This document shows, piece after piece, positions 1 through 64,000 of a DNA stretch of 64,000 nt; position 1 is the stretch's first letter, and every line of letters begins with the position of its first letter. A model generated the notes under the pieces. That model was not told the origin of the DNA. It did no database searches and worked only from the letters and a program-made list of their open reading frames with translations. The position numbers and the translations under genes were made by a program. The stretch covers positions 1,240,001 through 1,304,000 of the forward strand of contig NZ_ATLK01000001.1 in the NCBI RefSeq assembly GCF_000737845.1, given 5' to 3'. Source of the DNA: Bifidobacterium bombi DSM 19703 (lineage in GTDB: Bacteria; Actinomycetota; Actinomycetes; Actinomycetales; Bifidobacteriaceae).

Positions 1-218
1 ACACACCTATCTACTTCGCCGGTAGCGACACTCAACCGGCCGCATTCGTGGAAGTCAACATCAAAGGCAAGGAGAGCAGAAGGGACGAACCCGTATGGGA
101 GAAACTGGCCAGGCAAATCACAACGGCACTTGGCACCACCCTCGCCATCCCCGCGGATCGAATCTATGTCCGCTTCTCAGCCACCGAGGAATGGGGCTGG
201 AACGGGGACCTGCTCTGA
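1..218 (+). CDS. MIF-family tautomerase (3' fragment)
   Basis: The 71 codons visible before the stop at 216-218 end in YVRFSATEEWGWNGDLL, a C-terminus typical of macrophage migration inhibitory factor-like proteins (4-oxalocrotonate tautomerase superfamily). These are small trimeric enzymes that use an N-terminal proline as catalytic base; that residue lies left of the window, so activity cannot be judged. FVEVNIKG and the helix WEKLARQITTALG match the beta-alpha-beta unit of the fold. The gene runs toward fhs and the hairpin at 250-298 separates the two. Family assignment is good; the physiological substrate is unknown. Confidence 0.75.
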   Translation, partial: TPIYFAGSDTQPAAFVEVNIKGKESRRDEPVWEKLARQITTALGTTLAIPADRIYVRFSATEEWGWNGDLL

Positions 219-249
219 GCAGTTGAACCAAGCACGGCGGCCATACCGC

Positions 250-298
250 GGCGAGTCGTCCAAGCCTTCCCTTTGAAGGTCAGGGCGACTCGCGTGTT
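250..298. terminator. Bidirectional terminator-like hairpin
   Basis: GCGAGTCG at 251-258 pairs with CGACTCGC at 286-293, with a second small stem (CCTTC/GAAGG) inside. It lies between two convergent genes and probably ends both transcripts. There is no long T run, so efficiency is uncertain. Confidence 0.55.
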
Positions 299-1924
299 TC
301 ATACGATTTTCGGCATCGGCGTGGTCAGACTCGTGGTAAGGCTGACATGCAGAAGGCCAGCACCGAAATGAGGGTCGACCTTCTTGAGGGTCACGGTGCG
401 CTCCCCCTGCGCAACACGGTCGTCATCGGTCATGGTGGCGGGGGACTTGACCGCGAGGAACGCCAAATCGTCGATATTCACTTCGGCCTGAAGGCAAAGC
501 CTGCGGGCATCTTCCAAGGACTCCTCAAATCCGGGCTTGAGCAATACATGGTTTTCGGACACACCATATGCGCTGGAGGCAAGCCACCTGGCCTCATCCA
601 ATACATCCACGCCCCTATGACTCGTCTTGTCTGCCATCCGGGCCGTTGCCACCGCCGAGGGGGCGGAACTTTCCGCGTGCTGGACTTCGCCAGTGGGGCC
701 GATGCCCAGCACGGATACGAAATCGTCCAGTTGCCCACTCAACGCCAAGCCACCGTCACGGAAGAGGTTGCCTACGATCGGAGTGCGGAAACCAAGCGAA
801 CGGGCGGTCTGCCTCAACGAATCAACCTGACCGTCCTCACCTTCCCACAGATTGATGAGCGGGAAGGTCGGGATGCCTATGCTTTCCAACCGGTTTACAT
901 GGAACGGATAACGCCACTGCAGTTCGGGGTCGTCACGCCAGGTCGAGGCTCGCGTTACGACCACGGCGGCCGCCGGCCATTGAGCCCCATACTCCCGACA
1001 GGCTATGTCGAGCCACTTCTGCGCCCCGGCATCGGCTCCGTACCCGGCTTCCACAACCACAACATCATGCAACGCGCAAGCCATGTCAACCGAAACGAGG
1101 GTGGGAATGCCAAGGGAGACATTGGCGAACGGGCCTCCATGCACATATACCGGTGATCCGTTCACCGTTTCCGTGAGCACCGGTTTGACGGCGTCATGGA
1201 GAATACCGGTGATGCGCCAAAGCTCGATGAACTCTCCGAATCTGACCGGCTTGCCGTCTTTCGTACCGGCCACCATGGCGGCCACTCGCCGGCCAAGTTC
1301 ATCCATGGATCTTGAAAGCACCACAATCTGCATCATTTCGGATGCCGGGGTCAGCACCATGCGCTCAGGAACATCACCCTTGCCGCGATCGACGGCTATC
1401 TGACGCGCCGACCGTGAGGGCACCTCACAAACGCGAGGCACCAGAACCGTGTCGATGATTCCATCGTCTACCGCTTTCTCCGCGAATGACGCAAGCAGGT
1501 TCTGGGCGGCCTCGATGGCGCTCATCTCACCGGTCAAACCCCAATCGACCAGCTCCGGATGCGTCAGTGACGCCTTTCCACCCCCCGAAGCACCGCCCTT
1601 GGAGCCGGCGGCGGTAATGCCCATGCTCGGCTGCCTCAGAACGGCAGCCGCATCCACGCCACGGGCACGCAGGGCGTCGATGAGTGCGATGGTCGTGGTG
1701 GTCTTGCCTTCGCCGCGCGATGCCTTCAACGGCGTATCAGCCGTGACGAGTATGACTCTGCCCTGCTTGCGAGGCTGGCCTGGATCCTTGCGAAGCCGCT
1801 CAAGATAGCCGAATGCGTCCATCTTCTTGACCAGACCATACTGCGTGGTGAATTCATCGATCAGTGCCATGCTTGTTGTTCGTCCTTCATTTGGTTTGAC
1901 GGTATACGATTCATTGTATTGCAT
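299..1924 (-). CDS. fhs: Formate--tetrahydrofolate ligase
   Basis: Makes 10-formyl-THF from formate, THF and ATP in the cytoplasm, feeding one-carbon units to purine synthesis. The 541-residue length suits the family. The nucleotide-binding loop is TPLKASRGEGKTTTT near residue 64, slightly longer than the usual TPAGEGKTTT; LRQPSMG, GGASGGG, THPELVDWGLTGEM and VHGGPFANVSLG, all family signatures, follow. The start at 1924 has AGGTGA about 7 bases upstream; an alternative ATG 18 codons later (1870) would also leave an intact protein. The gene stands alone between a bidirectional hairpin and the dipeptidase gene. Bifidobacteria make formate through pyruvate formate lyase, so this is a plausible route for its re-use. 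Confidence 0.93.
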   Translation of the reverse strand: MQYNESYTVKPNEGRTTSMALIDEFTTQYGLVKKMDAFGYLERLRKDPGQPRKQGRVILVTADTPLKASRGEGKTTTTIALIDALRARGVDAAAVLRQPSMGITAAGSKGGASGGGKASLTHPELVDWGLTGEMSAIEAAQNLLASFAEKAVDDGIIDTVLVPRVCEVPSRSARQIAVDRGKGDVPERMVLTPASEMMQIVVLSRSMDELGRRVAAMVAGTKDGKPVRFGEFIELWRITGILHDAVKPVLTETVNGSPVYVHGGPFANVSLGIPTLVSVDMACALHDVVVVEAGYGADAGAQKWLDIACREYGAQWPAAAVVVTRASTWRDDPELQWRYPFHVNRLESIGIPTFPLINLWEGEDGQVDSLRQTARSLGFRTPIVGNLFRDGGLALSGQLDDFVSVLGIGPTGEVQHAESSAPSAVATARMADKTSHRGVDVLDEARWLASSAYGVSENHVLLKPGFEESLEDARRLCLQAEVNIDDLAFLAVKSPATMTDDDRVAQGERTVTLKKVDPHFGAGLLHVSLTTSLTTPMPKIV

Positions 1925-1990
1925 GAGTAAGTCACCTGCGAATATGTCTCAGCATGAAACCGCATGATACACAGCCATTGCCGGCCACAT

Positions 1991-2025
1991 GTTCCGACCC
2001 GGCAACGATGACACCGGGTCGGAAC
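1991..2025 (-). terminator. Terminator-like inverted repeat after the dipeptidase gene
   Basis: A perfect 12-bp stem, GTTCCGACCCGG (1991-2002) and CCGGGTCGGAAC (2014-2025), just beyond the dipeptidase stop. No T tract follows, so it may stabilise the 3' end rather than terminate by itself. Confidence 0.55.
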
Positions 2026-2036
2026 GGCATTCGACC

Positions 2037-3737
2037 TCAGTTATCGGAACGGTTGAATCCGTTCGACATTTTCATGCTCGCCGTATAAAGCACCGAATCA
2101 AGAAGATCGTCCGTTTCCTTTTTCAGCGCATGGGCCGTCGCCTGGTTGACCTCCGCCAGGGCCTCACGCACTTGGGGGGTACGGGTGGCTTCGATGATGT
2201 CATCAGGCTCCATCGGATCCACATCAGGTTTTTCCTTGGTGTCTCCACTGAACATGGCTTTGAGCAGCGATTTCGCACCATGCCGATCTGCGGGCACATC
2301 CTGGGACTCTGATTGTGACCCATCGGAATTCGGAGTCAAGGTATCAGTGCCGTCATGCGACCGTGCCGAACCCGCGAGCAATCCTGCCACCCGTTCATCA
2401 GCCGCGGATACGAAGGAGTGTCCCATCGCGCCGGTCTTCTCCTGATAACGTTCCACGGCGTTTGCGGTTTCAGCGAACGCCGCGTCGCACAAAGCCGCGA
2501 TGACACGATTGGCCCAGTAATAGTTCTCGGTAGTGACACGAGTGGTGGTCGCCTCCAAGTATTCAGGAGTCGTATCCACATTCGGGAAGAAGGGCATGAG
2601 CGTATTGAACGGATTGGATCCGTAGGCTATCCATTCGATGGCACGGCACGCCTGGGGCCGGTAAGGCCTCATCTGAATCACCGCGAGCTGACTCTGCCTG
2701 TTGATCCCGATGGTGCGGTACATGTGGCGGGTATGTTCGTCCCCTTGATGCCCGTAAGGATCGAATGGAGTTCCCTGGTAATGAGAACTGAGCACATATT
2801 TCACGTCCTCAATGGTGATTTTCCGCTCCGGCTGGCGTGCCCAAGGGATGTCGTTCGACTCAGGGCGATGATCGGCCTCGGAGCCATCCCAAACCTCGTC
2901 GTACGGATTGAGGAAACGCTGCATATACCAGGCGCGAGGGGTGTTGTAGACATGGTCGGAGTCGGAATGCGATCCAAATGCGTCACGGGGGTTGAACGGG
3001 CTGCTTGACTCCACAGACAGGTCAAGGTGGTTGTCTTTGATGAACCGCGCCAAATCGGAGGAGCACATGTGCTCCTCCCGCTCCCCATAGGCATCGTTCA
3101 AATCGAACTCATCGATGCCCAGCTGATTAGGCATGGTGACGTATGCCTCGTCCGGAACCTTCTTGGCGATCCAGTGATGACCACCGACAGTCTCAAGCCA
3201 CCAGATTTCGGATGAATCCGAAAAAGCCACACCGTTCATTTCATAGGTGCCATATCGCTCAAGCAGGGAGCCAAGACGTTCGACGCCTTCACGGGCGGTC
3301 CTGATGTACGGCAGAACGATGGTGAGGAAATCCTCCTCACCGATGCCACCGGGCACCTCGCCCTCATAGTCCCGATCGCCTTCCTTGCCATGGGCGGGCT
3401 TGAGCTCCACGAACGGGTCGGCACCAAGCACGCGCTCGTTGGTGGTAAGCGTTTCGGTGGCGCTCATGGCCACGTTGGCCTCGTTTACCCCTGCCTCGCC
3501 CCATATGCCATCGGACAGATCGGCGTTCGGCAGAGCAGTGTACTGCAACGGATCATCAGGCAAATCGAATTCGACGTGGCTCAGCACGCTGCGGTACCGA
3601 CGCGGCTGGTTCTCCGGCTTGACCACGACGAAACGCTTGGGGTTGAACTCCCCATTCGCCGAATCCTCGTTGCGCGCAATGATGGTGGAGCCATCGTAAC
3701 TCGCGTCTTTCCCGACCAAAATGGTGGTGCATCCCAT
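2037..3737 (-). CDS. pepD: C69-family dipeptidase (PepD type)
   Basis: A dipeptide hydrolase of the Ntn-hydrolase fold. The chosen start (3737) gives [18 protein letters not shown], placing the family's nucleophilic cysteine at residue 3; it is preceded by AAAGGAA. The longer reading from 3821 adds 28 residues with no family features. [19 protein letters not shown], the [15 protein letters not shown] region and the C-terminal [12 protein letters not shown] region are typical. At 566 residues it is somewhat longer than Lactobacillus PepD (about 470): roughly the last 100 residues form an acidic, low-complexity tail not seen in the core family. Cytoplasmic, single-gene unit; it would release amino acids from imported peptides. 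Confidence 0.88.
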
Positions 3738-3902
3738 GTTTGAATTCCTTTGCTGTGCTTTCTTGTTGTATCGTGCGCCCACGAAATCATGCTGGCGGCA
3801 CATCCCACCCGAATCGCGCAAACCGGACGTACCGGCGCACAGGGGGACGACCGACCGTCCAAGCCCCTTGCCAGGAGGGCAAACCGCAGTCGGCCCGCGT
3901 TT

Positions 3903-4472
3903 TTAGCGCGCAGGCTCAGCCATCAATGTGATTCCGGCCGATTCGAGAACCGAGCCTTCCGATTCGCCGTAGTTGACTATGGCGTGCCGCAGATCATTGA
4001 GCCAAAACCCCTGGGCCAATCCAGGCAACGGACTGGCCGTAGCCCAGACGCTCAATTCGTAGCCATGCGGCTTATCAGGAGGGGTCGGCCCATTATACCG
4101 CATCGTGACGGAAGGATCGGTGGAACCAACGTACTTGCTCGCCGCCGACGTGCGGCCCTGCAGCGCCTCGGGAATCATGGAAGGCAGCTGGCGCGAGAAA
4201 TCCGGAGGAATGGCAAGGGCATGCGAATCGTTGAAATCAAACATCAGCGCCTCGACCGGCATGTTCGCCACACACCAGTGAATCCACTCGAAACCGCACA
4301 CGGGTATCGAGTCGGGGTCGGTGAGCTGCCAGTGCAACCAATGCGACTGCTCCCCCACCGAATCAATGTAAAACGGGAACGACACCACAGGCACGCCGTC
4401 GACCTTGTCTTCTGGAGCGGCCGCACCCGTATACGCGTTCGGTATGATCTTAAAATCCGCTGAAATCCTCAT
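3903..4472 (-). CDS. YbhB/YbcL-type PEBP-family protein
   Basis: A 189-residue phosphatidylethanolamine-binding-protein fold (Raf-kinase-inhibitor-like). The core motifs are present: the region SFPFYIDSVGE, the DPD stretch ending in PVCGFEWIHWCVANMP, MRYNGPTPPDKPHGYELSVWA, and the C-terminal helix WLNDLRHAIVNYG. Bacterial members are cytoplasmic or periplasmic ligand binders of unclear role; no signal peptide is seen. The Shine-Dalgarno GGAGGT abuts the ATG at 4472, an unusually short spacing, so the start may be wrong by a few codons. It lies between the dipeptidase gene and the PTS terminator with no operon partner. Confidence 0.8.
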   Translation of the reverse strand: MRISADFKIIPNAYTGAAAPEDKVDGVPVVSFPFYIDSVGEQSHWLHWQLTDPDSIPVCGFEWIHWCVANMPVEALMFDFNDSHALAIPPDFSRQLPSMIPEALQGRTSAASKYVGSTDPSVTMRYNGPTPPDKPHGYELSVWATASPLPGLAQGFWLNDLRHAIVNYGESEGSVLESAGITLMAEPAR

Positions 4473-4519
4473 ACCTCCGGTACCGCTCGTAACGGTGACG
4501 ATCCACCCGACAGTAACAA

Positions 4520-4551
4520 TAAAAAAACCCGACCCAGGCAGGCGGGTCGGG
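4520..4551 (-). terminator. Rho-independent terminator of the PTS operon
   Basis: On the minus strand CCCGACCC and GGGTCGGG (4551-4544 and 4535-4528) form a stem followed by a run of seven T. It lies downstream of the EIIC stop and fits the end of the ptsI-EIIA-EIIB-EIIC transcript. Confidence 0.8.
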
Positions 4552-4564
4552 AAATGTTACAGAA

Positions 4565-4600
4565 GTCAGGCTGACCTTGCATCCAGCAGGTCAGCCTGAC
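4565..4600. repeat. Perfect 12-bp inverted repeat before the terminator
   Basis: GTCAGGCTGACC (4565-4576) and GGTCAGCCTGAC (4589-4600) are exact complements with a 12-base loop. Standing between the EIIC stop and the T-tailed terminator, it forms a second hairpin in the same 3' end, probably a tandem terminator or an RNA-stabilising element. Confidence 0.6.
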
Positions 4601-4647
4601 ATGATTCATTGTTATAAGAAACCAAAGAACCTTGCCAAGCTGGAACA

Positions 4648-6177
4648 TCAGGCTGTGGCGGTACCAGCCTTCTCCGCCTTCTTGGCTTCGCGGGCGGCGG
4701 CTTTCTCAGCCTTCTCCTGTTCCTTGACGCTCTCGATGAAAGCAGCATGGTCCTTTCCAGGCAGCCAACCCTTGTTGACCACCTTGACCTGCCACAGCCA
4801 AGCGGCGGCAAGGAAGACAAGCGCGAAGACCACCAGGCAGATGGAACCGGTCACCGGGCCCAAGTGGGCGAGGTTGCCGGTGACGATGCCATACCAGTCG
4901 AAATCGCTGTCGCCGAAGGTGGAGTTGGACAGGCCGAAGCTGCCCATGACCTTCATGAGGCATGCGGGAAGGAATGTGATGAGCAGACCGTTGATGAAGG
5001 AACCAACGATCGCACCAATACGACCACCCGTGGCGTTGCCGAACACACCGGCACCGCCACCATCGAAGAAGTGAGGCACCATGCCGGGCAGGATGAGCGC
5101 CAAGCCCCAGACGGGCCCGAGCCAGACGGCGATGATGAGCAATGCCACAAGACCGCCGGCGAAGGAGCCAAGGAAGCCGATGAGCGAAGCGTTGGCGCCG
5201 TAGGGGAAGACGATCGGTACATCAAGCGCGGGCTTGGCACCGGGAACGACCTTGCTGGCGATGCCCTGGAATGCGGGGACAAGCTCGCCCAGGATGATGC
5301 GAACGCCGTAGAGGATGATGCTCACGCCAATGCCGAACTGCAAAGCCTGGGCAAAGGCCGCCATGAAGAAGGCGCCGTAGTCACCAGGGTGCGACGGGAA
5401 GATCTTGAAAGCGACGTTCGCCGGCAGCACAATTGCAGCCCAAATGGCGAAGACAAGGTAAAGGATGACCATAAGCAGCGTGGTAGAGACCATGGAATCA
5501 CGCAGGAAGCTCAAACCCTTCGGGAAGTCGATGTCCTCAGTGGACTTGGACTTCTTGCCGACTGCGGAGCCGACGGCGCCGGAGACCAAGTAGCCAAGGG
5601 AGTTGAAATGACCCATGGAAAGCTTGTCGTCACCGGTCACGCGATTCATGAACGGCTGGGTGAAGGAGGGCATGGCAACCATGATCACAGCCATCAGCAA
5701 TGCTCCAATAAGGATGACGAGCAGCTGATTGCTTCTGCCGAGACCAATGGAAAGCACCAGCGCGAGGAGCGTGGACATGAACACCATATGGTGGCCGGTC
5801 AGGAACACGTACTTCAATGGGGTAAACCGTGCGAGCAGTAGCATGATGATGAAGCTCAGTACGATGATGTAAGCGGATGCTGCACCGAACTGGGTGGATG
5901 CCTGCGCCGTGATGACCTCGTTGGTCGGCACTACGCCTTGCGCGCCCGTGGACTTGAGCACCAGCGTGCCGAAGGGGGCGAGGGCGGCAGTGACCACATT
6001 CGCACCCGCTCCAAGGATGAGGTAGCCCATGGCTGCCTTCAAAGCGCCGGAGATGACCTGGCCGGCACTGCGCTTGAGCGCAATCAGACCGATCGCAGCC
6101 ACGATGCCGATCAGATACGCTGGCACATTCAGAATTTCCTTACTGATGAAATTCAGGACGTCTAATACAACGTTCAT
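4648..6177 (-). CDS. ulaA: PTS EIIC, ascorbate (UlaA/SgaT) class
   Basis: Integral membrane permease of a phosphotransferase system; it moves the sugar while EIIB phosphorylates it. The 509 residues contain about ten hydrophobic segments and stretches characteristic of the UlaA class: LGAGANVVTAAL near residue 56, LTGHHMVFMS, GALLMAVIMVAMPSFTQPF, and FDGGGAGVFGNATGG followed by the GSFINGLLITFLPA segment. The C-terminal tail is charged and rich in KAEKAAAREAKKAEKA. It is the last gene of the unit ptsI-EIIA-EIIB-EIIC. The family is clear; the substrate could be ascorbate or another acidic sugar, since class membership does not fix specificity. Confidence 0.88.
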   Translation of the reverse strand: MNVVLDVLNFISKEILNVPAYLIGIVAAIGLIALKRSAGQVISGALKAAMGYLILGAGANVVTAALAPFGTLVLKSTGAQGVVPTNEVITAQASTQFGAASAYIIVLSFIIMLLLARFTPLKYVFLTGHHMVFMSTLLALVLSIGLGRSNQLLVILIGALLMAVIMVAMPSFTQPFMNRVTGDDKLSMGHFNSLGYLVSGAVGSAVGKKSKSTEDIDFPKGLSFLRDSMVSTTLLMVILYLVFAIWAAIVLPANVAFKIFPSHPGDYGAFFMAAFAQALQFGIGVSIILYGVRIILGELVPAFQGIASKVVPGAKPALDVPIVFPYGANASLIGFLGSFAGGLVALLIIAVWLGPVWGLALILPGMVPHFFDGGGAGVFGNATGGRIGAIVGSFINGLLITFLPACLMKVMGSFGLSNSTFGDSDFDWYGIVTGNLAHLGPVTGSICLVVFALVFLAAAWLWQVKVVNKGWLPGKDHAAFIESVKEQEKAEKAAAREAKKAEKAGTATA

Positions 6178-6320
6178 GTTTTTTCTCTATTCTTCTTGTT
6201 GGATTTTGGGAGCCGGCGACCAAAGCCGACTCCCCAGCCGTCCAGCAACCTTCCCTACATTGAGTGGAACATTGCATATTCGGCCAAAATGGTTTTCAGA
6301 CCGTTCCGTGCTTCGCGCAA

Positions 6321-6593
6321 TCAGTCGTTGTAGCGCTCAAGGATGCCTTTGATCTCATCCTTGTCCATGAAATTCTGGACGGTTTCGACAGGAGTGGTGA
6401 CACCTTCCAGCTCAGGGGCAAGCTGAGGCGAGGTGAGCACCAGATCGTTCATGTTGGCGGTGCCCTTAGCGCTTCCGGCATCGGAAGTGGTGACGGTGAC
6501 ATCCATGCCCAGATCGGCGGACACCTGCTCCACATTTACTTTAAGCAGAACGGACGTACCAATGCCGTTGCCGCACACACACAGAATATTCAT
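6321..6593 (-). CDS. ulaB: PTS EIIB, ascorbate/lactose class
   Basis: A 90-residue cytoplasmic phosphocarrier that takes phosphate from EIIA on a cysteine and passes it to the sugar in EIIC. The N-terminus MNILCVCGNGIGTS has the P-loop-like active site, with Cys7 the expected phosphorylated residue (UlaB has CGSGLGSS at the same place). Size and position between EIIA and EIIC fit. The 143-base gap to EIIC and 133-base gap to EIIA are longer than usual for a tight operon, leaving room for internal promoters or processing sites. Confidence 0.87.
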   Translation of the reverse strand: MNILCVCGNGIGTSVLLKVNVEQVSADLGMDVTVTTSDAGSAKGTANMNDLVLTSPQLAPELEGVTTPVETVQNFMDKDEIKGILERYND

Positions 6594-6726
6594 GTTGATT
6601 TCCTTTCATCGTGGCTACAAGGCACCTCCGGCACCATGCAACCGTTTACTGCAACCACAACCGTGTTATTCAACACGATTCCTCTCAGAGCCTGACATCA
6701 CGACGTCCGACACAGTGGGTGTCTGC

Positions 6727-7176
6727 TCAGCTGTTGAGAATCGCCCGAATCTCTTCCGGGCTCTTCGCAGCGGCGAGCTTACGCGTCTTCTCCGCATCGG
6801 ACAGCGAACCTGCTATCGCCGACATCACCGAAACGTGCTCGTTTTCGTCACGTCCCGCAAGGCCGATGACCAAGGATACCGGATCGTTCGCCTCGTTACC
6901 GAACTTCACCGGCGTGCTGAGCCTGACCCAGCTCAGACCGGTTTCCAGCACCGCGTCGGAGGGACGGGAATGCGCCAATGCAAGGCCCGGCGCAATGACG
7001 ATGTAGGGACCCATCTTTTCGACGGTCTCTATCATCTCGTCCGTATAGGCATCCGTGGTGAACCCCGCGTTCACCAACCCTTGCCCAGCCAAGCGGATGG
7101 CGTCCTTCCAATCCTGTGCAGCCACATCCAGCTGAAAGGCGGAGTCAGGCAAAAACCCATTGATATCAGTAGCCAT
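6727..7176 (-). CDS. ulaC: PTS EIIA, mannitol/fructose-type fold (UlaC-like)
   Basis: A 149-residue EIIA domain accepting phosphate from HPr. PGLALAHSRPSDAV near residue 63 holds the conserved active histidine (His69) of the mannitol/fructose/ascorbate EIIA family; FGNEANDPVSLVIGLAGRDENEH is the usual strand region around the site. Its start has AAAGGAG upstream. It lies 45 bases after ptsI, so it is probably cotranscribed with it, and supplies the link between the general proteins and EIIB/EIIC next door. Confidence 0.87.
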   Translation of the reverse strand: MATDINGFLPDSAFQLDVAAQDWKDAIRLAGQGLVNAGFTTDAYTDEMIETVEKMGPYIVIAPGLALAHSRPSDAVLETGLSWVRLSTPVKFGNEANDPVSLVIGLAGRDENEHVSVMSAIAGSLSDAEKTRKLAAAKSPEEIRAILNS

Positions 7177-7221
7177 TGAAGGCTCCTTTCTTTAAATCCA
7201 TGCCGTTTTGACCGGAACGAA

Positions 7222-8898
7222 TCAGTGTTCGACGCTTTCCTCGAAATTCCACTTGGTTGGGTTGTAGAAGTCCCCGTTCAAAGCCTTCGCAGCCTTCTCC
7301 TTGGCCTCTTCCATCGTGAACTTCGCCAGTTCAGCACGGACATCATCCAAAGCCACAGGTGTCATGGAAAGCGAATTGACGCCGATCCCAGCCAAAACCA
7401 CAGCGAGATCGGGATCGGCGGCCGCTTCGCCGCACACGCCGACGGGCATCCCGTTGGCATTGCCGGCATCGGCGATCATCTTGATGGCACGCAGCACGGC
7501 CGGATGCCAAGCGGTCTGGTAGTTCGCCACGGAACCAAGCGTACGGTCGGCTGCGAGGGTGTACTGCGTCAAATCGTTGGTTCCTATGGACACGAAATCA
7601 GCAACCTTGGCCACCTTGTCGGCCATAAAGGCAATTGACGGCACCTCCGCCATCACACCGACCTTCTTCAGACCCATCGATTTACCAAGCTTGACGAAAT
7701 ACTCCGCTTCATGCTCATCCGCAACCATGGGCATCATGACCCATAGGTCGGCATCCGTCTGAGCATCCGCGGCAGCCAGCGCCTCGAGCTGGTCGGTCAT
7801 GACCTGCATGTGCTCCTTGAGCGTGCGCAGGCCGCGCAAGCCGAGAGCCGGATTCGGCTCGTCCTCAGGTGTGAGGAACGGCAATGGTTTGTCGGCTCCC
7901 GCGTCAAGCATGCGAATGACGACCTTCTTACCCGGGAAACGCGAAAGCAGCTTGGCGTACGCCTCGGTCTGCTCTTTGACGCCAGGTGCCTGTTCATTGC
8001 CCAGGAAGAGGAATTCGGAACGGAACAGACCGACACCCTCGGCACCATACTCCAGCGCCGGATCGGCATCCTCGGGTTTTCCGACGTTCGCCAGAAGCGG
8101 CAGCAAGGTCCCGTCCTTCAATGCACCGGGCTTGCCACGAAGCTCTTTGGCCTTGTCGGCCTGGGCACGCGCGGAATGCGCCTCTTGAATCTCTTCCTCA
8201 CTCGGATCGGCGGTAACCGTGCCTTTTGCGGCGTTGACGATCACCGTTTCGCCGTCTTTGAGTTCCGTGGCCTTAGCCGCGGAGACGACGGCCACCACAC
8301 CACGCGCCCTCGCCAGGATGGCGGTGTGGCTGGTAGGACCTCCCTGGCTGGTGACGATGGCCAGGGTATGCTCCAAATCAAGTCCGGCGGTATCCGCCGG
8401 CGAAAGATCGTCCGCCACGAGCACGAACGGGGTATCGCTGATGGGCAGACCAGGGGCCTGCACTCCCATCAGGTCGGCGATCACACGCTGACCGACGTCG
8501 TGCAGATCCGCTGCGCGCTCGGCCATGTAACCGCCCAATGCAGTAAGCGTCTGTTCAAACGTGGCGAAGCCATCGAAAGTGGCGCGTTCGGCACTCTTAC
8601 CTGATTCAATACCTTGTCTGATGGCATCGGTGAGAGCCGGATCAGCTGCCATCTGAGCCAATGCCTCAAGAATCGGAGCGGCTTGTTGGGCACCTTCGTC
8701 ACCCTGTTGCGCCTCTTGCGAACGGCGATTGAGATCATCACGAACCGACTTCATCGACGCTTCCACTCGTGCCCGCTCGCTCTCCGCACTGATTGATGCG
8801 GCACGGGGCTTATCGTCTGGTTCATCCAGCGGCTGTGCCATGCGGATCACTGGGCCAACCGCAACATTTCTGCCTATGCCTACGCCTGTAATTATCAT
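7222..8898 (-). CDS. ptsI: PTS enzyme I
   Basis: Phosphoenolpyruvate-protein phosphotransferase: autophosphorylates from PEP and passes phosphate to HPr. The start at 8898 (MIITGVGIGRNVAVGP) has GGGAAAGAG upstream; a longer reading from 8955 adds 19 unlikely residues. The phosphorylated histidine is His191 in SQGGPTSHTAILAR; the PEP-binding barrel is marked by LFRSEFLFL, IRMLDAGADKPLP, NPALGLRG and FVSIGTNDLTQYTLAADR, with CGEAAADP near the C-terminus. The 558-residue length is normal. It heads the minus-strand unit with one ascorbate-type EII and is divergent from ptsH, instead of lying in a ptsHI operon. Confidence 0.95.
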   Translation of the reverse strand: MIITGVGIGRNVAVGPVIRMAQPLDEPDDKPRAASISAESERARVEASMKSVRDDLNRRSQEAQQGDEGAQQAAPILEALAQMAADPALTDAIRQGIESGKSAERATFDGFATFEQTLTALGGYMAERAADLHDVGQRVIADLMGVQAPGLPISDTPFVLVADDLSPADTAGLDLEHTLAIVTSQGGPTSHTAILARARGVVAVVSAAKATELKDGETVIVNAAKGTVTADPSEEEIQEAHSARAQADKAKELRGKPGALKDGTLLPLLANVGKPEDADPALEYGAEGVGLFRSEFLFLGNEQAPGVKEQTEAYAKLLSRFPGKKVVIRMLDAGADKPLPFLTPEDEPNPALGLRGLRTLKEHMQVMTDQLEALAAADAQTDADLWVMMPMVADEHEAEYFVKLGKSMGLKKVGVMAEVPSIAFMADKVAKVADFVSIGTNDLTQYTLAADRTLGSVANYQTAWHPAVLRAIKMIADAGNANGMPVGVCGEAAADPDLAVVLAGIGVNSLSMTPVALDDVRAELAKFTMEEAKEKAAKALNGDFYNPTKWNFEESVEH

Positions 8899-9064
8899 AA
8901 CCACTCTTTCCCGACCCATATGCCGAACAGCCGATAGCCGAACGCGAAGCGGCATGCCGATAATCAGGCAAGCCCGTCACCGCGTAACGAACATACGGGT
9001 CTATTGAGAAATCATTTCCATCCACGCCCATTATACACATCAAAGTCGGCACCGCAACTACGGT

Positions 9065-9072
9065 AAACGTTT
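9065..9072. promoter_or_regulatory. Candidate LacI-type operator near the ptsH promoter
   Basis: AAACGTTT, a palindrome of the kind bound by LacI-family regulators, lies 10 bases upstream of the ptsH -35 box and within the ptsI leader. The LacI gene is 550 bases downstream. The same octamer occurs at 28683-28690. Eight bases are little evidence; binding is a guess. Confidence 0.3.
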
Positions 9073-9081
9073 TCTCATTTT

Positions 9082-9110
9082 TTCACGTTCAGTGCCCTGT
9101 ATGCTACAAT
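9082..9110 (+). promoter_or_regulatory. Promoter of ptsH
   Basis: TTCACG (9082-9087) and TACAAT (9105-9110) are separated by 17 bases, a good match to a housekeeping sigma promoter. The predicted transcript would have a leader of about 75 bases before the ptsH ATG at 9194. Confidence 0.55.
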
Positions 9111-9193
9111 ACGAATCGGATAAGGCCGCATTCATCCGACGGATGGGTACCACAACGGCCTCGTCGATCAACTACAAGTATTAAGGAATACCG

Positions 9194-9463
9194 ATGTCAA
9201 CAGCAACACGCACCACAGCCATAACCGACCCAGCAGGCATCCACGCCCGCCCCGCATCGCAGTTCACGCAGGCGGCCACCGCATCCGGGTGCACCGTGAC
9301 CATCTCCAAACAGCCAGGAACGCCGGGAGTGAACGCCTCGAGCATTCTTTCCGTAATGGGTCTTGGCATCAAGCAGGGCGATACCGTAGAAATCACCGTG
9401 GATGGCGAGAATGCTGAGACCGTCGCTGACGAACTCATCGAGACGCTGACCCAAAGCGAGTAA
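9194..9463 (+). CDS. ptsH: PTS phosphocarrier HPr
   Basis: An 89-residue cytoplasmic phosphocarrier between enzyme I and the EIIA proteins. His17 in DPAGIHARPAS is the phosphorylated residue. The segment NASSILSVMGLG matches the region that holds regulatory Ser46 in low-GC Gram-positives (here Ser50), although actinobacteria generally lack the HPr kinase. The start has AAGGAA upstream. It is divergent from ptsI with a shared 295-base control region, and followed by an inverted repeat at 9546-9581. Confidence 0.95.
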   Translation: MSTATRTTAITDPAGIHARPASQFTQAATASGCTVTISKQPGTPGVNASSILSVMGLGIKQGDTVEITVDGENAETVADELIETLTQSE

Positions 9464-9545
9464 GCCCCGCCACAGGCTAACTCGATATATCGTTTCAGGA
9501 AGATTCCGGAGCGGAACGCTCCTTACCAGCGAAGGTTTCATTCCC

Positions 9546-9581
9546 GGCATGCACGAACGGAACCGACAGACCGTGCATGCC
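9546..9581. terminator. Inverted repeat between ptsH and lacI
   Basis: GGCATGCACG (9546-9555) is the exact complement of CGTGCATGCC (9572-9581). It may be the ptsH terminator; lacking a T tract and sitting 40 bases before the lacI start, it could equally be a control site for lacI. Confidence 0.45.
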
Positions 9582-9622
9582 GCACTATCCACACGAACGA
9601 CGATACAATTCCCAGAACGTAT

Positions 9623-10750
9623 ATGAACGGCGAAAACAACGTCTCGATAATAGAAGTGGCCGCACTGGCCGATGTGTCCACGGCCACCGTCTCCAGGGTG
9701 CTTTCCGGAAAGCGAACCAAGAACGACGACATATCGCGCCGTGTAAGGAAAGCGGCACAGAGCCTGAACTATGAGGCGAATTACGCCGCCAGCGCGCTGC
9801 GCAGCGACGTCACGAAAAGTTACGGGCTCCTTATCGAGACCGTTCAAGACACATTCACCGCACAGATGGTCGATGCATTGGAGCAGGCGGCAAACACGGC
9901 GGACAGACAACTGATACTCGCCATCGGAATGAATCGCGAGACCAGGGAGGAAAGACTCGCAACACTGTATTCTCGTCGAATCGACGGCCTGATTGCCGTG
10001 GCTCGCGGGAAGGGCGCACGTACAGGCGGTGATGAAAGCACAAACGGTCCGGACGACCAGGGCATCCAGGGGCATCGCATCGCCGACTTCGCCGCATCGC
10101 ACCCCGATTTTTCCGTAGTTCAGATTTCAGGTAACGCGCCGACTCTATACGCCAACTGGGTGGGGATGGACGACAGCGGTACGATACAGCTCGCAATCGA
10201 TCATTTGACGGCACGCAACGCCACATCGATAGCGTTTTTGGGAGATTTCCCAAATAATATGCTCACAGCGAACATGTTCGCCACGTTCCAATCGACAAGC
10301 GAGATCACGAGCATGTACACGGAACCGGAATGGTCGACTTTTGGACCACATACCGTGGAGCGTGGATACAGGGACACGCTCGGCATCTTCTCACCGCAGT
10401 CCGGCAGCGGGAGGAGGCCACAGGGTCTGATCTGCACAAGCCTACATGTGGCGATCGGCGCGCGGATGGCCCTCGGCCAGCTCGGCCTCAGCGTGCCTGA
10501 AGATGTAAAGATCATATGCATCACCGACAACAGGCCCTTCACCAACGAAGAACTCGAATTCACAACGGTCTCGCCGGCGTACGAATATATGGCCGAGGAG
10601 ACAATCAGACTTCTGGAAAGCAGGAAGAAGAGCCCTCACTGGCTTCCGGCGCACACCATGTTTCCACCGCACATCGTGCAACGCGCATCGACGCATGCAC
10701 CGCGCTTCGGAGCCAGTGACATGGAGCAGCCCGCCAGTAGGGATCAGTAG
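9623..10750 (+). CDS. LacI-family transcriptional regulator
   Basis: Sugar-responsive DNA-binding regulator. The N-terminal helix-turn-helix IIEVAALADVSTATVSRVLSGK (about residues 9-30) is textbook LacI/GalR, followed by the hinge LNYEANYAASALRS and a periplasmic-binding-protein-like core (YGLLIETVQDTFTAQMVDALEQA). Unlike the family it has a Gly/Asp/Thr-rich insertion of about 20 residues after IAVARGKGA (near residue 133). The last codons (SRDQ) lie within a 10-bp tandem repeat that carries on past the stop. No Shine-Dalgarno precedes the ATG. It probably controls a neighbouring sugar gene, possibly the PTS cluster; the effector is unknown. Confidence 0.87.
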   Translation: MNGENNVSIIEVAALADVSTATVSRVLSGKRTKNDDISRRVRKAAQSLNYEANYAASALRSDVTKSYGLLIETVQDTFTAQMVDALEQAANTADRQLILAIGMNRETREERLATLYSRRIDGLIAVARGKGARTGGDESTNGPDDQGIQGHRIADFAASHPDFSVVQISGNAPTLYANWVGMDDSGTIQLAIDHLTARNATSIAFLGDFPNNMLTANMFATFQSTSEITSMYTEPEWSTFGPHTVERGYRDTLGIFSPQSGSGRRPQGLICTSLHVAIGARMALGQLGLSVPEDVKIICITDNRPFTNEELEFTTVSPAYEYMAEETIRLLESRKKSPHWLPAHTMFPPHIVQRASTHAPRFGASDMEQPASRDQ

Positions 10751-10790
10751 GGATCAGTAGGGACCAGTAGGAACCAGTAGGAACCAACAG
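10735..10790. repeat. 10-bp tandem repeat over the lacI stop codon
   Basis: Five to six copies of a decamer of the form CAGTAGGGAT, drifting to CAGTAGGAAC, run from the last codons of lacI into the intergenic space. The TAG stop is part of the repeat unit, so changes in copy number would alter the spacing and sometimes the very C-terminus. Confidence 0.8.
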
Positions 10791-10816
10791 AGGCTTGTAG
10801 AACCTGCAGAACCGAC

Positions 10817-10908
10817 GGGCCGGCAGAAACCAGCAGAGATCAGCAAAGATCGACAGAAACCAACAGAGATCAGCAAAGATCGACAGAAACCAACGGTGCC
10901 GGCAGAAA
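10817..10908. repeat. 30-bp tandem repeat with 10-bp periodicity
   Basis: Two exact 30-base copies (10835-10864 and 10865-10894) of a unit starting AGAGATCAGCAAAGATCGAC, flanked by diverged copies. With the array at 10735-10790 it forms about 170 bases of decamer-phased DNA. The rest of the 10751-11133 gap has no recognisable gene. Confidence 0.75.
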
Positions 10909-11133
10909 CCGCTTCACATCCCGTGACAGTCTCGACCGAATGTTCACCCTTCCCACCACCAAATGGAAACATGCCGCCGCACGACCGCACTACATGCACC
11001 ATACGTCCGCTATCTGATCGCCAATGAATCAAGGAAAACCGTCAACCGGGCGAGCGCACACCCACACACCACACATCCTTGCAACAGATGATGAGGTGAT
11101 GAGGCGCTCAGACGATGAAACAGCGTGAGGCGC

Positions 11134-12453
11134 TCAGACGATCAGCGCGCACAGCAACGCTTCGAAATCGAGAAGCTGGTTGCCGTTGCCGTTCAGCCGC
11201 CGCCGTGCCGTGGCTATGGCATCCATACGCTGCACCGCCCCTTCCCGGGTGAGGCGGGAAGCCAAATCGGTTATGGCGTCCCTGTTCTCGAGATTGATCA
11301 AACCGGCCGCATCCTCAGCATCGTTTTGAATCACGGAGACATCGCGGTAAATGCTGGCCATCGTATTGATCGAACGATCGAGCACGTCACGGCTGCGTCG
11401 AGTCACGCGTCGTTTGACATCATCCTTCTTGCCTATGGAATTGTACGCACTTCGTAATTGCGGCGGGATACGTTCGTCGTCATCAAGACCATTGGCCTGG
11501 CGAAAATCATGCTCCTGCCTGGCGACATCACGTTCGATGTCGCTTTGAGCCTGGGATTTTGCGCTGTCGATCAGCCTCTCCGCCAAAAGCACGGCATCCG
11601 AAGCACGGCCAAGCGAAAGCACACCGACCACGAGGTCGTCGCGATCGTGAAGCACTCGCAAAGGATCTTGATCCCGCCCAAGCACGGCTTTGCCTCTACC
11701 CTTGCCTTTGACCTTGCGCCCTGTCGTGACTCCACTTGGATTCCGCTTTTTTGTCGGTGTACCGACCACATGACCCGACCTGCCGCCATCGGTTTCATCG
11801 TCACCATCACCGGCTTGAACATCATTGGAAACACCCGCATATAATTTGGCCACACCTATATGCCCCTGCGAAAGCCTGGCTGCTCTGGAAGCCAAAGCCG
11901 GCTCAACTTCGTAGGCTGATACAAGGTAATCGGCGACATCAGAAGTCCGCGGCACCGCCAGGTTCACCACCCTCGTCCGCGAACGGATCGTCGGCAAAAC
12001 GTCTTGGGCACTGGGCGCGCACAGAAGCCATATGGCGTGCGCACTGGGTTCCTCGATTTCCTTCAACAGAACGTTGGTGGTACGCTCAAGCATGCGGTCC
12101 ACGTCCTCGATGATGATGATCCGCCAAGGCGATATGCTCGGTGTCTGCTCCGACGTTTCGATAAGATCACGCACCTCGTCGATGCCGATGGTGACCCTGT
12201 CGGTTTTCAACACCTTCACATCCGGATGAGTGCCAGCAAGCACCTCCTGCGTAATGCGAGTAGGCTCGTCACTTGCACCACGATCAGGACTCTCCAGCGC
12301 AGCGGCGAACGCCCGCGCCACGTTGGAACGACCTGCCCCCGGAGAGCCACATATAAGCCATGACTGCGCTATTGCCTTAGGGTCTCCTTCGGCGACGGCC
12401 TTAAGTTGCGCCGACACGCGCTTCTGCCCTACCAATGCGTCCCACACGCTCAT
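11134..12453 (-). CDS. holB: DNA polymerase III delta prime subunit
   Basis: Clamp-loader subunit of the replicative polymerase. From the start at 12453 (GGAG 8 bases upstream) the protein begins MSVWDALVGQKRV. The P-loop is GSPGAGRSN (residues 36-44) with Arg in place of the Walker Lys, as expected of delta prime, which does not hydrolyse ATP. IIIIEDVDRM, NVLLKEIEEP and LPTIRSRTRVV are the sensor and SRC-type motifs. Residues about 208-262 form a Gly/Asp/Lys-rich insertion absent from most homologues (AGDGDDETDGGRSG, then KVKGKGRGK). It follows tmk on the same strand, the common actinobacterial order, separated by 265 bases. Confidence 0.87.
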   Translation of the reverse strand: MSVWDALVGQKRVSAQLKAVAEGDPKAIAQSWLICGSPGAGRSNVARAFAAALESPDRGASDEPTRITQEVLAGTHPDVKVLKTDRVTIGIDEVRDLIETSEQTPSISPWRIIIIEDVDRMLERTTNVLLKEIEEPSAHAIWLLCAPSAQDVLPTIRSRTRVVNLAVPRTSDVADYLVSAYEVEPALASRAARLSQGHIGVAKLYAGVSNDVQAGDGDDETDGGRSGHVVGTPTKKRNPSGVTTGRKVKGKGRGKAVLGRDQDPLRVLHDRDDLVVGVLSLGRASDAVLLAERLIDSAKSQAQSDIERDVARQEHDFRQANGLDDDERIPPQLRSAYNSIGKKDDVKRRVTRRSRDVLDRSINTMASIYRDVSVIQNDAEDAAGLINLENRDAITDLASRLTREGAVQRMDAIATARRRLNGNGNQLLDFEALLCALIV

Positions 12454-12718
12454 CGCATTCACTCCGTTCCTTGTGATGGCAAGTCTTTCGCAAGCTATCT
12501 TCAGTAGCTGCAACCGAATCATGCCGTTGCAAACGCTGACAGATTCCCCGACTTCCATAGCTTCCTACCATCATACGGGTTGCCGGCACAATCGGCGGGA
12601 CGAACAAGATTTGCTCTTGGAAGCGAATCAGAGCGCGTTTCAGCTGATGTCTGGTCATCAATGCAAACGGAGATTGCCTCCAATGACCAGCCTATGTCGA
12701 CTTCTTAACCCCAAAGGC

Positions 12719-13486
12719 TCAATTCCGAAGCAAACCATTGAAATCCCGGACTATGTCATCCCAGACTCTCTCAACGCTCTGAGAAGCATCAATGACGCGG
12801 AAACGATCAGGATCAGCACCAGCTAATTGTATGAACTCCTCTCGCGTACGCCGTTGAAATTCCAGACCCACCGATTCAATTCGATCCTCCCTGTGAGCGA
12901 ACCGCAAGTGAGATGCCTCCGGGTCCATATCAAGTAAATATGTGCGGTCGGGCAGCAAACCGCGCGTGGCCCATACGTTGAGCTCACGGACCTCGTTGAC
13001 AGTAAGCTCCCTGCCACCGGCCTGATAAGCGAGCGAAGAGTCGATGTAGCGGTCCGAAACGACCACGGCTCCGCGTGCGAGCGCCGGAGCGATGACCTCG
13101 GCCACGTGCTGGGCACGGTCAGCCGCAAACAGCAGCGCCTCAGTGCGCGGAGCAATATCAGCGGTATCCACTTTCCTCCCCTCGGCACCATCCGCGACAC
13201 CGCCTTTGCCTAGCGCAACACCGCCGCCAGCACCGACGGCGACTCCGCAGTCGGATCGGCCACCGCCACAGCCTCCGATGGCACAACCAGCGGTGTCACC
13301 GACATCACCGGTGTCACGCTCCTGGAGCAGCAGTTCACGCAGACTGCATCCCAGCGCCGTGCCACCCGGTTCACGAGTCACAACCACTTCACGTCCCTGC
13401 GCTTCGGCGTAATCCCGCAGACGCTGAACCTGCGTGGTCTTGCCGGCGCCATCCACACCCTCAAACGAAATAAACAACCCGCTCAT
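12719..13486 (-). CDS. tmk: Thymidylate kinase with a glycine-rich insertion
   Basis: Phosphorylates dTMP to dTDP in the cytoplasm. The P-loop [12 protein letters not shown] (residues 8-19), [10 protein letters not shown], the DR(Y/H) motif in [14 protein letters not shown] and the LID-like region [10 protein letters not shown] are all present. The normal enzyme is about 205-215 residues; this one is 255 because residues about 57-108 are a Gly/Cys/Asp-rich insertion ([19 protein letters not shown] among others) between RELLLQE and APRTEALLF. The frame stays open through it, so it is probably a surface loop. It is upstream of holB on the same strand. Confidence 0.92.
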
Positions 13487-13760
13487 ACCTCAAGGTTACA
13501 GCCAAACCCGAACCGCGAGGCGGCCGGTGCGACGGCGACCACATCAGATTGCTGTAGAGACGGACTTACGCACTGCATTCAAAATCAATCGACAAAAACG
13601 CGAAAGGTATGGTACGTTCGGTGACAATGCACAGAACGCCCATGCACTTGCGGTCAATCCCCGCGAGCTTAATTCAACCAAACACGAATTCATCATTCAC
13701 AATGCACCCGATATATGGAATTAGAGCCGGTCCAGGCCGCAACGACCAACCAGCCATGCA

Positions 13761-14507
13761 TCAACGCCGATTAGCCACATCATCGGAAGTAATTCGAGAG
13801 CCGTTGATCCGATCAAGTTTGCGCTCAATGATGTCCAACCGCGTGTTGAGACGCTCAACCTGTTCACGAGTGATCTTGGTCTCCTTCGCCTCATCGTCAT
13901 TGACCTCATCAACGATCCACGACGCCAGTGTAGCTGTTACCGTACCAATCAGGCCGATGCCAGCAAGCATGAGGGCATAGGCTATGACCCTACCCATGGC
14001 TGTCACTGGTGTGTAATCGCCGTATCCGACGGTGGTAATGGTGACGAACGTCCACCACAAGGCATCGCCAAACGTTTTGACACTCGCCCCGGGAGCATAT
14101 CGTTCAGCATCAAGCACCGCCAAAGACCCGACAAACAGAAGAATAATCAGAGAACTCGCCACGTACATGACGATCTTTCCCCGCAACGCCATTCCGCTGG
14201 TCTTATGCAACGCGTTTAAGGCTGAAATGATACGCAGAACCCGCAAAGGACGTATGACCGGCAGTACCACCACCGCCAAATCGAAAAGATGATGCTTGAA
14301 CCACTCCCACTTCTGAGGAGCGAGAGCAATGGAAACCACATAATCAAGCGCGAACACCGCCCACATCACGTTCATTACGAATTCCGCAGACCAATTCCAA
14401 ACGCCAGTCGGTTCAGCCAAAATCTGCCAAGCATATACTCCGATGAACAACACCGACAGCACCGTCAACGGCCATTCCGTTATTTTTTCCCATTGCTTAA
14501 GATTCAT
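13761..14507 (-). CDS. Voltage-gated-type potassium channel
   Basis: A 248-residue inner-membrane channel subunit, expected to act as a tetramer. Six hydrophobic segments are visible; the fourth is preceded by the charged voltage-sensor-like stretch RPLRVLR (Arg86, Arg89, Arg92) and the selectivity filter is TVGYGD (159-164). The C-terminal 50 residues are a hydrophilic coiled coil (QVERLNTRLDIIERKLDRI) that may hold the tetramer together; no RCK domain is present. This is the Kch/KvAP-like class. It is monocistronic, with no regulatory site recognised. Confidence 0.9.
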   Translation of the reverse strand: MNLKQWEKITEWPLTVLSVLFIGVYAWQILAEPTGVWNWSAEFVMNVMWAVFALDYVVSIALAPQKWEWFKHHLFDLAVVVLPVIRPLRVLRIISALNALHKTSGMALRGKIVMYVASSLIILLFVGSLAVLDAERYAPGASVKTFGDALWWTFVTITTVGYGDYTPVTAMGRVIAYALMLAGIGLIGTVTATLASWIVDEVNDDEAKETKITREQVERLNTRLDIIERKLDRINGSRITSDDVANRR

Positions 14508-14981
14508 ATCGAAATTCTAACCATCCCACGGATACACCTATACCCCACAAATACACGAATCGGCAAAGCAGCCTAGCTCATCTTCAAGTCGGAAGAAGCC
14601 CGGAAGAAGCAGAGCCGACATGGACCATCCTGAAGGGAAAATGACACGAGGCAGACATAATGACAATATCAGCGATCGCAATGAAAAGCACCTTCAGCCT
14701 TGTCAAATCCGGTGTAATATGACTTAAGATGCGGTATGCACGATGTGAGCCAACAAACCAACGGACCATAACGGTACCCTCATCGATAAGAAACGATGCT
14801 GAACCAACAAAGAACAGAATTCCAGCACCGTCCCGACAAAGCATCGCAATGAAACAACCCCACCAGCGCAAGCACGCCCTTCACTGCCGGAATTCGCCAT
14901 GAATCCCTACTTTTCCACGCCAGAAAAATCCCTGTTTCACAGTATCCTTCACTTGGCAGAAATGCCGAAGAAGGAGAAAAA
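14508..14981. other. Intergenic region before the exported-protein locus
   Basis: The 474 bases hold no convincing gene. The last 40 bases contain the TTGGCA-GAAA-TGCCGA hairpin (14953-14968) and the AAGGAG ribosome site of the next gene. Base composition is more AT-rich than in the upstream genes, fitting a join to acquired DNA. Confidence 0.5.
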
Positions 14982-15906
14982 ATGAAGAATACAACGCTCA
15001 CATGGTATGGGCTCATGGCATGTTTGGTCGCCACGCTACTCGTATCACCCATTTGCGTTACTGCGCAGGCGGACGAACCAGCTACTGCGCAAAGCGTCCT
15101 ACAATCGATGCCGGTCAAAGGGAGAGCACCAAAAACAGGCTACAGGCGGTCCCAATTCGGGCAGGCCTGGAAAGACGAAAACAGAAACGGCTGTGACACG
15201 CGCAACGACATTCTGAACAGGGATCTGACCGATAAACGATTCAAGCCTCGGACCAATGATTGTAAGGTCATTTCCGGAAAACTCGACGACCCGTATACCG
15301 GCAAGACAATCATCTTCAAACAGGGCCATATGACCTCCAACAAAGTGCAGATCGACCATGTAGTGGCTTTATCGAACGCCTGGCAGACCGGGGCGCAGCA
15401 GCTTCCCACCGAACGCCGCGAAGAATTCGCCAACGATCCATATAACCTTTTAGCTGTGGACGGACCGTCGAATCAGAAAAAGAAAGACGGAGACGCCGCC
15501 ACTTGGCTACCACACAATAAAAAATACCGTTGCGACTACGTGGCCCGTCAAATCGGCGTAAAGCACAAATACGGCCTGTGGGTGACATATCCCGAAAAAC
15601 AAGCCATGGACCGTATACTGCAATCGTGCCCTACACAACAGATTCCTCAAGACACCGATGCCGCCGGCGACTCCAACCCACAGCCCGACCCAGTGCCGGC
15701 TCCGGCACCTGAATCGGAAGCCATCCCCCACTCCGGCACCTGCACCTGCACCGGCGCCCGCACCGGCACCCATGCCGACGACCAATGATGTGTACTATCA
15801 AAACTGCGCCGCGGTGAGAGCCGCCGGCAGAGCACCTCTGTACTCAAGTCAACCTGGATACCGACCGGCCCTTGACCGCGACCATGACGGCGTGGCCTGC
15901 GAATAG
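14982..15906 (+). pseudogene. Secreted HNH nuclease with Excalibur domain, frameshifted
   Basis: The first frame (14982-15788) has a signal peptide (MKNTTLTWYGLMACLVATLL, cleavage near AQA) and a GmrSD-C/DUF1524-type HNH nuclease domain: RNGCDTRNDILNRDL, QIDHVVALSNAW with the catalytic His, and NLLAVDGPSNQKKKD. Near residue 248 it runs into a meaningless tail. The neighbouring frame carries on the Pro-Ala linker and ends in an Excalibur calcium-binding domain (YYQNCAAVRAAG, then DRDHDGVACE) at 15906. Dropping one C from the CCCCC run at 15725-15729 restores a single protein of about 307 residues with IPTPAPAPA across the join. It is either a frameshift, a phase-variable switch or a sequencing error. 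AAGGAG precedes the ATG. Confidence 0.85.
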
Positions 15907-15948
15907 AACGGACACATACTGACAAAGTCAAGCTATGGAAGGATTCCC

Positions 15949-16149
15949 ATGAAATTCGGAATGCGAAAACCCAGCGTCAGGCGCTCCATCAGTGCCAGGA
16001 CGACCGGAAGATTGAAACGGTCGGTCAAGAGGGCACTCATACCTGGTTATGGCAAAAAGGGCATGGGTTGGATTCGCAACCCAAGAAAAGCCGCATATAA
16101 CAAGATCTACCACAAGACCACGTTCAGCCTGTTCGATCTGTTCAAGTGA
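15949..16149 (+). CDS. Very basic 66-residue protein, paralogue A
   Basis: No function is recognised. The protein is about one third Lys/Arg and Gly-rich, starting MKFGMRKPSVRRS and ending in a hydrophobic patch (FSLFDLFK). It has no signal peptide or membrane segment. It is identical at 56 of 66 positions to the protein at 17793-17993; most differences are conservative. It starts 42 bases after the nuclease stop (GGA near the ATG) and is closed by the strong hairpin at 16162-16205, so it is the last gene of the nuclease transcript. The charge suggests nucleic-acid or membrane-surface binding; that is inference. Confidence 0.75.
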   Translation: MKFGMRKPSVRRSISARTTGRLKRSVKRALIPGYGKKGMGWIRNPRKAAYNKIYHKTTFSLFDLFK

Positions 16150-16161
16150 CATCAACCTGTT

Positions 16162-16205
16162 CAAGTAGCGTAAAACCCCGTTTCGGCGGGGTTTTACGCT
16201 ACTTG
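16162..16205. terminator. Terminator with a perfect 19-bp stem
   Basis: CAAGTAGCGTAAAACCCCG (16162-16180) and its exact complement (16187-16205) enclose the loop TTTCGG. The inner half is a classical A-tract/GC/T-tract terminator working in both directions. The rest of the space to 16449 shows no gene. Confidence 0.85.
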
Positions 16206-16449
16206 TGCCAAAGTAAGCGCGGCCATGCAGATGTTTTTCCCAATCACTAGGCTCTGCCGCATGATTGGCGGTGCTAGGGCCCTCGAAACAATGGTCTATG
16301 GCGTGCGAATGGGCTTTGTTGCAAGACCAACAGTGCCAGGGGTCTGCGGTTACGTCACCCCTACGTGGAAGACATGACAGTCCACACATAAATCCTTAAC
16401 CAACGGTATCCTACTTTTGGCAGAGATGCCAAGAAACAAAGGAGAAGAA

Positions 16450-17028
16450 TTGAAGAAACCGATAGCCATCCTTACTTGTCTAGCCTTGCTTGTTGGGGTC
16501 TCCGCGTGTGGATCAAAACATTCCACACTGCAGAATAGAACCTCCGCAACTTTAAAATCGAAAGAAACAGAGCCCAAACTGAAGACGCTACCCGATGGAC
16601 TATCAGGAACATGCGCAGGTGATCCATACGCACCGAACAATAATCTACAAAAAGTAGATCTCAATACAACTGATGGGCAACTAAATATTTCAATACCCAA
16701 CGCCACCGATATGATGCTCGTAGACGTCGGCTACTACGTCAACATATACACGAAGGATTTTAAACAAACGCAAATCAAAATCGAATATCATCAATCCGAA
16801 GATAAAAAAGAAGTAACAGTAGCACCATTGTTCGGAAACGCAAAGATCACAAAAATCGGTGGTTTTAACGTGGACTCCAGCGACGAAAACCTGCTTAATG
16901 TCAGCGTACCGACAAACTTAATCGCAGGAAATAAACATGTTACTTGGAACGCCGCATTAGATATGAATGGAAAGGATATCGCTTTCTGCCCGGGACAAAG
17001 CAAAGAAGAAAAAGTTCCGCTGCAATAA
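16450..17028 (+). CDS. Lipoprotein of unknown function
   Basis: Starting at the TTG at 16450, 5 bases after GGAG, the protein has a type II signal peptide (LKKPIAILTCLALL) with lipobox GVSAC, so a 192-residue lipid-anchored surface protein. Reading from the ATG at 16417 adds MAEMPRNKGEE, which would bury the signal and overlaps the leader hairpin. The mature part is AT-rich in DNA, mostly beta-strand-like, with two cysteines (TCAGDP, FCPGQ) that may pair. No family is recognised. It has the same leader hairpin as the nuclease gene upstream, suggesting common control. Confidence 0.7.
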   Translation: MKKPIAILTCLALLVGVSACGSKHSTLQNRTSATLKSKETEPKLKTLPDGLSGTCAGDPYAPNNNLQKVDLNTTDGQLNISIPNATDMMLVDVGYYVNIYTKDFKQTQIKIEYHQSEDKKEVTVAPLFGNAKITKIGGFNVDSSDENLLNVSVPTNLIAGNKHVTWNAALDMNGKDIAFCPGQSKEEKVPLQ

Positions 17029-17097
17029 TCAAGCATCGTTTCCATAACCAACTTCGATAGAGTTCATCAAACCATTTTAGAAGAGAGATTGAGAATC

Positions 17098-17781
17098 ATG
17101 GAAGAAAAAACCACTGTCATCCCACCAGTCAGCATGGACAGCGAAACCTCCGCACAGCAAGAGAAACCCTCTGATGTGACGTCGTCTGCCAATCTGCCAT
17201 CGAATAACGGAAGACAGAAACACACTCAAGGCAACAAGCCATGGAAGCAAATAATCACAGCGATCATCGCCTTCATCATAGGAGTTGCCATCACGTCTTG
17301 CGGCAGTACGAAACCCCAAGACACGCAGGAATACAAGGATCTGGACGCGAAGTACTCCAAGGTCAGCGATGATCTGAGATCCACCAAGTCGGAGCTTTCC
17401 GACACCAAGAAAGAACTCAAGGCAGCAAAGGAAAAAGCCGGCAAATGGGACAAGGAGCAAGCCAATAAGAAGGCCGCTGCAAAGAAGGCCGACGATGAAA
17501 AGAAAGCACAGGAACAAGCAGCGCAGCAAGCCGCACAGCAGCAGGCCGCCCAAGCCCAAGCGCAACAACAAGCCGAACAACAAGCACAAGCCCAAGCGCA
17601 AGCGCAACAACAGGCTCAGGCCCAACAACCAGCTCAAGCACAAACGCTGAGCCAAGGCGGACCAACCGTACACCGGGGAGCGTTCTGCTCAGGTCAAGGA
17701 GCCACCGGCACATCAGACCAGAACGGAGCCACCTTGACTTGCAGGACGGCGCGCGACGGACGACTCCGCTGGATGAACTGA
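17098..17781 (+). CDS. Membrane-anchored coiled-coil protein with Gln/Ala repeats
   Basis: About 50 hydrophilic residues precede one membrane segment (IITAIIAFIIGVAITSC), then a coiled coil (residues about 75-150, KYSKVSDDLRSTKSELSDTK), a long Gln/Ala repeat, and a C-terminal cysteine pair domain GAFCSGQGATGTSDQNG to CRTARDGRLRWMN. The architecture is that of a wall-spanning surface protein displaying a small C-terminal module. The ATG at 17098 is preferred; a TTG at 17089 is possible. The next gene, a basic 66-residue protein, starts 11 bases after the stop. Function unknown; a cell-surface or defence role is possible. Confidence 0.7.
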   Translation: MEEKTTVIPPVSMDSETSAQQEKPSDVTSSANLPSNNGRQKHTQGNKPWKQIITAIIAFIIGVAITSCGSTKPQDTQEYKDLDAKYSKVSDDLRSTKSELSDTKKELKAAKEKAGKWDKEQANKKAAAKKADDEKKAQEQAAQQAAQQQAAQAQAQQQAEQQAQAQAQAQQQAQAQQPAQAQTLSQGGPTVHRGAFCSGQGATGTSDQNGATLTCRTARDGRLRWMN

Positions 17782-17792
17782 AGGGAGAGATA

Positions 17793-17993
17793 ATGAAGTT
17801 CGGAATGCGAAAACCCAGTATCAAGCGGTCCATCAGCGCCAGGACGACAGGAAGAATGAAACGAGAGGTCAAAAAAACATTGATTCCGGGATACGGCAAA
17901 AAAGGTATAGGCTGGGTCAAGAACCCCAGAAAGGCCGCGTACAACAAGATTTACCACAAGACCACATTCAGTCTCTGGGATTTATTCAAATAA
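17793..17993 (+). CDS. Very basic 66-residue protein, paralogue B
   Basis: Paralogue of the protein at 15949-16149, with ten substitutions, seven of them conservative (Val/Ile, Arg/Lys, Leu/Met, Met/Ile, Phe/Trp types). The start at 17793 has GGGAGA upstream; a longer reading from 17739 would overlap the preceding gene. Again it is the last gene before a terminator (18001-18018) and directly follows a gene for a surface protein with a small C-terminal domain. The repeated arrangement is better evidence for a functional link than the sequence itself, in which no known domain is recognised. Confidence 0.75.
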   Translation: MKFGMRKPSIKRSISARTTGRMKREVKKTLIPGYGKKGIGWVKNPRKAAYNKIYHKTTFSLWDLFK

Positions 17994-18000
17994 TAATAAG

Positions 18001-18018
18001 GCCCCGCTTCGGCGGGGC
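18001..18018 (+). terminator. Rho-independent terminator after paralogue B
   Basis: GCCCCGC and GCGGGGC enclose a TTCG tetraloop, followed by TTCTCGTT. Standard terminator, very like the core of the one at 16162-16205. Confidence 0.8.
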
Positions 18019-18026
18019 TTCTCGTT

Positions 18027-18517
18027 ATACCCATGATTAAAATCAGTGCGGGTCCGATCAGCGAGCGCCTGACATTGATATTGATATAGGGAACGGTATT
18101 GCTGTTATGACATGTTCCATTGTTTTTCGGAAACGTTGCTATTCCAATAAGTCCAAATGCGCCGACACACCGTTCAGACTCTGTGATTCGTGTTTAAATC
18201 CTTACAATTCCAACGAAAAACAGTAGGCTCCTGCATAATCGTCATTTTTCATTGATAGAGAGGAAGTGGTGGACCAAGACCCCAGGTCGACCGGCCAACA
18301 TGGCAAGTCATGCTTGCTGGCCCAAATCCCACCAGGTTCCACCCGCTATTATTCCCCATTGAATCTATGGTCTGGCTTGTCTTGATCTCGGACTGTTGCG
18401 AGACTTTCACCGATATGCGGTTACTCATCTCAATGACGTCCGCAGTCGCAAAATAATTTTTGCATTTGGTGTGCATGTGACCTGATTTACGGATTTTCCG
18501 AAGACTTGAAGCAACCC
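18027..18517. other. Intergenic region, no gene seen
   Basis: About 490 bases with no supported ORF. An imperfect inverted repeat around GGCCAACATGGCAAG/CTTGCTGGCC (about 18293-18325) is the only structure noticed. The base composition is mixed and the region may be decayed mobile DNA next to the tRNA. Confidence 0.4.
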
Positions 18518-18550
18518 GAAAACTCAATGTTTCCAAAGGTTTCATTGAGT
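18518..18550 (-). terminator. tRNA-Arg terminator
   Basis: On the minus strand ACTCAATG and CATTGAGT (18550-18543 and 18529-18522) form a stem followed by TTTTCGGG, directly at the tRNA 3' end. Confidence 0.65.
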
Positions 18551-18622
18551 GGGCTGAATGGGATTCGAACCCACGACCTTCTGTTCCGGAGACAGACGCT
18601 CTATCCACTGAGCTACCAGCCC
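18550..18622 (-). tRNA. tRNA-Arg (anticodon CCG)
   Basis: The 73 bases fold as a cloverleaf: acceptor GGGCTGG/TCAGCCC, D arm with AGCTCAGTGGATAGAGC, anticodon stem TCTGT/ACAGA around CTCCGGA (anticodon CCG, reading CGG), and T arm GTGGG-TTCGAAT-CCCAT (last pair wobble). CCA is not encoded. No att duplication is seen beside it. Confidence 0.93.
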
Positions 18623-18738
18623 TCAGCCCGACTTATTGTACACGCCGTACCGACCAAGTCCCGACCGAATCAGTAAACCTCGTAAGCATTTTGCCCGGTT
18701 ACGCGACATGAAGACCATAAAGTCGCTAGAATCGTGAT

Positions 18739-19392
18739 ATGAACGATTCGAACGCTATGGACGGAATACCCGGTCAGGTCAAGGAATTCGAGTATGACAG
18801 GCGGTTCTTCTGCCATGCGATGCCAGGCGAACTCGACGACGGGTCGGCACCTATGCTCATCGTGCAGAGCTACTACGTGGATAGCGACAACTATGCGCTC
18901 CGCGTGCGCCTCATCAGCCACAGCCTGCACATCGAGATGACCCCGTACACCGATCCGGAAAACGTGCTGCGCGAGCACAGGGACGACTTCACGTACGGTT
19001 CGGTCACCGTCAAAGGCCCGTCGGTCGGCGGCACGCGATATGAAGCCGAAAAGGAGATCGACGCATCGATCGCCGCGGAACTAATCCGCCGCGGCGGCAC
19101 GGACATCATCAAAAACCGTTACAACGCATGGGTCGGCGAGGACGGATGGGACATCGACATCTTCGGAGGCGCGAACCATCCACTTGTAATCGCCGAGGCG
19201 AAGCGCAACAGGCCGGTGACAAACCTCGTGATCCCAGACTTCTGCGTCACCGAAATCACCGACCAGGCACGATTCTCCAACGACGGACTGGCTGCACGCC
19301 CCTTCAATGAGTGGCAAGCCGAATTCATGAAGGAGCTGGCCGAGCAAGGCCCTCATTTCGAGCAGATCTACGGTCGCAACCGCATGGAATAG
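18739..19392 (+). CDS. CYTH-domain protein
   Basis: A 217-residue protein of the triphosphate tunnel metalloenzyme superfamily. The N-terminal EFEYDRRFF stands where the family has the ExExK metal-binding strand, with Arg for the last Lys; later strands hold alternating charged residues (YALRVRLISH, GTRYEAEKEID) and the C-terminal VIAEAKRNRPV, PDFCVTEITDQARFSNDGLA segment is typical. Members hydrolyse inorganic or organic triphosphates or act as class IV adenylate cyclases; which applies is unknown. TAGAAT at 18727-18732 ends 6 bases before the ATG and no ribosome site is visible, suggesting a leaderless mRNA. Confidence 0.75.
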   Translation: MNDSNAMDGIPGQVKEFEYDRRFFCHAMPGELDDGSAPMLIVQSYYVDSDNYALRVRLISHSLHIEMTPYTDPENVLREHRDDFTYGSVTVKGPSVGGTRYEAEKEIDASIAAELIRRGGTDIIKNRYNAWVGEDGWDIDIFGGANHPLVIAEAKRNRPVTNLVIPDFCVTEITDQARFSNDGLAARPFNEWQAEFMKELAEQGPHFEQIYGRNRME

Positions 19393-19549
19393 GGCGTGAG
19401 CCGACGAAGAGTCCCACGTCACCGAAGTTTCCGCGCAACCAAAGTACCGCCAGTGCTGAAGAGCTATCGCACAGCCAAAATACCGAAGAGTGCCGCACAG
19501 CCGAAGAGTGGTAAACCATCGCTGAACGAAACCCGATTCCGTTTCTGAC

Positions 19550-20083
19550 ATGGCCTCCATAGCGGCGTACTGCTCACCCGGCACCCAAGGGGTGCAAAGT
19601 CTGGTCACGGTTGTGGAGGTGCTGCAAGTGGCATTGATCGTGGCGGCGTTGGAAATGTTCGTGCCACTGATGCCCACATGGGAGCGGCTCAACCTTGCCC
19701 GGAGCCGCTGGAGAGCCCTGGCGGTAGCCTGCATCTGCATGGCGGCTCCGCCTGCGATGATTCTGACGGCGGGCGGCGCGAAAACCTCGTTGATCGTTCT
19801 GGCGGTCAACATCACGATCGAGGCTTCACTGTCTCTTCTGGGCATGGCCTTACCGGGCAACTTCTACGGACTGTTCCTCGGCCTGACGATTACGGCCGCC
19901 AACCTGTTCACTCAGAATCTCCAACTGCGGACCGGCTGGGCGCTACATCTGTACAACCCCATTGAGGGAGTACAGGTCCTCGGCTTCGTCGCCGTGAGCG
20001 TTGCGGCGGTTATTCTGACCTGCCTGGCGGTCGGATTATGGTCGGCGAGCGCAGGGAGAGGAATCTGGAGGTTGTCGATCTGA
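19550..20083 (+). CDS. Membrane protein of unknown function
   Basis: Not recognised. The 177 residues have about five hydrophobic segments (for example VVEVLQVALIVAALEMFVPL, WRALAVACICMAAPPAMIL, SLIVLAVNITIEASLSLLG, VLGFVAVSVAAVILTCLAVG) joined by short loops. There is no ribosome site of note before the ATG. It could be the remains of a transporter permease. It converges on cydC and is followed by two tandem-repeat arrays. Confidence 0.5.
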   Translation: MASIAAYCSPGTQGVQSLVTVVEVLQVALIVAALEMFVPLMPTWERLNLARSRWRALAVACICMAAPPAMILTAGGAKTSLIVLAVNITIEASLSLLGMALPGNFYGLFLGLTITAANLFTQNLQLRTGWALHLYNPIEGVQVLGFVAVSVAAVILTCLAVGLWSASAGRGIWRLSI

Positions 20084-20100
20084 ACGGCCTCCTACCGCAC

Positions 20101-20160
20101 ATGTTGGAATACAAGAACATGTGTTGGAATACAAGAACATGTGTTGGAATACAAGAACAT
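20101..20160. repeat. Three tandem 20-bp palindromic repeats
   Basis: Three head-to-tail copies of GTGTTGGAATACAAGAACAT (the first begins AT instead of GT). Each copy has complementary ends, ATGTT and AACAT, so each is also an imperfect dyad, as in operator or iteron arrays. Confidence 0.85.
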
Positions 20161-20298
20161 ACTAGACGCACGAAACGTACGTACCCAAACCTATTCGTAC
20201 CGAATGAACCGGTTACAACCACTCGAACCCCGAGCAATAGACGGCAGAACCAGTCATAGCAACAGCACATCGAAAGTGTCATGCGCGGCAGTGCACAC

Positions 20299-20404
20299 GC
20301 GCAACCACGGCTCACAGCGCAACCACGGCTCACAGCGCAACCACGGCAGCACAACCACGGCTCACAGCGCAACCACGGCAGCACAACCACGGCTCACAGC
20401 GCAA
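20299..20404. repeat. 18/32-bp tandem repeat reaching the cydC stop
   Basis: Two copies of GCGCAACCACGGCTCACA (20299-20316, 20317-20334) are followed by two 32-base composite copies (20335-20366, 20367-20398) and a partial one. The last copy includes the cydC stop codon (20394-20396). Confidence 0.85.
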
Positions 20405-22358
20405 CTAGGTCCCCTACGTCAAGCCGGTACATCTCGCGGAACCGAGGATTGCTCTCATACAGATCGGCAGGCCGCCCCTGCATGGCGATGCGCCCCGACT
20501 CCAGGAACACCACGTTGTCCGCGTCTTCGAGACCCTGCAGGTGGTGCGTGACCCACAGAAGGGTACGCGAACCCACGGCCTGCATCATCTGCGCCATCAC
20601 CTCACGCTCGGTGATGGGGTCAAGGCCTATCGTCGGTTCGTCAAGCAACACCACAGGATTGTCCTTGAGTACGATGCGGGCGAGCGCCAGCCGCTGGCGT
20701 TGGCCGCCTGAAAGCCGCTGTCCCGACTCCTCTATCGACGCATCCAATCCACCCGGCAACGCATGTACCGCATCGTCGAGCTGCACCGCCCTCAATGCCG
20801 CCCACACCTCGTCGTCGCTGGCCTGCGGCACGCCCATGCGCACGTTCTGCCCGACCGTGGTGTTGAACAGGAACGCCTGCTGATTAAGGTATCCGAAAAT
20901 CTTCGGACGCTCATTCTGAAGTGCCATGACGGGAATGCCGTTGACACTGATTTCCCCGCTGACCGGCTGTAGGTCGCCCAGCAGCAGTTGCAGGATCGTG
21001 GTCTTGCCTTCGCCGCTTGGCCCGAGCAGGGCGACCTTCTCCCCGCAGCCGATATGCAGCGAGAAGTCATCGAGCAGCACCGGCTGCCCGGGGCCATACG
21101 AGAAGGTGACATGGCTGAAATCGATGCTTTCCACCGGCCCTTCAAGCTTCTGCTGAGGCACTGGCTCCACCTGCCGGGCTTCGACACGCTCGCTCAGATC
21201 ATTGAGGTGCGTTATCGAATCGGTGTAAAGCGGAACTTCGGCCGCAGCCTGCGCCACGGCGATGAAACAGTCCACCAACGGGAAGACGGCGAGCACCACG
21301 GCGGCCGCGAAGTTCGCCAGCGACTTCGAGCTGGTCATCGTCAGATCAGCCCCCACAAGCAGCCCCACCGCGATGATGCCGAAGATCATCTGTATGGCGA
21401 AGTTGCGCCAACGCTCGAAGGACTTCTGCGCCGCCTTGCTGGCGGTCACCTCGGCGAAATCCTGAACTCCGATGTTCGCGAACTCCCCCTCGCGCCTGGT
21501 GATGATCCAGTCGCTCAGCCCAAGGTAACTCTCCGTGACCTGCGTGTATTCGTCACGCTGCCTAGCCTTTTCCAACAGATAATGACCGTCGGAGAAGGTC
21601 AGCGAAACCAGCGGTATCAAAACCAGCACCAGAGCCAGCATGACGAACAGCATCAGGCTCGACACCCAGGAAAACACGCCCATGGCAAGCGTCACCACCA
21701 GCCACATCACATATGCCACGATGGTGGGGAAGATGGTGCGCAGATAGAAGTTCTCAAGATGGTCAAGGTCGTCGGCAAGCAGGCTCAGAACCGTTCCCGT
21801 GCGCTCATGCTCAGTCAGGAACGCGGCGTCCCTCGAAAGCGTGTCGTAAAGCTGCACGCGCAGTTTGGAGACCACATGGAGCACCCAGTCGTGACTTTTG
21901 ATGCGTTCGACGTATTTGAACGCCGGACGTCCGATGCCAAAGGCGCGGGTAAGCACGATGGGTACATAGACCATAAGAATGTTGTACGGGTGCCGCGCCG
22001 AACGGCTGATGAGGTAGCCGGAGGTGAACATGAGGCCTGCACCGCACACGAAGGTCATGACACCAAGAAAGAAGATAAGCGCCAACCTGAGCTTGTTGTG
22101 CTTGAGATACGGCCAGAACCAGTGGTCATGATGCCAAATGCCTCGGTAATCCGTACGTTTCGCAGCACTGGAAGTCTTCACGCTTCGCGCCGGGCCGAAA
22201 CCAGCCTCCTTCATGAGTTTGGTGCCGTCGCCAACGGCGGGGGTTGTGCCCGTCCTCCCGCATGCATCGGTGATTGTGTCGGTACCCTTCATACCGTCAG
22301 TGTCCATCGTCCCGGCTTTACCGTCACGTTTGGTCGTTCTACTTGCGGTATCCGTCAA
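20394..22358 (-). CDS. cydC: Thiol reductant ABC exporter subunit CydC
   Basis: Half of the CydDC heterodimer that exports cysteine/glutathione-type thiols needed to assemble cytochrome bd. An N-terminal six-helix membrane domain (LRLALIFFLGVMTFVCGAGLMF onward) is followed by an ATPase domain: Walker A GPSGEGKTT, signature LSGGQRQR, Walker B VVLLDEPT and His switch VTHH. GGGAGGT lies 8 bases before a TTG at 22358; the ATG at 22379 has no such site, so the TTG is preferred. The first 65 residues are a Thr/Asp/Gly-rich extension not usual for CydC. It overlaps cydD by 20 bases, so translation is probably coupled. Confidence 0.9.
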   Translation of the reverse strand: MTDTASRTTKRDGKAGTMDTDGMKGTDTITDACGRTGTTPAVGDGTKLMKEAGFGPARSVKTSSAAKRTDYRGIWHHDHWFWPYLKHNKLRLALIFFLGVMTFVCGAGLMFTSGYLISRSARHPYNILMVYVPIVLTRAFGIGRPAFKYVERIKSHDWVLHVVSKLRVQLYDTLSRDAAFLTEHERTGTVLSLLADDLDHLENFYLRTIFPTIVAYVMWLVVTLAMGVFSWVSSLMLFVMLALVLVLIPLVSLTFSDGHYLLEKARQRDEYTQVTESYLGLSDWIITRREGEFANIGVQDFAEVTASKAAQKSFERWRNFAIQMIFGIIAVGLLVGADLTMTSSKSLANFAAAVVLAVFPLVDCFIAVAQAAAEVPLYTDSITHLNDLSERVEARQVEPVPQQKLEGPVESIDFSHVTFSYGPGQPVLLDDFSLHIGCGEKVALLGPSGEGKTTILQLLLGDLQPVSGEISVNGIPVMALQNERPKIFGYLNQQAFLFNTTVGQNVRMGVPQASDDEVWAALRAVQLDDAVHALPGGLDASIEESGQRLSGGQRQRLALARIVLKDNPVVLLDEPTIGLDPITEREVMAQMMQAVGSRTLLWVTHHLQGLEDADNVVFLESGRIAMQGRPADLYESNPRFREMYRLDVGDLVAL

Positions 22359-24333
22359 TCTGGTTACCTCCCATCTCATCGATAAGCGCGTCCAATGCGC
22401 CCCCGGTGCCGATCAGCTCGTCTGGGCGGCCTTGCTCGACCACATGCCCCTGGTCAAGCACCACCACCTGATCCACATCAGCGAGCCAGTGCAAACGATG
22501 CGTTGCAAAAATGACGAGATGCCTGTCCATGATTGGCAGCAGCGTCTTCTTGAGTTCATATTCGGTTTCGATGTCCAGGTGCGCCGTCGGCTCGTCGAAG
22601 ATGAGGATCTCGCGCGAACTGTCCAACAGCACCCGAGCCAAGGCGATGCGCTGCGCCTGCCCCCCGCTGATGCCTCGGTTCCCTTCGCCTATGGCGGTTT
22701 GAAGACGTTCCGGTAGTTCGTCAAGCCATCCATCGAGTCCTGCTTGGCTCGCGGCAGCCGCCACCGCACCGTCGTCGGCGTCCGGAACATAGAAACGGAT
22801 GTTGTCTGCGATGGTGCCGCTGAAAATGTATGGCGTCTGCGGAATGTAACTGATATGGCGCTGCCAGGCGAGAGCGTTGAAATGCCGCAGTTCCATGCCA
22901 TCCAGCGTGATTTCCCCCGAATCGGGAACGTTGAAGCCGGCTAAGAGGTTCACCAACGTCGACTTGCCGGCACCGGAGCGCCCGACCACCGCCACCTTCT
23001 CATAACCATGCAACCGGAACGAAATATCATGCAGAGCATCTGGAATCGAATCAGCATCGTTGCACTTCGCAGCTTCGACATCACCGGACTTCGCGGCTTC
23101 GACGCCACCATCAGTGCCAACGCCACCATCGGCACCGCCATCAGTGCCGCCACCGTCCTTCCTGTCTCGAGCGCGTCTCGCGCTTGTGCGTCGCTTCCTC
23201 CTGGCAGAGTCGCCCGTATCACGTTGCTGCTCGACGGCCTGCATGGCCACGGAATGGCCGGCGACCTGTGCCGCCGCCGAATTCTCCGCGGCCGGGGCGA
23301 CGCCGTCATATGCGAAGTCAAGGCCACGGATGTCCAACGTACTCTCTGAGGTCCACCCATCCCATTTGAGAGCCTCATCGGCCTCGTTCTGCGCAAGACC
23401 AAGGAAATGCATCACATCGCCCAGGGCGTTCTTGCCATTCAGCGTGGCGTGGTAGTTTTCACCGAAGGCACGGATCGGCATGAAGTATTCGGGGGCCAGA
23501 ATCAAAGCGAAAAGCGCCGGAAAGAGGACGATTGTCCCATTAATCAGCCCTATGCCAAGGAATACCGCCATGATGGCGATGCCCAGCGTGGCGAAGAAAT
23601 CAAGGGCGAACGTGGATGTCATGGCGACGGCGATGACGCTGATGGTGCGTTTACGGAACTGCTCGCTCGTCGAATATATCTCATCCTCATATCCCTCGCT
23701 CATGCCGAGCATTTTCAGTGTAGGCAGGCCGAGGATGCTGTCGACAAACTTCGAATTGAGTATCTTGAACTGGGCGTACTGCTTGTTTGACCGATCGCGG
23801 GCGGCCAGCCCTAGAATCACCATGAAAAAGATGAGCAGAGGGAACATAAGCAGTAAGATCAACCCGCTGACCCCGTTCTGAAGCCAAACGAACACCAGCA
23901 CCACAAGGGGCACCAGCATCATGTCAAGCATCTTCGGCAGGACTATCTGCACGTAGCTTTTGACTTCATCCAGCCCGTCGATGAGCATGGTCACGGTGGA
24001 TCCGGTACCTCTTGCGGCAAGGGCGGAAGGGCCAAGCCTGAATACCTTGGATTGGATGCGCGGGCGCAGCTCGCATACGACCTCATCCCCCTGACGTGCG
24101 GCTATCCGCTGCTTGGCGACATCACAGAGCTGTCGCAAGGTGTAGCAAGCCAGGAAAACCAGAATCGGCATGCCCAACGTATGCAGGGCATGAAGCTTCC
24201 ATACCTCCACCAGCCCCCACGTGAGCCCATACGTCTGACCCACGATGCAGAACGCCTGAACAAACGACAGCGCGGCGAGCAACGTCATACTGCGACGCAC
24301 TCCCGAGAATGTAAACAGACTTTTATCTATCAT
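22339..24333 (-). CDS. cydD: Thiol reductant ABC exporter subunit CydD
   Basis: Partner of CydC. Membrane helices in the first 320 residues (ALSFVQAFCIVGQTYGLTWG, MMLVPLVVLVFVWLQNG) precede an ATPase domain with Walker A GRSGAGKST, signature SGGQAQR, Walker B ILIFDEPTAH and HRLHW as switch. Between the first ATPase strand (residues about 350-355) and the rest of the domain sits an insertion of about 65 residues rich in Arg, then Gly/Asp (KDGGGTDGGADGGVGTDGG). The ORF is open throughout. AAAGGT precedes the ATG. It is transcribed away from cydAB after a terminator, so it has its own promoter in the 24334-24573 gap. Confidence 0.9.
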   Translation of the reverse strand: MIDKSLFTFSGVRRSMTLLAALSFVQAFCIVGQTYGLTWGLVEVWKLHALHTLGMPILVFLACYTLRQLCDVAKQRIAARQGDEVVCELRPRIQSKVFRLGPSALAARGTGSTVTMLIDGLDEVKSYVQIVLPKMLDMMLVPLVVLVFVWLQNGVSGLILLLMFPLLIFFMVILGLAARDRSNKQYAQFKILNSKFVDSILGLPTLKMLGMSEGYEDEIYSTSEQFRKRTISVIAVAMTSTFALDFFATLGIAIMAVFLGIGLINGTIVLFPALFALILAPEYFMPIRAFGENYHATLNGKNALGDVMHFLGLAQNEADEALKWDGWTSESTLDIRGLDFAYDGVAPAAENSAAAQVAGHSVAMQAVEQQRDTGDSARRKRRTSARRARDRKDGGGTDGGADGGVGTDGGVEAAKSGDVEAAKCNDADSIPDALHDISFRLHGYEKVAVVGRSGAGKSTLVNLLAGFNVPDSGEITLDGMELRHFNALAWQRHISYIPQTPYIFSGTIADNIRFYVPDADDGAVAAAASQAGLDGWLDELPERLQTAIGEGNRGISGGQAQRIALARVLLDSSREILIFDEPTAHLDIETEYELKKTLLPIMDRHLVIFATHRLHWLADVDQVVVLDQGHVVEQGRPDELIGTGGALDALIDEMGGNQIDGYRK

Positions 24334-24573
24334 TTGAGAACCTTTGCCCCAAGCAGCCGCACCTCACATCCGATGCGCCCCGGTGATTGATCGAGGGGGC
24401 CACCATCCGACCACGTTCGACCCCATCCACCAGCAAACCTTCAGACGGACGGTTTTTCCACCGTACGTTTCACAGCCCACTGTGTACTTCATACCTTAAC
24501 ATCCATGGTCTCCGCGCAAGGACTCGAAACCATCAAGCGAAAAATCGATTGAAATGGATACCACACCAATATG

Positions 24574-24633
24574 GATGTGCCCGACATCCAACCCGACACC
24601 AACAGGCACCGGAGGCAGGACATCGGGCACGTC
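24574..24633 (-). terminator. Terminator-like hairpin after cydB
   Basis: Two 16-base arms (24574-24589 and 24618-24633) pair around GTGCCCGA/TCGGGCAC with three mismatches. It separates cydAB from cydDC. The rest of the 24334-24662 gap holds only the presumed cydDC promoter. Confidence 0.55.
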
Positions 24634-24662
24634 ACCGACCATTTCAAAACCGTTTCAATGAA

Positions 24663-25706
24663 TCACACTTGAGACGGCGCGGCGGAAACGGCAGGAGCCT
24701 GCGCATAGACCAGACGCTTGCGCTGGATGTAGTAGCTCCAGCTGAAGTACACGAGGACGATCGGCAGGAAGATGCACAGCACGATGCTCATGGCCTTCAA
24801 CGTGTAGGGCGAGGCTACGGCGGTCGTGTAGAGCAGGCTCTTCGAGGCGTCTTTCGCGATCATGACGCGGGGGAACATGCCGTTGAAGATGAACGCGATC
24901 ACACCGGCGAGCGTTACGCCCGAAGCGATGAACGCCCAACCGCCGCGCTTCTTCGTAGCGGCAACATGGCCGCAGATCGTGGCAGCAAGAATCACCACGG
25001 TGATGAACAGCGAGGACCACGTGCGCTTCTGGTAGAAGTCGGTGAAGAAGAAGGCCAGGATGACGAACACGACCAAGGCCGGGTAAGCGATCCAGTAGAC
25101 CTTCTCACTGACGTTGAGCATGTGACGGGAGTCTTCCTTGTCAAGCTTGAGACTCAGGAAGTGCAGCCCGTGCACGAAGCTGAAGAACACCACGGCCACG
25201 CCTCCGACGATCGACAACAGGTTGACGACATCGAAGAAACCAGCATGGACGTTCTGCTTGGCATCCATCGGCACGCCCTGGATGAGGCTGGTGAGCATCA
25301 TGCCAAGGAAGAACGGCGGCAGAACACTTCCCAAGAAGTTGGCCCACTGCCAGACGTTGCGTTCCGAATCGGTTATAGAATGGGCGGCAAATTCGAAGGA
25401 CACCCCACGAAGGATGAGCCCGACGAGCACCAGGAAGAGCAGGATGTAGTACCCCGAAAACAGGCTTGCATACCACAATGGGAAGGCTGCGAACATGGCG
25501 CCGCCGGCGGTGATGAGCCACACTTCGTTGCCATCCCAATGCGGGCCGATCGCCCGCATATAGATGGCGCGCTCATCACCGTTGCGCGCGACCAGGCGCG
25601 TGGCGATACCTACGCCGAAATCGATTCCGCCTAGGAAGAGGAAAATCGCGAACAACAACGCGATGACAAAGAACCACAGCAGTTGCAGGAAATCAACCAT
25701 ACTCAT
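24663..25706 (-). CDS. cydB: Cytochrome bd oxidase subunit II
   Basis: Membrane subunit of the bd quinol oxidase. The 347 residues begin with FLFLGGIDFGVGI, the usual first helix, followed by the acidic loop IYMRAIGPHWDGNEVWLITAGG and six or more further helices. Its ATG overlaps the cydA stop by four bases (ATGA), indicating translational coupling; AAAGGTGG lies 9 bases upstream. It binds no haem itself but shields the site formed in CydA. Confidence 0.94.
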   Translation of the reverse strand: MSMVDFLQLLWFFVIALLFAIFLFLGGIDFGVGIATRLVARNGDERAIYMRAIGPHWDGNEVWLITAGGAMFAAFPLWYASLFSGYYILLFLVLVGLILRGVSFEFAAHSITDSERNVWQWANFLGSVLPPFFLGMMLTSLIQGVPMDAKQNVHAGFFDVVNLLSIVGGVAVVFFSFVHGLHFLSLKLDKEDSRHMLNVSEKVYWIAYPALVVFVILAFFFTDFYQKRTWSSLFITVVILAATICGHVAATKKRGGWAFIASGVTLAGVIAFIFNGMFPRVMIAKDASKSLLYTTAVASPYTLKAMSIVLCIFLPIVLVYFSWSYYIQRKRLVYAQAPAVSAAPSQV

Positions 25707-27151
25707 GCCAAAGCCACCTTTCTTTCAGCGTGACGGGCGCTGGCGCGCACCACGACGCGTTCATCCTCGGCATCACCGTCAACCGACTCCGGCCCCTGAT
25801 GCAGGGTGCGGCGCGAGTAGAAGACCATGACGCCACCAAGAACCAGGAAGAGCAGGAAATAGACGATGTTGGTAAACAGTAGGCTCGGCACCGTAGCCGT
25901 CGGAGAGACACCGTCTGCAATGGTCAGCAGGCCATAGACGAGCCATGGATAACGACCCAGCTCCGTAATGAGCCAGCCGCCGGTATTGCCGATGAACGGC
26001 AGATAGAGACAGACCCCCAAGACCCACAGCTTCCAGCAGCTGTCCGCAAGCGTGTTCTTCGACTTACGGGTGAACCACAGGGCCAAAGCCGCGAGTATCA
26101 GCACGGCGAAACCAACGGCGGCCATGAAACGGAAGCTCCAGAACAGCACATTGGTCGGCACGAAGTAATTCGCAATCTCCGGATGAGCCTTGCCGAACTG
26201 CTGCAGCATTTCATGATTCAACGTGTTCATGCCCTTCACGGACCCGTGGATGCTGTGGTATGCAAGCAGGGAAAGCATCGCCGGAATCTCGATGCCCTTG
26301 GTGGTCTTCGCCTGTTCGTTGATCAAAGCGATCACCGTCCACGGGGCGGGATCTTTGGTGTCGTTGTAAATACCTTCGGTGGCAGCGAACTTCATGGGCT
26401 GATCACTGATGATCTGCTGGGTCTGAAGATCACCGGCTACGATGACGAGCACAGCGGAAACGACGGCGATCACAGCCGCCACTCGCAACGAGGAGACATA
26501 GAACTCGCGGTTGTTGGCCTGCTTCTTATTGAGAAGACCAAAGGCCGCCATTCCTACGATGACGAAAGAACCCGTCATAAGCGCGCCGGAGATAACGTGC
26601 GGGAAAGCCTTCCACAGTTGTGAATTGCCGATAACAGCCCAGAAATCGGTCATCTTCGCGTGCCCATCTTTGGGATCGATCTTGAAGCCAACCGGGTGCT
26701 GCATGAAGCTGTTGGCGGCAAGGATCCAGACTGCGGAGATAGTGGAGCCAAGCCATGTAAGCCAAATGAAGATTACATGCACGCCGGGCTTAAAACGGTT
26801 CCATGTGAACATCCACACACCCACGAAAGTGGACTCCATGAAGAATGCTAGCAATGCCTCAATGGCTAACGGCGCCCCGAAAATATCACCCATGAATCGT
26901 GAATATTCCGACCAGTTCATACCGAACTGGAACTCCTGGATGATACCGGTGACGATGCCGACGGCAAAACTAAGTAGGAAGATCTTGCCCCAGAATTTCG
27001 CCATCCGTAGATAGACCGGTTTACGTTTCACAACGTACAACGTTTCCATCACTGCTACGGTGAAGGCCAAGCCAATACTCAGCGGCACGTAGAAGAAATG
27101 GAAAATGGTGGTCATTGCAAACTGGAAACGTGACAGACCCAGTACACTCAT
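25703..27151 (-). CDS. cydA: Cytochrome bd oxidase subunit I
   Basis: Catalytic subunit that oxidises quinol and reduces oxygen to water at haems b558, b595 and d. The N-terminal LSRFQFAMTTIFHFFYVPLS carries the conserved haem-ligand region (His18-type), and FQFGMNWSEYSRFMGDIFG, MESTFVGVWMFTWNRF, GRYPWLVYGLLTIADGVSPT are family signatures. The Q-loop is of the short type. Start has GAAAGGAG upstream. cydA leads the cydAB operon, with ndh immediately upstream on the same strand, giving a complete NADH-to-oxygen chain if a quinone is made. Confidence 0.95.
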   Translation of the reverse strand: MSVLGLSRFQFAMTTIFHFFYVPLSIGLAFTVAVMETLYVVKRKPVYLRMAKFWGKIFLLSFAVGIVTGIIQEFQFGMNWSEYSRFMGDIFGAPLAIEALLAFFMESTFVGVWMFTWNRFKPGVHVIFIWLTWLGSTISAVWILAANSFMQHPVGFKIDPKDGHAKMTDFWAVIGNSQLWKAFPHVISGALMTGSFVIVGMAAFGLLNKKQANNREFYVSSLRVAAVIAVVSAVLVIVAGDLQTQQIISDQPMKFAATEGIYNDTKDPAPWTVIALINEQAKTTKGIEIPAMLSLLAYHSIHGSVKGMNTLNHEMLQQFGKAHPEIANYFVPTNVLFWSFRFMAAVGFAVLILAALALWFTRKSKNTLADSCWKLWVLGVCLYLPFIGNTGGWLITELGRYPWLVYGLLTIADGVSPTATVPSLLFTNIVYFLLFLVLGGVMVFYSRRTLHQGPESVDGDAEDERVVVRASARHAERKVALA

Positions 27152-27216
27152 TCCACCACTCCTTTCTCTTTTATCTCATAAATTCACATTTGCCGCATTA
27201 CGCTATGCAACAAATA

Positions 27217-28395
27217 TCAGTTACTTTCAAGCATAGTCTTGATGTCCGTCATCTCCAAAACGGAACGGTCATTGACAATCTTCTTGAGAATCTGCACTAC
27301 AGCGCCCTTGAGCTTCATATGACCGAACGCATCAAGTTCGGCGATTCCGCAATGAGGCCCCAAGGAGCACACCGTACCAAGACTCTTATATACGAATTTC
27401 TTCGTAGGCTTGCCTTTGATTCGCGCAACTACATTGGCCGCCGCACAATCAGCCTGAACTATGGAAATCTGACCGGTTCCTGGATACGGCCTGCCGTCTG
27501 CGGCGGGATTGGGGACCGCGGACACGTCTCCAATAAGAAACTCGTTCGGATTCCCTTCAACGGACAAATCGTCCTTGACGATCACACGGTTGCGTTTCTG
27601 ATCATACCCTGATTTGGCGATGACTTCGCTGCCGCGCACACCAGTCGCCCAGATGACGGTGTTGGCTTTGTATTCGGTGCCATTGCTGACCACCGCATCA
27701 GGCTTGACCTCGGTGATTGGCGTGGAGACATGGAAGTTCACACCATGCCCTTCCAGATACTTCACTGCCCACTGTGCGAGTTTGGGTTCAAACATCGGCA
27801 GTATCTTAGGCGCAGCCTCGATGCAGTCGATACGAATTTTCTCCTCCGGCAGTCCATATTCCTTGACCAGCCTGGGCAGACGCCATACCAGTTCGCCCAA
27901 ATACTCGATGCTGGTAAAACCAGCGCCACAGACGACGATATGCAGGTCGTTTTCGTCATGGCTCGTATTGTAGCGGGCAAGCATGGATTCGAGACGCCTG
28001 CGTGCGGCGAGCGCCGTATCCACATCGACGAGCGGCCAGCCGTTTTCTTCGGCTCCCTTGATTCCGAACGTCTCCGATTCGAAGCCCAAGGCGTTCAACA
28101 GGTAGTCATAAGCCAAAGGCTCATGGTCCTTGAGCAACACCTTGTGCGCCGCCCTGTCGATTTCAGTGACCTCGTCGATGAGGACTTCCACCTTCTGTGG
28201 TTCCACATCGCGAATGTCAAACGTTATATCTTCCGGCTCCTTGGTGCCGGCAGCCACTTGATGCAATTGAGTGGCCTCGTAGTGATAAGGGTTCTTATTG
28301 ACAAGCACGATTCGTGCATCAAGCTTTGCATGCACCAGCTTTTTCGCCGCTCGCAAACCCGCATACCCCGCGCCTAAAATTACTATCGTTTTCAT
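27217..28395 (-). CDS. ndh: Type II NADH dehydrogenase
   Basis: Single-subunit flavoprotein that passes electrons from NADH to quinone without pumping protons. FAD-binding Rossmann motif ILGAGYAGLRAAKKL is at residues 5-19; the second nucleotide fold has VVCGAGFTSIEYLGEL; NTVIWATGVRG and FLIGDVSAVPN are the conserved ATG and GD motifs. The 392-residue length is normal and the C-terminus lacks a long membrane helix, as in other peripheral forms. GAGG is 8 bases from the ATG. It lies 65 bases upstream of cydA on the same strand and may be cotranscribed with cydAB. Confidence 0.92.
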   Translation of the reverse strand: MKTIVILGAGYAGLRAAKKLVHAKLDARIVLVNKNPYHYEATQLHQVAAGTKEPEDITFDIRDVEPQKVEVLIDEVTEIDRAAHKVLLKDHEPLAYDYLLNALGFESETFGIKGAEENGWPLVDVDTALAARRRLESMLARYNTSHDENDLHIVVCGAGFTSIEYLGELVWRLPRLVKEYGLPEEKIRIDCIEAAPKILPMFEPKLAQWAVKYLEGHGVNFHVSTPITEVKPDAVVSNGTEYKANTVIWATGVRGSEVIAKSGYDQKRNRVIVKDDLSVEGNPNEFLIGDVSAVPNPAADGRPYPGTGQISIVQADCAAANVVARIKGKPTKKFVYKSLGTVCSLGPHCGIAELDAFGHMKLKGAVVQILKKIVNDRSVLEMTDIKTMLESN

Positions 28396-29031
28396 ACTGC
28401 ATCCTCAATGGTTGCGGCACTCCTATCGTCAATCGTAGGATACGCGAAAGAGGCCGGCTATATATCGTTTATCGGGCAATAATCTATCTCATCCGCGGAA
28501 CAAACGTTACACATGAAATCGGCTTTGAGTATGCCATACGTGAACTTGCTGACATTCCCAAACAATGCCGATCTTCCTAAGACTTTGTTTCTCTAGGACC
28601 TTTCTTTCGATTCAGACCTTAGCATTAACGCAATGTCAATTGTGATCTTCCTTACAAGAACGTGTCTTCGTTCACTCATTTCAAACGTTTTACTGCTTCC
28701 GGGAAGCTTGCGACTCTTACGATATTCACAATACTCTCCTTTACAGGCCACTAAAGAACGCAATTACCATTGGTGGAATCCTTAACGCACGAGCATCGAG
28801 ACTTGGGCTGAACCTGACGGACAGCTAGGCGCCATCGAGGAACACGAAGAACGCGCTGCTCATCGGTTTGCTCCATGGGAAGCACACCGAAAGCAAATCG
28901 GATAGGCACGAGTATAATCCGACCGAGATGCTGCGAGGCGCGGCTTATGGTTCGCACACGAACATTGCATCCAGCTCACGGCACGGTCCGGATGGTGTAC
29001 CATCCTTGTGGACCATTGCAATGGAATGAAC
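28396..29031. other. Long intergenic region between ndh and the mannosidase gene
   Basis: No gene is supported in these 636 bases. It should hold the ndh promoter (near 28430-28500) and the 3' end of the mannosidase transcript; GGATGG-TGTA-CCATCC (28991-29006) is a small hairpin suited to the latter. One AAACGTTT palindrome occurs at 28683-28690. Confidence 0.45.
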
Positions 29032-31770
29032 CTAATGCGCACAGGATTGCAGATCGTTGGCCGACCTCAGGACGCGGGCTGCCGTAAACTCGGCGGGGTT
29101 GACGACCGCATCGGAAGAGATGGACCACACCCTCGATTCACCGGGCAGGAGACTGACCATCCCCGAATCCACGGTTGAACGCGGATCGACCTTATCGGAC
29201 ATGCAGAAAAGATCACGTACATAGCTCGTGGCCGTAATGGTGAGTTCGTACCCACCCGGCGCCGCGACCGCCGTCGCTTCATACGGACGCGGCGAAAGCC
29301 GCTGGTCAATCACCTCACAGGGGTTGTAAATCACCCGCGCGAAACCACAACGCCCCTGAGATGATTCATCGTCAAAGCGAACCGCAATCAGTTCCTGACG
29401 GGCATCGGTAAAGTTCGCAACACTCTCATCCAGCCGAACGCTACACCTGCTCAAAGGTTCAATGCACAGGGACTCACGCTGCGAAGCCAGGACCCGACCG
29501 TTAAAAGCAATACGTTCGATCTCGCATCGGCCATCAAATGAATCGCACGTATCGTTGAGGAGAATCAGTGATAAGTGATCAGGCTTGACCGGCCCTCCTT
29601 CCCAACTCAGCGTCGCAAGAGCCTCGTCGGAGACGCGGGGCTGAATCGTCGCGAAACGCGGGGCGAAGACATCCCTCGAGGCATACCACAACGGTTTACG
29701 ATGCCCGTAATAGTCCACTGCCGCCCAAGAGACAACCGGCCAATCATCGTTGAGCTGCCATATCAGCAAACCTGCATTGAGTGGCTCCAATGAGCGCATA
29801 TGCTCCACTCCGTAACGGACAGCCTGTGCCTGTTGAAGCTGGCACGCCCAATGCCAATCCTCCAAATCCGCCCAGCGGTCGCTTTCAATCAGCCAATCAC
29901 GGTGGCCATTCTTGTCGCGCGATACGTCGTCGAATACCCCCTCCGTCAGATGCGATCGCATCCCTTTGGCCAGCTTGTAGTTACCTTGTGAAGCCTTCTG
30001 ATGCGTCAGCATCTGCGGTCCGAACACATCCGCGGGCTCATCGTGCACGACTCGGGTGAGGGTGCTCCAGGCAGGTGGGGCCTGATAACCGAATTCGTCG
30101 GCGAATCGAGGCTTGTAATCGCCATATTCCCGGTAGTCCTTCCGGTTCCACACATCCCAGATGTGCATGGTCCCGTCCGTGTCGAGGTTCGCGTCGGTGA
30201 ACGGCGTGAAACTCATAGGTGAGCTCGGTAGGTACACTCTTGTCGGGTCGAGTCGCGAGAGCAGATTGGGGAACAGCGTGCTGTAGTAATAATCTCCCCA
30301 ACCCCTTTCACCGTATCCATAGGCATTGGGTTGAAGGCTGTCGTCCCGTAACGCCTGTTTGTAGCCAGCCCATTGGGCATAGGCGACATAGTTTTCATTG
30401 GAACCGTTCCACACGACCAGACTCGGATGGGGGCAAAGACGGGAAATCTGCTCTTCCGCCTCGGCTTCGATCTGCGCCTTGGTCTGTGCGTCCTCCGGAT
30501 ATGCGGCACAGGCAAGCATGAAGTCCTGCCATACCATGATGCCAAGTTCATCGGCAAGATCATAGAAGAGATCGGCCTCATAAATGCCACCGCCCCACAC
30601 ACGCACCATATTGGAATTCGATTGAACCAGATCATCAAAACGGGAGAGATAAGACTCCGTACCGATACGTGAAGGAAATACATCCACAGGCACCCAGTTA
30701 TAGCCACGCGCATGAACGGGTGTTTCGTTGACGTAGATTTGGAATGGCCGACCATGTTCGTCTGCGGCGTTGTCCAAACGAACGGTTCTAAAGCCCACGC
30801 GCCCATCCCAAGCATCCGTCTTTCCCCGGCCTTCGCGCAAGCCATCAGGCCTGTTCAATTCGACGTGTACGTCATACAGCGGCTGGTCCCCATAACCTCT
30901 GGGCCACCACAGCTCGACTTCAGGCACGCGCAAGACGACGGTGGCGCTCGTCCGGCCTGGATCGAGAAGAGATGAAGCACTGACTTCGCACCCCTGACCT
31001 TTGATGGCGACGGTAACCTCGATCGGCGCTTGGCCTTCATTCGCCTCAGCGGGATTCATGACCCTTCCGGTTCCGGCTCGCTCGACTTCGACGGTCGTCG
31101 TAAGTATCCCAGTGCCCTGTGCGTCCACATCGACCAAAGGACACACGCCTTTCAACCGGGCATCGGACCATGAATCCATGCCTATGGGACGCCAAATTCC
31201 GGCATTCGCGGCATCAATCCCCCAATCCCAGCCGAACTGGTATGAAGGTTTGCGAAGTTGATTAAACGCATGATGCTCCGTATGCGGATAATAGCCTCGT
31301 TGCTGTTCAAGCCTGTCGGACTCCCTCACCGGAGACTTGAAATCTATCTGTATGCAATTGTCGCCTTCGACAAGCAGAGGTGCGATATCCCAACGATGGG
31401 TGCGGTAGTAGTCACACGCATTACCCACCGGACTGCCGTTGAGCATCACATCGGCGACCGTATCGAGACCGTAGGCGACTAGATCATGGCGGCTGTGCCC
31501 GTCATCATGCCAAATGAAATGGCCGCTATACCGCCAATCAACATCACCGATCCACTGTTGTGAGCTTTCATTGTCGCCATCAAATGGGTCGGGAATCAAT
31601 CCTTGCTTCAAAAGGCAAGTAGTCGCTTCACCGGGCACCGTCGCCACGACACCGACGGCAAGCGTCTGCCTGAGCCGTTCCGGAGCCGCTTGCGGATTCA
31701 ATGCGGTCAGTGTCCAACGACATTGCAAAGGAGTGAAATTATGACCATAACGGTTGAGTACACGTTTCAT
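29032..31770 (-). CDS. Beta-mannosidase, glycoside hydrolase family 2
   Basis: Cytoplasmic exo-hydrolase removing terminal beta-mannose, for example from mannan or N-glycan fragments. The start at 31770 (MKRVLNRYG) has GAGG upstream; a 25-residue longer reading is possible. The 912 residues show the GH2 order: jelly-roll (FIWHDDG, VADVMLNG), the stretch from YPHTEHHAFNQLRKPSYQ to FGWDWG diagnostic of beta-mannosidases, then the TIM barrel with acid/base Glu in VVWNGSNEN and nucleophile Glu in FADEFGYQAPPAWST. No signal peptide. No transporter gene is adjacent. Confidence 0.9.
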   Translation of the reverse strand: MKRVLNRYGHNFTPLQCRWTLTALNPQAAPERLRQTLAVGVVATVPGEATTCLLKQGLIPDPFDGDNESSQQWIGDVDWRYSGHFIWHDDGHSRHDLVAYGLDTVADVMLNGSPVGNACDYYRTHRWDIAPLLVEGDNCIQIDFKSPVRESDRLEQQRGYYPHTEHHAFNQLRKPSYQFGWDWGIDAANAGIWRPIGMDSWSDARLKGVCPLVDVDAQGTGILTTTVEVERAGTGRVMNPAEANEGQAPIEVTVAIKGQGCEVSASSLLDPGRTSATVVLRVPEVELWWPRGYGDQPLYDVHVELNRPDGLREGRGKTDAWDGRVGFRTVRLDNAADEHGRPFQIYVNETPVHARGYNWVPVDVFPSRIGTESYLSRFDDLVQSNSNMVRVWGGGIYEADLFYDLADELGIMVWQDFMLACAAYPEDAQTKAQIEAEAEEQISRLCPHPSLVVWNGSNENYVAYAQWAGYKQALRDDSLQPNAYGYGERGWGDYYYSTLFPNLLSRLDPTRVYLPSSPMSFTPFTDANLDTDGTMHIWDVWNRKDYREYGDYKPRFADEFGYQAPPAWSTLTRVVHDEPADVFGPQMLTHQKASQGNYKLAKGMRSHLTEGVFDDVSRDKNGHRDWLIESDRWADLEDWHWACQLQQAQAVRYGVEHMRSLEPLNAGLLIWQLNDDWPVVSWAAVDYYGHRKPLWYASRDVFAPRFATIQPRVSDEALATLSWEGGPVKPDHLSLILLNDTCDSFDGRCEIERIAFNGRVLASQRESLCIEPLSRCSVRLDESVANFTDARQELIAVRFDDESSQGRCGFARVIYNPCEVIDQRLSPRPYEATAVAAPGGYELTITATSYVRDLFCMSDKVDPRSTVDSGMVSLLPGESRVWSISSDAVVNPAEFTAARVLRSANDLQSCAH

Positions 31771-32379
31771 TTTTATCCTCTTTATCCTCATTTGATGAGA
31801 GAAGACTTCACTGGAGATGTCATCTTGACGCTCGAAACGAAGCATGCAGCCGACGGCAGGAATGAAAAACCAGAACCTGACGCAACACCCCCGTGACGAC
31901 CTCCATCGTGACGGTCTCCATAGCGTTCTTCATTGATTTCCCCATTGACATCATTCGTGACCAAAGCCTAACAGCCCACAGCCACGACTTCCTTCCGGCT
32001 TTCGGCCGCCGGAAGATACCATTCGCTGTAAAAGCAACAATAAATCTTCAGTCTGACAACGAACGATGTAGCAGCCAGCGGCACGCTTGTCAACCCATAA
32101 AAACCATACGACCACACAACAAGAAACCGTTAAAACGCATATCAAGAAGCCATGCAACCTGCAAGAAGAAACCACGTAAACTATGTGCCAAGAAACCGTG
32201 CAACCACACACCAGAAAACACCGGACCTAGACCCGACACGCCACAAGATTAGGAATGTATTGGCAGACGATGATGCCACGTCTAAACATACGATGGACCC
32301 GAATCTGGACTTCGCTGCGAAGACTCTCCAACTCGGTGATATTCGTTGATTTTCAGCCGTCTTTGGCTGTTTTGGTGGG
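31771..32379. other. Intergenic region left of the prophage
   Basis: No supported gene. The stretch 32100-32225 is an A/C-rich low-complexity sequence repeating forms of CAAGAAACCGT. CAGCC-GTCTTT-GGCTG followed by TTTT (32355-32374) is a plus-strand terminator-like hairpin. The host-phage boundary is taken at the tRNA-like fragment immediately right of this. Confidence 0.45.
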
Positions 32380-32425
32380 TACCCCCTGAGAGAGTCGGAC
32401 TCTCGTTGTCAGATTGAAAGTCTGA
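32380..32425 (-). other. 3' half of a tRNA-Glu-like sequence, presumed attL
   Basis: On the minus strand the sequence has an anticodon arm TCAGA-CTTTCAA-TCTGA (anticodon TTC), a 4-base variable region, a T arm GAGAG-TCCGACT-CTCTC and a 7-base acceptor strand AGGGGGT. The D arm and 5' acceptor strand are missing. Its 3' end faces the host. A displaced tRNA 3' half is what integration into a tRNA leaves at the end far from the integrase. The T-loop has C at position 55, so the fragment has probably drifted. Confidence 0.6.
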
Positions 32426-32538
32426 CACTAATTCCACTTTAACACTACTGATTGCTAGTTTTTACTTTGGCAGTGTGTACTAACAGTGTACTATTTTGCC
32501 TTACATCGTGCAATCGAGCCAGCCGCATTAAGACAATA

Positions 32539-32775
32539 TCAGCCGTACTTTTCCATCATTGCTTTGAGAGCGTGGTGGTCGTGTTTGTATCTGATGGCAT
32601 TGATGTCGTCTTTGACTTGGCGGAGCCTGAGTGCAGCCTGGTCACTCTGCTCCCGGGTCAGGCTTGGGTCCCGGGTTTGGTCGAGTAACTGGTCTTTGAT
32701 GCGCTCCATGCTGATCCTGACCCGCTCATAGTCACCGAGCGGGTGGTCATTGTGCCTTCCACGTCCGGTGGTCAT
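32539..32775 (-). CDS. Small charged prophage protein
   Basis: Not recognised. From the ATG at 32775 it is 78 residues, hydrophilic and helical (YERVRISMERIKDQLLDQTRDPSLT, LRLRQVKDDINAIRYK), looking like a short coiled coil. A GTG/ATG further upstream at 32808 would add 11 residues and give a GAGG site within the coding part, so the start is uncertain. It is the gene nearest the left attachment site, downstream of the lysis genes and separated from them by the oppositely oriented gene at 32831. Confidence 0.55.
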   Translation of the reverse strand: MTTGRGRHNDHPLGDYERVRISMERIKDQLLDQTRDPSLTREQSDQAALRLRQVKDDINAIRYKHDHHALKAMMEKYG

Positions 32776-32830
32776 GCTGATTGATAGTGTCCTCAAAAGC
32801 AATGGCACAATTAAGAGCTATAATTGTCTC

Positions 32831-33496
32831 ATGGCTAAACTAAAACGCACCACCACTGCTAGAAAACAATGCAGGGAGTCTATGCAACACGGCAATCCAA
32901 AAACCGGGGAGCTAGAGGAAACGGCTATCAGGCACCAAAACTTTCTTTATTCTCTTTGCGCGTGGCTAAAGAGAAACCTTGCTTTAATCATAAGCATCCT
33001 CGCGTTGGTATGTTCAAATCTATGGTCTTGGAGTACCTATTCAAACTGGGAAAAATCAGGAGTTAAATTTAGCTATATCAACGTAGGACAACCAACTTTT
33101 ACACATGATTTTCACATGGGAAAGAAGGAGATAAGCAAACCTGTAGCACAGACAAAGGTACTTATCTCGAACACCGGGCGTATGAACGCGACAGTAGTGG
33201 ATGTAAGCCTCAAAAATGGGCATTCATATATCCAGAGTGGCTGTGAAAAACAAGAGGTTACAATCGCACCTGGCGAATCAAAGTTAATCTGGGTCGCCTT
33301 TGATAAAGATGAGTGGAACAACCCCAAGAAAAAAATCTACGTCACCACTGCAGACGGCCTTATCACTAGAGCTGACGATAGAGCGGCCAACGGCAAATCG
33401 ACCGAAGTTTCAAGAAAGCGCGCATCAGATTATGCACAAGCACACGAGAAGCCTAAATCACCAGATTGCATAGTAGGAGTGTTTACAGTTAAGTAG
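32831..33496 (+). CDS. Membrane-anchored protein on the reverse strand (moron candidate)
   Basis: No family recognised. A basic N-terminus (AKLKRTTTARKQCRE) and about 20 polar residues precede one membrane segment (NLALIISILALVCSNLWSWS, residues about 55-75), then a probable beta-sandwich (VLISNTGRMNATVVDVSL, EVTIAPGESKLIWVAFD) and a polar tail. TATAAT at 32819-32824 ends 6 bases before the ATG at 32831, with no ribosome site, suggesting leaderless expression. Opposite orientation, own promoter and AT-rich coding fit a lysogen-expressed cargo gene placed between lysis genes and attL; superinfection exclusion or host-surface change is a guess. Confidence 0.7.
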   Translation: MAKLKRTTTARKQCRESMQHGNPKTGELEETAIRHQNFLYSLCAWLKRNLALIISILALVCSNLWSWSTYSNWEKSGVKFSYINVGQPTFTHDFHMGKKEISKPVAQTKVLISNTGRMNATVVDVSLKNGHSYIQSGCEKQEVTIAPGESKLIWVAFDKDEWNNPKKKIYVTTADGLITRADDRAANGKSTEVSRKRASDYAQAHEKPKSPDCIVGVFTVK

Positions 33497-33521
33497 CAGT
33501 CTCGATAGCCATTACCCCAAA

Positions 33522-33555
33522 ATCGCCCTCCCCTGCCAAGCAGTGGGAGGGCGAT
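33522..33555. terminator. Bidirectional terminator
   Basis: ATCGCCCTCCC (33522-33532) and GGGAGGGCGAT (33545-33555) form an 11-bp stem between the convergent moron candidate and holin gene. Confidence 0.75.
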
Positions 33556-33585
33556 GGCGTTATGACACGGGTGCGTGTCAGGAAT

Positions 33586-33966
33586 CTACTTGCCGGTCAT
33601 CCTGATGGGGTTGTAGGTGACTCCGAATCCTGCGGCGATGACGCCCGCGGCTGTGCTGACGAACCCGCCGACGTCGGGGTGGCCGAAGGCCATGAGCCCA
33701 AGACCGACCACGGACGCGACCAGGGCGAGCACATAGACGGCCGTGCGTACCTGACTGTTGAACACGGGCGTGTAGCCGGCGTCCACATGCTTGGGCGCAT
33801 CCTCCGCCCGGCCCGCCTGTACGTCGGGCGTCGCGATGGCCAGACGGGCGAGCTCATCACTGCCGATCGGCCGCACTTGGGTCGGACCGGTTGCCCCCAC
33901 GTCGCCAGGCAAAGCCTGAGCGACCTGGTCTGCCGTCAACATCTCAGCCTGCATCACGTCGCTCAT
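33586..33966 (-). CDS. Holin
   Basis: Small membrane protein that permeabilises the membrane to let endolysin reach the wall. From the ATG at 33966 it is 126 residues; the N-terminal 70 are acidic and soluble, followed by two membrane helices (AVYVLALVASVVGLGLMAFG and VGGFVSTAAGVIAAGFGVTY) and the short tail NPIRMTGK. The four-base overlap (ATGA) with the endolysin stop and its place after it support the call. The 26 residues before this ATG are out-of-family. Confidence 0.75.
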   Translation of the reverse strand: MSDVMQAEMLTADQVAQALPGDVGATGPTQVRPIGSDELARLAIATPDVQAGRAEDAPKHVDAGYTPVFNSQVRTAVYVLALVASVVGLGLMAFGHPDVGGFVSTAAGVIAAGFGVTYNPIRMTGK

Positions 33967-34682
33967 CGCAACGCCTCCACCAGTCGCGTACCCCACGGAG
34001 ACCGGCTGTCGCCGAGCTTGATGCAGGGCAGGGTCCTGCCGCACGCCTGCGCCACCATCTGCAGGGCGGTCACCTGATCGGGATGCGTCAGATCGTGCAG
34101 CCGCTGGCCGTCGAAATACCGCAGTCCCGGCTCGTCATTGATCTGGATTATCGCTTGCATGTCATCATCCTCCTGTCTTACGGGCGTTTCGCCCGTCAAT
34201 AATTGGTTTGCCTTGTCGATCACATAAGCCACGTCCAGGCCGTTAGGAGCCAGGTCGGGGCATCCGGCGTGATCGCTGCCGGGCACCTCGCGATGCAGCC
34301 ACACGTTGCCGTCCAGCCCGTCATGCCACAGGCGGGGCCACCCGTAACGGCGCGCGATATCGGCACACAGCTCGGCCGAGGCATCCATGCACGCCCGGGT
34401 GCACGGCACCCCGGCCATGCCGCCCTCATGCTCGATGCTGATGGTCGAACAGTTGGAAACCTCGTTGGCGTCGGACCACGAGCCATCGGACTCGCTGACA
34501 TACTGGTGGATGGTGCCGTCAGCCCCGATGCCGTAATGCGCTGAAGTCTGACTGGCCTGACCGGCGAACACGCTGTCGGTGCCGGTCAGGCGGCCGACCA
34601 TGATGTGCAGGGTGATGTGCGTGACCGAGTAGCCGCACCGACCCTGATAGTGGTTGGGACTGCCGACCCATTGGACCTGCAT
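33963..34682 (-). CDS. Endolysin, N-acetylmuramoyl-L-alanine amidase type
   Basis: Cuts the bond between muramic acid and the stem peptide. The N-terminal domain has amidase-2/PGRP features: zinc-ligand region THITLHIMVG (His), QTSAHYGIGADGTIHQYV, SISIEHEGG, and the second ligand cluster WLHREVPGSDHAGCP. The C-terminal 70 residues (after LLTGETPVRQEDDD) contain IIQINDEPGLRYFDGQRLHDLTHPDQ, a small domain also found in other bifidobacterial phage lysins and probably involved in wall binding. No signal peptide, so it depends on the holin. Confidence 0.85.
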   Translation of the reverse strand: MQVQWVGSPNHYQGRCGYSVTHITLHIMVGRLTGTDSVFAGQASQTSAHYGIGADGTIHQYVSESDGSWSDANEVSNCSTISIEHEGGMAGVPCTRACMDASAELCADIARRYGWPRLWHDGLDGNVWLHREVPGSDHAGCPDLAPNGLDVAYVIDKANQLLTGETPVRQEDDDMQAIIQINDEPGLRYFDGQRLHDLTHPDQVTALQMVAQACGRTLPCIKLGDSRSPWGTRLVEALR

Positions 34683-34723
34683 GCGCCCTCCTTCCCACCC
34701 CCGAGCGGGGGTGATATACGAAA

Positions 34724-34745
34724 GGCCACCCCAATGGGGGTGGTC
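34724..34745 (-). terminator. Hairpin before the lysis genes
   Basis: GGCCACCCC and GGGGTGGTC form a 9-pair stem with one G-T pair; on the minus strand CTTTCG follows. It lies between the tail operon and endolysin and may reduce read-through. Confidence 0.4.
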
Positions 34746-34767
34746 TAGTTGTTAACGATGATGGTGG

Positions 34768-35268
34768 CTAGTGGTCGGGCGGGTCTCGCGCCAGCGTGTC
34801 TGGAGCGACCTGGGCGCGCAGCTCGTCCGGCAGCCGAGGTTTGGGATGACGGGCCATGTACTCCGGCTCCATGGCCTTGACCGCCGGGTCCAGCCAGTGA
34901 CACAGGCTGCGGATATAGGACACCGCCACCCAATACTGAGCTTGACGCTCCTCCAAACGCTTGATCTGCTTGTCTTGGTCGTCAACCTGGGTGCGTAAAG
35001 GCTCGATGATGTCCTCGCGCATGATCTCCGTGGCCTCGTGGGCCGCCTGCACGGCCATCTGCTCGGTAGCGGCCCTGCTCTGCCGCCGCCCCGCCCACGC
35101 CGCTATCAACGCGCTCAACGCGCCGGACCCGACCATGGCCGGCAGCAGGACCATGAGCAGGTCCTTATCCAACAACAAATCCATCAAAGGCATACACAAC
35201 ACCAATCCGCCAAACATACGGCTCCAATCGACTGGGATATATCGCAGTAAACGGGATAACAAAATCAT
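34768..35268 (-). CDS. Membrane-anchored coiled-coil protein of the late operon
   Basis: From the ATG at 35268 (ATGA overlap with the fibre gene) the protein has 166 residues: a hydrophobic N-terminal part with two segments (MFGGLVLCMPLMDLLL, LLMVLLPAMVGSGALSALIAAW), a long helix (TEQMAVQAAHEATEIMREDI, DDQDKQIKRLEERQAQYW) and a Trp/Pro-rich C-terminus. It is not a recognised holin, but its position between the fibre and endolysin and its topology allow a role as a second holin, a spanin-like or an adsorption-related protein. Confidence 0.6.
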   Translation of the reverse strand: MILLSRLLRYIPVDWSRMFGGLVLCMPLMDLLLDKDLLMVLLPAMVGSGALSALIAAWAGRRQSRAATEQMAVQAAHEATEIMREDIIEPLRTQVDDQDKQIKRLEERQAQYWVAVSYIRSLCHWLDPAVKAMEPEYMARHPKPRLPDELRAQVAPDTLARDPPDH

Positions 35269-37031
35269 CGTGCGCAAATCAGTTTGGCGGTGATGCTGCT
35301 CCGCAGCCCGTTCATTGCGGTGAAATTCGGAGATTCTATACGCCACCCGATGCAATCCCCGGCTTCAAGGTACGCAAAGTGAGGTGGCACGGGGAATTCC
35401 ACCCATGACCCTTCGCAGCGTGCGTAAATATTCGTGGGTATTCTATCGTACCCGTTGAAATTATTCTTAGCTCTTGAAGCGGCAATGATGATTTCAGGCT
35501 CACCTTGCCGAAATACGTTAGCTATTCCGCTTATTTCGTAGACGCCAGCCAAAGGCACTTGCAAGAAACCATTCTTCAAAGAATACTGTGATGCTCCGTT
35601 TATCGTCCTGACTTCCTTGAAAGTCACCTCCCAAGGACCATCATCGTTAACTGAGTTATATGCCTGACCGATGGAAATACGATCTGCTGGTGCACCATTG
35701 ATAGTGACCCCATGGTTGCTGTCAACCTGAATAAAGCTTCCACCATTTACCCCAATAGTGACAGACTCTTCGTGTGGTGAATCCCGGGCAGTTATAACTC
35801 TATGCTGCCCCATACACACGAAGAATTCTTTTACGGTCCTATCGTCGCTAATGTTGCCGGATATCCCCCAGTGGATGATTTCCTTACCGTCATTTCTTTT
35901 CTCAATAAGTGATATTCCCCCAGTGTGATTAGATAATATATCAGCTTGCCGCATCGCCATATATGTGCCATTTTGCGATGTTTGGAAACCACCGACCGCG
36001 TTCACGCCGTTGGCATTAGCTGTGAACAGTTCTTTCTCATCCTTGCTTTTTACGAAGAACCCGTTGGCGTCGAACCCGGTCAGCCCATCGGGTGTGGTGA
36101 ACCTGCCAGAACTGACAATCGCTGCCGTAACATCACCAACGTTGACTTTGTCAGCGGTTACGCTTTGTGCTGCAATTTGAAGCGCGGTAACAGCATTTGC
36201 CATTATTTTTCCGGTTGTTATTGCATTATCGGCTATTTCCGTGGTTCCAACTGACGATGCTACAAGCACCTTGTTTGCCATCAAAACCATGTCATTCCAA
36301 TCGGCACCATTCCACACATAGATTCCTGTAACATTCCCGTTCTGAACGGACGCGATTTTAAACCACAAGTCACCATCAGCAACAAGTGAAGTATCTGGAG
36401 GTGTTACGCCACTGAATATTTTATTTTTCTGATCGGCTGTTAATCTGGCTTGACTTGCAGTATCCAATGCTTTTTGTGCATTTTTCTGCACTGCATCAAT
36501 ATCAGCTTTATTGACTGCTCCGATGACCGTAACCATTATAGGTTCGGATTCTTCACTTACATTCGGAGCACTCTCTCCTTTATCATTATGCGCGTCATCA
36601 AAAGCCACTGCAGTAATCGTTAACCTAGTACCGTCTTGCATATCGGCTTTAGACTGCGATCCGGATCTAGACAACTCACCGAAATCATAAATAACACCAT
36701 TGCAATCTTTAGCAGTTATTTTGATATGACTGAAATCGGCTGGTATACCTTTTTCGAGTGTCCCATCCCAATTTACAATCACGCCGCCGGCAACACTGGA
36801 AGCGGTCAGTCCAGTGGGCCGCCCAGGAGGTGTGGTATCACCTACCCATTGAGCCACACCGGAACGACCAGCGTCTGTGCCGACAATGGTCCTTGATCCA
36901 TCGGCATTATGGATAGTGATACTACCGGCTTTACGGGTCTGCTGCCTCCTGCTCTTATCTAAAGCCAGTTGCGCCAAAGCAGTAGCGGCATCAATGGGAT
37001 CTGACGAAGTTATATTTGGATGAAAAACCAT
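35265..37031 (-). CDS. Tail fibre / receptor-binding candidate
   Basis: A 588-residue protein at the end of the tail module. A short N-terminal helix (AATALAQLALDKSRRQQTRK) leads to an FnIII-like domain (TTPPGRPTGLTASSVAGGVIVNWD to about residue 175), a coiled coil (NKADIDAVQKNAQKALDTAS), a VADGDLWFK repeat-type domain, a helical stalk (AITTGKIMANAVTALQIAAQ) and a C-terminal beta-rich domain resembling C1q/TNF-like heads (VTFKEVRTINGASQYSLK, VPLAGVYEISGIANV). Its DNA is clearly more AT-rich than the neighbouring genes, as expected of a swapped host-range gene. Confidence 0.75.
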   Translation of the reverse strand: MVFHPNITSSDPIDAATALAQLALDKSRRQQTRKAGSITIHNADGSRTIVGTDAGRSGVAQWVGDTTPPGRPTGLTASSVAGGVIVNWDGTLEKGIPADFSHIKITAKDCNGVIYDFGELSRSGSQSKADMQDGTRLTITAVAFDDAHNDKGESAPNVSEESEPIMVTVIGAVNKADIDAVQKNAQKALDTASQARLTADQKNKIFSGVTPPDTSLVADGDLWFKIASVQNGNVTGIYVWNGADWNDMVLMANKVLVASSVGTTEIADNAITTGKIMANAVTALQIAAQSVTADKVNVGDVTAAIVSSGRFTTPDGLTGFDANGFFVKSKDEKELFTANANGVNAVGGFQTSQNGTYMAMRQADILSNHTGGISLIEKRNDGKEIIHWGISGNISDDRTVKEFFVCMGQHRVITARDSPHEESVTIGVNGGSFIQVDSNHGVTINGAPADRISIGQAYNSVNDDGPWEVTFKEVRTINGASQYSLKNGFLQVPLAGVYEISGIANVFRQGEPEIIIAASRAKNNFNGYDRIPTNIYARCEGSWVEFPVPPHFAYLEAGDCIGWRIESPNFTAMNGLRSSITAKLICAR

Positions 37032-37040
37032 TATGCTCCC

Positions 37041-38264
37041 TTACTGGAATGGTGCCGGTGCTACGTCAAATTTGAGGGTTGCCTTATCGCTCTGGTCGCC
37101 TGACATCTCCATAAGTCGCAGATGATACATGCCGTCAGGCAAGGAAGGGAAACCATTAAGATATAAATCGACTGACTCACCGGGCCAGTATGAGCCAGCT
37201 GGATGTTTTGGATGGCCGTTGTTATCGGCGTCGTTAAAGTCGACGACACCAGTTATCTGCATGAGCTTGGTCCCACTTTGTGTCGCAACTCCTTGCACAT
37301 GGCTGCGGAGCAAATCGAGACCCTCAGTGTCGGTGTCCCCGTAAACGGTCTCCCTGAGCACAGGCGGGTCATTAGCACTGTTGATTAGATCCATGTGCTC
37401 CACGCAGGCCGTCACCGTACTCTCGTCTGTACCTGCGCCTGTCGCATACCAGCGGTGATAGCCATCCTGGTATGCGACATGAATATCCTCGACATCTCCA
37501 CCTTGTGGGGAATAAGTGAATGAGATAGGCAGTCGGTCGGCATCAAGGAAAACATCTGCGTCAGAGCCTGCAAGGAAACGCACACGAAAATGCCGTCCAT
37601 CCTGCGTACGATATGGTCTAAAAGTGATGTCCGGCCCACCCTGACAGTTGGTAATGTTTGAAAGTAGATTGGACACCGCGAGATTCTGCACGTTCCAAGC
37701 CTGGTAATTGGTGCGCTGATGGGCCCCTGCTTCGCCAAGATAGCTCCAGTCGAATGGCAGCGCGCCCCCCTGCTTGGCGGATGTGGCTATACGGCCCAGC
37801 TCGGAGCATATGCCTCGATATGACATCGACTCGAAGGATATGACGTCATCACTGTGCCCATCCTGGAAAGCACCGTCCCGGACCGCATACCGGTCGGCAA
37901 GGATGGTCATTGGGCTCTCCAGGCTGAATGTGGTGTCCAGGAAACCGTCCTCGCGAGCGCCGATTTTGCCCCAGAATATCGGGGTTGCTGTTCCGTATCC
38001 GCTGTTGTTGTCCATGTCGGTGACCCATTCGGTGACGATGGCGCGTCGTTGGGAGTCGAGTAGGGCATTACGTTCTGCGGCGGTGGATGCGGGGATGGCG
38101 GTCCATGGTATGGTTAGGCTACTTTCGTCTGTTTTTCCTGGGCCTTTGTCTGTGGTGGCGAAGCCGAAATCGCTGATGCCCATCTGCCATGAAAAGCTGG
38201 GGATGTCGATGGGGGCGATGATTTGTCCGGTGCGGGCGTCGCATATCCAATGTCTCCAGCTCAT
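37041..38264 (-). CDS. Minor tail protein
   Basis: 407 residues from the ATG at 38264, which overlaps the upstream stop in ATGA. The opening WRHWICDARTGQIIAPIDIP with GISDFGFATTDKGPG and the later RYAVRDGAFQDG region match a tail protein frequent in Actinobacteria siphophages, lying after Dit and thought to form the tail tip (Gp37-like). No enzymatic motif is visible. The track-length reading from 38366 adds 34 unsupported residues. Confidence 0.65.
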   Translation of the reverse strand: MSWRHWICDARTGQIIAPIDIPSFSWQMGISDFGFATTDKGPGKTDESSLTIPWTAIPASTAAERNALLDSQRRAIVTEWVTDMDNNSGYGTATPIFWGKIGAREDGFLDTTFSLESPMTILADRYAVRDGAFQDGHSDDVISFESMSYRGICSELGRIATSAKQGGALPFDWSYLGEAGAHQRTNYQAWNVQNLAVSNLLSNITNCQGGPDITFRPYRTQDGRHFRVRFLAGSDADVFLDADRLPISFTYSPQGGDVEDIHVAYQDGYHRWYATGAGTDESTVTACVEHMDLINSANDPPVLRETVYGDTDTEGLDLLRSHVQGVATQSGTKLMQITGVVDFNDADNNGHPKHPAGSYWPGESVDLYLNGFPSLPDGMYHLRLMEMSGDQSDKATLKFDVAPAPFQ

Positions 38265-39136
38265 CTGATGACTCCACGGTCCCATACGTCGACTTGTCGC
38301 AGTCCGCGCCACCAGAAAGCGGGACCATTTGTGTTGGGTTTGATGTCTACTATGATGTTGTGCCATCCGGCTTCCAGCTCAAGGATCCATGAAATGGTCT
38401 GTCGCTGATAATATATGCGTGGGATGAGGCACTCGTCATTTTCGTCGGTCAGTATTTTGTCGCCTTGGTGTGAGTCGCGGACTCTTGCGTAGCATGATGT
38501 GGTGTCACTGTCGCATTCGGCGCGGAAGGTGAAGCGTACTTCCACCAGTCGGTCGGTGGGGAGGTTGAAGCCTGTGGCCGCTTGTGCCCACCACCTGTCG
38601 GGAGTCCAATCCTGTATTAGGCTTTGCGTGTTGGATGCGTATCCTAGACGTCCCATGCTTGCGCCGTATGGTATCGCATAGTTTACACTCCCTATTGGCG
38701 ATGAGGATGATGTGGATGTGGCTCCAGCGGGTACGAGCATGTCACGCAATCGCAAGGAGCCCGATGGGATTTCTGGTGGAACAGGTGCTGCTGATGGCGT
38801 ACCTTGTACTACGTGTAGCTCTACTTGATTGTCCGGTATTCCGGTGTGGGCCACGAGATATATGCTGTCGATGCGTTCATATGCTCCGTCTCCCGCGGTA
38901 ACTTGTTCTATGGTGAGTCCGCCGGGCCAATAGGCTTCGACTGTCCCATCATCGCCAGCCATCCCGGATACCGCCACACCTGATTCGGCACGGTATCTGA
39001 GGCCTGATACGCCGCAAACCTCTAGACCGCAGATGACACCGGTGTTGTGCCATCCTGCCTGTATGATCCGACGATGCGTTAATGCGTCTAAACCGTTGCC
39101 TGACTCGTCGGGCGCTACACCCAAAGCCGTAACCAT
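38261..39136 (-). CDS. Minor tail / baseplate protein
   Basis: 291 residues, beta-rich, starting MVTALGVAPDESGNGLDALTHRR. The N-terminal half (GLRYRAESGVAVSGMAGDDG, IDSIYLVAHTG) resembles baseplate or BppU-like N-terminal domains; the C-terminal half (VEVRFTFRAECDSDTTSCYA, GWHNIIVDIKPNTNGPAFWW) looks like a carbohydrate-binding jelly roll. Position between Dit and the tail-tip protein supports a structural role at the distal tail, possibly glycan contact. Confidence 0.6.
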   Translation of the reverse strand: MVTALGVAPDESGNGLDALTHRRIIQAGWHNTGVICGLEVCGVSGLRYRAESGVAVSGMAGDDGTVEAYWPGGLTIEQVTAGDGAYERIDSIYLVAHTGIPDNQVELHVVQGTPSAAPVPPEIPSGSLRLRDMLVPAGATSTSSSSPIGSVNYAIPYGASMGRLGYASNTQSLIQDWTPDRWWAQAATGFNLPTDRLVEVRFTFRAECDSDTTSCYARVRDSHQGDKILTDENDECLIPRIYYQRQTISWILELEAGWHNIIVDIKPNTNGPAFWWRGLRQVDVWDRGVIR

Positions 39137-39172
39137 ATACTCCTCCTCATGTAATCATTTAAAACTTGGGAA

Positions 39173-40054
39173 TCAGATATAGGTGTCATGTAATTCCACC
39201 GTGACTGATCCATCTCCCACACTGGCTAAGTGCAGCGTCACTGACCCTCCCGGTCGCACACTGGGTACTGCGCGACGAACCAGACTTCGGCTGACATCGA
39301 TTCCACCCATACTGGCAGTCTGCGACCTACAGTCCAAAATCAGAGGCACACCTGATACGACTTTGCCGGACCATTCCAGAGACTGTTCTCCATCACAGAC
39401 AATGACCACACCGTCAGGCCAATCGCCTGATACTGTTAGACATGGGTATGCAGTGGCGGTTCCTCGGTTGGATAGTCGAAGTAGATCATGTCCTCCGGCA
39501 GCCCGACCATAGGATAAGGGGTACGCTAGGCCATTGGCGTTCTGACCGTAGGATAAACCTCCTAAGGGCCCGGACTGTGGGATGAGCTGGCCCTCCTGGG
39601 CCTGCCATGACAGTCGTTCCGGTCGCGGGCACACCACGGTGAGAGTCCCGGTCATCCTGCCCTCATGCCAGGCGGGGTCCACACTAACGGTGGCGTAGCC
39701 TTCCACATAAGTGTCATCGCCACCGTCCACGACCCTCAGCCTGACCGGAACGGAAGCCGCGGACAGGATACGAGACAGCGCCGTGATCACCTGCGAACGT
39801 TCTTCGCCCAAGGCGACCCAGTGCAGGGTCACGGTGCGTGAGGAGTAGATAATCGCGTCGGGAGCGATGTCATGTGCCCCATTGCCCGAGGCACGTTCGG
39901 CCATGGTGACCTTCGCCTCGGGTGTCGACCGCCATCCCTCGATGCCTTCACCGCTGACGCCCAGACAGTCTGGCCGGTCCTGTGACATGCTGCCGCTGAA
40001 CCTCACCTGACGGTCGCGGTAGTAGAGGATCGCGAATGCTGGCTGATAGCTCAT
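39173..40054 (-). CDS. Distal tail protein (Dit-like)
   Basis: 293 residues immediately after the tape measure, overlapping its stop by four bases. MSYQPAFAILYYRDRQVRFSG and GIEGWRSTPEAKVTMAERASGNGAH correspond to the N-terminal ring domain of phage tail-family proteins, and the C-terminal galectin-like half has GTATAYPCLTVSGDW, a phrase common in Dit proteins. It should form the hexameric hub linking tail tube and tip. Confidence 0.7.
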   Translation of the reverse strand: MSYQPAFAILYYRDRQVRFSGSMSQDRPDCLGVSGEGIEGWRSTPEAKVTMAERASGNGAHDIAPDAIIYSSRTVTLHWVALGEERSQVITALSRILSAASVPVRLRVVDGGDDTYVEGYATVSVDPAWHEGRMTGTLTVVCPRPERLSWQAQEGQLIPQSGPLGGLSYGQNANGLAYPLSYGRAAGGHDLLRLSNRGTATAYPCLTVSGDWPDGVVIVCDGEQSLEWSGKVVSGVPLILDCRSQTASMGGIDVSRSLVRRAVPSVRPGGSVTLHLASVGDGSVTVELHDTYI

Positions 40055-43000
40055 GACACTCCCATCATCGAGGCGCGCAGCTGGCGCGCGGCCGTCCGAC
40101 CGTTGATGGTGCCAGCCACATATGGATCCTTGACACCGTAATTGTTGATGGTCACCTGCATGGCCGGCATGGGCTTTTCCTTGCCGGTCTCGCCGCGATC
40201 GCCATCCTTGGAGAACAGGGCCCTCTGCTGGTCGCCGGTGAGCACCAGCTCAGGGTCCATGGTCCGGTTGCTGACCACGGTCACGCCCGGGGCCAAGTAT
40301 CCGCCCTTGTCGTACAGTCTGGGAACGATGCCGCCGTCCGCGTACCCTCCGGGCCTATCGAGCGCCGACAAGCTCCCGTACCGGTGGATCGCATAGTTGA
40401 GTCCAGCGTAGATGTTGGCGAGCGGCTCCGTGATGGGGTGTCCTGCGAAAGGTCCCGCATAGGCGGCGAAAGTGGGCGGGATGACTTGCATGAGGCCCTG
40501 CGACGGCATACCCGCCTTGGCGTTGCTATCCCAATTGTTAATCGCGTTGGGGTTACCTCCGGACTCCTGGTTCATGCGTCGCAACACGGTGTCAGCCCAG
40601 CTGGCCGGCTGTGCGAGCATCTGCAAGGCCTGGAGCACCAATGGCCTCCATCGCTGCACACCGGCACCACCGTCACCTCCAGGTGCCGGAGCGCCACCGC
40701 CAAACAGGCTCGCGGCCATGCTTTTGACCTTATCGACCAGGGCCTGCATGGTCTTTATAGGCAGTTGGGCGATCAGGCTTCCCCAGTCGCCGGCACCGAT
40801 GCCCGCCAGCGCGGTCTTGACCGGGTCAACGATCAGACGGTTGACCGTCCCACCTGGGTCACGCACGAATTCCATGACACTCTTGGCGGCGTCATGGAGC
40901 CAATGCTCGGCATCCTTGACTATGCCACCCATGTCGAATCCGGGCACAATTCCCCCAGTGGAAAACCCCATGTCCGCGCGGACGGCCGCGGGGCCGGACT
41001 GACGTGCCAGACGGTTCCACCGATAGACGTTGTCGGCACCTACGGCCCGGGTCCATTCGGGCACCATCCACGCCTCGCCGGGCGAGGTCAATGCCAAGAT
41101 CGTGTCCTGGCCGGGCGCGTAGCCGGGGTTAATGCCACCTTCCGCAAAATGCGCGTCCGGCAGCTTCAAATCAAGGCCTACCGCGCCAGCGACCTTGTTC
41201 CATACCGCCTGGATTCCATTGGTGTACACAGTGTCGACAACCCAGTGCACAGGTTTTGCCGCAGCATCCTTAATCTGATCCCAGGAGCGTCCAATCCAAT
41301 CCTTCGTTGCCTCGAACGCCTGCCCGATATCATGGATGCCGTCCTTGAACGGCCCGATGACATGATCGTTGATCCAATTCCAAGCATCCCTGAACTTTCC
41401 TACGATCCAGTCCCACACGGGACGAATGTGACCATTGTAGAAGTCGTTCCATATCATACCGAGGCCCCTGATTTCGGCCTTGAAACCGTCAATAATGTTC
41501 GTCTTGATCCAATTCCAAGCATCCCTGAACTTTCCTACGATCCAGTCCCACACGGGACGGACATAGTTGTTGTAGAAGTCGTTCCACCGGTCGCCAAGAG
41601 TTTTGATGCCTTCCTTGAAGGGTTTGACGACATTCGTGTCAATCCACTTCCACGCCCCGCCCATAATTTTGCGGATTGCTTTGAATGCGGGATCGATGAC
41701 GTTGTGCCAAAGGTACTCCACGGGCTTACGCAGCAGGTTAAAGGCGATTACCCACGGGCTAACGAAGACCGTCACGACGAAAGTTATCAGGAACTTAAAA
41801 ACCTGGCTTATTCCATGCCCGGCCGCCTTGACGAAATTCCAGAATCCTTGGAACACCGATTTGATTTTGTTCCACGCAGCCTTGAAGAAGTTGACAAACG
41901 GACCGGCAAACCATTTACCGACGGACTCGCAAGTGTGCTTGACCCCACGCATCAACTTGTCAACGGCGTCATGAAAAGGCTTGCACTTGTTATAAGCAAG
42001 GACGAAAGCACCGACTAGAAGGCCGACAACTGTCACGATCTTACCGATCGTGCTCCCTTTCCACACAAGCTCAAGCAGCCCGAACGCTGTTTTGAAAGCG
42101 GATACCGCTTTACGTGCCAAGCCCACCGCCAGCGTCAAGCCAACAACTCCAGTAACAACCCCAGCCAGCACTTTAGTGAGCGTCTTATGACTATCGGTGA
42201 AAGCTTTAATCTCCAACGCCCAGTCGGTCATGCCGCGCATGGATTTGGTGATGGCTGGAAGGAACTTGGAGGCGAGGGTGATGCGCGATGTTTCGAGCAT
42301 CTGGTTAAACCGTTCGGTCTGCACTCTGGCGGTGCGCTGTGTCTCACCCCAAGTGCTGATATCTTTGCCGTTCTTTTTGGCGGCATCGGATATGCCGTTG
42401 ACGTTGCTGGCGAAAGTCTTGGCCGATCCTCCCGAAAGCATGAGCGCCGTGTTCATGCCGGTGGCTCCACCCATGATTTTCTTCAACGCCTCCGTATACG
42501 TCTGCGCCTGCGGCGATCCTTGTTTGAGCTGATCGTTAAACCCCTTGCTCTTGGTATACATCTGTTCCCACTGGCGCACCAGCGAGGCCTGGGTGTCAGG
42601 CAGCGCTTTGAGACCTTTGCGGTAGTCGTTGAGGGTCACAGAACCGTCCATGACGCCTTTGGCCAGCTCCTTCGACGCTCCGGTGAGCTTACCGAACATG
42701 GTATCAGCATCCTGAGCGGCGAACTTGGACTGGTTGAAGGCGTCCAGAAGGATAGTGCCCGAAGGCCCCATCTTCTGCAGGATTGTTTCACTGAGATATC
42801 CTATAGTGCCGGTAAGCCCCCGTTTGCCGAGATTCTGGGCCACATCCACGCTGCTGATGCCGAATTGCTGCATCTCCTTGACAGCAACCTGATTGGGTGC
42901 CTGAAGATTACGGATCGTGTTGGCCAGCTCTTGTGTGGACTCCTGCGCGGAGGTGCCATGGGACGTGAGAGTTGCTATTGCCCCACCCACCTGGTCGAAG

Positions 43001-44079
43001 CCGATGCCGGCAGCCGAGGCGACTGGGAGCACCGTAGACAGAGATCCGGCGAACTCCTGCATGGTGGTCTTGGCCTCTCCGGAGGCGGCGACCAGCTGGT
43101 TGGTGACGCTGCTGGCCCTGTCAGCGGGGATGTTGTAGGAACGCATGATGGAGGTCAGTGCGTTGGTCATGACGCCAAGGTCGACCTGCTCGTCGGTGGC
43201 CCCCTGCGCGGCTGCCTTAAGGACCTTAAGACCGTCCGCGCCGCGGATCTGGGCCTTTTCCATTGTGTACATGCCCTCGGCGAGCTGGCTGGTGCTAATG
43301 CCCGTCTGGACGGCGATGTCTTTGATGCCCTCTTCCACTTGGTGGAGGTTCTTTGTGGACTCGCCGCCAGCCGTGACGAGCAGGTTCATTTGCTTTTCGA
43401 AGCCTTCGGCCGCATCGGTGCTGTTCTTCATCCATTGCGCCAGTCCGACCGCGCCCAGGCCGACACCGAGCAGGCTCAGGCTTCTGCGGGCACCGTCCCA
43501 GATGCCTTTGAGCTTACCGGATTTCCCGCCGACCCCTTCGAGGGCCTGTCCGAAGCTTGCCCATTTGGATGGCTGCTCCTCGGTGGCCTTGGCGAGGTCC
43601 TTGTTGGCCTTGGTCAGCTGCTCGGTGGTCTCCTTTGATGCATTCTTGGCGACTTTAAGAGCTTTCTCGGAAGTTTCCACACGCTCGTTGGTCTGTCTGA
43701 CTCTGGCTCTGGCTGCGTCGAGCTGCGCTTCGGCTTTGATGGCCTGTGAGGAGGCTGGACCATACTTCTCTACCTGTTCAGAAAGTCGTTTCTCAGCGGC
43801 CTCCTGGTTTTTGGCGGCGACGGCCGCTGCGTCGCGCGACTTGGAGATGTCCCGCGTCGCGTCTTGCACCGCCCTTTTGGCTTTGGACTCGGCATCCTGA
43901 AGAGCAGACACCTGTTCCTTGAGCACGTCGGTCTTGGACGTGGCCGTCATGGACTGGGTCCAGGCGCGTCCCGCGGACTGTCCCGCCTGGCTTGCCGCGT
44001 CTGTGGTGCCTGTCAGCAGTAGTTTGGCAAATTCCGCCAAATCGGGCAGCACGGGCACGTATGCGGGTTTCACAGCCAT
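40051..44079 (-). CDS. Tape measure protein with a lysozyme-like domain
   Basis: Sets tail length and helps DNA pass the wall. The 1342 residues comprise a coiled coil (about 50-170), a TP901-like tape-measure core (GIGFDQVGGAIATLTSHG, about 345), several hydrophobic helices (about 650-720), two 45-residue tandem units containing RPVWDWIVGKFRDAWNWI (about 860-960) and, at 1140-1245, a soluble-transglycosylase fold with NQESGGNPNAINNWD (catalytic Glu about 1172) and GLMQVIPPTFAAYA. The tail length implied is about 200 nm at 1.5 angstrom per residue. ATGA overlap with Dit. Confidence 0.92.
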   Translation of the reverse strand: MAVKPAYVPVLPDLAEFAKLLLTGTTDAASQAGQSAGRAWTQSMTATSKTDVLKEQVSALQDAESKAKRAVQDATRDISKSRDAAAVAAKNQEAAEKRLSEQVEKYGPASSQAIKAEAQLDAARARVRQTNERVETSEKALKVAKNASKETTEQLTKANKDLAKATEEQPSKWASFGQALEGVGGKSGKLKGIWDGARRSLSLLGVGLGAVGLAQWMKNSTDAAEGFEKQMNLLVTAGGESTKNLHQVEEGIKDIAVQTGISTSQLAEGMYTMEKAQIRGADGLKVLKAAAQGATDEQVDLGVMTNALTSIMRSYNIPADRASSVTNQLVAASGEAKTTMQEFAGSLSTVLPVASAAGIGFDQVGGAIATLTSHGTSAQESTQELANTIRNLQAPNQVAVKEMQQFGISSVDVAQNLGKRGLTGTIGYLSETILQKMGPSGTILLDAFNQSKFAAQDADTMFGKLTGASKELAKGVMDGSVTLNDYRKGLKALPDTQASLVRQWEQMYTKSKGFNDQLKQGSPQAQTYTEALKKIMGGATGMNTALMLSGGSAKTFASNVNGISDAAKKNGKDISTWGETQRTARVQTERFNQMLETSRITLASKFLPAITKSMRGMTDWALEIKAFTDSHKTLTKVLAGVVTGVVGLTLAVGLARKAVSAFKTAFGLLELVWKGSTIGKIVTVVGLLVGAFVLAYNKCKPFHDAVDKLMRGVKHTCESVGKWFAGPFVNFFKAAWNKIKSVFQGFWNFVKAAGHGISQVFKFLITFVVTVFVSPWVIAFNLLRKPVEYLWHNVIDPAFKAIRKIMGGAWKWIDTNVVKPFKEGIKTLGDRWNDFYNNYVRPVWDWIVGKFRDAWNWIKTNIIDGFKAEIRGLGMIWNDFYNGHIRPVWDWIVGKFRDAWNWINDHVIGPFKDGIHDIGQAFEATKDWIGRSWDQIKDAAAKPVHWVVDTVYTNGIQAVWNKVAGAVGLDLKLPDAHFAEGGINPGYAPGQDTILALTSPGEAWMVPEWTRAVGADNVYRWNRLARQSGPAAVRADMGFSTGGIVPGFDMGGIVKDAEHWLHDAAKSVMEFVRDPGGTVNRLIVDPVKTALAGIGAGDWGSLIAQLPIKTMQALVDKVKSMAASLFGGGAPAPGGDGGAGVQRWRPLVLQALQMLAQPASWADTVLRRMNQESGGNPNAINNWDSNAKAGMPSQGLMQVIPPTFAAYAGPFAGHPITEPLANIYAGLNYAIHRYGSLSALDRPGGYADGGIVPRLYDKGGYLAPGVTVVSNRTMDPELVLTGDQQRALFSKDGDRGETGKEKPMPAMQVTINNYGVKDPYVAGTINGRTAARQLRASMMGVS
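41371..41586. repeat. 135-bp direct repeat in the tape measure gene
   Basis: The blocks starting at 41371 and 41506 share a nearly identical stretch of about 50 bases and further matches downstream, an offset of 135 bases or 45 codons. It is an in-frame duplication. Confidence 0.8.
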
Positions 44080-44081
44080 GG

Positions 44082-44327
44082 TCAGCCTCCGGGGATGATA
44101 CGGGATGACAGGGAGTCCAGTTCGTTTCTGACCTGGACATCGAGGTCGTCTTCAGGGCGGTGTTGTTTTTGTCTCTTTTGCTCATCCCGTGCGAGCGCCA
44201 GGGAGAGCACGTTGTACGGTTTAAGCCCTCGCACAAGTACGGCGAGGGCTCTGAGTGTGATGTCTCCGCGCCAGTACTCCGCGATCGGGTCACGGGGGCT
44301 GTATTGCTCGCATAATGCGGCTTCCAA
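44082..44327 (-). CDS. Tail assembly chaperone, frameshift product C-terminal part
   Basis: Reading in this frame continues upstream of the first ATG as YAGWSPYTALDLLDAEGHPEELEAALCEQ, with DPIAEYWRGDITLRALAVLVRGL typical of the second tail chaperone (lambda GT-like). The frame is -1 relative to the preceding ORF and opens after a TGA at about position 44427, so it is most likely made by programmed -1 frameshifting near 44370-44420 and not from its own start. Placement just before the tape measure is diagnostic. Confidence 0.72.
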   Translation of the reverse strand: MEAALCEQYSPRDPIAEYWRGDITLRALAVLVRGLKPYNVLSLALARDEQKRQKQHRPEDDLDVQVRNELDSLSSRIIPGG

Positions 44328-44359
44328 CTCCTCGGGGTGACCTTCAGCGTCGAGGAGAT

Positions 44360-44686
44360 CTAGCGCTGTGTAGGGACTCCATCCGGCGTAGTGGACTCCA
44401 TCTGCTCGCCGATTTCATTCATCAGCAGCATGACGTCTGCGACCTGTCCGCCGTCAGCGATGAAGTCGTTCCATTGGTCTCCGAGTACGGCTTTGGCCAT
44501 GTCGATATCGGTCTTCGCTGCGGTGACCGCCTCCTTGGTCCTGTTGGATTGAAGTAGAGGGTGTTCGATATGGTAGACGCGGGCCTTTTCCTCGTCCTTG
44601 ACGGTGAAGTCGATGGTGTCGGTGACGCCGGGATGGGTCTCCTTGTATTTCTGTCGGATGGCGTGCAGCGAGTATTTTGTTGACAT
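44360..44686 (-). CDS. Tail assembly chaperone 1
   Basis: 108 residues, lambda gpG-like. It begins STKYSLHAIRQKYKETHPGVTDTIDF and has AKAVLGDQWNDFIADGGQVADVM, a helical repeat usual in these chaperones, which coat the tape measure before tube polymerisation. AAGGAG-like sequence precedes the ATG. The stop at 44360 lies within the region shared with the -1 frame product. Confidence 0.72.
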   Translation of the reverse strand: MSTKYSLHAIRQKYKETHPGVTDTIDFTVKDEEKARVYHIEHPLLQSNRTKEAVTAAKTDIDMAKAVLGDQWNDFIADGGQVADVMLLMNEIGEQMESTTPDGVPTQR

Positions 44687-44731
44687 TTATGCTCCTTAAA
44701 AAATAATCATGATTGATATGTTGTTGCTGTT

Positions 44732-45418
44732 TCAGGCTGTTTTCTTGACGCTGGAGGCCTTGTCGTACTGTTTGCCGGTCTTCTCGTCGGTCAGTACGTC
44801 GAAGGTGAATCCTAGGTCCTCGGTGTCTGCGCGGTCCATGGTCCGGTCACCGAACCCGCTGATGGTCGCCTTGTACGCAAATTCAACGCGGTAGACGGCG
44901 TCAGTACCAACGCCGTCCTGGGTGAGCAGGTAGATGCGGTAGAGGGGCAGCTGGCTCATGCCACGCTCGGTGATGGACCATGTCTTTTCGTCCTTGCTGG
45001 CGGGCCATGCTGATACGGGCTGGCCGGCACGGAGCGCCTGCGTGTACGCGTTGGCCTCGCCGAAGGTCACTTCCAGCTGACGCGTGGAGGAGCTCAGATC
45101 GCTGCGCACCGGCTCGAGATCCTGCAGCATGGTGGTGTCATCGGTCTTGACGCTGCGCTTCTCGACTGCGCCCTTGGTGGTGACGTATCCCATCTGCTTG
45201 TAACCGTCCGGCAGTTTGCACGGCAGGCCGTCCGCGCCGAAAAACTTGGACGGCGCGGGCGTCGAATAGTCTGCGATGGCGAAGACCATGGTGGCGTGCT
45301 TCCGCACGTTTCCTGAGCTGTTCTGCATATAGGCCTGCAGGTCGGCGATTGTATCAGTCTGCACGTCATCTTGAGTACCGATGCCGTCTGGCATTGTAGG
45401 GTTTATCAGATCGTTCAT
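44732..45418 (-). CDS. Major tail protein
   Basis: 228 residues building the tail tube. LPDGYKQMGYVTTKGAVEKRS and DLEPVRSDLSSSTRQLEVTFGEAN match the phage tail-tube family of actinobacterial siphophages; the C-terminal region TISGFGDRTMDRADTEDLGFTFDVLTD is the usual last strand pair. Order after the tail terminator and before the chaperones supports this. Confidence 0.82.
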   Translation of the reverse strand: MNDLINPTMPDGIGTQDDVQTDTIADLQAYMQNSSGNVRKHATMVFAIADYSTPAPSKFFGADGLPCKLPDGYKQMGYVTTKGAVEKRSVKTDDTTMLQDLEPVRSDLSSSTRQLEVTFGEANAYTQALRAGQPVSAWPASKDEKTWSITERGMSQLPLYRIYLLTQDGVGTDAVYRVEFAYKATISGFGDRTMDRADTEDLGFTFDVLTDEKTGKQYDKASSVKKTA

Positions 45419-45482
45419 TGTTCTTCCTTTATATGCAAAAAGCCTCCCGCTTTGAGAGGCCTTATATTGGTTTATCGTTGAT

Positions 45483-45878
45483 TCAGCTGTTCACTGGTCT
45501 CATGACCAGTGAGAACGTCGCCGTGCAACGTAGGATGGCGGGGTCGCCGAACGGGACATCACTGAACGCGGTTCCGGACACATCGTCCACATACCCATAC
45601 TGGTTGCCGTTGCCAGCCAGCGCAGCCATGCACGAGTCCATCGTCTGTATCAGCGGGTTCATGTCCTTCCATGAGCCTGCCAGCAGATCGATGTCAACGC
45701 TCGCCGAGCGTTCGACTACTCCGAGCGTTCCCGAAGGGCTCAGACTGGTTCGCACGGCGGGGAGTCTGGCGCGCAGTTCGGTGATTTCTGGCAGTACCGT
45801 GTATGGCGAATATCCGGTGCGGTCCTTGATCCATTGGTTGACCAGCCGCAGATGCTGCGGCCATCTGACAGGTTCCAC
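45483..45878 (-). CDS. Tail terminator candidate
   Basis: 131 residues, beginning MEPVRWPQHLRLVNQWIKDRTGYSPY, with VDIDLLAGSWKDMNPLIQTMDSCM in the middle. Size, alpha-beta pattern and position directly before the major tail gene are as for tail completion proteins (lambda gpU type). No specific motif is decisive. Confidence 0.6.
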   Translation of the reverse strand: MEPVRWPQHLRLVNQWIKDRTGYSPYTVLPEITELRARLPAVRTSLSPSGTLGVVERSASVDIDLLAGSWKDMNPLIQTMDSCMAALAGNGNQYGYVDDVSGTAFSDVPFGDPAILRCTATFSLVMRPVNS

Positions 45879-45887
45879 CTTCGCCTC

Positions 45888-46205
45888 CTACAGCTGAGCC
45901 GTAGCACGATTGAAGAAATTATGTTTCGGATATCTCAGCGAGCCGTATTCCTGTTCAGATGCGTTCTCGCTGCCTGCGACAACGTTCACGTAGGGGCGTT
46001 TGATGCCGGTCGGCGACTTCGTGCCGGGGCGTACCCCCTGTTCCAGATGGAGCGAGTCCGCGAAGTCCTCACACCCCTCCTGGATGGCCAGCCGCTGGCA
46101 AATGGGCAACAGCCGCTTGGCCGTGTCCATCAGGGCATCCTTGACGTTGGGGTTCTGCAGCACGTTGCGGTCGATCCATTCGTCATCCACGATGGCTCCG
46201 GTCAT
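45888..46205 (-). CDS. Head-tail joining protein (HK97 gp10-like)
   Basis: 105 residues with VKDALMDTAKRLLPICQRLAIQ near the N-terminus and a C-terminal YVNVVAGSENASEQEYGSLRYPKH, similar in layout to the gp10-like neck proteins. It overlaps the upstream connector gene by four bases, in a run of tightly packed head-tail genes. Confidence 0.6.
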   Translation of the reverse strand: MTGAIVDDEWIDRNVLQNPNVKDALMDTAKRLLPICQRLAIQEGCEDFADSLHLEQGVRPGTKSPTGIKRPYVNVVAGSENASEQEYGSLRYPKHNFFNRATAQL

Positions 46206-46546
46206 CTGTGGTCCTCCATCATGTAGAATTCGCTGTGCGATCCGAGCCCGTCAGCAGGCATGTACTCCTGGACCGCGCTTGACAGCCGGTACGCCTTGCC
46301 GTTCCATCGGATGGTGTCGTCGCCGTCCACGAGGTCGGAGACGAGAACGCCTTGTGGTCCGATAACCCGCCATCTGCCGATGATGATGTCCTGTTCGAAG
46401 AGCACGTCGCCCGCATTGGTGACGGGTTGCACACTGCAGCCCTCCACCGTGCAGGCGGTCATGCTCTCCTTCGTCTCGCCATCCACGTCCGGCTCGCCTA
46501 GGGTCCGGTGCTCTATGACAATGGTGTCACCGTGAATGCCGGTCAT
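46202..46546 (-). CDS. Head closure / head-tail connector protein
   Basis: 114 residues from the ATG at 46546, overlapping the upstream stop in ATGA. The beta-rich sequence (TIVIEHRTLGEPDVDGET, DIIIGRWRVIGPQG, VSDLVDGDDTIRWNGKAYRL) is the pattern of the small stopper proteins between portal adaptor and tail. The longer frame from 46588 overlaps the adaptor and is not preferred. Confidence 0.6.
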   Translation of the reverse strand: MTGIHGDTIVIEHRTLGEPDVDGETKESMTACTVEGCSVQPVTNAGDVLFEQDIIIGRWRVIGPQGVLVSDLVDGDDTIRWNGKAYRLSSAVQEYMPADGLGSHSEFYMMEDHR

Positions 46547-47088
46547 AGAATGCCTCCAATCCGGTATTTCGACACTGCCGAGCTCCAAGCCGCAGACGTG
46601 CCCACGCTCATCGTCAGACTGTAGGTGCGGGACTCGGCCCCCGTTGTATAGGAGGCCAGTCCGGGAAGCACCTGATAGATGGCTGCGGCCTGTTCCAACA
46701 CTGCGTCTGACACGTCACCTGGTATCGGGTCATACCCGTGCGAGTAGGTGACCTTCAGTGCCCGCCACTTGTCGGGCAGGGGTGCGGGGAAGCGCAGCAG
46801 GCCGTCAGCCGACCATTCGTACGGTACTGGCGCGCCGTCAAGCAGCACCCGGTCCACTGCGAGGACCGGCCAGACCGGCAGACGAATCGTCCTGACGCCG
46901 GTGGCGTCGAGGATGATCTCCTCGTTTTCCACTTTGACGATCGGGTTGTGGGATTGCCCGACGAACCGGTCGGAGGCCAGGCGCAGGGCGAGCAGCAGCT
47001 TCTTATCATCGGCTTTGGCCCCTATGCGCACCGCCAGGTCATCGGCCGAAGCCAGAATTTGGCGGTCGCCCCGGGACTGTTCGCTCAT
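46543..47088 (-). CDS. Head-tail adaptor (gp6-like)
   Basis: 181 residues. LASADDLAVRIGAKADDKKLLLALRLASDRFVGQ is the helical bundle start of gp6-like adaptor proteins, followed by IRLPVWPVLAVDRVLLDG, which contacts the portal in homologues. It follows the capsid gene by 17 bases, the standard order. Confidence 0.75.
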   Translation of the reverse strand: MSEQSRGDRQILASADDLAVRIGAKADDKKLLLALRLASDRFVGQSHNPIVKVENEEIILDATGVRTIRLPVWPVLAVDRVLLDGAPVPYEWSADGLLRFPAPLPDKWRALKVTYSHGYDPIPGDVSDAVLEQAAAIYQVLPGLASYTTGAESRTYSLTMSVGTSAAWSSAVSKYRIGGIL

Positions 47089-47105
47089 GTCGGCCTCCTA
47101 TCGGA

Positions 47106-48332
47106 TCAGTGGCTGGCGTTGCCTGAGGGAGCTCCGGCGATGGCGGCCACAGCGATGCGCTTGGGCTCGCGGATCATGAGCAGGTATTCCTCCTCGGCCC
47201 TCACGTAGGTGAGGTTGTGGCGCGCGTCGTCCTCGTTCTGATTGAAGGCCAGGATGGACAGCGGGGTCTTCTGTAGCAGCTGCACGGAGTGGAAGTCGCC
47301 GACCAGGACCTTGCCCTGGGGCACGATGCTGGAGGTGATGCGCGGCACGCCAAACAGGGTGAAGGGGCCGGTGGCGAACGGGGCGTTGGACAGGAAACGA
47401 TCGTTCTTGTCCTTCATCAGGTTCAGTGTCTCGTTGTCTGCCGGGTTCATGACCACGGCCTGCACGCCGATGCCGGGCACCGTCTGCTGCAGCTGGGTGA
47501 TGGCATGGGACACGGTGGTGACCATGTCCGTGTCGAACGGGATCTGTAAGGTGCCCGCGGTGTTCAGGATGCCGTTGGGCTCGTCGGTGCCACCCATGCC
47601 GTTGAGCACTAGGTTCTCCTTGTAGGAGGCCAGATTGCGCGTCAGCACGGAATCGATCAGAGAACTGATCACCCCGTCGTCGGCGAGCTCCTGGTTGGTG
47701 ACCTTGATGCCGTCCGCGACCGTGAAGGCGTGCGCCTCCGCCACGGCGGTGGACAGGGTGCTCAAAGGCTTGAGGTCGCCCTCCTTGACCTTTTTGGCGT
47801 TGTTGGTCACGGATACCAGCTGCCGGTATTTGAGGAACTGGCTGGTGGTGGTGCCCAATGTGATCAGGGAAAGGAAGGTGTTCGGCTGCGGGTAGGTCAG
47901 ATCGGTGACGCCAGGAAGCACCTGGGGGACGATCGCCCCGGGCAGTCCGGTGGACAGCGGGTCCGGGTCGGCTTTGACGTGCAGGCCGCGCGCGGTGATG
48001 GATACCGGTGTGCCATGGGGCTGGTTGGACTGGAAGTTCTTGTAGGCCTTTGTCTCGGTGAAGGCCTGCCCATAGGACTTGGCGACAGCGGTCCTGGCGG
48101 GTTCCACCGGTGAGCCCTTGCCCTGACTGTCGCCTCCGGCGGCCAGACTCTTGAAGGCCTCATTGGCCTCATCGGCCTTTCTGATCCGTTCGCGCAGGAC
48201 ATCTGCTTTCTGTTTCCATTCGAGGATCTGGTCGTTCTCCTCGTCGGTGAATTCGCGTTTCTCCTCCTGTGCCTTCTTCGCCAGAGAATTTGTCTGGGCG
48301 AGGATATCCTTCAATTCTTCTTGCAGGCTCAT
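47106..48332 (-). CDS. Major capsid protein, HK97 fold
   Basis: 408 residues. The first 100 are a charged coiled coil (LAKKAQEEKREFTDEENDQI, LRERIRKADEANEAFKSL) serving as an internal scaffold, expected to be removed by the adjacent protease. The rest has typical capsid phrases: GLPGAIVPQVLPGV, SLITLGTTTSQFLKYRQL, FTVADGIKVTNQELADD, GMGGTDEPNGILNTAG, and GKVLVGDFHSVQLLQKTPL near the C-terminus. The ATG overlaps the protease stop by four bases. Confidence 0.92.
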   Translation of the reverse strand: MSLQEELKDILAQTNSLAKKAQEEKREFTDEENDQILEWKQKADVLRERIRKADEANEAFKSLAAGGDSQGKGSPVEPARTAVAKSYGQAFTETKAYKNFQSNQPHGTPVSITARGLHVKADPDPLSTGLPGAIVPQVLPGVTDLTYPQPNTFLSLITLGTTTSQFLKYRQLVSVTNNAKKVKEGDLKPLSTLSTAVAEAHAFTVADGIKVTNQELADDGVISSLIDSVLTRNLASYKENLVLNGMGGTDEPNGILNTAGTLQIPFDTDMVTTVSHAITQLQQTVPGIGVQAVVMNPADNETLNLMKDKNDRFLSNAPFATGPFTLFGVPRITSSIVPQGKVLVGDFHSVQLLQKTPLSILAFNQNEDDARHNLTYVRAEEEYLLMIREPKRIAVAAIAGAPSGNASH

Positions 48333-49057
48333 AGTCTTCCTTCCATGAGATTGATTTCCATTTCCGCTGCCCAGGCGGTAGTTTCGGGCACTGTGCAGGA
48401 TTTCACGGTGTCAGCCGCAACATCCCGTCCCTCTCCTTCCTTGCCGGATGGCTTGGACTGAGAGGAAAGTTCTTGGAGTACGGTCTGTCGGACCAGTTCG
48501 CGCATACCCTCGTCATGCTCCGCTGTCTCGGCATCAGCGTCGGCCTGGTCAGACTTGGTGGATAGCAGTACGGTGGCCGGATTGGCTCCCTTCATGCATG
48601 GGCCGAGCTCGATAAGGTCCACCTTGCCGACCTGATAGATCGCATCCCCGTCCGGACCATCAACCATCCGGAAGTCCGATTCCATGCCGGAGTATGAGAA
48701 TTCCTTGATGCGTCTGTCCTTGAGGAGCTTGAAGACCTGGACCGCGGTGGGGTTGCTCATGTCCAGTTGTGCGGTGACCTCCAATCCCTGGTCGGTCTCC
48801 TTGGCTTCAAGCACCTCGCCGATATGGCTCATAGGATTGCTCCAGTCGTGAGACCAGACCACTGGTATCGGATCGCCGGAGGCCTTCCATTTGGCCAGGG
48901 TCTCCGTGAAGGCTCCCGGCATGACCACTTCGCCGAGGGAATCCACATTGCCGAACACGCTCACCAGGGCGGTGAACTGCCCTTCACCAAGGCTTCCTCC
49001 GTCGCCGACGCTCTTGAACGTGGCTCCGGTGGTTCGTTTGAGGGTGTGCTGCTTCAT
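48329..49057 (-). CDS. Prohead protease, HK97 type
   Basis: 242 residues. FTALVSVFGNVDSLGEVVMPGAF opens the fold; the catalytic His is in VVWSHDWSNPMSHIG and the Ser in IKEFSYSGMESDF, matching the U35 family. The C-terminal 80 residues are charged and likely to be cut during maturation. It sits between portal and capsid and overlaps both by four bases. Confidence 0.9.
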   Translation of the reverse strand: MKQHTLKRTTGATFKSVGDGGSLGEGQFTALVSVFGNVDSLGEVVMPGAFTETLAKWKASGDPIPVVWSHDWSNPMSHIGEVLEAKETDQGLEVTAQLDMSNPTAVQVFKLLKDRRIKEFSYSGMESDFRMVDGPDGDAIYQVGKVDLIELGPCMKGANPATVLLSTKSDQADADAETAEHDEGMRELVRQTVLQELSSQSKPSGKEGEGRDVAADTVKSCTVPETTAWAAEMEINLMEGRL

Positions 49058-50316
49058 TGACTTCCTCCTAAATTCTGTGACCCCGAGTCAGTCGGGTCCG
49101 CCTGGGGTCCTCCTCCACGAACGGTGTTGAGCAGGTCGATGATTTGGTCATATTCGGGTCCTAATCCCGGGAATCCTTGTTCCTTGCGCCCCTCGTTGAT
49201 ACTCAGATAGGGGCCTCCGACTGCCTTTTGCAAGATCTCCGCCTGTTCAAGGAACGACCCGCGCAGGGCCGCGTTAAGGTCGAATTCGACGTATTCTCGG
49301 GGGTCCTGAGACACCAGGGGCACGATCTGGGCGTTGAACGCCTGCTCCAGCTGTGTGAACAGCGGGCCGAGGGTCTCCTTGTAAAGCGAGTCCCGGAACG
49401 CCTGGGTTGATGAGTAATTGGCCTCCCTGGCTCCCACCATCTCGGGCGGCACATGGTACGCAGACGCCACCTCGATGTCCGCGAGCGTGCGCCCTTCGAC
49501 CTCCTGGGCGTCCTTGGGGCTGAAGGACTCGACCTTCTCCCAGTGGATGCCCTGCAGGACCGGCGAGCGACCTTCATGCCCGCCGTTCTCCAGGTAGTCA
49601 TCGATGTCGGATTCCAATCGTTTCTGGTCGTCACGCTCCAATGGCTTCATGTCGGCGTTCATCGCGAAGATGCCGGGGATCCGTGCCCCGTTCTTCCAAA
49701 TTGCCTGCCGCCATTTGACCGATTCGGCGTATTCGCGCAGCGTCTGGGACAGGGTCCGCATAGGGCTGACGCCATTGGCGCTGCCGTACCCCTTGTCCCA
49801 TAGGACGCCGTCCAGGCCGATTACGCTGGAGCCGTTGTCCGCTGTGGCGAGCTGGATGCCGCGCACGTCCTCAAACCCGGCCCAGGTGAAAGTCCAGGTG
49901 TAGGCAGGTATCCGGTACAGCTCCCACCCGCTGCGTGAGCTGGCGGATGGGAGGAGTTTGACCGCGAAGCGGTCGTACACCATCAGATCGCAGATCAAGT
50001 CGTACCAGAATCGGTAGGACCCATGGTAGCGAGTAGGATACTTGACCAGGTTGTACAAAGGGCCGTCTGTGACCACAGGCCGGTCGTTGTCGCCATCGCG
50101 GCGGTATACCTTCATGGGGATCCTGGCGGCGTTGCGAGCGATGAACTCAACGGTCTTGCGCACAGCCGGCTGGGTGGCGAACACGGACAGCGACTCGGAG
50201 TTAGCGGACAGCGGCATTCCAGGGTCCACGACGTACCAGCGTCCCCGTACGGTGCCCGCCTGGAAGTCCTGGACGGACTTCTCAACATGTTTGTGTCTGG
50301 TGAAAGGCCAGATCAT
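49054..50316 (-). CDS. Portal protein
   Basis: 420 residues from the ATG at 50316, with GAGAAGGAGG 6 bases upstream; the reading from 50346 would overlap the terminase. Portal-family phrases include VEFIARNAARIPMKVYRRDG, TRYHGSYRFWYDLICDLMVY, KNGARIPGIFAMNADMK and SAYHVPPEMVGAREANYSS with AFRDSLYKETLGPLFTQLEQ. Forms the dodecameric DNA gate at one capsid vertex. Confidence 0.92.
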   Translation of the reverse strand: MIWPFTRHKHVEKSVQDFQAGTVRGRWYVVDPGMPLSANSESLSVFATQPAVRKTVEFIARNAARIPMKVYRRDGDNDRPVVTDGPLYNLVKYPTRYHGSYRFWYDLICDLMVYDRFAVKLLPSASSRSGWELYRIPAYTWTFTWAGFEDVRGIQLATADNGSSVIGLDGVLWDKGYGSANGVSPMRTLSQTLREYAESVKWRQAIWKNGARIPGIFAMNADMKPLERDDQKRLESDIDDYLENGGHEGRSPVLQGIHWEKVESFSPKDAQEVEGRTLADIEVASAYHVPPEMVGAREANYSSTQAFRDSLYKETLGPLFTQLEQAFNAQIVPLVSQDPREYVEFDLNAALRGSFLEQAEILQKAVGGPYLSINEGRKEQGFPGLGPEYDQIIDLLNTVRGGGPQADPTDSGSQNLGGSQ

Positions 50317-50329
50317 GCCGTCCTCCTTC

Positions 50330-52096
50330 TCATGCGTACAGCCCATGCGAGGCGTACGGATTGTCCTTCAGGGTCGTCTTACGGGTCATCGCCTCGGAAA
50401 GCGCATCACAGATGGCGGCCACGCCGTCTATCTTGTCACGCGAATCCCTCTTGTTAGGCTGCACGTTGCCGTTCTCATCGCTTTTCACGGCGAGATTGTC
50501 GACGTTCCAGCGCAGTACGGGGTTGCCACCATGCTGGAAGAGCGGATGGTCCTCGCTGCCGGTCAGCAGCAGACGTTGCAGCTCCTTGAGTACCGGGGAA
50601 AGGGTTTTGAACCCCTGCCTGACCGGGGTCAGCCGATCCACGGATAGCCCCTGCTCCTCGAGATCGTTGACCACCTGGGTGGCGTTCCACGGGTCGTATC
50701 CGATGGTCTGGATGTCATAGGCCTCAAGGTCTGCGCGGATCTGCCGCTCGATATAGGAGTAGTCGGTCACGTCCCCGGGCGTGGGCACCAGGTAGCCGTC
50801 CCTGACCCATACGCTGGCGTTTCCGGATGTGCGCCGATCCAGGTCCTCAAGCGCGGCTTCGGGGCACCAGAAACGCATCCGGCACCGGTAGCCCTCGCCC
50901 TGCGGGAAGAGCAGGCACCAGGCCGTCAGATCGGACACCGAGCCCAGATCCCAGCCGCCATAGCATTCACAGCCCTCCAACTCGCTCTCATCCACGGTCC
51001 CGGCGTTGCGGTCCCAAGCCTTGAGGGTGATGAAGCGGGTCTCCTGCTTGGTGCGGATGCCCAGGTGCAGCCTCAGATAGTTGGCGAGCTCGGCCGGCGA
51101 ATTCCGCGCCCTGGTCGCCACCTTCGCCAGATAGTCGGCGCTTGGCGACACCCCGTAGCCGGGATTGGCCTTCATCTGCGTCTCCATGGCGAACGGGTCA
51201 TCGTCCTCATCAGCGCCCCACACCACCCCGTACCAGGAAGGGTCCTGGATCGTGCCGGCCGCCAGCTGCTCCACATAGTGGCGGGTCTCGTCGTAGATGG
51301 TGCCCGACTTGCCCGCGTCTGGGGTCGTGATGCGCACACCCAGGGGCTGCGAACGCGAGCCGCGTCCGGTTTCCAGGGTGCGGACCAGGTCGGGGGTTTT
51401 GTAGACGTGGAGTTCGTCGCAGATGAAGCAGTGCAGGTTCATGCCGTGGGCTGCGTCTGCGGCGGAGCTGATGACTTCCATGTAGCTGCCGGTGGCTTCG
51501 TGGACGATGCGTTTTTGGTGGGCTTTCATCACGCCTTTGAGGGCGGGTGTCTTCTCGACGAGTTGTTTGACGGGTTGGAAGACGAAGCCGGCTTGGTGTT
51601 CGGTGCTGGCGGCGCATACGACTTGTGCGCCTTCCTCGCCGTCGGCTCCGAGCATGTAGACGGCGATGCCGCCTGAGAGGGTGGATTTGCCGTTCTTGCG
51701 TGGCACATCCACGTAGAGGTCGTTGATGATGCGCACGGTTTGCCCGTCGTCGTTCTTGTGGACCCATCCGAAGACCGGGGCTAGGATCCATGCGACCTGC
51801 CAGGGGGCCGGGTCGAGGGGGTGGCCGGCCCACTTTCCTTGCGTGTGGCGCAGGACGTGGAAGGATGCCAGGACGCGGTCCACGCGGGATGGGTCGAAAC
51901 TGGCTCCCTCCATGTCGCGCGGCTCGGCGGTCTTGATTTTGGGCCGTTGCCATTTTTGGGGCAGGTCGAGTCCACGGGAGAGCATGTACCAGGCGACCTC
52001 GGGTGAGATTTTCAGGCGTTCCAGCTCATGGTCGGAGGGCAGTTCGATAGGTTCAGGTGCCGAAGGCGAAGGGGTTTGCTTCCTGGTCGCCATCAT
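50330..52096 (-). CDS. Terminase large subunit
   Basis: About 588 residues; ATP-driven DNA packaging motor and nuclease. Walker A is YVDVPRKNGKSTLSGG near residue 130, Walker B LHCFICDELHVY; the nuclease domain starts with GCECYGGWDLGSVSDLTAWC and has a second acidic site in IQTIGYDPWNATQVV. Starts at 52096, 52093 (ATGATG) or the GTG at 52102 are all possible; AGGTGAGG abuts them. It overlaps the small subunit by about 40 bases. Confidence 0.93.
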   Translation of the reverse strand: MMATRKQTPSPSAPEPIELPSDHELERLKISPEVAWYMLSRGLDLPQKWQRPKIKTAEPRDMEGASFDPSRVDRVLASFHVLRHTQGKWAGHPLDPAPWQVAWILAPVFGWVHKNDDGQTVRIINDLYVDVPRKNGKSTLSGGIAVYMLGADGEEGAQVVCAASTEHQAGFVFQPVKQLVEKTPALKGVMKAHQKRIVHEATGSYMEVISSAADAAHGMNLHCFICDELHVYKTPDLVRTLETGRGSRSQPLGVRITTPDAGKSGTIYDETRHYVEQLAAGTIQDPSWYGVVWGADEDDDPFAMETQMKANPGYGVSPSADYLAKVATRARNSPAELANYLRLHLGIRTKQETRFITLKAWDRNAGTVDESELEGCECYGGWDLGSVSDLTAWCLLFPQGEGYRCRMRFWCPEAALEDLDRRTSGNASVWVRDGYLVPTPGDVTDYSYIERQIRADLEAYDIQTIGYDPWNATQVVNDLEEQGLSVDRLTPVRQGFKTLSPVLKELQRLLLTGSEDHPLFQHGGNPVLRWNVDNLAVKSDENGNVQPNKRDSRDKIDGVAAICDALSEAMTRKTTLKDNPYASHGLYA

Positions 52097-52532
52097 CCTC
52101 ACCTAGTCCCTGTATCTGTCCTTCCGCTGCGGGATTGAGGCCGAAATCACGGGCGAAGGTGTGCACATCGGCCCTGGCGGCTTTCAATGCGGCCACTGCG
52201 GGATGCGGTTTGGGCACCCCTTGCGAGGTCTTGACCGTCATTCCTTCCTCCAGGAGCTGCTTTGTGGATTCGCGCATCTGCCAGACGGCCGTGCAGTACG
52301 CTTCCAGGCTCGGACCGTCCACTTTCTTGAGGATGCCTAAGCCATCCAGGGCCTCGACCACGCTCTTCCATACGGTCTTGGCCCCTTCGGGCAGGTAGGA
52401 CGGCATCCGGGGCTTCTCGCGCTCGAAGCCAATCTCCTTCTCGACCTTACGCCCTCCGGAGTCCCGGCCTTCGCCCCGTCCATTGATCAGGCGGAGCTTG
52501 GGAGGGGCCTTGAGCGGCCCTCGCTGACCCAT
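52053..52532 (-). CDS. Terminase small subunit, P27 family
   Basis: 159 residues from the ATG at 52532 (GGAGG upstream). It opens MGQRGPLKAPPKLRLINGRG, as P27-type small subunits do, with PEGAKTVWKSVVEALDGLGIL and LEAYCTAVWQMRESTKQLLEEG forming the oligomerisation helices and FARDFGLNPAAEGQIQ at the C-terminus. The 120 residues ahead of this ATG are Arg/Pro/Thr-rich nonsense from the intergenic gap. It recognises the packaging site. Confidence 0.88.
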   Translation of the reverse strand: MGQRGPLKAPPKLRLINGRGEGRDSGGRKVEKEIGFEREKPRMPSYLPEGAKTVWKSVVEALDGLGILKKVDGPSLEAYCTAVWQMRESTKQLLEEGMTVKTSQGVPKPHPAVAALKAARADVHTFARDFGLNPAAEGQIQGLGEDDGDQEANPFAFGT

Positions 52533-52674
52533 AGCGACCACCCCCTCCTGAGCAGAAAAACGAATTGGAAAACTTGAGACGCGAAAAAGGCAGTTTCGGC
52601 GGCGCTCCCCGGGTCGAAAATTTGTTCGATTTTGACCCCCTACCCACCCTATAAACGTTGGAATTGCAACGTTT

Positions 52675-53070
52675 TCATGGGTTTGATTGTTCGATTTGTT
52701 CGAAGAGGCGGGCGGCGAGGCCGGGGCCTTGGTCTCGGTGGGTGCGTCGGCGTCGGCTGTCGAGGGTCTTGGCGTGGTGGCAGGTGTGGCACAGTGATTG
52801 GAGGTTGCCGGTGTCGTAGAGGCTGCCGCCGTCTGCGACTTCCCAGATGTGGTCGACCTCGGTCGCTTTGCCGCCGCATCGTACGCATCTGCCATGGTCC
52901 CGGGCCAACGTCAGGCGGCGGGCCTTGGCCCACTGTGCGCGGTCGATGGCTTGCGTGTGGGCCGACGCTCTAGCCCATGGCTTGGGCTGGTGGTCAGCGC
53001 ATCGTCCCTTGTCCACGGCCTTGGCCATACAGCCGGGCTTGGTGCATCTGCCGTGTGGTCTGGTTGGCAT
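52675..53070 (-). CDS. HNH endonuclease next to terminase
   Basis: 131 residues from the ATG at 53070, overlapping the upstream stop (TGATG). Two Cys pairs (CTKPGC, CVRCGG) and the HNH core VDHIWEVADGGSLYD, then NLQSLCHTCHHAKT, are present. HNH enzymes encoded just before terminase are usual in HK97-like phages with cohesive ends, where they assist terminase cleavage; cos packaging is therefore inferred. Confidence 0.87.
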   Translation of the reverse strand: MPTRPHGRCTKPGCMAKAVDKGRCADHQPKPWARASAHTQAIDRAQWAKARRLTLARDHGRCVRCGGKATEVDHIWEVADGGSLYDTGNLQSLCHTCHHAKTLDSRRRRTHRDQGPGLAARLFEQIEQSNP

Positions 53071-53291
53071 CAGAGCAGCTCGATGCCGAGGGACTGCAGG
53101 GCGGCGAGGTACTCGTCCTGGTATATGCGCAGGGGCCATGCCTTGAGTGCGGCGTCCCGGTCTACCTGCATGCCCTGGCCTTGCATGGTGTCGGCGATGC
53201 GGGTGAGCTGGTGGGCGATGCGTTCCATCTGCGGACTTTCGGTTTCGGAAGGGTTTCCGATATGGTTTTCAGGTTTTGTTTCCGGCATCAT
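53070..53291 (-). CDS. Small hypothetical protein
   Basis: 73 residues, not recognised. MMPETKPENHIGNPSE is polar and disordered; the centre (MERIAHQLTRIADTMQGQGMQ) is an amphipathic helix and DEYLAALQSLGIELL ends it. The segment IAHQLTRIAD resembles IAHSLERIAD in the 58-residue protein at 54879-55055. It leads the packaging operon, with its start coupled to HNH. Confidence 0.6.
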   Translation of the reverse strand: MMPETKPENHIGNPSETESPQMERIAHQLTRIADTMQGQGMQVDRDAALKAWPLRIYQDEYLAALQSLGIELL

Positions 53292-53372
53292 TCCAACCTT
53301 TTCGGCGTGTCGCCATTGCTTTAATTTAATTACTTTGTTATTATATAAGTGTCACCAAGGAAAGGAGGGAAC

Positions 53373-53471
53373 ATGAGGATAACCGATTGGATACAGACCA
53401 TCTGCACAGTGGTGACGACGCTGGTCTCGGTGGCGACGCTCATACACGACATCACCCACCAGCACAGATAG
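53373..53471 (+). CDS. 32-residue membrane peptide
   Basis: An ORF too short for usual gene calls, but preceded by the excellent site AAAGGAGGG (53361-53369) and an AT-rich promoter-like stretch with TATTATATAA (about 53338-53347). The peptide is one membrane helix (WIQTICTVVTTLVSVATLI) with short polar ends. It is followed by a hairpin. It runs against the phage late genes. Function unknown; small single-helix peptides of this kind occur as holin-like, toxin-like or leader peptides. Confidence 0.6.
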   Translation: MRITDWIQTICTVVTTLVSVATLIHDITHQHR

Positions 53472-53478
53472 TCCAAGA

Positions 53479-53515
53479 GAGGGGTTCCGAATAGACCAAG
53501 TATCCAGAACCCCTC
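53479..53515 (+). terminator. Hairpin after the 32-residue ORF
   Basis: GAGGGGTTC (53479-53487) pairs with GAACCCCTC (53507-53515). Downstream is not T-rich, so it may only attenuate transcription into the next two genes. Confidence 0.45.
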
Positions 53516-53542
53516 CATCCCAATCATATCCCATGAAACATC

Positions 53543-53698
53543 ATGAAGACAAAAACACTGATAGGCATCGCCGGCATCGCGTGCGGCGTGGCCGCTCTCG
53601 TGTGCAGCTTCTCGAGGCTGCCATGGACGGGAGGACTGCTGGGGCTCGCCGCGGGCGTACTGTGCCTCGACCTCGCAATCCGCAGGGACGACGAATGA
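53543..53698 (+). CDS. 51-residue membrane protein
   Basis: Codes for MKTKTLIGIAGIACGVAALV and a second hydrophobic segment (GGLLGLAAGVLCLDLAI) separated by FSRLPWTG, ending RRDDE: a two-helix hairpin protein. No clear Shine-Dalgarno. Its stop overlaps the next start in ATGA, good evidence that it is translated. Unknown function. Confidence 0.55.
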   Translation: MKTKTLIGIAGIACGVAALVCSFSRLPWTGGLLGLAAGVLCLDLAIRRDDE

Positions 53699-53883
53699 CC
53701 GCACACTACCTCAGCATCACGCAGATAGCCGACATGCTCGGCATCGCCAAAGGGGCGCTCGCGGGATACAGGCTCCCCGAACCCGACGCGACCATCGGCC
53801 GTACCCGGGGTTGGAGCGAGGACACCATCGAAAAGTGGGTCGCCTCACGTCCCGGCCACGGGGGACGACCCAAGAAACACTGA
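53695..53883 (+). CDS. Small helix-turn-helix protein (excisionase/AlpA-like)
   Basis: 62 residues: HYLSITQIADMLGIAKGALAGYRLPEPDATIGRTRGWSEDTIEKWVASRPG is the MerR-like winged HTH layout used by excisionases and AlpA regulators. It is coupled to the upstream gene by an ATGA overlap. A longer frame from 53533 shows Arg-rich shadow sequence before this ATG. As it lies mid-phage, it is more likely a regulator of flanking genes than the excisionase of this phage, though that cannot be excluded. Confidence 0.7.
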   Translation: MTAHYLSITQIADMLGIAKGALAGYRLPEPDATIGRTRGWSEDTIEKWVASRPGHGGRPKKH

Positions 53884-54046
53884 ACGTTTGTTGCCTGCGG
53901 GCAAAGGAGTAAAGCCGCAAGCAAGACTACTTGGTATGACGTGGGGCTTCGAAGCGCTCTCCATCGTTTTATAAAGCTCGGATGAAACCATCGCACGCCA
54001 CATAAATCCGCAATGACTCGGATTGCGTGAAGCTAGACGGATAACA
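53884..54046. other. Non-coding stretch with small hairpins
   Basis: No ORF. TTGCC-TGCG-GGCAA (about 53889-53902) and CGCAAT-GACTCGG-ATTGCG (about 54009-54027) are possible RNA hairpins; with the terminator at 54047 this could be a 3' UTR or a small RNA. Evidence is weak. Confidence 0.3.
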
Positions 54047-54083
54047 GTGCAGGCCCCCGGAGATAACCTTCGGAGGCCTGCAC
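54047..54083. terminator. Terminator between convergent prophage units
   Basis: GTGCAGGCC (54047-54055) and GGCCTGCAC (54075-54083) form a 9-bp stem, extended inside by CCGG/CCTTCGG pairs. It separates the plus-strand trio from the minus-strand Zn-ribbon gene. Confidence 0.75.
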
Positions 54084-54129
54084 ACTTATGACGTAGTCAT
54101 TATAGCACACTAGGGGTTCAGCCTACAAA

Positions 54130-54882
54130 TCATTGGGATTTCCTGTTGGCCTGCGTAACAAGCTCCCCAATGGGAAACTCGTAGTAGCCGCCCTCCAACT
54201 GGCTGGCGTGGACCTTGCCCCGATGCAGCCAGTTCTTGACATCCTGCCGTGTGACCCTTACGCCGGTCTGTCTGCTGACCCATTTTGCTGCTCCAGCCGG
54301 TGTTTGCGTGGTGTGGAGTTGTTGCCAGCGCTCGCGAGTGTCGGCCCGTAGACTGTCGAGGTTGACCCAGTGCCCGCACTGGCAGACCATGCCATGCTCG
54401 TCCTTGTCGGCCTCGACTTCACGCCCGCAGTTGGGGCAGCGTCCGGCGAACGGTTTGACTTTGCGTCGCTCCACACGACGGCCGATACGCTCGTTGAGAC
54501 GGACAAGATCCCGGTAGTCGTCTACCGCGTACGGGCTCTGGCAGAGCCGGGGCAGCACAGTCGTGAGTCTGCGCAGGATGTGATGCCAGTCGCCCCACAC
54601 CTGGACGGTGGCGGCTATGCTGCTGATGGCGGCCTCCGCCTCGACCTCCAAATCCCATGCCGCAATGTTGACGGGCGTGGGTGCGGTACCGTGACCATGG
54701 GCACCGACCTCATGCCCACTGAGCTTGTACTCTCTCATGGCCAGCGCGTGCAACTGCTGCATGTTGAGGCGCAGCCGGTGTATCTGACGCGCGTAGTCCT
54801 TGCGACAGGCTTGGCACAGCCGCCAGGGCTCCGATACCGGATTCCCACAGTTCCCACAGCTCCTAGATTCGTCAACCATCAT
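54130..54882 (-). CDS. Zinc-ribbon and HTH protein, possible late regulator
   Basis: 250 residues from the ATG at 54882 (ATGA overlap with the upstream small gene). N-terminal ribbon CGNCGNPVSEPWRLCQAC, a middle helical domain, a second ribbon (GRCPNCGREVEADKDEHGMVCQCG) and a C-terminal helix-turn-helix-like region (AAKWVSRQTGVRVTRQDVKNWLHRGKV then SQLEGGYYEFP) follow in order. This looks like a DNA-binding regulator. Being the last gene of the early operon, before the head genes, it may switch on late transcription; that is inference. Confidence 0.6.
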   Translation of the reverse strand: MMVDESRSCGNCGNPVSEPWRLCQACRKDYARQIHRLRLNMQQLHALAMREYKLSGHEVGAHGHGTAPTPVNIAAWDLEVEAEAAISSIAATVQVWGDWHHILRRLTTVLPRLCQSPYAVDDYRDLVRLNERIGRRVERRKVKPFAGRCPNCGREVEADKDEHGMVCQCGHWVNLDSLRADTRERWQQLHTTQTPAGAAKWVSRQTGVRVTRQDVKNWLHRGKVHASQLEGGYYEFPIGELVTQANRKSQ

Positions 54883-55055
54883 CCGCGCCCCCAAAGCGGA
54901 GCGCGGGACATCGCGTCATAACTATCGGCTATCCGCTCCAAGCTGTGAGCGATACTGACAAGCGCCAGATCACTGACACCGATCCCAGACCTCGCCAAAT
55001 CTACAGCCGACATGTCGTTAACTTTGGCGGCATTCAGCATTTCTTCAAGATTCAT
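54879..55055 (-). CDS. 58-residue prophage protein
   Basis: A short ORF with start ATG at 55055 overlapping the previous gene's stop and a stop overlapping the next ATG (ATGA). MNLEEMLNAAKVNDMSAVDL, then ARSGIGVSDLALVSIAHSLE, is helical and acidic. Overlaps at both ends are strong evidence it is translated. Function unknown. Confidence 0.6.
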   Translation of the reverse strand: MNLEEMLNAAKVNDMSAVDLARSGIGVSDLALVSIAHSLERIADSYDAMSRAPLWGRG

Positions 55056-55275
55056 TTCCGATATTTTTTTTACACATTTTTGTCTCCTTTGCTTGTCTGC
55101 GTGCCTTGCGTTCGGCCCTACGTCGTCTGGTGTAGTAATCCGGGTCTTTGGCGATGATTCTCAGATAGGTTCGGTGTTGCCGTTCCGCTTTGGAGAGCGG
55201 CGGCTCCTTACTGAGGTCCGCCTCACCGTCCCGACAGGCCCGAATGAAATCCCAATCCCATGCGCTCGCACTCAT
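55045..55275 (-). CDS. 76-residue basic prophage protein
   Basis: From the ATG at 55275 with GGGAGGAGG upstream. The sequence opens MSASAWDWDFIRACRDGEA, then DLSKEPPLSKAERQHRTYLR, and ends in a very basic helix (YYTRRRRAERKARRQAKETK). Possibly a nucleic-acid-binding accessory protein. Not recognised. Confidence 0.6.
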   Translation of the reverse strand: MSASAWDWDFIRACRDGEADLSKEPPLSKAERQHRTYLRIIAKDPDYYTRRRRAERKARRQAKETKMCKKNIGNES

Positions 55276-55382
55276 GCCTCCTCCCAACCGTCGTCCGGCC
55301 CGTCATGCCCGCCGAGCTTGTATTCGCGCATGTCCACCGTGTCGCACACCGCACGGGTCGGCTCACTTCTGCGTTTGCTCAT
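55272..55382 (-). CDS. 36-residue prophage protein
   Basis: Short ORF whose ATG (55382) lies inside the 3' end of the ASCH gene and whose TGA overlaps the next ATG (ATGA). It contains MREYKLGGHDGP; MREYKLSGHE occurs in the Zn-ribbon protein at 54130-54882. Also has one Cys and a basic start (MSKRRSEPTR). Unknown function; overlaps argue for translation. Confidence 0.5.
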   Translation of the reverse strand: MSKRRSEPTRAVCDTVDMREYKLGGHDGPDDGWEEA

Positions 55383-55770
55383 CGTCCAGCGCCCCCATCA
55401 GCGCGTCCAATCCATCCGGCAACGGCCTGCCGATACGCCGCAGACATACATAGTCAATTCCTCCGAACAGCCGGACGAACTCGGCGCGGTTGATGTCAGC
55501 GAGCGCCATGATCTTCTCGTGCTGCTCGTCGACCTTCCACGCCTCGAGCTTGTGGACGGACCCGATGCCGTCTGTTGGGGTCAGCGGTTCCGTCGTGTTG
55601 ACGCCTTCGAGTTTCCAATTACCGAGCGTGCTGCCGGTTTGCGCGTCGATGTAGCGGATCACGTCGCCGTTGATGGGTTCGGTCCGTACCTCGTAGTGTT
55701 TCGTGCCCTGCTCGATCCGCCTGTAGATGCCGGGTTCGATCTTGGCCGTGACGATCGTCAGCTGTTTCAT
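55363..55770 (-). CDS. ASCH-domain protein
   Basis: 135 residues, AAAGGAG upstream. IEPGIYRRIEQGTKHYEVRTEPINGDVIRYIDAQTG has the GxKxxExR-type basic-acid pattern of the PUA-like ASCH fold, whose members bind RNA or modified nucleotides and in some cases deaminate N4-acetylcytidine. EKIMALADINRAEFVRLFGG completes the domain. In phages it may act on host RNA or hypermodified DNA; no such function is shown here. Confidence 0.65.
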   Translation of the reverse strand: MKQLTIVTAKIEPGIYRRIEQGTKHYEVRTEPINGDVIRYIDAQTGSTLGNWKLEGVNTTEPLTPTDGIGSVHKLEAWKVDEQHEKIMALADINRAEFVRLFGGIDYVCLRRIGRPLPDGLDALMGALDDEQTQK

Positions 55771-55837
55771 GATTGCTCCTTTGTCGTTTCGTTGAATGTC
55801 CGTCCTGTTTTGGATGATCCTTTACCGCTCCCGTTCA

Positions 55838-56842
55838 TCATGCTGCCTCCCAACCGTCCGTCCCGTCATGCAGGCCCAGCCTGCCCAGTGCCGTCTGTCC
55901 GTCCATGCCCTGGTTGAGCAGGATGGCGAGGTTGACGGCGAGGTCGTCGGTGTCGGGCGTCTGTCGGTTGAGCAGGCTTAGGACGTGCTCGCAGGCGTAG
56001 CTGTGGGTGTGGGGTTTGTCTGATGGCTGGCCTCTGTCGGTCCGGCTGTCGGGTTTGGTGTCTTTGAGCCACAGCAGGTAGCGTGCGTCCCAGTCCTTGA
56101 GCTTGTGTCCTCCGCTCTTGGCCCAGAGGCGGTAGCGGTCGGCCGAGCGGGGCAGGTCGATGTTGTGGTCGGCTGCGTACTGTCGGGCTTCAGGGTTCGG
56201 CTTCCAATCGTCCGGTAGCGGGTGGCGTGCTCGAGAGTGATGGTTCTTTTTCGGGGTTTCGCCCCCTTGGGGGGCTAAAGGGGGTTTATATATATCTACG
56301 TCAGTAGATATATATATTGGTTCTTGGTTCTTGGTTCTTGGTTGTGCGTCTTCGGGGTGTCTACCAAGCGTCTTCGCAGCGTCTTCGTCGCGTCTTAAGA
56401 CGGTCTTAAGACGCTTGGTAGACGGTTCCGAGACGGTCTCATCATCTTCCGACGATGCTTCCTTGGACGTTTTCTCCTCGTCTTTTTTGGCTTTATAGCG
56501 GGCGTTACGCTCCTTACGGAGTTCGATGGACGTCTCCACCTGCTCGCGGCTGGTGTTATAGCCAAGATAGCCGTGCACCTGGTAGCCGCCATCGGTCTCG
56601 TCAAGCAGACGCAGGTCCACGAGAGCGGTGATGTCCTCCTCGGTGGCCCTCAACGTGTAGCGCAGGATGTCATGATCCACATGCCCGTCGGTGAGCTTGT
56701 CGGAGCACCACATGATCGCCATGAACCACACGTTGAGCGCATGGGGGTAGTCCTCCATCGCGTGCAGCAGCTTGGGGTTGGCATACCCGTCGTTGTACAG
56801 TTTGGCGTAGCCGCGCTCGCCTTGTTTGCGTTTGCCGGTCAT
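55838..56842 (-). CDS. Replication initiation / helicase-loader-like protein
   Basis: 334 residues from the ATG at 56842 (ATGA overlap). N-terminal domain (GYAKLYNDGYANPKLLHAMED through ITALVDLRLLDETDGGYQVHG) is the winged-helix start of phage replisome organisers; a charged linker with RTKNQEPIYI follows; the C-terminal part (LPDDWKPNPEARQYAADHNI then YRLWAKSGGHKLKDWDARYL) matches the DnaT/replication-protein C-domain that binds primosomal partners. The gene contains the decamer repeat GGTTCTTGGTTCTTGGTTCT at 56319-56341, in-frame. Confidence 0.75.
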   Translation of the reverse strand: MTGKRKQGERGYAKLYNDGYANPKLLHAMEDYPHALNVWFMAIMWCSDKLTDGHVDHDILRYTLRATEEDITALVDLRLLDETDGGYQVHGYLGYNTSREQVETSIELRKERNARYKAKKDEEKTSKEASSEDDETVSEPSTKRLKTVLRRDEDAAKTLGRHPEDAQPRTKNQEPIYISTDVDIYKPPLAPQGGETPKKNHHSRARHPLPDDWKPNPEARQYAADHNIDLPRSADRYRLWAKSGGHKLKDWDARYLLWLKDTKPDSRTDRGQPSDKPHTHSYACEHVLSLLNRQTPDTDDLAVNLAILLNQGMDGQTALGRLGLHDGTDGWEAA

Positions 56843-57141
56843 GGTCGTACCCGCGCTATCTGGTCGAGGCACTCTGCGAGCAGGGCGCGTCTTACCGGGT
56901 TGAGGCAGGTCATGAGGGTCGTCTCGTCCACGGGACCGCTGTAGGTCAATGGCAGTTCGGTGGCATCGTATTTGGCTCGCAGCTCCTGGTCGGTCATCCA
57001 AGGGCGGTCGTGGTGCACGAGACTGGGCTCGTACCATTCGAGCTCGGCATCGGAGCCGCTGGAGTCGGGTGCGACCCATCTCAGGAGCACGGTCCTCGTA
57101 CGCCTCGTAACGTATAGTCCATTGATTTTATACATGCTCAT
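56839..57141 (-). CDS. 100-residue hypothetical protein
   Basis: Not recognised. The first ATG (57141) or the one two codons on are both possible. TRRTRTVLLRWVAPDSSG is basic, ELEWYEPSLVHHDRPWMTDQ aromatic, and a leucine-rich helix ends it (NPVRRALLAECLDQIARVRP). It overlaps both neighbours and belongs to the replication unit. Confidence 0.55.
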   Translation of the reverse strand: MSMYKINGLYVTRRTRTVLLRWVAPDSSGSDAELEWYEPSLVHHDRPWMTDQELRAKYDATELPLTYSGPVDETTLMTCLNPVRRALLAECLDQIARVRP

Positions 57142-57295
57142 TGTTGGTCTCTCTGGTAGTCGTAGTCGCGCTCCTCGCGCAGATCATCGTCGCACGCAGG
57201 CACATGCCATGCCGCCCGATGTAGGGCCTGCCACAGATCGGGCAGGCCTCCTCATCGACATCGGGCGGCATCTCGTCGTGATACAGGCTCATCAT
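57128..57295 (-). CDS. Small zinc-knuckle protein
   Basis: 55 residues from the ATG pair at 57295/57292. EEACPICGRPYIGRHGMCLR has three cysteines and a histidine in zinc-binding spacing. Overlaps the next start. Function unknown; probably an accessory DNA- or RNA-binding peptide. Confidence 0.55.
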   Translation of the reverse strand: MMSLYHDEMPPDVDEEACPICGRPYIGRHGMCLRATMICARSATTTTRETNNEHV

Positions 57296-57300
57296 GGCTG

Positions 57301-57816
57301 TCAGAACTCCGGGTCGGAGCCCCACGGGTCACCCGTGTCCTGCGAGCCACTCGCGCCCTGCGAACCGCCCTGATACGCTCCGGTGCCACCGGACGCACCC
57401 CACGACGAGCCACCCTGATATCCGCCATTGCCGCCGTTGGTGTTGCCTCCATGCTGGATGCGCTGCACTTGGGCCGTCGCGTAGCGCAGGGACGGACCGA
57501 TCTCGTCGACCGTCATCTCCACGACCGTACGGTTCGTGCCATCGTTCGCCTGGTATGAGCGCTGCTGCAACCGTCCCGTGGCGATCACGCGCATACCCTT
57601 GGTCAGGCTGTTGGCACAATGGTCCGCCAAATCCCGCCAGGCCGAGCAGCGCATGAACAACGCCTGCCCATCCACCCACTGGTTCGTGTTGCGGTCGAAC
57701 ATGCGCGGGGTGGAAGCGATGGTGAAACTCGCCACGCTGCTCCCGTTTTGCAAGTTCCTGAGTTCCGGGTCCGCTGTCAGATTCCCAATGATCGTTATCG
57801 TCGTCTCACCAGCCAT
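57301..57816 (-). CDS. ssb: Single-stranded DNA-binding protein
   Basis: 171 residues from the ATG at 57816. OB fold phrases TTITIIGNLTADPELRNLQNG, VASFTIAS, FMRCSAWRDLADHCANSL and VIATGRLQQRSYQ are present; the C-terminal third is Gly/Gln/Ser-rich and ends in the acidic tip DPWGSDPEF, the usual protein-docking tail. Phage copy, next to recT, whose annealing it would assist. Confidence 0.93.
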   Translation of the reverse strand: MAGETTITIIGNLTADPELRNLQNGSSVASFTIASTPRMFDRNTNQWVDGQALFMRCSAWRDLADHCANSLTKGMRVIATGRLQQRSYQANDGTNRTVVEMTVDEIGPSLRYATAQVQRIQHGGNTNGGNGGYQGGSSWGASGGTGAYQGGSQGASGSQDTGDPWGSDPEF

Positions 57817-58721
57817 CACTTGGCCTCCTTGCCGGTCCAAGGGTCGTTCTGCTCGTCCGCGCTACTGTCACCGTCATCGGAGTGGAAGGTTTCTTTGGTT
57901 TCCGACGTGTTTTCTTCCACTACCTCTCCTTCTATCTGCGTGGATTCCGTAGGCGTGGAGGGCTGTTCCACGATCGGGTGGAAGATTTCACGGTAGTCGG
58001 GCGTGGATTCGTCCACGTTCACGGCCTGCTGCGCGTTGACCGATACCGGAAGGTACGGGAATACTCGACGGATGACGGTCTTCTTGGCCATCGCCTCGTA
58101 GTCCGACGCCCAGGGACCGTTGTTTCTGGCTTTGCTGCGCGCCCGTATTCTGTCCACCTCGCTGCGGGTCATGTGCTCGAAAACGAACCCGCCCGTCATC
58201 AGCTGTGCGTTGACGAACACGTCGGTGAGCTTGCCCGGCTCATGCGAGGCATTGGGGTTCTGACGGTATTTGAAATGCTGTCCGGTCTCGTCCTCCCAGC
58301 ATTCGAAATCGTCCCCTTCGTACACGGCTTGCGCGTGGATGCTTTTGATCTGGCCGCTACGGCGTGCCAGGTCGATGATGCCCTTATAGCCGAGGATGAA
58401 CGTGGCCTGGGTCCTGCCGTTCCTGCCGTTGCCGTAGGGCAGGATGTATGCTCTGCCCAACCCGTCCACGTCGGAGGGTTCCAACCCCAATGCGGAGCAT
58501 TGCATGAAGCAGGAGAGCACGCTTTCGGGCGTGCAGTCCGCCAGTTTGGGGTTTTTGTTGATGGTGCTGACGCACAGCTGGTAGAGCCGTTCACCGCTCA
58601 TGTTGTTGCCGATGACCGCCTGGATGCGAGGCCAGCTTTTCTCGAGCATGGTCTTGAGCTTGCCGGTCGGGCTTTTGGTCTGCAATCCTCGCGACTGCGT
58701 CTGCTGGGTGAGTTCCCCCAT
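57816..58721 (-). CDS. recT: RecT-family annealing protein
   Basis: 301 residues from the ATG at 58721, with AAAGGAGAT upstream. Anneals complementary single strands during phage recombination. LKTMLEKSWPRIQAVIGNNM, LADCTPESVLSCFMQCSALGLEP, GRNGRTQATFILGYKGIIDLA and the RVFPYLPVS region are RecT signatures. The C-terminal 60 residues are acidic. It pairs with the exonuclease next upstream and with SSB. Confidence 0.92.
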   Translation of the reverse strand: MGELTQQTQSRGLQTKSPTGKLKTMLEKSWPRIQAVIGNNMSGERLYQLCVSTINKNPKLADCTPESVLSCFMQCSALGLEPSDVDGLGRAYILPYGNGRNGRTQATFILGYKGIIDLARRSGQIKSIHAQAVYEGDDFECWEDETGQHFKYRQNPNASHEPGKLTDVFVNAQLMTGGFVFEHMTRSEVDRIRARSKARNNGPWASDYEAMAKKTVIRRVFPYLPVSVNAQQAVNVDESTPDYREIFHPIVEQPSTPTESTQIEGEVVEENTSETKETFHSDDGDSSADEQNDPWTGKEAK

Positions 58722-58743
58722 GATTATCTCCTTTGTCTTGTGT

Positions 58744-59697
58744 TTATTGGTTGATGGTCGTGATGCGCAGGGTGCGGCTGTCATACGCCTTGCGTACGGT
58801 CTGCGCGTGGTGCGAGGTCTTGTACGTGGCCTTGTACATGTCGTTGCACAATCCCTGGTGTTCGCCGATGAGGGTCTTGATCGTGGCCGCAACCTCGTCT
58901 CTGGCCGTCTTGGCTTTGCTCAGCTCCTTTGATCGCGACAAATACTCATCGCACGCACGGCGGAAGACCTCGTCGTCGGTTTGCTCGATCTGACCGTCAT
59001 CCTGCGGGTACACGTCATCGACATCGCTGCCGGTCAGTTCCGGCGGCTCATCGCGTTGGACGTAACCCCAGAACTCCTCCGCGGCCTTGATGACCGCGGC
59101 GACATCCTGCTCGTCGCGCTCGAACCGCACCTCGACCGGCTCGCCCGAACCAAGATCCGCGTAGAACACGCCCCACGTCCAACCGGTCACGGCCATGTAG
59201 TGCGTGACTTGCGCCAGATAGTAGGCCGGGGCGTGCAGACTGCCGTCGTCGGCCTGCCAGTCTTTGGCACGATACGCGTTGGCGGTCTTGATCTCCAACA
59301 CCCCGTACGACTTGGACGCCGGATCCCAGATGTACCCGTCCAGACTGGCCTGCATGCACGGATGCGCGACGCTCCTCAGGCTCATGTCCGTACCGCCTAC
59401 CACAGTCAACTCGGGATGCTCACGCCGGAACCGTTTGCGCAGCTCTCCCTCCAGCACATTGCCCCGCTGGATGGCCCACTTGCCGCTCAAGTCCTCCGGA
59501 TCAGAGCGACCGGTACGCTCCAGCCACAATGCGTACGGCGACTTGTAAGGACTCAATCCCATGATCGCCGCCATGTCACTGCCGCCGACGCCGTCATTGC
59601 GATGAGCAAGCCACTTGCCCTCACGCTCTGTCTTGGTGCGACCCTTGAACCGGGTCACCTCATAGGTTCGGTTGCTTGTCAAAATCCTATGATCCAT
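58744..59697 (-). CDS. YqaJ-type viral recombinase (exonuclease)
   Basis: 317 residues from the ATG at 59697, with AAAGGAGAG upstream. The lambda-exonuclease-like fold is marked by GVGGSDMAAIMGLSPYKSPY, QRGNVLEGELRKRF, ASLDGYIWDP (metal Asp), SYGVLEIKTANA (Glu-x-Lys) and APAYYLAQVTHYM. It resects double-strand ends so that RecT can load. 22 bases separate it from recT. Confidence 0.9.
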   Translation of the reverse strand: MDHRILTSNRTYEVTRFKGRTKTEREGKWLAHRNDGVGGSDMAAIMGLSPYKSPYALWLERTGRSDPEDLSGKWAIQRGNVLEGELRKRFRREHPELTVVGGTDMSLRSVAHPCMQASLDGYIWDPASKSYGVLEIKTANAYRAKDWQADDGSLHAPAYYLAQVTHYMAVTGWTWGVFYADLGSGEPVEVRFERDEQDVAAVIKAAEEFWGYVQRDEPPELTGSDVDDVYPQDDGQIEQTDDEVFRRACDEYLSRSKELSKAKTARDEVAATIKTLIGEHQGLCNDMYKATYKTSHHAQTVRKAYDSRTLRITTINQ

Positions 59698-59698
59698 C

Positions 59699-59866
59699 TC
59701 ACTCTCCTTTACGTGGCAATGCGGTGGGTAGTTTGACCCAGCTCGTCTTATGCGCTGGTTTGACCGCGTGATGCACCTCGCATGCCCTGATCGCATCCTC
59801 CAATGCGCAGGGTGCCGCCAGCGGGCCACACGTCTTGCAGTGCGGCAGATACTCGCTCACTGTCAC
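59699..59866 (-). CDS. 55-residue cysteine-rich protein
   Basis: A hidden ORF with a GTG start overlapping the rusA stop (GTGA) and a TGA overlapping the Shine-Dalgarno of the YqaJ gene. VSEYLPHCKTCGPLAAPCAL, then EDAIRACEV, contains four cysteines in CxxC-like spacing, so it is probably a small zinc-binding protein. Overlaps at both ends support translation. Confidence 0.55.
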   Translation of the reverse strand: MTVSEYLPHCKTCGPLAAPCALEDAIRACEVHHAVKPAHKTSWVKLPTALPRKGE

Positions 59867-60318
59867 AGGTCACCACCAGTCTCGGGATCCATGTCGCTTA
59901 TGCAGACGACCGTGTGCGGCCGGTACTCGATACCGTGATGGGTCAACTGGTCGCCTGGCTTGCGTTTGCGCAGACTGCCCTTGCGAGCGCCAGGGACCAG
60001 CTGGTCCGGCGTTATCTTGCACATGCAGGTATCAACGATCTGAGAGTCGTCCTTGTATGCGAGCCCGTTGAGTGCGTCGGTGACCAGCTTGTAGAGGTTG
60101 TCGAGGTCGGGGCGACCCTGGTGTGACATCCAAAACTCGGCATCGACGCACACTGGCCCATCCAACGGCGTCGCGTCAGGGTAGGCCTTCTTGAACTCGT
60201 CCGCCACGCGACGTTCGGCCGTCCTGGTCCTGGCTGGGGTGACTCCGTGTCCCTTATAGACTTGCGGTCGTCCCTTGGCGACGGGCTCGCCTGGGACCAG
60301 CAGTCTGTACCTGGCCAT
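59863..60318 (-). CDS. rusA: RusA-like Holliday junction resolvase
   Basis: 151 residues. VPGEPVAKGRPQVYKGHG opens the fold, and GRPDLDNLYKLVTDALNG with YKDDSQIVD supplies the conserved metal-binding aspartates. It resolves branched DNA formed in phage recombination and packaging. It overlaps its upstream neighbour by one base. Confidence 0.92.
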   Translation of the reverse strand: MARYRLLVPGEPVAKGRPQVYKGHGVTPARTRTAERRVADEFKKAYPDATPLDGPVCVDAEFWMSHQGRPDLDNLYKLVTDALNGLAYKDDSQIVDTCMCKITPDQLVPGARKGSLRKRKPGDQLTHHGIEYRPHTVVCISDMDPETGGDL

Positions 60319-60575
60319 CAGTCCACCGCCTTAACCCGTAACATGCTCTTGGGAGCCCACTGACACAACGCCGTCAGCACACCCCGCTCCCGGTCGATGG
60401 TCACGTCGGACATGTCCGGCTGCAGCAGGAGTCGGTCGAAGCGTCGGTCGTTGTTGCACACGCTTATCGTCTCCTCCAACTCCATAAACAGGTCGTGGGC
60501 GGGCATGAGCCGTCCCAGCTCGGTAAGCGGCCACCGGTAAGGCGTGCGTGGCATAAAACCGTCAGTCAACGTCAT
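60318..60575 (-). CDS. Hypothetical protein beside rusA
   Basis: About 85 residues. ATG starts at 60590 and 60575 and a TTG at 60569 (best spaced from GGTGAGGAGG) are all possible. RTPYRWPLTELGRLMPAHDL leads a mixed alpha/beta protein with MSDVTIDRERGVLTALCQW. Not recognised. Confidence 0.5.
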   Translation of the reverse strand: MTLTDGFMPRTPYRWPLTELGRLMPAHDLFMELEETISVCNNDRRFDRLLLQPDMSDVTIDRERGVLTALCQWAPKSMLRVKAVD

Positions 60576-60762
60576 CCTCCTCACCGGCATAAATCCAACT
60601 CAAACCGACACAAGCCACAATGACGCACACATAACCCGCTAATATCAGCCGGCCATCAGCCTCATGCGCTCCGGCCAGCAGCAGCACCAGACCGGTTAGC
60701 GCCAGGCACGTCATCAGCCCGATCGCGATCACACGCAACTTAGACCTGACATCACTCGTCAT
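60562..60762 (-). CDS. Two-helix membrane protein
   Basis: 66 residues: RVIAIGLMTCLALTGLVLLL and LILAGYVCVIVACVGLSWIY are membrane segments joined by GAHEADGR; tail acidic (EEDDVD). Overlaps both neighbours. Unknown role in the early operon. Confidence 0.6.
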   Translation of the reverse strand: MTSDVRSKLRVIAIGLMTCLALTGLVLLLAGAHEADGRLILAGYVCVIVACVGLSWIYAGEEDDVD

Positions 60763-61120
60763 CGGACAGCCTCGCCATCATCTCCACGCCGGCCTTGGTA
60801 AGCGCGTAACGCCCGCATTTGTTGTGCGACCGGGTCAGACCGTCCTTGTCCGCCACCCGCACGTAGCCGAGCTTGCACAGCTCGTTGAGCCGAGTGCGGA
60901 TCGTACTCTCACCCATCGGAGCCGCAGCAGGGTAGCGCTTATGCTGGATGCGCTGCGCGCACTCGGACACACGCCAAGCCTCCACGGGCTTGCCGTTAAC
61001 GCCACACACATCGCGCATCGCGGTCAACGCGAGCCTCCGCTTGGCACGCACATCCGGGCACACACCGTCAAGCCGTCCGGCCAGCATGTCATCGATCGTC
61101 AACTGCTCCACGGTCATCAT
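60752..61120 (-). CDS. Winged-helix DNA-binding protein
   Basis: 122 residues. The C-terminal half has the winged-helix layout: MGESTIRTRLNELCKLGYVRVADK with HNKCGRYALTKAGVEMMARL as wing and last helix. N-terminal part (MTVEQLTIDDMLAGRLDGVC) is acidic. Probably an early regulator or replication accessory protein. Confidence 0.65.
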   Translation of the reverse strand: MMTVEQLTIDDMLAGRLDGVCPDVRAKRRLALTAMRDVCGVNGKPVEAWRVSECAQRIQHKRYPAAAPMGESTIRTRLNELCKLGYVRVADKDGLTRSHNKCGRYALTKAGVEMMARLSDDE

Positions 61121-61280
61121 CTCCTCTCAATCCCTCGCGCTCTTTGGCAATCGCCGTAATCGTCATCGCGCACTGGTCCAAAAACTCGTCCACCTCGTCC
61201 TCGTCATACCCTTTGCGCAGCAGACCTACCTCGTTGAAAGTGGCCTCGCGTATATCCTTTGGTGTCAGTAGATCAACCAT
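61089..61280 (-). CDS. Stand-alone DivIVA-like domain
   Basis: 63 residues from the ATG at 61280 with GGGGAGG upstream. LTPKDIREATFNEVGLLRKG, then YDEDEVDEFLDQCAMTI, is the N-terminal membrane-curvature-binding domain of DivIVA/Wag31, followed by only a short charged tail in place of the long coiled coil. Wag31 organises polar wall growth in actinobacteria; a phage copy lacking the coiled coil could interfere with or redirect it. Role is inference. Overlaps both neighbours. Confidence 0.8.
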   Translation of the reverse strand: MVDLLTPKDIREATFNEVGLLRKGYDEDEVDEFLDQCAMTITAIAKEREGLRGDDDRGAVDDR

Positions 61281-61498
61281 GCGGGTACCTCCCCGTATCG
61301 ATCCCACACCGACAGCAGCAGCACCCCCAGTGGAGCGCAGATGATGACATAAAGCAGGTTGGTAACACACAACACTCCATGTGCGAGTCCGGCAATCAGC
61401 CAGCAGCACTGTATAAACGCCACCAACAGCAGGAGGTCACCGGCCACCAGGCAGACGACAGGCAGCCAGACGGTCGTATCCTTTTCCTTGTCTTGCAT
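61265..61498 (-). CDS. Membrane protein next to the DivIVA gene
   Basis: 77 residues with two or three hydrophobic segments (VWLPVVCLVAGDLLLLVAFI, WLIAGLAHGVLCVTNLLYVI, APLGVLLLSVW) and the C-terminal VPAWLIY. It overlaps the DivIVA start, so the two may act together at the membrane. No family recognised. Confidence 0.6.
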   Translation of the reverse strand: MQDKEKDTTVWLPVVCLVAGDLLLLVAFIQCCWLIAGLAHGVLCVTNLLYVIICAPLGVLLLSVWDRYGEVPAWLIY

Positions 61499-61504
61499 GA
61501 TGCC

Positions 61505-61786
61505 TCACTCTTGGAAGCCGTATGGTATGCCGGGTTCGGCTGGCAGATTGTCTTTCGCCCACCCGCGTGCAGCTGCTGCGAGCATCTTGGGCGTATGGGT
61601 CCCGTCCGGATATACGACCGGTATGTCATGCGATCTGACCGCCTTGCGTATGAGCTTTTCCGGCTGGTTAAGCACAAGTGCGGCTTGTGGGATGGTCCAG
61701 TAGTCGGTATGTGCGTAACGTTCGGTCTTCGCCGCTTTCAATTTCTCCCTGAGAATCAGCTCTTCTGTTATACTTGTACTTGACAT
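61505..61786 (-). CDS. HTH-like early prophage protein
   Basis: 93 residues from the ATG at 61786 with AAAGGTGA upstream. The centre reads DYWTIPQAALVLNQPEKLIR and KAVRSHDIPVVYPDGTHTP, a MerR/excisionase-like winged HTH. It is the first gene of the long early operon. The much longer frame extending to 62347 is a shadow of the plus-strand gene at 61857. Confidence 0.6.
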   Translation of the reverse strand: MSSTSITEELILREKLKAAKTERYAHTDYWTIPQAALVLNQPEKLIRKAVRSHDIPVVYPDGTHTPKMLAAAARGWAKDNLPAEPGIPYGFQE

Positions 61787-61808
61787 TGATTCACCTTTCT
61801 TTGTCGTC

Positions 61809-61834
61809 GCCGCAGTGGTAGCTGCGGCATTTTT
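61809..61834 (+). terminator. T-tailed hairpin upstream of the plus-strand gene
   Basis: GCCGCAG (61809-61815) and CTGCGGC (61822-61828) with ATTTTTC following: a classical terminator on the plus strand, only 23 bases before the start at 61857. It would stop transcription entering from the left or attenuate the gene. Confidence 0.6.
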
Positions 61835-61856
61835 CTTTATCAAAGAGGAGAAGTAA

Positions 61857-62387
61857 ATGGACATTACTGCTATCATTCCCAGCATCATCAGTGGATTAGT
61901 GTCAATTGCCATTGCGGTCGTCGGATGGGTTATCACATGGCGGTCATCGAAAAGACGGGATGAGGAAATTAATGACGCAGCCGCGCAGGAATCCAGGAAA
62001 CGAGCAGAAGATCTGGAGAATATGTCCCAGCAAGTGCAGGCGTTGCGGGAACAGGCCGCCGCTCTTAAAAAACAGGTCAGTATCGCCATGGACCAGGATG
62101 CAGTGCCCAAATGGGACCTGCACCAAGCCAATGGGGTTATATACGAGCTTGTGAACGGCAACACCCATACCGCGTTAGACGTGCGCATCGAACCTGTTGC
62201 TGGTTCCATCGATGATTCCGACAAGATAGAACTTGGTAATATTGATCCCGGATCGGCTAGCACCTTCGATTTTGACCTCGCAGCGACGAGCGCTGCCCCA
62301 GACAGCGTCCTCATTACCTGGCTCCCGAAGGGTTTCGATGAGCGCAAAAAGGTTCGGACGGCTCTGCCTCCTTATGTTCACCAGTAG
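61857..62387 (+). CDS. Membrane-anchored coiled-coil protein on the reverse strand
   Basis: 176 residues, AAAGAGGAG upstream. One N-terminal membrane segment (IIPSIISGLVSIAIAVVGWV), a coiled coil (residues about 40-80, EDLENMSQQVQALREQAAAL) and a beta-rich domain (VIYELVNGNTHTALDVRIEP, LGNIDPGSASTFDFDLA). It runs against the early operon and its 3' end overlaps the gene at 62314 by 74 bases on the opposite strand. Expression in the lysogen and a host-protective role are plausible but unproven. Same topology as the 32831 gene. Confidence 0.65.
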   Translation: MDITAIIPSIISGLVSIAIAVVGWVITWRSSKRRDEEINDAAAQESRKRAEDLENMSQQVQALREQAAALKKQVSIAMDQDAVPKWDLHQANGVIYELVNGNTHTALDVRIEPVAGSIDDSDKIELGNIDPGSASTFDFDLAATSAAPDSVLITWLPKGFDERKKVRTALPPYVHQ

Positions 62388-62598
62388 ATACAAGCGCCGC
62401 AGTGAGCGCATCGGAATTTGCTTCGAACAACTGGGTAACCCAAATGTATGCATGCCCGTCATGAATCTGAACCTCGATTGGGTGAGATTCCAACGAAGCA
62501 GTATGATTCGGGCGAATCCCAAGCAGTTCCGATAGGTTCATCATCTTGGATTTCGGTAATTCCCGAAGCGTAAAGCTAAAATCGTTATCGTCTTTCAT
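62314..62598 (-). CDS. Hypothetical early protein
   Basis: 94 residues from the ATG at 62598 with AAGGAA upstream. FSFTLRELPKSKMMNLSELL, then PIEVQIHDGHAYIWVTQLFE, is mixed alpha/beta. Its last 24 codons overlap the convergent gene, so both cannot be freely expressed together. Not recognised. Confidence 0.5.
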   Translation of the reverse strand: MKDDNDFSFTLRELPKSKMMNLSELLGIRPNHTASLESHPIEVQIHDGHAYIWVTQLFEANSDALTAALVSTGEHKEAEPSEPFCAHRNPSGAR

Positions 62599-62676
62599 GA
62601 TTATTCCTTGTTTGACTTGTACTGAACATGTGATTCTTTTCAAAGGGGTGAGGAATAGACTCTGGTCGCGTCTCCA

Positions 62677-62829
62677 TCACCTACTCGTTTTCTCCTGGCG
62701 CTGAGCGGAAGACTTTCTCCGAGCCTTTGCCTCCCGAACACAAGACGAGATAAGGACCACGACCGTTCCCGTCGAAAACACAACGGTCACGATACTTGCG
62801 ATCAAAGTAATCCAATCCGCGACACTCAT
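62677..62829 (-). CDS. 50-residue membrane protein
   Basis: From the ATG at 62829 with GAGGGGAGG upstream. SVADWITLIASIVTVVFSTG, then TVVVLISSCVREAKARRKSS: one long membrane helix with a basic tail. It follows the Cro-like gene by 14 bases. Unknown function. Confidence 0.55.
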   Translation of the reverse strand: MSVADWITLIASIVTVVFSTGTVVVLISSCVREAKARRKSSAQRQEKTSR

Positions 62830-62843
62830 CCCATTGCCTCCCC

Positions 62844-63101
62844 TCACGCCGCAACCTTCTGCACCATTCCTGATTGCCGGAATGATGGTGGAAGAAAAAC
62901 ACATGGATCACATTTGAGTACTTGCGCAATGCGAATGATGTCATCAAATGTAAATGAAGAATAACCGCGCAATTTCGAATTGAGTGTGGAATATGGCATA
63001 CCGGTCTTCTCAGCAACCGCCGTCTTCTTTATCCCAGAGCTAGCGATAACTGACTGAACCTTCTGCCCTAGCCAAGTATCTGTGCTTGTATTGGTAATCA
63101 T
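62844..63101 (-). CDS. Cro-like HTH regulator
   Basis: 85 residues from the ATG at 63101. LGQKVQSVIASSGIKKTAVA, then EKTGMPYSTLNSKLRG, is an XRE-type helix-turn-helix, with FTFDDIIRIAQVLKCDPCVF behind it. Divergent from the repressor across a 95-base region with a palindromic operator. The -10 box ends 7 bases from the ATG, so the message is probably leaderless. Presumed switch to lytic growth. Confidence 0.8.
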   Translation of the reverse strand: MITNTSTDTWLGQKVQSVIASSGIKKTAVAEKTGMPYSTLNSKLRGYSSFTFDDIIRIAQVLKCDPCVFLPPSFRQSGMVQKVAA

Positions 63102-63108
63102 GACTTTA

Positions 63109-63137
63109 ACTCTAGTAATGTTTTCATTACATGTCAA
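63109..63137 (-). promoter_or_regulatory. Cro promoter with operator in its spacer
   Basis: On the minus strand TTGACA (63137-63132), a 17-base spacer, and TAGAGT (63114-63109). The perfect palindrome GTAATG-TTTT-CATTAC (63115-63130) fills 16 of the 17 spacer bases, so a bound repressor would block the promoter. Confidence 0.7.
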
Positions 63138-63162
63138 GTCAAGAAGTTATAGATTTGATTAC

Positions 63163-63190
63163 TTGCATTAATTTTTTCCAGAGGTATAGT
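63163..63190 (+). promoter_or_regulatory. Repressor promoter
   Basis: TTGCAT (63163-63168), 16-base spacer and TATAGT (63185-63190) ahead of the ATG at 63197. Six bases between -10 and ATG suggest a leaderless repressor transcript; GAGG at 63181-63184 could alternatively serve translation from a farther start site. Confidence 0.55.
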
Positions 63191-63196
63191 ATAGAT

Positions 63197-63592
63197 ATGA
63201 ACACAGATACTGAATTACTAATCCAGCGGTCACAACTCTGCTCAAAGTACATTGGCGCAGAACTCAAAGGAGCAATTCGCGCTCGCGGATATACTCAAGG
63301 CGCTGTTGCCGACGCCATAGGCCGCCCCCGCCCAACTATGACCAATTGGCTGAATTCAAAGCCAGCGATACCAGTAGCAGAGGCAGTACAAATCTGTGAT
63401 TTCATAGGAATAAAACTCGAAGACATTATTCATCGTGCCCAACAACGGGTCGAGGATGAGCTAGGCCCTTGGCCTCCAATACAAGACGATGATTTTGCTG
63501 ATGTGTTGGCAAGGGCCAACCGTGGAGATATCACGCTCGCTGCCAATAACAACCCGGACAAAGAGCGTGAGATGGAAACGCCGGACGAGTGA
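63197..63592 (+). CDS. Phage repressor (CI-like HTH protein)
   Basis: 131 residues from the ATG at 63197. GYTQGAVADAIGRPRPTMTNWLNSKPAIPVAEAVQICDFI is an XRE helix-turn-helix; the C-terminal 50 residues are acidic (VEDELGPWPPIQDDDFADVL) and lack a LexA-type protease domain. Repressors of this size are often removed by the ImmA-type protease encoded next door. It maintains lysogeny by binding the operators in 63102-63196. Confidence 0.8.
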   Translation: MNTDTELLIQRSQLCSKYIGAELKGAIRARGYTQGAVADAIGRPRPTMTNWLNSKPAIPVAEAVQICDFIGIKLEDIIHRAQQRVEDELGPWPPIQDDDFADVLARANRGDITLAANNNPDKEREMETPDE

Positions 63593-63649
63593 CCCCCTCA
63601 ACTTCGAAGGAATCACCAAAACGAATGCCATTAATAAGAACGGAGTGAA

Positions 63650-64000
63650 TTGGTATCAGACATCAACAGCCTCTACGACGAGGCTGCAAGCATGGGCGTA
63701 AAGGTATACGAGGCAAGATTACCTCACTGCTGCCAAGCATCTACGACGATGATCGTCGCATCATATGCCTAGACCAGCGCATGAGTCAGCGGCAGACTCT
63801 CTGCACGTTGCAGCACGAGCTCATACACGCTCGATATCGCGATGTCGGCTGCGCTGGGCGCAACGGCGTCCGCAACGAGCTGCGAGCGCAGAGGGAGACG
63901 GCCTTGGCTCTCATAGATCCGATGGGCTACCGTACTGCTGAGCAGATGTATGAGGGTGATAAGTGGCTTATGTCCGTCGAGCTTGGTGTCACGCTACAGG
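63650..64000 (+). pseudogene. ImmA/IrrE-type metalloprotease, frameshifted and cut by the window edge
   Basis: From a TTG at 63650 with GGAG upstream, the first frame reads SDINSLYDEAASMGVKVYEARLPH and then leaves the family; the neighbouring frame carries on LPSIYDDDRRIICLDQRMSQRQTLCTLQ and the zinc motif HELIH, then ARYRD. A single missing C near 63728-63733 (CTGCTGCC for CTGCCTGCC) explains both parts. The protease would cleave the repressor on induction. Beyond 64000 is not seen. Confidence 0.75.

What the first reader, a model, noticed from the sequence alone, without database searches (positions are those of the whole stretch)
14982..17993. Exported-protein locus in which two 85% identical basic miniproteins each close a transcription unit
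A secreted HNH nuclease, a lipoprotein and a wall-spanning coiled-coil protein lie in tandem, and a 66-residue Lys/Arg-rich protein follows the first and the third. The paralogues match at 56 of 66 positions, and both end at strong terminators. A pattern of surface protein plus invariant basic partner suggests a modular system, for example delivery, stabilisation or self-protection for an extracellular nuclease. Function is inference; the arrangement is seen.
Basis: partly seen in the sequence, partly recalled or inferred. Interest (0 to 1): 0.72.

Follow-up and report, generated by a model that had tools for sequence, protein, structure and literature searches.

The report
Mobile basic miniprotein paired with surface proteins
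Two copies of a tiny, strongly conserved and unstudied protein found in phages, plasmids and chromosomes of many bacteria sit beside exported proteins here, and the pattern suggests a mobile surface-protection cassette, possibly against phages, though its function has not been tested.

Summary
One correction: the HNH ORF and its Excalibur domain lie in different frames.

The 66-residue protein has no Pfam, NCBIfam or PADLOC match; four function-unknown PHROGs match it in full. Relatives occur in 90 phage and 17 plasmid records, 21 of 112 genus genomes (own included), lysogeny modules and an integron.

The predicted link to exported proteins is partly supported. Lipoproteins are immediately 5' in 6 of 57 neighbour clusters (controls 0 of 217) and in 4 of 28 (0 of 74) in a second subfamily; the general export excess did not repeat there. 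Excalibur, sunset, YHYH and Ltp proteins recur beside it. Some relatives are fused to a transmembrane helix and tail, others to HIRAN, SAP or exonuclease domains.

A nuclease-specific role is not supported: 35 of 47 genomes with a close HNH relative lack the 66-aa gene.

Best reading: the inner-face half of a mobile two-sided membrane cassette, most likely a superinfection-exclusion accessory. The pairing is fairly well supported; the function is inferred.

The parts
14982..15788 (+). ORF with signal peptide and HNH domain (GmrSD C-terminal family); probably a resident chromosomal gene; ends in the Pro/Ala linker
   Evidence: PF07510 6e-24; family in 111 of 112 genus genomes, close form (59% or more) in 47 by hand count; a channel gene lies next to it in 7 of 24 relatives, in the window's orientation only in L219
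15658..15906 (+). Excalibur-coding frame (domain about 15796-15903), not in the frame of the HNH ORF
   Evidence: PF05901 1.8e-17; of 21 copies compared, closest to the module partner in L039 (Bifidobacterium sp. B4142), 89% aa and 79% nt, against 65-74% nt for 20 nuclease-attached copies
15949..16149 (+). 66-residue basic protein, copy 1
   Evidence: PHROG 10934 1e-32; net charge +18; dN/dS about 0.06 against copy 2
16162..16205 (+). perfect hairpin after copy 1, probable terminator
   Evidence: 19-nt inverted repeat; MFE -36.9, z -8.9; not picked up by the consensus scan
16450..17028 (+). lipoprotein (TTG start, lipobox VSAC), no family match; rare in the genus
   Evidence: translation; no Pfam hit above cut-off; 4 of 112 genus genomes, own included, the other three at 27-34% identity
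17098..17781 (+). single-TM protein: hydrophilic N-terminus, TM, Gln/Ala coiled coil, C-terminal Cys domain GAFCSG..TARDGRLRW
   Evidence: TM 52-70; same architecture 5' of the 66-aa gene in B. xylocopae L032
17793..17993 (+). 66-residue basic protein, copy 2, 11 nt after the TM-protein gene
   Evidence: PHROG 10934 3.5e-32; net charge +17
17997..18027 (+). hairpin after copy 2, probable terminator
   Evidence: MFE -19.6, z -3.9

Best explanation
The 66-residue protein is a mobile, cytoplasmic, very basic helical module that sits on the inner face of the membrane (its C-terminal end is mildly amphipathic, and some relatives carry a transmembrane helix at that point). It works as the inner half of a two-sided cassette whose outer half is an exported or membrane-anchored protein with an interchangeable tip (here Excalibur before copy 1 and the Cys/TARDGR domain before copy 2). 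Such cassettes travel in prophage lysogeny modules, plasmids, integrons and islands. The most likely job is protection of the carrier cell against other phages, in the manner of superinfection exclusion: the outer part acts at the wall or membrane where phage DNA enters, and the basic inner part binds membrane and/or incoming DNA. SHOWN: family, conservation, mobile contexts, recurrent exported neighbours, fusions. INFERRED: membrane contact, interaction of the two halves, anti-phage role. I put the two-sided pairing at about 0.65 (lowered from 0.7 when a recount left fewer independent Excalibur cases) and the anti-phage function at about 0.4.
For: Lysogeny-module slot: phiEf11 has repressor - M78 - lipoprotein - 66aa - lipoprotein - integrase; similar slots in TPW22, SM1, pneumococcal phage 23782; an integrase follows within 3 kb in 64 of 171 first-subfamily records. 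It is the slot of ltp in TP-J34 (PMC3952083, passages). Lipoproteins: 6/57 upstream and 6/58 downstream clusters against 0/217 controls; 4/28 upstream against 0/74 in a second subfamily. Ltp proteins beside the module confirmed by Pfam in L176, L181 and L036. Excalibur proteins directly beside it, found with a profile made from nuclease-attached copies: L039 and the alike trio L371, L390, L400, besides the window. Sunset in L038 and L328, YHYH in L044, L046, L089. Fusions: module-TM-tail L356-L359; module with HIRAN (L177, L074), SAP (L113), exonuclease (L092), zinc ribbon (L053), TM2 (L074, L095). Integron setting with a signal-peptide ORF right after the module.
Against: No functional test. 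32 of 57 upstream clusters are soluble; 29 of 171 records have an M78-like peptidase directly 5'. The general export excess failed to repeat in the second subfamily (upstream p 0.36, downstream 4 of 16 clusters, p 0.75), and downstream in the first it was not significant (19 of 58, p 0.08). The second subfamily rarely showed lysogeny-module genes (integrase downstream in 1 of 52, M78-like upstream in 2 of 52). Controls come from all parts of the loci, so the lipoprotein excess may partly reflect lysogeny-module position. PADLOC gives the module no hit. The window island has no integrase or repressor beside it and no att-like repeat. The AF2 model is moderate (pLDDT 80.9, pTM 0.46) and without any PDB fold match.
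Confidence: 0.4

Rival explanations
1. Biogenesis factor: the basic protein helps its exported neighbour to be targeted, anchored or kept stable at the membrane, whatever that neighbour does.
For: Tight linkage to export partners: 11 nt gap before copy 2, 4-nt overlaps in L371, L390 and L400; fusions to TM plus tail.
Against: Many copies have only soluble neighbours; fusions to HIRAN, SAP and an exonuclease point to DNA rather than export.
Confidence: 0.22
2. Stand-alone nucleic-acid-binding prophage accessory protein (for example regulation or silencing in the lysogen); lipoprotein neighbours only reflect that both kinds of gene gather in lysogeny modules.
For: Net charge +17/+18; DNA-domain fusions; lysogeny-module position with M78-like neighbours in the first subfamily.
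Against: Export partners also in an integron setting and in loci without recognised phage genes nearby; TM close to the position of the C-terminal tail in fused forms.
Confidence: 0.23
3. Accessory of the secreted HNH nuclease (delivery or self-protection).
For: The HNH ORF lies 5' of copy 1; in several Bifidobacterium genomes a close HNH gene and a 66-aa gene lie 4-25 kb apart on one contig (positions).
Against: 35 of 47 genomes with a close HNH form lack the 66-aa gene and 9 genomes have it without the close form (hand count); copy 2 and nearly all relatives have no such nuclease beside them.
Confidence: 0.05
4. Small cationic toxin or bacteriocin-like peptide with the exported neighbour as immunity or export aid.
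For: Small and basic, mildly amphipathic C-terminal end.
Against: Mean column identity of 76% over 72 sequences from several phyla is unlike fast-changing toxins; fused forms bear DNA-related domains.
Confidence: 0.05

Closest known systems
Ltp-type superinfection exclusion of phage TP-J34 (Lipoprotein_Ltp, PF07553)
   Same: Same lysogeny-module slot in relatives; Ltp proteins are direct neighbours of the module in L176, L181 and five alike viral contigs, L036 (Pfam for L176, L181, L036) and L392
   Different: In the passages I saw, Ltp acts without a described basic partner; the window lipoprotein has no Ltp domain and the window locus is not a lysogeny module
Unnamed phage proteins: TPW22 orf3, SM1 gp2, phiEf11 PHIEF11_0033; PHROGs 10934/3374/4721/29766
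   Same: Sequence homologues, 65-74% identical to copy 1
   Different: Annotated as unknown or hypothetical; no paper naming the family or its pairing came up in my searches
Pneumococcal CbpL (Excalibur + choline-binding + Ltp modules)
   Same: Excalibur and Ltp, two neighbour domain types seen here, occur in one surface protein (PMC5137146, passages)
   Different: No 66-aa partner in the passages seen; studied there as a surface protein in infection
HIRAN-domain proteins of pneumococcal prophages
   Same: The N-terminal 65 residues are the module, then TM and HIRAN, between repressor and integrase
   Different: One fused protein instead of a separate exported partner

Membership tests
PHROG 10934 (unknown function) | full-length match over residues 1-66 | tested here: met
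   1e-32 and 3.5e-32
Ltp-type superinfection exclusion | lipoprotein with PF07553 repeats | tested here: not met
   window lipoprotein has no PF07553 match at E up to 1
Ltp-type superinfection exclusion | gene lies in a prophage lysogeny module | tested here: not met
   window island lies between a channel gene (by eye) and a tRNA-Arg, with no integrase or repressor ORF recognised beside it; an integrase follows within 3 kb in 64 of 171 first-subfamily records
Ltp-type superinfection exclusion | blocks phage DNA injection | not testable with these tools
   needs phage challenge
Excalibur domain proteins | PF05901 match and DxDxDGxxCE motif | tested here: met
   1.8e-17; DRDHDGVACE present; but in a frame apart from the HNH ORF
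Ribosomal or other housekeeping family | match to a curated family or solved structure | tested here: not met
   no Pfam or NCBIfam hit at E up to 1; best PDB sequence hit E 1.7; no fold match at E up to 10
Known anti-phage defence families (PADLOC 2023) | profile match of the 66-aa protein | tested here: not met
   0 families for both copies at E up to 0.01

The most novel reading that the evidence does not exclude
An undescribed class of mobile two-sided membrane systems spread across bacterial phyla: one nearly invariant basic protein on the inside, and a swappable exported protein with a small surface tip (Excalibur, sunset, YHYH, Ltp, Cys/TARDGR) outside, protecting lysogens and other carriers from incoming DNA.
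Probability: 0.3. Interest if true: 0.85.

Novelty: new variant of a known kind. Interest (0 to 1): 0.6.

Why it matters
A 66-residue protein found in 90 phage records and in several bacterial phyla matches no curated family and has no known function. If it is the constant half of a surface-protection cassette, many hypothetical proteins in temperate phages become interpretable, and the question of how membrane-level exclusion works becomes directly testable with a two-gene construct in laboratory strains.

Tried and rejected
Att sites: no repeat of the tRNA-Arg end flanking the island. HNH-66aa as a functional pair: made unlikely by distribution. Recent tandem duplication: copy 2 is as close to the B. 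xylocopae copy. Fold match: none in PDB. Papers: no paper naming the family came up, nor one on an integron cassette with this gene; a search on the tip domains gave only PMC7824862 as relevant, whose passages predict a YHYH domain of phage tails to be a metal-dependent hydrolase. The flank search with the gene at 18739-19389 found no second genome with it near the HNH gene.

Weak points. Gene calling was a simple longest-ORF method and export prediction a hydropathy rule; both misjudge high-GC loci (L390's exported protein was scored soluble), and some adjacent ORFs were read by eye. In one search the integrase, M78-like and Ltp profiles were seeded from module neighbours; of the six M78 seeds only L120 was shown by Pfam to be M78 and L117 was not; two of four Ltp seeds were dropped for wrong coordinates. 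In one search the YHYH, sunset, Ada-like, Cys/TARDGR and PBCV-type profiles were also seeded from neighbours, so only the Excalibur profile is independent; L371, L390 and L400 are alike and count as about one case. L044's YHYH match and L170's HIRAN match are below the curated cut-offs. The sunset protein of L328 lies 167 nt from the module, outside my 150-nt limit. One contig is in both neighbour sets (L187 = L412). The scans took 150 of 165 non-redundant neighbours (15, mostly long or truncated, left out).
Full report
WHAT IS THERE. On the + strand between a channel gene (13761-14507, minus; K+ channel-like by eye from its TVGYGD motif) and a tRNA-Arg (18549-18622, minus) lies a 3-kb island of lower G+C (0.52 and 0.48 in its two 2-kb windows, 0.57 and 0.55 on either side). 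It holds a secreted HNH ORF (14982-15788), an Excalibur-coding frame (15658-15906), 66-aa copy 1 (15949-16149), a hairpin, a lipoprotein (16450-17028), a single-TM coiled-coil protein (17098-17781), 66-aa copy 2 (17793-17993) and a second hairpin. The two 66-aa proteins agree at 56 of 66 positions (best of 10,000 shuffles: 15), dN/dS about 0.06 with dS near saturation. Of 24 relatives of the HNH gene, 19 have HNH and Excalibur in one ORF; L219 has a stop inside Excalibur; L226, L227, L229 and L232 end early and no Excalibur was found in their 3-kb loci.

WHAT THE 66-AA PROTEIN IS. No Pfam or NCBIfam family matches at E up to 1. Four PHROGs of unknown function match over residues 1-66 (a fifth in part); those families are 103, 268, 304 and 149 positions long, i.e. 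the module can be an N-terminal domain. tblastn finds it in 90 of 50,697 phage records and 17 of 72,556 plasmid records, in 21 of 112 genus genomes and 5 of 396 phylum genomes, the window's own included in both. Of 171 records of this form (exact duplicates removed), 145 are free-standing (75 aa or less) and 26 longer. A 72-member alignment has mean column identity 76%, with R6, S13, A16, T18, R24, Y34, G38, N51, Y54 invariant. A second subfamily (RTS....GxKxPxGxG) occurs on plasmids of Proteobacteria, Virgibacillus and Acetoanaerobium and in Paenibacillus and Geobacillus phages; of 52 viral-contig records 46 are free-standing (80 aa or less). AlphaFold gives four helices (10-17, 19-30, 39-43, 45-57), pLDDT 80.9, pTM 0.46; no PDB fold match at E up to 10 and one chance-level sequence hit (E 1.7).

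WHERE IT LIVES. In several temperate phages it sits in the lysogeny module: repressor, often an M78-like peptidase, sometimes a lipoprotein, the 66-aa gene, sometimes a lipoprotein, integrase. Over the 171 first-subfamily records an integrase follows within 3 kb in 64 and an M78-like gene precedes within 3 kb in 39; in the 52 second-subfamily records the counts are 1 and 2 (profiles seeded from neighbours). It is also in a satellite phage, near GmrSD/Orf5-like and NsnA-like defence genes in the B. catenulatum group, in a class 1 integron on a Citrobacter plasmid (a 70-base stretch after it resembles the OXA-2 cassette end in 7 of 5,426 E. coli genomes) and next to an integron-integrase-like ORF in L354 (by eye).

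THE NEIGHBOUR TEST. I clustered co-directional neighbours within 150 nt of the 145 free-standing copies and compared them with the genes preceding other small genes of the same loci. Upstream, 25 of 57 clusters are exported or membrane proteins against 49 of 217 controls (p 0.0015); lipoproteins are 6 of 57 upstream and 6 of 58 downstream against 0 of 217 (p about 7e-5 each; unclustered 15 of 109, 15 of 90 and 1 of 304); the downstream export excess is not significant (19 of 58, p 0.08). In the second subfamily the upstream lipoprotein result repeats (4 of 28 against 0 of 74, p 0.005) but the general excess does not (10 of 28 against 22 of 74, p 0.36), and downstream nothing is significant (export 4 of 16, lipoprotein 1 of 16). 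Named neighbour domains include Lipoprotein_Ltp, DUF1541, Big_2, LysM and DUF4352, YHYH and sunset and Excalibur. Among 150 non-redundant neighbours 8 match Phage_integrase, 8 HTH_3, 5 Peptidase_M78, 3 Lipoprotein_Ltp, 2 Excalibur and 3 YHYH, so phage-control genes outnumber the tip domains. A profile built only from nuclease-attached Excalibur copies, run over 16,564 ORFs of the loci, found nine distinct ORFs (the window is listed twice): four belong to resident HNH genes 3.5 kb or more away; the other five are within 42 nt of a module: the window's own piece, L039, and L371, L390, L400, which overlap it by 4 nt and begin with signal-peptide-like stretches. Of 10 Ltp ORFs found with a neighbour-seeded profile, 9 lie 12-23 nt from a module (six from closely alike viral contigs) and one is elsewhere.

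FUSIONS. L356-L359 join the module to a TM helix and a short tail; the TM starts at residues 56-59, about where free-standing copies carry a mildly amphipathic end (moment 0.32-0.67 in five examples). Others fuse it to TM plus HIRAN (L177), HIRAN plus TM2 (L074), SAP (L113), a DEDDh exonuclease (L092), zinc ribbons (L053); L170's HIRAN match is below the cut-off. In 31 of 32 longer forms a TM is predicted and the part before it has net charge +8 to +32, so by the positive-inside rule the module is cytoplasmic.

HOW THE WINDOW LOCUS MAY HAVE ARISEN. The HNH family is in 111 of 112 genus genomes and its close form in 47 by hand count. A channel gene lies next to it in 7 of 24 relatives, in the window's orientation only in L219, whose genome G002 has no 66-aa gene. 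The HNH gene is therefore probably resident. The Excalibur piece before copy 1 is most like the Excalibur partner in Bifidobacterium sp. B4142, which is followed 9 nt later by the 66-aa gene. I infer that an incoming partner-66aa cassette recombined with the resident gene in the Pro/Ala linker; the margin (79% against at most 74% nt) is small. Copy 2 with its TM partner resembles B. xylocopae.

MECHANISM. Best reading: inner-face basic module plus exported partner, a mobile two-sided cassette, most likely protecting the carrier from other phages. In lysogeny modules the slot equals that of ltp in TP-J34, whose product blocks DNA injection (PMC3952083, passages read), and Excalibur and Ltp occur together in pneumococcal CbpL (PMC5137146, passages read). 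DNA-domain fusions fit contact with incoming DNA. None of this is a functional proof; the biogenesis and DNA-binding rivals stay open.

Noticed in passing
window about 35000-60000, minus strand: ORFs that look by eye like a tailed-phage structural and replication set (tail, long tape measure 40051-44079, capsid, portal, terminase 50330-52102, RecT-like, YqaJ-like): a prophage some 17 kb from the island. The genome's only two good 66-aa matches are those of the island.
   Followed up: no
L326:4001-4450 and L354:5001-5480: Second-subfamily homologue followed about 15 nt later by an unannotated signal-peptide-like ORF, in a class 1 integron of a Citrobacter plasmid and in a viral contig beside an integron-integrase-like ORF.
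   Followed up: partly
L085, L204, L206: In the B. catenulatum group the module lies near GmrSD/Orf5/HEC-06-like (L085) and NsnA-like (L204) genes, a likely defence hotspot a few kb from an HNH gene and the channel gene.
   Followed up: partly
L202, L211, L213: Apparently decayed copies of the 66-aa gene in three Bifidobacterium genomes (early stop or frame change).
   Followed up: no
HNH loci L219, L226, L227, L229, L232: The Excalibur tail of the secreted HNH gene is broken by a stop (L219) or not found (the other four), as it is out of frame in the window: repeated loss or variation of the tail.
   Followed up: no
L332:1621-1971: A Streptococcus satellite phage carries the module with a C-terminal extension.
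   Followed up: no
L359, + strand, 76 nt after the fused module: An ORF that looks by eye like a secreted staphylococcal-type nuclease.
   Followed up: no
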